NCBI GenBank assembly: GCA_905214895.1
Contig: CAJMNP010000021.1
Coordinates: 1-10,334, forward strand
DNA length: 10,334 nucleotides
Direction of reading: 5' to 3'
From: an uncultured bacterium
GTDB lineage: Bacteria; Actinomycetota; Coriobacteriia; Coriobacteriales; Coriobacteriaceae
Under the pieces are notes generated by a model. The model was not told where the DNA came from, did no database searches, and saw only the letters and a list, made by a program, of their open reading frames with translations. Made by a program: the position numbers and the translations under genes. Numbering within the stretch: position 1 is the first letter of the stretch; each line of letters starts with the position of its first letter. Below, piece after piece: positions 1-10,334 of the stretch.

Positions 1-8
1 GGTTGGCC

Positions 9-1862
9 ATGCCGCTTTTCTCGCAACATACCGCCCGGTTCTCGCCGGACGTTCCCTTGGAGGGCACCAGCTCTCGCGAGCTGCTCAAGCGGTACCAGCC
101 GCTCGAGACGCTTGCGACCGGCGGTTTTGGCTCCATCGAGATCTGCCGCGACACGCACCTGCGCCGTCGCGTGGCCATTAAGCGCATCCCCCTCACAGAC
201 GGCGCCGGCATGCCCGCCAGCGATATCATGGACGTGCTGCGCGAGGCGCATACCGCCGCCATGCTCCAACATCCCAATATCGTGCAGGTCATCGACTTTA
301 CGCACGACACCGCCTATGCCTACCTGGTCATGGAATATGTCGATGGCATGTCGCTCGCCGAGTTTTTGCATCGAGTCGACGGCCATTCGCTCACCTTTGA
401 CGAGGCGGCGGCCATTGCCGACGCGCTGGGCCAGGCGCTCACCTTCGCCCATAGCAATGGCGTGCTCCACCTGGACATCAAGCCTGCCAACGTGCTCATC
501 GACCACTCGGGCAACGTTAAGCTCACCGACTTTGGCATGGCACGTCTGTCGTCTGCCGGCGGCTTTGGCGGTTCGCGCGGCGGCACCATCGGCTACATGC
601 CACCCGAGCAGCTCGATATCGAGACCGGCACGGTCGACGAGCGCGCCGACGTCTTCGCCCTCGCCTGCGTCATTTACGAGAGCCTGTGCGGCAGCGCCCC
701 CTTTATGGCGGCAACGCCCGCCGACTCGCTCGGCCGCATCATCGGCGGCGCCACCTATCCCAGCGAGCTGATACCGCACTTTCCCCCGGGAGCCGAGGCA
801 GCGCTGATGAACGCCCTCTCCCCCATGCCGCAAGACCGCCCCAACAGCATCGAGGCATTTTGCGACCAGCTGCTCTCCGGCTTGGGCAGCGTGCGCGAGG
901 GCCGTCGCAGCCTGGAGCAGATGGTGGGCGAGCTGTCGGATGACGAGCGCGCGGCAGACGATATCGAATCGTTGCCCTATGAGGACGGCACCATCGAGGT
1001 CGACCCCGCACTCGGCTGGGCCGGCACGCGCTGGAGCCACGCGCGCAACTACACCATGCGCGCCATCTCGGCTCTCTCGTGTGGTGCCTTTAGCTTTTTG
1101 CTCATGCAGACGGCTGGCGTCGCGGCGCTTCCCGGACTTATTGCCGCGGCTATCGCGATTGGAGCGGCCGCCGGCCTGGCCCCGCAGATTGGTTCGGCTA
1201 TCTCGGCCGTGGGCTTTTTGGTACTTATGGCCAACGCCACCATGCAAGCGCAGGGCATCCTGTCGATGCTGCCCGTCGCGGTGCTCTTTGCCGCCACCAT
1301 GTCCGGTTGGTGGATCGCCTGGGGCCGCACCGAGGCCGCCGCGAGCGCCGCGCTCACCTGTGCGGTGGCACTCGGCTGTCTGACGGGCGATGTCCTCCTT
1401 GCCGCCGGGGTCGCTGCCGGCATCGCGGCCTTTTGGCTCGGCCCGGCAAGCGCCGCGGCAGTCACGGGGATGGGTGCGCTTTTTGGCCGCCTGGCTACGG
1501 TTGCGCTTTCCGCCGGAGGCGTGCTGGGACTCGGCAATGTTGCCGCGGCGCTGGGAGACACGCTCTTCTGGGCTGCCGTTGTGCTCGTCGCGGCGACAGC
1601 TGCACTGACATCTCTGCTGCTCAACGCCCATGCCAAGCGTGCCGAGCAGGGCTCGAACCTGACCGCAATCGTTGCCATCGCCGGCTGCGGAATAGGCTCC
1701 GCGGCATCGCTTTGTCTTGCACACCATATGGAAATTGCCAGCCTTGCGGCCGCGGTCGTCGTCAAGGCGGCAGTTGCGGGAACCCTATCCTCTATAATCG
1801 TTGGGATATGCCTATATTTGCTCGGATACCAAAGAACCTATACGGAGAGTGATCTTTCGTGA
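9..1862 (+). CDS. Ser/Thr protein kinase with polytopic membrane C-terminal domain (5' end at window edge)
   Basis: This is a Hanks-type Ser/Thr kinase, 617 residues from the ATG at 9. A TTG at 3 is also in frame and the frame is open to the window edge, so the true start could lie upstream. The kinase domain spans about residues 29-291. It has a glycine loop ATGGFGSI (36-43, with Ala for the first Gly), the catalytic Lys58 in VAIK, Glu79 on helix C, HLDIKPAN (154-161), DFG (174-176) and PPEQ (198-201). The HRD Arg is Leu155, which makes it a non-RD kinase, and the activation loop is Gly/Ser-rich without the usual Thr pair. An acidic juxtamembrane stretch (about 300-349) includes Thr328 in EDGTIEV. 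Residues about 350-608 form roughly 9-11 hydrophobic helices of unknown function. There are no PASTA repeats. It overlaps fhaA by 4 bases. It may fill a PknA-like role, but it is not a clear PknA orthologue, so no symbol is given. Confidence 0.9.
   Translation: MPLFSQHTARFSPDVPLEGTSSRELLKRYQPLETLATGGFGSIEICRDTHLRRRVAIKRIPLTDGAGMPASDIMDVLREAHTAAMLQHPNIVQVIDFTHDTAYAYLVMEYVDGMSLAEFLHRVDGHSLTFDEAAAIADALGQALTFAHSNGVLHLDIKPANVLIDHSGNVKLTDFGMARLSSAGGFGGSRGGTIGYMPPEQLDIETGTVDERADVFALACVIYESLCGSAPFMAATPADSLGRIIGGATYPSELIPHFPPGAEAALMNALSPMPQDRPNSIEAFCDQLLSGLGSVREGRRSLEQMVGELSDDERAADDIESLPYEDGTIEVDPALGWAGTRWSHARNYTMRAISALSCGAFSFLLMQTAGVAALPGLIAAAIAIGAAAGLAPQIGSAISAVGFLVLMANATMQAQGILSMLPVAVLFAATMSGWWIAWGRTEAAASAALTCAVALGCLTGDVLLAAGVAAGIAAFWLGPASAAAVTGMGALFGRLATVALSAGGVLGLGNVAAALGDTLFWAAVVLVAATAALTSLLLNAHAKRAEQGSNLTAIVAIAGCGIGSAASLCLAHHMEIASLAAAVVVKAAVAGTLSSIIVGICLYLLGYQRTYTESDLS
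1793..1798 (+). promoter_or_regulatory. Possible internal -10 element ahead of fhaA
   Basis: A perfect TATAAT lies in the last codons of the kinase gene, about 60 bases before the fhaA start, inside a locally AT-rich stretch (about 1785-1858) of an otherwise very GC-rich region. No good -35 box is seen at 16-18 bases upstream; TTGCGG at 1774 is too close, with a 13-base spacer. It could be a weak internal promoter that uncouples fhaA onward from the first kinase, or chance within Ser-Ile-Ile codons. Confidence 0.3.
1844..1849 (+). promoter_or_regulatory. Ribosome binding site deciding the GTG start of fhaA
   Basis: GGAGAG lies 9 bases before GTG 1859-1861, inside the end of the kinase gene. 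It supports a GTG start that overlaps the kinase stop codon as GTGA, which implies translational coupling. Confidence 0.7.
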
Positions 1863-2869
1863 ACTTCCTGAACATCTTCGAGGACCACGTGGCCGGCATC
1901 TTCGGTGCTACCCGTGCCCCGTTCTCCTTTAAGAAGCTTGCCAAGCAGGCCGCTCGCGACATGGAGGATCAGACTCTGGTGATCAACGGCGTCAACACCG
2001 CGCCGGCACTCTATACCATCCTGATCGCCGCCGACGACGATCCCATGCTCGCCCCGTTCTACCCCGAGCTTTCGCGCGAAGTCCGCGAGTTTGTGAAGGC
2101 ACAGGCCGAAAAGCGCCGCTATGTGTTTGTCGGCGAACCCCTCGTTCGCTTTATGATCGACCCGCAGCTGCGCGCCGGCAAGTTCTCGGTCTTTGCCGAG
2201 AACGTCGACGCCCCCACGCTCGGTCGTCTGTACGAGGAAGAGCGCGCCTACCAGAATGGCCTGGGCCAGAACAACTCGGCCGCAAGCCGCGCCGCCAGCG
2301 CTCCCCGTGCCGGCAAGCAGCAATTCGCCGCTCCGCAGCAACAGCACCCCGCCGCCATGCCCCAGCAGCCGGCGCCCCGTGCCGCCGCTCCCGACCCGCT
2401 CGCCGTGGCTGACCCCTTTGCGCCCAACGTCCCCGACCCCGCCGCCGCGCCCATCCCCGTGCCGCAAACCGTCTCTCGTGACGCCCTCGCCGGTATGGGC
2501 GGAGCCGCCGCGACCGGCGCCGCCGTGGGCCTTGGCGCCGCGGCCGGTATTGCCTCTAACATGGCGAGCACCCGCGCCCCGCAGCGCCCGCTCGCCCAGC
2601 TCGTCGACGTCGTGAGCGGCGAGAGCCACAGCATCACTTCCGCGCAGGTGACCATCGGTCGCGAGCGTTCGGTTTCGGACATAGCCCTGCGCGACCCCAA
2701 CGTGTCGCGCCGTCACGCCCAGCTCACCTTTACCGGTTCGGACTGGTCGATCGAGGACCTCAATTCCACCAACGGCACGCTCGTCAACAACCGCCGCATC
2801 ACGCGCTGCCCGCTGCGCAACGGCGACCTGCTGACGTTTGGCCTAAGCACCTTTGAATTTAGGGGATAG
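1859..2869 (+). CDS. fhaA: FhaA: DUF3662 and FHA domain phosphothreonine-binding protein
   Basis: This is a cytoplasmic adaptor of 336 residues. The N-terminal DUF3662 domain (about 1-116) begins MNFLNIFEDHVAGIFG and includes RYVFVGEP. A Pro/Ala/Gln-rich linker (about 120-210) follows, then a Gly/Ala-rich stretch (about 212-238), then a C-terminal FHA domain (about 245-336). The FHA domain keeps its phosphothreonine-binding residues: Gly267-Arg268, Ser283-Arg-Arg-His286 and Asn305-Gly306-Thr307. The domain order matches actinobacterial FhaA, which in mycobacteria binds the PknB-phosphorylated pseudokinase domain of the lipid II flippase MviN/MurJ. The start is GTG, with GGAGAG at 1844 and a GTGA overlap with the kinase stop. 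The gene ends 6 bases before fhaB. A partner role with the two kinases here is inferred from family knowledge and operon position. The identification is firm; the client protein is not in the window. Confidence 0.94.
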   Translation: MNFLNIFEDHVAGIFGATRAPFSFKKLAKQAARDMEDQTLVINGVNTAPALYTILIAADDDPMLAPFYPELSREVREFVKAQAEKRRYVFVGEPLVRFMIDPQLRAGKFSVFAENVDAPTLGRLYEEERAYQNGLGQNNSAASRAASAPRAGKQQFAAPQQQHPAAMPQQPAPRAAAPDPLAVADPFAPNVPDPAAAPIPVPQTVSRDALAGMGGAAATGAAVGLGAAAGIASNMASTRAPQRPLAQLVDVVSGESHSITSAQVTIGRERSVSDIALRDPNVSRRHAQLTFTGSDWSIEDLNSTNGTLVNNRRITRCPLRNGDLLTFGLSTFEFRG

Positions 2870-2875
2870 TCGCTT

Positions 2876-3292
2876 ATGAACATCGATATCGTCCTTTTTG
2901 CAGGCCGCATCGTCCTGGTCGCCTTGCTCTACATCTTCCTGTTCGCCGTCATGAAAACCGGCGTGGGACTCGTACGCGGCCAGCGCCGCGACTCCGCTAT
3001 CTGGACGATCGATGTGGACAAGGGTCCGCGCGGCATCCGTGGCATCCATGTAGACATGCTCGGCCCCGTCATCGTGGGCCGCTCGCCGTCCTCGGACATC
3101 TGCATCAACGAACCGTTTGTCTCGGCCTCGCACGCACGCTTTTCGCTGCAGGGCCCGGCACTCATTATCGAAGATCTCAACTCGCTGAACGGCACGCTCG
3201 TTAACGGCCGTCAGCTGGTAGAGCCCGCAACGCTGCGCGAGGGTGACGAGGTCCAGATTGGCGACGTGGTCATGAAGGTGAACCGTCGATGA
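2876..3292 (+). CDS. fhaB: FhaB: membrane-anchored FHA domain protein
   Basis: A small protein of 138 residues. One N-terminal hydrophobic helix (about 4-27) is followed by Arg/Lys-containing sequence, which predicts a short outside end and a cytoplasmic FHA domain (about 55-136). The FHA binding residues are present: Gly68-Arg69, Ser83-x-x-His86 and Asn105-Gly106-Thr107. Size, single TM helix, FHA domain and position between fhaA and pstP match actinobacterial FhaB (also called FipA in mycobacteria), which is linked to growth and division complexes through phosphothreonine binding. AGGGGAT at 2861-2867, overlapping the fhaA stop, is a good ribosome binding site for ATG 2876. The stop overlaps the pstP start as ATGA. 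I see no GarA-like N-terminal phospho-Thr motif, because the N-terminus is the membrane helix. Confidence 0.93.
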   Translation: MNIDIVLFAGRIVLVALLYIFLFAVMKTGVGLVRGQRRDSAIWTIDVDKGPRGIRGIHVDMLGPVIVGRSPSSDICINEPFVSASHARFSLQGPALIIEDLNSLNGTLVNGRQLVEPATLREGDEVQIGDVVMKVNRR

Positions 3293-5187
3293 TCGACGAG
3301 GAGAACAAGTCCGCAACCATGCCCGAGACGCCGACTGCCCCCGCAGCTGCGCCGGCCCATGCCGCTCCGGCGCGCCCTGCGACCGTGAAGCCCGAGGACA
3401 CCGTGTTCTCCCTGCCTCTTTCGCATGTAACTCAAGAATATCCGGCGCTCGTCGATGACGAGGATGCCGACACCGAGCAGCTCGACGCCCCCATCGGGGC
3501 GCACGCTGCCGAGCCGCCCGCGGAACCGGAGGCAACGCCCGCACCGGCTCACTTTGCCGAGCCCGTCGCCGAGGCGATGAACGAGAGCGCTGCCGTGTTT
3601 GCAGCCCCCGAGCCTGCCGCGCCGGTATTCCCCGTCGCCCCGGCAAGCGAGGCGGCACCCGCGTCCGCAACGCCTGTCGAAGTTGAGCGGCCCGTTGCCG
3701 CGCCCGCCGCAGCTCCCGAGCCCTCTGCTCAACCCCAGAGCACGCCCGCGCCGTCGCACTTTGCGACGCCCGAGCCGACGGCTGTCGAGCCGCAGCAGGA
3801 CGGCGATCCCGCCGACCGCGTAACCGAAGATCTCAACCTTCCGGACATCTCCGACGCCGAGTCGGGAGACGATGCCGACACCGTCTCCCCCGGCGACACC
3901 GCCGAGATCGATGTCGCCGCCGTGGAGGCAAAGCTCAAAGATCCCGGCTCGACCATGAGCTTTGAGCCGCTGACCGACGAGCGCATCGAGACCGACTCGA
4001 CCTACGACGCCGGCACCACCACGCAGCTTATGTGGGGCGCCCGCTCCGACGTCGGATGTGTACGCCCGCATAATGAGGACTCCTATCTGGTGCAGTCGCC
4101 GCTCTTTTGCGTGTGCGACGGCATGGGAGGACACGCCGCCGGCGAGGTGGCATCCTCCATCGCCGTCGAGACCATCGCCAAGACGGCGCCGCAGTCCGCC
4201 GACGCCGCGCGCCTGGCCGCAGCCGTCGAGGCCGCCAACGCCGCCGTGATCGAGGCCGCCCTCAACGGCCTGGGCAAACCCGGCATGGGATGCACGGCCA
4301 CCTGCGCCTACATCGAAAACGACACGCTTGCCATCGCCCACGTGGGCGACTCGCGCGCCTACCTGCTCCACGAGGGTACGCTCATCCGCGTGACCCGCGA
4401 CCACTCCTACGTGGAGGAGCTCGTGGATGCCGGCGAGATTACGGCCGACGAGGCCCGCGTCCACCCCAACCGCTCGGTCATCACCCGCGCGCTGGGCTCG
4501 GATCCCGCCATGTATGCCGACCACTTTACCCTGCACATCGAGGAGGGCGACCGCCTGATTCTGTGCTCCGACGGTCTTTCGAGCATGATTCCCGATAGCG
4601 ATATCGAGAATATCGCTACGCAGTCCTCGACCGCACAGATCTGTGTCGACAACCTGGTGGACGCGGCGCTCGCCGCCGGCGGCCACGACAATGTGACCGT
4701 GGTGGTCGTCGACCTGGTCGACGACGGCGTCATGCGCGAGGCAAAACGCGTCCGACGCCGCAATGTCACCATCGCCGCCATCGTGGCCCTTGTCTTTGTG
4801 CTGGTAGCAGGCATCTGGGCATACACGGGCATCACCGGCTCCTATTACTTGGGAACCTACCACGGCAATGTCGCCGTCTGGCGCGGCCTGCCCGGCAAGA
4901 CACTCGGGGTCGAGCTCCACTGGCTCGAGAGCGAAACCAGCATCAAACTGTCCGACCTGCCCGAAGACACGCAAAACCGCCTGAAGGCAGGCATTCCGCA
5001 AACGAGTGTCGACGATGCGCAGGACACCATTTCCAAGTACCGCCATCAGATTGACGAGGAGCAGACCCGTCAGGTGATTGACGCGCAAACGATTCGCGAC
5101 AACACCGATCAGGAATCCAACTCCGAGTCAGATTCCGAGAAAACCGCCGAACAGTCAGCCGAGGCCGAAGCCTCCGATAAGAATTAG
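3289..5187 (+). CDS. pstP: PstP: PP2C-family Ser/Thr protein phosphatase with long N-terminal extension
   Basis: A 632-residue metal-dependent phosphatase expected to reverse phosphorylation by the operon's kinases. The PP2C domain (about 245-480) has the expected motifs: RPHNED (259-264), DGMGG (277-281), VGDSRAY (352-358), SDGL (427-430) and GGHDN (464-468), so the metal-binding Asp residues are intact. A TM helix (about 492-513) after basic residues leads to an extracytoplasmic tail (514-632) that ends in Ser/Glu/Asp-rich sequence. Residues 1-243 are unusual: they are Ala/Pro/Glu/Asp-rich, probably disordered, and absent from the mycobacterial enzyme, which starts at the catalytic domain. 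They contain a duplicated decapeptide and acidic Thr motifs (Thr62, Thr198, Thr204). The start at 3289 is supported by AAGGTG at 3275-3280 and the ATGA overlap with fhaB. The internal Met248 has no visible ribosome binding site. A 16-base gap precedes the next gene. Confidence 0.94.
   Translation: MIDEENKSATMPETPTAPAAAPAHAAPARPATVKPEDTVFSLPLSHVTQEYPALVDDEDADTEQLDAPIGAHAAEPPAEPEATPAPAHFAEPVAEAMNESAAVFAAPEPAAPVFPVAPASEAAPASATPVEVERPVAAPAAAPEPSAQPQSTPAPSHFATPEPTAVEPQQDGDPADRVTEDLNLPDISDAESGDDADTVSPGDTAEIDVAAVEAKLKDPGSTMSFEPLTDERIETDSTYDAGTTTQLMWGARSDVGCVRPHNEDSYLVQSPLFCVCDGMGGHAAGEVASSIAVETIAKTAPQSADAARLAAAVEAANAAVIEAALNGLGKPGMGCTATCAYIENDTLAIAHVGDSRAYLLHEGTLIRVTRDHSYVEELVDAGEITADEARVHPNRSVITRALGSDPAMYADHFTLHIEEGDRLILCSDGLSSMIPDSDIENIATQSSTAQICVDNLVDAALAAGGHDNVTVVVVDLVDDGVMREAKRVRRRNVTIAAIVALVFVLVAGIWAYTGITGSYYLGTYHGNVAVWRGLPGKTLGVELHWLESETSIKLSDLPEDTQNRLKAGIPQTSVDDAQDTISKYRHQIDEEQTRQVIDAQTIRDNTDQESNSESDSEKTAEQSAEAEASDKN
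3535..3771 (+). repeat. Duplicated decapeptide in the PstP N-terminal extension
   Basis: Two copies of TPAP[AS]HFA[ET]P are encoded at 3535-3564 (residues 83-92) and 3742-3771 (residues 152-161). The codons differ between copies, so it is conserved at protein level rather than as a recent DNA duplication. The motif may be a short binding element within a disordered region; its function is unknown. Confidence 0.55.
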
Positions 5188-5195
5188 AAAGGGAG
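5188..5195 (+). promoter_or_regulatory. Ribosome binding site of the rodA-pbpA fusion gene
   Basis: AAAGGGAG sits 8 bases before ATG 5204 and directly after the pstP stop. It selects the start MSRRN and rules out the in-frame ATG at 5078, which lies within pstP and would add a 42-residue Pro/Arg/Lys-rich run unlike any SEDS protein. Confidence 0.85.
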
Positions 5196-5203
5196 TGCCG
5201 CTT

Positions 5204-8074
5204 ATGAGTCGCCGCAACACCGAACTGCTCTTGCTCATCGCCTCGGCGTTCCCCGTCATCCTGCTCTATGCGATGTACGTGCTCACCGCGGGTGCCACGA
5301 TTTCCTTTGAGACGCTCGCCGTGCCGATCGGCCTGTTCGCCGCCTTCGCCGCGGCGCATATCGCCGTGCGCATCCTGGCGCCCGGCGCCGATCCCGCCAT
5401 CCTACCCATCGTCTTTGTGCTCTCGGGCATCGGCATCACATTCGTGACGCGCCTAGCCCCCGACCTCGCCATCTCGCAGCTCATCATCTTGTTTGTCTCG
5501 GTGGCGCTCATGGTGGGAACGCTCGCACTGGTCAAGAACCTCGACGTGGTCATGCGCTACAAGTACACCTTTGGCATTATCGGCATCATCCTGCTGATGC
5601 TGCCGATCTTTATCGGCACCACGATCTCGGGCTCCAAGCTGTGGATTCGCATCGCGGGCTTCACCATCCAGCCCGGCGAGTTCGCCAAGGTCTTCATCGT
5701 CCTGTTCCTGGCAGGCTATCTGGCCGAGAACCGCGAGCTGCTTTCCATCTCCAACCGCAAGATCCTGGGCCTCAAGATTCCGCGCTTCCGCCTGCTGCTG
5801 CCGCTGTTTGCCGTGTGGGGCGTGTGCCTGCTCATCGTCGTCTTCGAACGCGACCTGGGCTCGGCCGTCCTGTTCTACACCATCTTTTTGCTGATGCTCT
5901 ATGTTGCCACGGGACGCTTTTCGTACGTCATCATCGGCCTTGCGCTGCTGGCCGTTGGAGCCGTGGGCGCCTACAAGTTCCTGTCGCACGTGCAGGTGCG
6001 CTTTCAGGTCTGGGTCGATCCGTTTAAGGACGCCCAGGGCCAGGGCTACCAGATCGTACAGTCACTTTACTCGCTGGCTGACGGTGGCCTGGTTGGCGTC
6101 GGCATTGGCAACGGCATGGCAAACAACATCCCCGTCGTCGAGTCCGACTTTATCTTCTCGGCTATCGGCGAGGAAATGGGCCTTTTGGGCGGCGGCGCCG
6201 TGCTCATCCTGTTTATGCTTTTTGCCGTGCGTGGCCTCACCACGGCAGCCCGCGCCAAGTCCGACCTTGCCGCCTTTAGCGCGACCGGCCTTACGGCGGC
6301 CATCAGCTTCCAGGCATTCTTAATCGTTGGCGGCGTAACCCGCCTGATCCCGCTGACCGGCGTCACCCTGCCCTTTATGAGCCAGGGCGGCTCCTCGCTG
6401 CTGGCGAGCTTTATCATCGTCGCGCTGCTGCTGCGCGCCGGCGACGAGGCAACCGGACGCGAAGCCGAGCTCACCGGCACCGGCACCATGGCCGCCATCA
6501 CCGATGACCAGGTCGCATCCGCCGCTGCCCCGACCGGTACGCGTTTTGCCAGCGCACCTTCCTACGGCCACGGCAACCACTCCGCGGGTTCTCGCATGCG
6601 TCGTCGCCTGCTCGACACGCCTGAGTCCGGCGTGCTCGGCCGCGTGGCACTTGCCAACCGTCTAACTCGTGCCGTGTTTGCCTTTACGGCGCTGTTCGCC
6701 ATCCTTATCGGCAACCTCACCTATGTCCAGGTCATCAAGGCGAAGGACTACCAGGACATGCCGACCAACAACCACACCATCGCCCGCTCCAAGTACATCC
6801 AGCGTGGCTCCATCATCACGTCCGACGGCGTGACGCTAGCCGAGTCGCTGCAGCAGGAGGACGGCACCTACGCCCGTTCCTACCCCAACGGCAACATGGC
6901 CGCGCACGTGGTGGGCTACGTGAGCCAGCAATACGGCACCGCCGGCATCGAGAGCGTCATGAACGATACGCTCACCGGCTCCAAGGATTACTCCAGCTGG
7001 AACAACGCCATCTCGTCGCTCGCGGGGCAGACCCAGCCGGGCAATACCGCCAAGCTCACCATCGACTCGCGCATCCAGACGGCTGCCGAGCAGGCGCTCA
7101 AGGGCTTTAAGGGCGCTGTGGTGGTCATGGATCCGCGCACCGGTGCGGTCCTTGCGTGCGCGAGCTCGCCCACCTACGACAACACCAACATCGATGCGCT
7201 GCTCCAGTCGGGCGGCGGCGAGGACGGCTCCATGTACGACCGTGCCATGGACGCGCTGTACACCCCGGGCTCGACCTTTAAGGTCGTCACGCTCTCCGCG
7301 GCGCTCGAAACCGGCACCGCCAGCCTTACCAGCACGTACCAGGCGCCTGGCTCCATGGACATCGGCAACGCGCCGGTCACCAACTATGCCAACGAGAGCT
7401 ACGGCACCATCAGCCTGCAGCAGGCCTTCGCCGTGTCGTCCAACGTCGTCTTTGGCCAGGTGGCAAACGAGATTGGCGCCAGCTCGCTCGTCCAGTTTGC
7501 CAACGCCTTTGGCTACGGCCAAAAGCTCGGTCAGGATCTGACCACCGCGGCTTCCATCATGGCCGACCCGTCGCTTATGACCGAGTGGGAGACCGCTTGG
7601 GCAGGCGCCGGCCAGCCCGTCGGCATGGACCACACGCCTGGCCCGCAGACCACCGTCATGCAGAATTGCGTGATCGCTGCCGCTATCGCCAACAGCGGCG
7701 TGGTCATGGACCCGTTCTTTGTGTCCCAGATACTCGCCCCGGACGGAACCGTGGTCAAGACCACGCAGTCCCGCTCGCTGGGCCAGGCTGTCAGCTCTGC
7801 CACGGCCGACCAGGTCAAGCAGGCCATGCTCGCCGTCGTCCAGTCCGGTACCGGCACCGATGCCCAGATTCCGGGCGTCAAGGTTGCCGGCAAGACCGGT
7901 TCGGCCGAGACCGGCGGCACCAACGTCAACTCTATGTTTGTTGGCTTTGCACCTTACGATTCACCCACGGTTGCCATCTCGGTAGCCCTGGAGGATTACG
8001 ACAAACACGACGTCAAGGCGGCCAAGATTGCCGGCATCGTCCTGACCGCGGCGCTCGCCGCACAGGGAGCGTGA
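5204..8074 (+). CDS. rodA-pbpA: RodA-PbpA fusion: SEDS peptidoglycan glycosyltransferase joined to class B transpeptidase
   Basis: One open frame of 956 residues joins two enzymes that mycobacteria encode separately. Residues 1 to about 412 are a polytopic SEDS (RodA/FtsW) glycan polymerase. Conserved signatures are QPGEFAKV (from Gln156), FERDLGSA (Asp217), ESDFIFSAIGEEMG (Asp315, aligning with the essential RodA Asp) and TGVTLPFMSQGGSS (ending at Ser398). A cytoplasmic linker (about 413-489) leads to a TM helix (about 490-513). The external penicillin-binding part has a short pedestal (RGSIITSDG, YPNGNMAAHVVGY) like mycobacterial PbpA. The transpeptidase part has SxxK Ser690-Lys693, SSN 745-747 and KTGS 897-900, so it looks active and beta-lactam-binding. 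The SEDS C-terminus and the PBP N-terminus both face the cytoplasm, so the topology allows fusion. No stop or convincing internal ribosome binding site occurs at the junction; Met429 and Met465 lack one. The protein should elongate and crosslink lipid II-derived glycan. Confidence 0.95.
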   Translation: MSRRNTELLLLIASAFPVILLYAMYVLTAGATISFETLAVPIGLFAAFAAAHIAVRILAPGADPAILPIVFVLSGIGITFVTRLAPDLAISQLIILFVSVALMVGTLALVKNLDVVMRYKYTFGIIGIILLMLPIFIGTTISGSKLWIRIAGFTIQPGEFAKVFIVLFLAGYLAENRELLSISNRKILGLKIPRFRLLLPLFAVWGVCLLIVVFERDLGSAVLFYTIFLLMLYVATGRFSYVIIGLALLAVGAVGAYKFLSHVQVRFQVWVDPFKDAQGQGYQIVQSLYSLADGGLVGVGIGNGMANNIPVVESDFIFSAIGEEMGLLGGGAVLILFMLFAVRGLTTAARAKSDLAAFSATGLTAAISFQAFLIVGGVTRLIPLTGVTLPFMSQGGSSLLASFIIVALLLRAGDEATGREAELTGTGTMAAITDDQVASAAAPTGTRFASAPSYGHGNHSAGSRMRRRLLDTPESGVLGRVALANRLTRAVFAFTALFAILIGNLTYVQVIKAKDYQDMPTNNHTIARSKYIQRGSIITSDGVTLAESLQQEDGTYARSYPNGNMAAHVVGYVSQQYGTAGIESVMNDTLTGSKDYSSWNNAISSLAGQTQPGNTAKLTIDSRIQTAAEQALKGFKGAVVVMDPRTGAVLACASSPTYDNTNIDALLQSGGGEDGSMYDRAMDALYTPGSTFKVVTLSAALETGTASLTSTYQAPGSMDIGNAPVTNYANESYGTISLQQAFAVSSNVVFGQVANEIGASSLVQFANAFGYGQKLGQDLTTAASIMADPSLMTEWETAWAGAGQPVGMDHTPGPQTTVMQNCVIAAAIANSGVVMDPFFVSQILAPDGTVVKTTQSRSLGQAVSSATADQVKQAMLAVVQSGTGTDAQIPGVKVAGKTGSAETGGTNVNSMFVGFAPYDSPTVAISVALEDYDKHDVKAAKIAGIVLTAALAAQGA

Positions 8075-8124
8075 TGCCCATGATCAAAGCGGATACTTAT
8101 GGCGCGCCGCGGCCGATGAGCTAG
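8074..8124 (+). CDS. Possible 16-codon mini-ORF coupled to the rodA-pbpA stop
   Basis: An ATG shares its A with the TGA stop of rodA-pbpA (TGATG) and opens a frame of 16 residues, MPMIKADTYGAPRPMS, ending at TAG 8122-8124. AGGGAG at 8064-8069 lies 4 bases before this ATG and 10 before a second in-frame ATG at 8080, so either could be used. Its 3' half lies in the hairpin at 8100-8137. No family is recognised. It may be a leader peptide for pknB, or chance in a GC-rich gap. Confidence 0.3.
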   Translation: MPMIKADTYGAPRPMS

Positions 8125-8137
8125 CGGCAACGCGCCA
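8100..8137 (+). promoter_or_regulatory. Stem-loop in the gap before pknB
   Basis: TGGCGCG (8100-8106) pairs with CGCGCCA (8131-8137), and CCGC (8107-8110) with GCGG (8124-8127) across a 3-base CAA bulge, giving an 11-bp GC-rich hairpin with a 13-base loop. No T-run follows, so it is not a standard intrinsic terminator. It may be an RNA processing or stability element, or a translation-sensitive structure, because it overlaps the mini-ORF stop codon. Confidence 0.45.
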
Positions 8138-8196
8138 CACGGCCCCAGCGGCCACACATCTGGTACTACACACATCGTTGAGCGAATAGTTATGTT

Positions 8197-8201
8197 AGGA
8201 G
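8197..8201 (+). promoter_or_regulatory. Ribosome binding site deciding the pknB start
   Basis: AGGAG lies 5 bases before ATG 8207, giving the start MEQRVLGGRY, which places the kinase domain close to the N-terminus as usual. The alternative ATG at 8192 precedes this site and has only a poor GAGCGA upstream. No convincing promoter is visible between 8075 and 8196. Confidence 0.75.
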
Positions 8202-8206
8202 CAGGA

Positions 8207-10150
8207 ATGGAACAGAGGGTCCTCGGGGGAAGATACCTCCTCAAGGATAAGGTGGGAACGGGCGGCATGGCGACCGTCTTCCGTGCACAGGATCAGGTCC
8301 TCGACCGCACGGTTGCCGTCAAGATCATGCTGCCGCAGTATGCCGGCGACGCCACCTTCGCCGCCCGCTTTAAGCAGGAGGCCCAGGCAGCGGCCGGCCT
8401 GTCCTCCCCCTATATCGTGGGCGTCTACGACTGGGGCAAGGACGGCGACACCTATTACATCGTCATGGAGTACCTGCGCGGTACCGACCTTAAGAGCGGC
8501 ATCAAGAGCCACGGCGCCCTCGATCCCAAGAAGGTCGCGCAGATCGGCTCGCAGATCAGCTCCGCGCTTTCGGTCGCACACAAGCACGAGATCATCCACC
8601 GCGACATTAAGCCGCAAAACATCATGGTGCTGCCCGACGGCAACATCAAGGTCATGGATTTTGGCATCGCACGCGCCAAGAACAGCCATCTCACGCAGGA
8701 TAACAACGTGCTGGGCACCGCCCACTATGTAAGCCCCGAGCAGACCCGCGGCCAGGACCTCGGCCCCACCTCGGATATCTACTCGCTGGGTGTCGTCATG
8801 TACGAGTGCGCCACCGGCCGCGTACCCTTTGACGGCGACGACGCCATCTCGGTTGCGCTCAAGCAGGTCAACGAGCTGCCCATCCCGCCGAGCCAGATCA
8901 ACTCCGGCGTCGATGCCGACTTGGAGCGCATCATCCTCAAGTGCATGGAGAAGGACCCGGCAAACCGCTTCCAGACGGCCGACGAGCTGCGCCAAGTGCT
9001 CAACAGCTACCTGTCCGGCCGTGCCGTCAACGTCTCGGAGCCCACGCGCATCATCGGTGCCGCCGGCGACCTGGGTGCCACCAAGACCCGCGAGCTTTCC
9101 GACTCAACGCGCGCTATGGTTCGCCCCGTCTCGGGCGTGAGCGGTCAGAACACCGCCCGCAGCGCTGTCTCGGGCTCCACGGGCTCCTATGAGGTCGAGA
9201 AGCCTAAGTCCAACAAGAACAAGATCATCGCCGCCGTGATTGCCGCCGTCGCCGTGATTGGCGTTGTAGTGGCCTTTGCCACGGGCATGTTCAGCGGCGA
9301 CCAGGTTACGGTCCCCGATGTGCTGGGCAAGGATCAGGAGACCGCCGTCGAGCTGATCCAGGAGGCCGGCCTGGAGGTCGGCACCGTCGACCAGAGCTAC
9401 AACGACGATGTCGACGAGGGAAAGGTCGCCGAGCAGACCCCCAACGGCCACACCAAAAAGCCCAAGGGCACGAGGGTGAACCTGGTAATCTCCAAGGGCC
9501 CCAAGCCCTCCGAAAAGGTTGAGGTCCCGCAGCTCGTCGGTTTGACCAAGGACCAGGCCGAGGCAGCGCTGGCAAGCGTAGGCCTGAAGGGCAGCGCTTC
9601 GGAGGAAGCCAATGAGGCCGAAGAGGGCCAGGTCTTTGAACAGACCACTGCTGCCGGCAAGGAGGTCGAGAAGGGAACGACCATCTCGTACAAGGTCTCC
9701 AGCGGCCCGGACACCACCTCGGTGCCCGATCTGACCGACATGACCGAGGCTCAGGCGCGCAACGCCCTCGACATGGCTGGCTTTGGCGTCGACGTGAGCT
9801 ATCAGGAAAACGACTCGGTTACCGAGGGCACCGTAATTAGCTGGAACCCCAGCGGCAAGCAGAAGCCCGGTGCCACGATCACCGTCGTCATCGCCAAGAA
9901 GTCCGGCAAGGCCAGCGTCCCGGGCAACCTGTACGGCAAGAGCATCTCCGCCGCCGTCACCGCGCTCAACAACGCCGGATTCTACAACATCGCGTTCTGC
10001 GATCAGAACGGTAACCCTGTGAGCGGCAACGAGAACGCAACTGTCACGGGTGTCTCCCCCACCGGCAAGCAGTCCACCGACAGCACGATTACGCTGACGG
10101 TTTCGATTTCTGGCTCCGGCTCCGGCGACGATTCCGGTACAAGCAACTAG
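8207..10150 (+). CDS. pknB: PknB: transmembrane Ser/Thr protein kinase with four PASTA repeats
   Basis: A 647-residue sensor kinase for cell-wall growth. The cytoplasmic kinase domain (about 8-268) has glycine loop GTGGMATVF, Lys39 in VAVKIM, HRDIKPQN (131-138), DFG (151-153) and SPEQ (176-179), all expected for an active RD kinase. In the activation loop, Thr163-Gln164-Asp165 aligns without gaps with Thr171-Gln-Thr173 of M. tuberculosis PknB, so the second regulatory Thr is an Asp. A juxtamembrane linker (about 270-337) carries Thr motifs such as EPTRII (Thr280) and DSTRAM (Thr301). One TM helix (about 340-362) leads to four extracytoplasmic PASTA repeats starting near residues 366, 437, 503 and 568; the fourth is the most divergent and is followed by a Gly/Ser tail. 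PASTA repeats in this family bind muropeptides or lipid II. The gene ends the operon, 50 bases before a terminator. By family knowledge its substrates include FhaA-binding and wall-synthesis proteins. Confidence 0.96.
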   Translation: MEQRVLGGRYLLKDKVGTGGMATVFRAQDQVLDRTVAVKIMLPQYAGDATFAARFKQEAQAAAGLSSPYIVGVYDWGKDGDTYYIVMEYLRGTDLKSGIKSHGALDPKKVAQIGSQISSALSVAHKHEIIHRDIKPQNIMVLPDGNIKVMDFGIARAKNSHLTQDNNVLGTAHYVSPEQTRGQDLGPTSDIYSLGVVMYECATGRVPFDGDDAISVALKQVNELPIPPSQINSGVDADLERIILKCMEKDPANRFQTADELRQVLNSYLSGRAVNVSEPTRIIGAAGDLGATKTRELSDSTRAMVRPVSGVSGQNTARSAVSGSTGSYEVEKPKSNKNKIIAAVIAAVAVIGVVVAFATGMFSGDQVTVPDVLGKDQETAVELIQEAGLEVGTVDQSYNDDVDEGKVAEQTPNGHTKKPKGTRVNLVISKGPKPSEKVEVPQLVGLTKDQAEAALASVGLKGSASEEANEAEEGQVFEQTTAAGKEVEKGTTISYKVSSGPDTTSVPDLTDMTEAQARNALDMAGFGVDVSYQENDSVTEGTVISWNPSGKQKPGATITVVIAKKSGKASVPGNLYGKSISAAVTALNNAGFYNIAFCDQNGNPVSGNENATVTGVSPTGKQSTDSTITLTVSISGSGSGDDSGTSN

Positions 10151-10200
10151 CCGGCTGCTTATTACCTGCGGCAGCGAACGCTGCAAACATATTCGCTCAG

Positions 10201-10241
10201 AAGCGCCCGCTTGCTCCCCCGGCAAGCGGGCGCTTTGCTTT
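10201..10241 (+). terminator. Intrinsic terminator of the operon
   Basis: A perfect 14-bp stem (AAGCGCCCGCTTGC at 10201-10214 with its complement at 10222-10235) and a 7-base loop are followed by TGCTTTAG, giving a broken T-run CTTTGCTTT. It lies 50 bases after the pknB stop. The minus-strand exit has no T-run, so it acts on + strand transcripts. A smaller inverted repeat (GCAGCG-AA-CGCTGC, 10171-10184) lies between it and pknB. Confidence 0.88.
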
Positions 10242-10277
10242 AGATGCGGACCGCCAACATGAAACGGCGCAACTCTT

Positions 10278-10315
10278 AAACCAGAAGAGCCCGGCACCGT
10301 GGTGGTACCGGGCTC
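10278..10315 (-). terminator. Intrinsic terminator for a convergent gene beyond the window
   Basis: GAGCCCGG (10287-10294) and CCGGGCTC (10308-10315) form an 8-bp stem, extended after one mismatch by ACC/GGT around a 5-base loop. Read on the minus strand the hairpin is followed by TTCTGGTTT, a T-rich exit; on the plus strand GGCAAATC follows. This orientation points to a minus-strand transcript entering from the right edge. Confidence 0.55.
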
Positions 10316-10325
10316 GGCAAATCTC

Positions 10326-10334
10326 TGGTGCCCC
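10326..10334 (-). tRNA. Possible 3' end of a convergent tRNA gene (only last 9 bases)
   Basis: Read on the minus strand, the window's last bases give GGGGCACCA, which fits an acceptor 3' strand GGGGC, discriminator A and an encoded CCA, as in tRNAs that start GCCCC. A minus-strand terminator lies just downstream at 10278-10315, as expected for a tRNA transcript. With 9 bases visible, the identity and amino acid cannot be decided and chance is possible. Confidence 0.3.

Follow-up and report, generated by a model that had tools for sequence, protein, structure and literature searches.

Results

The window, meaning the whole stretch of 10,334 nucleotides that was analysed, carries a gene cluster on its + strand. 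The first cluster gene (3..1862) encodes a Ser/Thr kinase whose C-terminal part has about eight hydrophobic segments. It is followed by FhaA (1859..2869; FhaA_N and FHA domains in Pfam), FhaB (2876..3292; one hydrophobic segment and an FHA domain), the Stp1-type PP2C phosphatase PstP (3289..5187; NCBIfam NF033484, 250.3 bits against a cut-off of 230), a SEDS-PbpA fusion (5204..8074) and the PASTA-domain Ser/Thr kinase PknB (8192..10150; NCBIfam NF033483, 681.3 bits against a cut-off of 450). The actinobacterial pstP locus links pstP, rodA, pbpA and a PASTA kinase, according to an excerpt of PMC6554272, and, judged by its genes, the kinase-FhaA-FhaB-PstP-fusion-PknB cluster is this known locus. 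The kinase at 3-1862 may stand in for PknA; a second kinase upstream was also found in L008, L026 and L029.

The fusion gene is one unbroken frame from the ATG at 5204 to the stop at 8072-8074, coding for 956 amino acids with a computed mass of 100,055 Da, in agreement with the protein of about 100 kDa expected by the first-pass annotation. The start is preceded by a purine-rich Shine-Dalgarno sequence (AAAGGGAG) matching AGGAGG at four of six positions. The N-terminal part contains a SEDS polymerase domain (FTSW_RODA_SPOVE, PF01098; residues 66-414, 5399..6445, E 5.5e-74), whose score of 249.7 bits against a cut-off of 26.4 places it in the SEDS family. It includes the conserved Glu159 (5678-5680) and the putative catalytic Asp315 (6146-6148), which aligns with the Asp of the TDFIF/TDFVF motif in 8tj3_B and 6bar_A and which we take to be the catalytic Asp of the SEDS extracellular loop. 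The C-terminal part combines a PbpA-type dimerisation/pedestal domain (PBP_dimer_2, PF21922; residues 534-614, 6803..7045, E 1.2e-24) with a DD-transpeptidase domain (Transpeptidase, PF00905; residues 637-940, 7112..8023, E 1.1e-55), both above their cut-offs. The motifs SxxK, SxN and KTG, reported at the outset at 690, 745 and 897 in one frame with the SEDS signatures, were all found there, as S690-TF-K693 (7271-7282), S745-S-N747 (7436-7444) and K897-T-G899 (7892-7900). These features identify a class B PBP (bPBP) of the PbpA type; GT51 (PF00912) is absent from the Pfam domain list of the fusion, which therefore does not classify as a class A PBP.

The catalytic residues of both halves are invariant in alignments of 21 (A1) and 125 (A2) fusions, with Glu159 and Asp315 both unchanged in A2, the latter comprising 122 of at least 233 proteins (the top-scoring matches), the window and two loci, so that rare variants are under-represented. 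Among named genomes, 22 loci match the window, the best of them (C. aerofaciens) being 99% identical, which places the window in C. aerofaciens or a very close relative. For 20 Collinsella sequences, namely the window and 19 loci of identical length (excluding the partial L023, the Olsenella L026 and the longer L029), pN/pS was 0.030 in the SEDS half, 0.060 in the PBP part and 0.147 in the linker between them, which is thus looser than both halves, yet constrained as protein. With the active-site residues of both halves conserved, the initial reading of the locus as a natural SEDS-PbpA fusion holds. AlphaFold2 models further predict two N-terminal helices (residues 3-28 and 39-58; 5210..5377) ahead of the 10-helix SEDS core; on this side the first 530 residues were folded alone, since the PBP half dominated the full-length fold search. 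These helices are extra to the core that can be aligned with solved RodA/FtsW, since the alignments with the seven solved FtsW/RodA chains begin only at model residue 53-62.

The two halves are joined by a cytoplasmic linker (residues 415-477; 6446..6634), predicted to be disordered at 418-433 and 439-474 (AlphaFold2 pLDDT). It leads into a single long predicted helix (residues 473-511; 6620..6736), in which a cytoplasmic GVLGRVAL-type segment continues into the PBP transmembrane helix. From the Pfam SEDS end (414) to the PBP membrane helix (~491) we counted 76 residues, close to the 77 first given. Measured from D414 to L478, the linker has 63 residues here, 17-18 in 109 of the 125 aligned fusions, 22 in one and 50-100 in the remaining 15 (this one included). 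The 50-100-residue form occurs in Collinsella- and Olsenella-type rows and is of low complexity with conserved ends on both sides; at the sequence level it is a local expansion. Since most fusions make do with 17-18 residues, the long linker cannot be a general requirement for the fusion to work. An FHA-docking linker as a feature of class Coriobacteriia was ruled out by the same count, which leaves the proposal of a phosphorylation or FHA-docking site unsupported as a general function. The loosely defined motif E-[MLVIA]-x(1-3)-T is present in 95/125 linkers, and several separate SEDS (among L098, L103-L107 and L120) have a C-terminal T-Q-V-V tail that could be a kinase/FHA site; together these are suggestive only as a hint of kinase/FHA involvement. 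L478-G479-R480 is found in all 125 rows of A2 and, of 67 additional fused proteins, just 48 fit the junction pattern, so that LGR at the junction is, on these alignments, common and not strict.

The gene might in principle give rise to two products, if cleavage in the linker or an internal start at the ATG at 6596 freed the PBP and the fusion just ensured equal synthesis. Predicted linker disorder would be compatible with this, and a minor fraction of engineered E. coli fusions was cleaved, as stated in an excerpt of Rohs 2018 (PMC6207328). The in-frame linker ATGs at 6488 and 6596 (codons 429 and 465) are retained in 20/20 Collinsella sequences and are preceded by 2/6 and 3/6 matches to AGGAGG, the second equal to the score of the pknB start. 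Accordingly, while the absence of a stop at the junction was borne out, for Collinsella it is likely, but not proven, that no internal ribosome binding site exists there. Against two products, the short linkers of most fusions mean that a long cleavable linker is not general, and a Met within residues 429-487 occurs in just 19/125 aligned fusions (ATG only; GTG and TTG starts lie outside this count), so that an internal ATG start is not a class feature. We therefore regard two products as improbable and favour a single uncut chain.

To rule on whether the join is real, we scored the best domain of each half in 110 loci from 107 distinct Coriobacteriia sources, made up of 85 genomes, which span 21 family and 49 genus codes, and 22 named records. 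The SEDS half is followed by the PBP half in one frame in 106 of them, and in the sole exception, L129, the linker is interrupted by a stretch of Ns (an assembly gap). In addition, the PDB residue numbering of A. parvulum PBP structures, 526-950, agrees with the fused ORF. A sequencing or assembly error could in principle have joined two overlapping genes, given that in 52/71 pairs from other Actinomycetota the genes share 4 nt in different reading frames and would be fused by one indel error; the protein P0308, described below, may be such a case. However, the near-unanimity of the sources, with which the A. parvulum numbering is consistent, excludes chance or error, and this explanation is already refuted for Coriobacteriia and of negligible probability. 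The same 106 sources rule out that a stop or frameshift had been overlooked at the join, for which the first-pass annotation had proposed a check.

We also followed the domain pair across the class, as had been suggested, and found it to be near class-wide. Outside the order Coriobacteriales, 65 of the 69 genomes with a strong PBP_dimer_2 match have a frame of at least 889 aa; in the set chosen from the order, 67 of 74 have one of at least 915 aa. The shorter frames that we opened reflect contig ends, gaps or breaks distant from the join; in L130, L131 and L135, for example, the frame breaks away from it. A strong PbpA-type match was absent from 14 of the 83 genomes that were sampled from the class outside this order and from 6 of the 80 chosen from it, so that, by this sequence search, presence of the fusion in Coriobacteriia is not universal. 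In L128, from the single-contig genome G031 (given as 100% complete), the frame is broken within the PBP half into 782 + 161 aa, either by error or by real loss. The expectation that such fusions are rare does not apply to this class.

In other Actinomycetota, none of 71 distinct pairs (27 + 44) is fused. The 44 come from 50 loci after removal of six genes that appeared twice, and the 71 are not a random sample: they include every listed frame of at least 880 aa outside the class. Such frames were opened among the matches listed in a phylum search and in 80 further genomes (16 + 13), and in all 29 the two genes turned out to occupy different frames, which makes frame length by itself a misleading criterion. 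In the separate pairs the in-frame PBP start and the SEDS stop typically share 4 nt (NTGA), as in 26/27 and 26/44 pairs. Overlaps of the same size persist in the operon of the window, between kinase and fhaA (1859-1862) and between fhaB and pstP (3289-3292), and are probably also the ancestral arrangement of the fusion.

Phylogenies were built in quick mode without bootstrap. In the SEDS tree (77 rows), 20 fusions form one clade (SH-aLRT 100), and fusions plus 25 SEDS of separate SEDS-PbpA pairs form another (100), apart from 32 other SEDS. The PBP tree (45 rows) again unites the fusions (99); in it the two other bPBPs sit on long branches that join each other, and the composition of several rows is unusual. 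A length-filtered protein search gave 2954 matches, and 20 of the PBP-fused proteins among the best 120 were placed in a tree. Nineteen of them group with the Coriobacteriia fusions (39-row set, SH-aLRT 100). P0308 falls outside, and constraining all 40 rows into one clade was rejected (p-AU 0.010). Its junction retains the usual PBP N-terminus, but another stretch looks out of frame; we therefore do not treat it as reliable evidence of a second origin, although an independent fusion is possible from its sequence. Also among these best 120, five proteins (P0245, P0246, P0273, P0280 and P0295) join SEDS to a PP2C phosphatase, which in this operon is encoded by the gene just upstream. This label needs five changes on the tree; P0245 has a stretch that looks out of frame, and some SEDS-PP2C joins may be sequencing errors.

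These data suggest a single origin of the fusion that predates the radiation of the sampled Coriobacteriia. Two genes overlapping by 4 nt would be merged most simply by an indel of net +1 (or -2) within the tail of the SEDS gene and, given how frequent this overlap is among separate pairs, the fusion probably goes back to one such event in a coupled pair, the exact mutation being our reconstruction.

Finally, we asked which SEDS-bPBP pair the fusion represents. Genes for a kinase and a PP2C phosphatase lie nearby in 13/13 fused and 17/20 separate loci tested; of the other three, L127 showed a kinase alone, and near L121 and L123 neither was found, so that the separate SEDS-PbpA pair type also exists outside the operon. 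The genome of L121 (G574) also carries L120, a pair with kinase and phosphatase, which makes L121 a second copy outside the operon. The fusion shares with the pstP-operon RodA-PbpA its FHA, PP2C and PASTA-kinase neighbours and its tree placement, and departs from it, at the gene level, in not being two separate polypeptides.

The nearest genome, G001 (73% of sampled 31-letter words), served as the gene-content reference. It encodes three SEDS and four transpeptidase proteins. One SEDS is encoded next to MreC, MreB and a PBP2 whose PBP_dimer domain is complete. Another resembles FtsW, and a PBP resembling FtsI is encoded about 4 kb upstream of it; the remaining SEDS is that of the fusion. The last of the four transpeptidase proteins comes from a separate gene and, having a GT51 domain, is a class A PBP. 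Exactly three SEDS matches were found in 40/40 class genomes picked for good completeness, and one of the three always lies in a long frame, of 915 aa or more in 39 genomes and of 782 aa in G031. The SEDS half had initially been labelled RodA, and a fusion of the Rod-complex RodA-PBP2 would be expected to drive MreB-directed elongation. The fusion does give a weak PBP_dimer match (25.9 bits against a cut-off of 24.4), in which no stretch passes alone. However, it falls short of the NCBIfam equivalogs for both RodA (196.7 against 336.7 bits) and PBP2/MrdA (270.2 against 455), G001 has its own mreBC-linked RodA-PBP2, and the SEDS half clusters with the SEDS of separate PbpA pairs, not with RodA rows. 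A Rod-complex identity is thus very unlikely, and by sequence the protein is the fused rodA-pbpA pair of the pstP/PASTA-kinase operon.

Discussion

In all probability, the fusion is a single-chain bifunctional synthase: a fused rodA-pbpA pair of one origin that acts as a third SEDS-bPBP synthase. Lipid II would be polymerised in the membrane by the SEDS half. The PbpA half, anchored by a membrane helix of its own that directly follows the cytoplasmic linker, would crosslink the new strand outside. The fusion would work alongside the separate Rod (RodA-PBP2) and division (FtsW-FtsI) pairs, with the supply of polymerase and crosslinker fixed at 1:1 under the kinase and phosphatase of the operon. 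Both ends of SEDS proteins and the N-terminus of the PBP are cytoplasmic. Together with this topology, the conservation of the active sites and the working engineered fusions of the same order make polymerisation and crosslinking by one chain the most likely arrangement. Covalent 1:1 pairing, as already proposed in the first-pass annotation, is the simplest reading of a single frame; the uncut 100-kDa protein would then accumulate, with both halves active on the same strand. A benefit from the fixed 1:1 supply and regulation by the PASTA kinase are plausible further consequences.

Several known systems resemble the fusion in part. The pstP-operon RodA and PbpA of Mycobacterium and Streptomyces are encoded by two genes, most often overlapping by 4 nt in the Actinomycetota pairs above, whereas here there is one fused gene. 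The RodA-PBP2 of E. coli and T. thermophilus (8tj3, 6pl5) consists of two natural polypeptides instead of one; Rod-type PBP2 has a PF03717 pedestal and precedes RodA in G001. Engineered RodA-PBP2 fusions of the same order were functional, according to excerpts of Rohs 2018 (PMC6207328) and Nygaard 2023 (PMC10449877); they were made by design, in contrast to the natural fusion described here. Nygaard 2023 (PMC10449877) refers to a natural SEDS-PBP single ORF and cites for it the genome paper of Rhodococcus RHA1; as here, both parts lie in a single ORF, and the passage in question gives no sequence, distribution or origin. Structures of A. parvulum and E. lenta proteins deposited as 'peptidoglycan glycosyltransferase' (4jbf, 4qjg, 4r1g, 4mnr and others) represent the same kind of transpeptidase half, with 54-56% and 47% identity, respectively, over the aligned part. 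They were solved without the SEDS half, and the PDB titles examined mention no SEDS fusion. Structures with beta-lactams are known for a relative only, and beta-lactam binding by the fusion is predicted. Source annotations already call some of these proteins FtsW/FtsI double proteins. In the literature searched, with subscription papers mostly outside it, we found no Coriobacteriia-wide SEDS-PBP fusion, single origin or third-synthase role.

SEDS-bPBP synthases build walls in most bacteria, and whether the two enzymes need to remain paired, and at what ratio, has been argued largely from engineered fusions. Given the cytoplasmic location of the SEDS end and the bPBP start, only the order SEDS-then-PBP can fuse directly, and among the three pairs of G001 only the fused one has this order. 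The chances seem evenly balanced that Coriobacteriia have a lineage-defining kinase-operon synthase whose polymerase and crosslinker can never part. If so, partner exchange and dissociation would be dispensable for this third pathway, and regulation would have to be conformational, through pedestal, linker or kinase, and not via assembly. The fusion would offer a ready-made single-chain synthase for structures and assays, and a 100-kDa marker on fluorescent-penicillin gels. In a class to which common gut bacteria belong, evolution appears to have fixed a SEDS-PBP fusion, which would provide a natural test of assembly versus conformational control.
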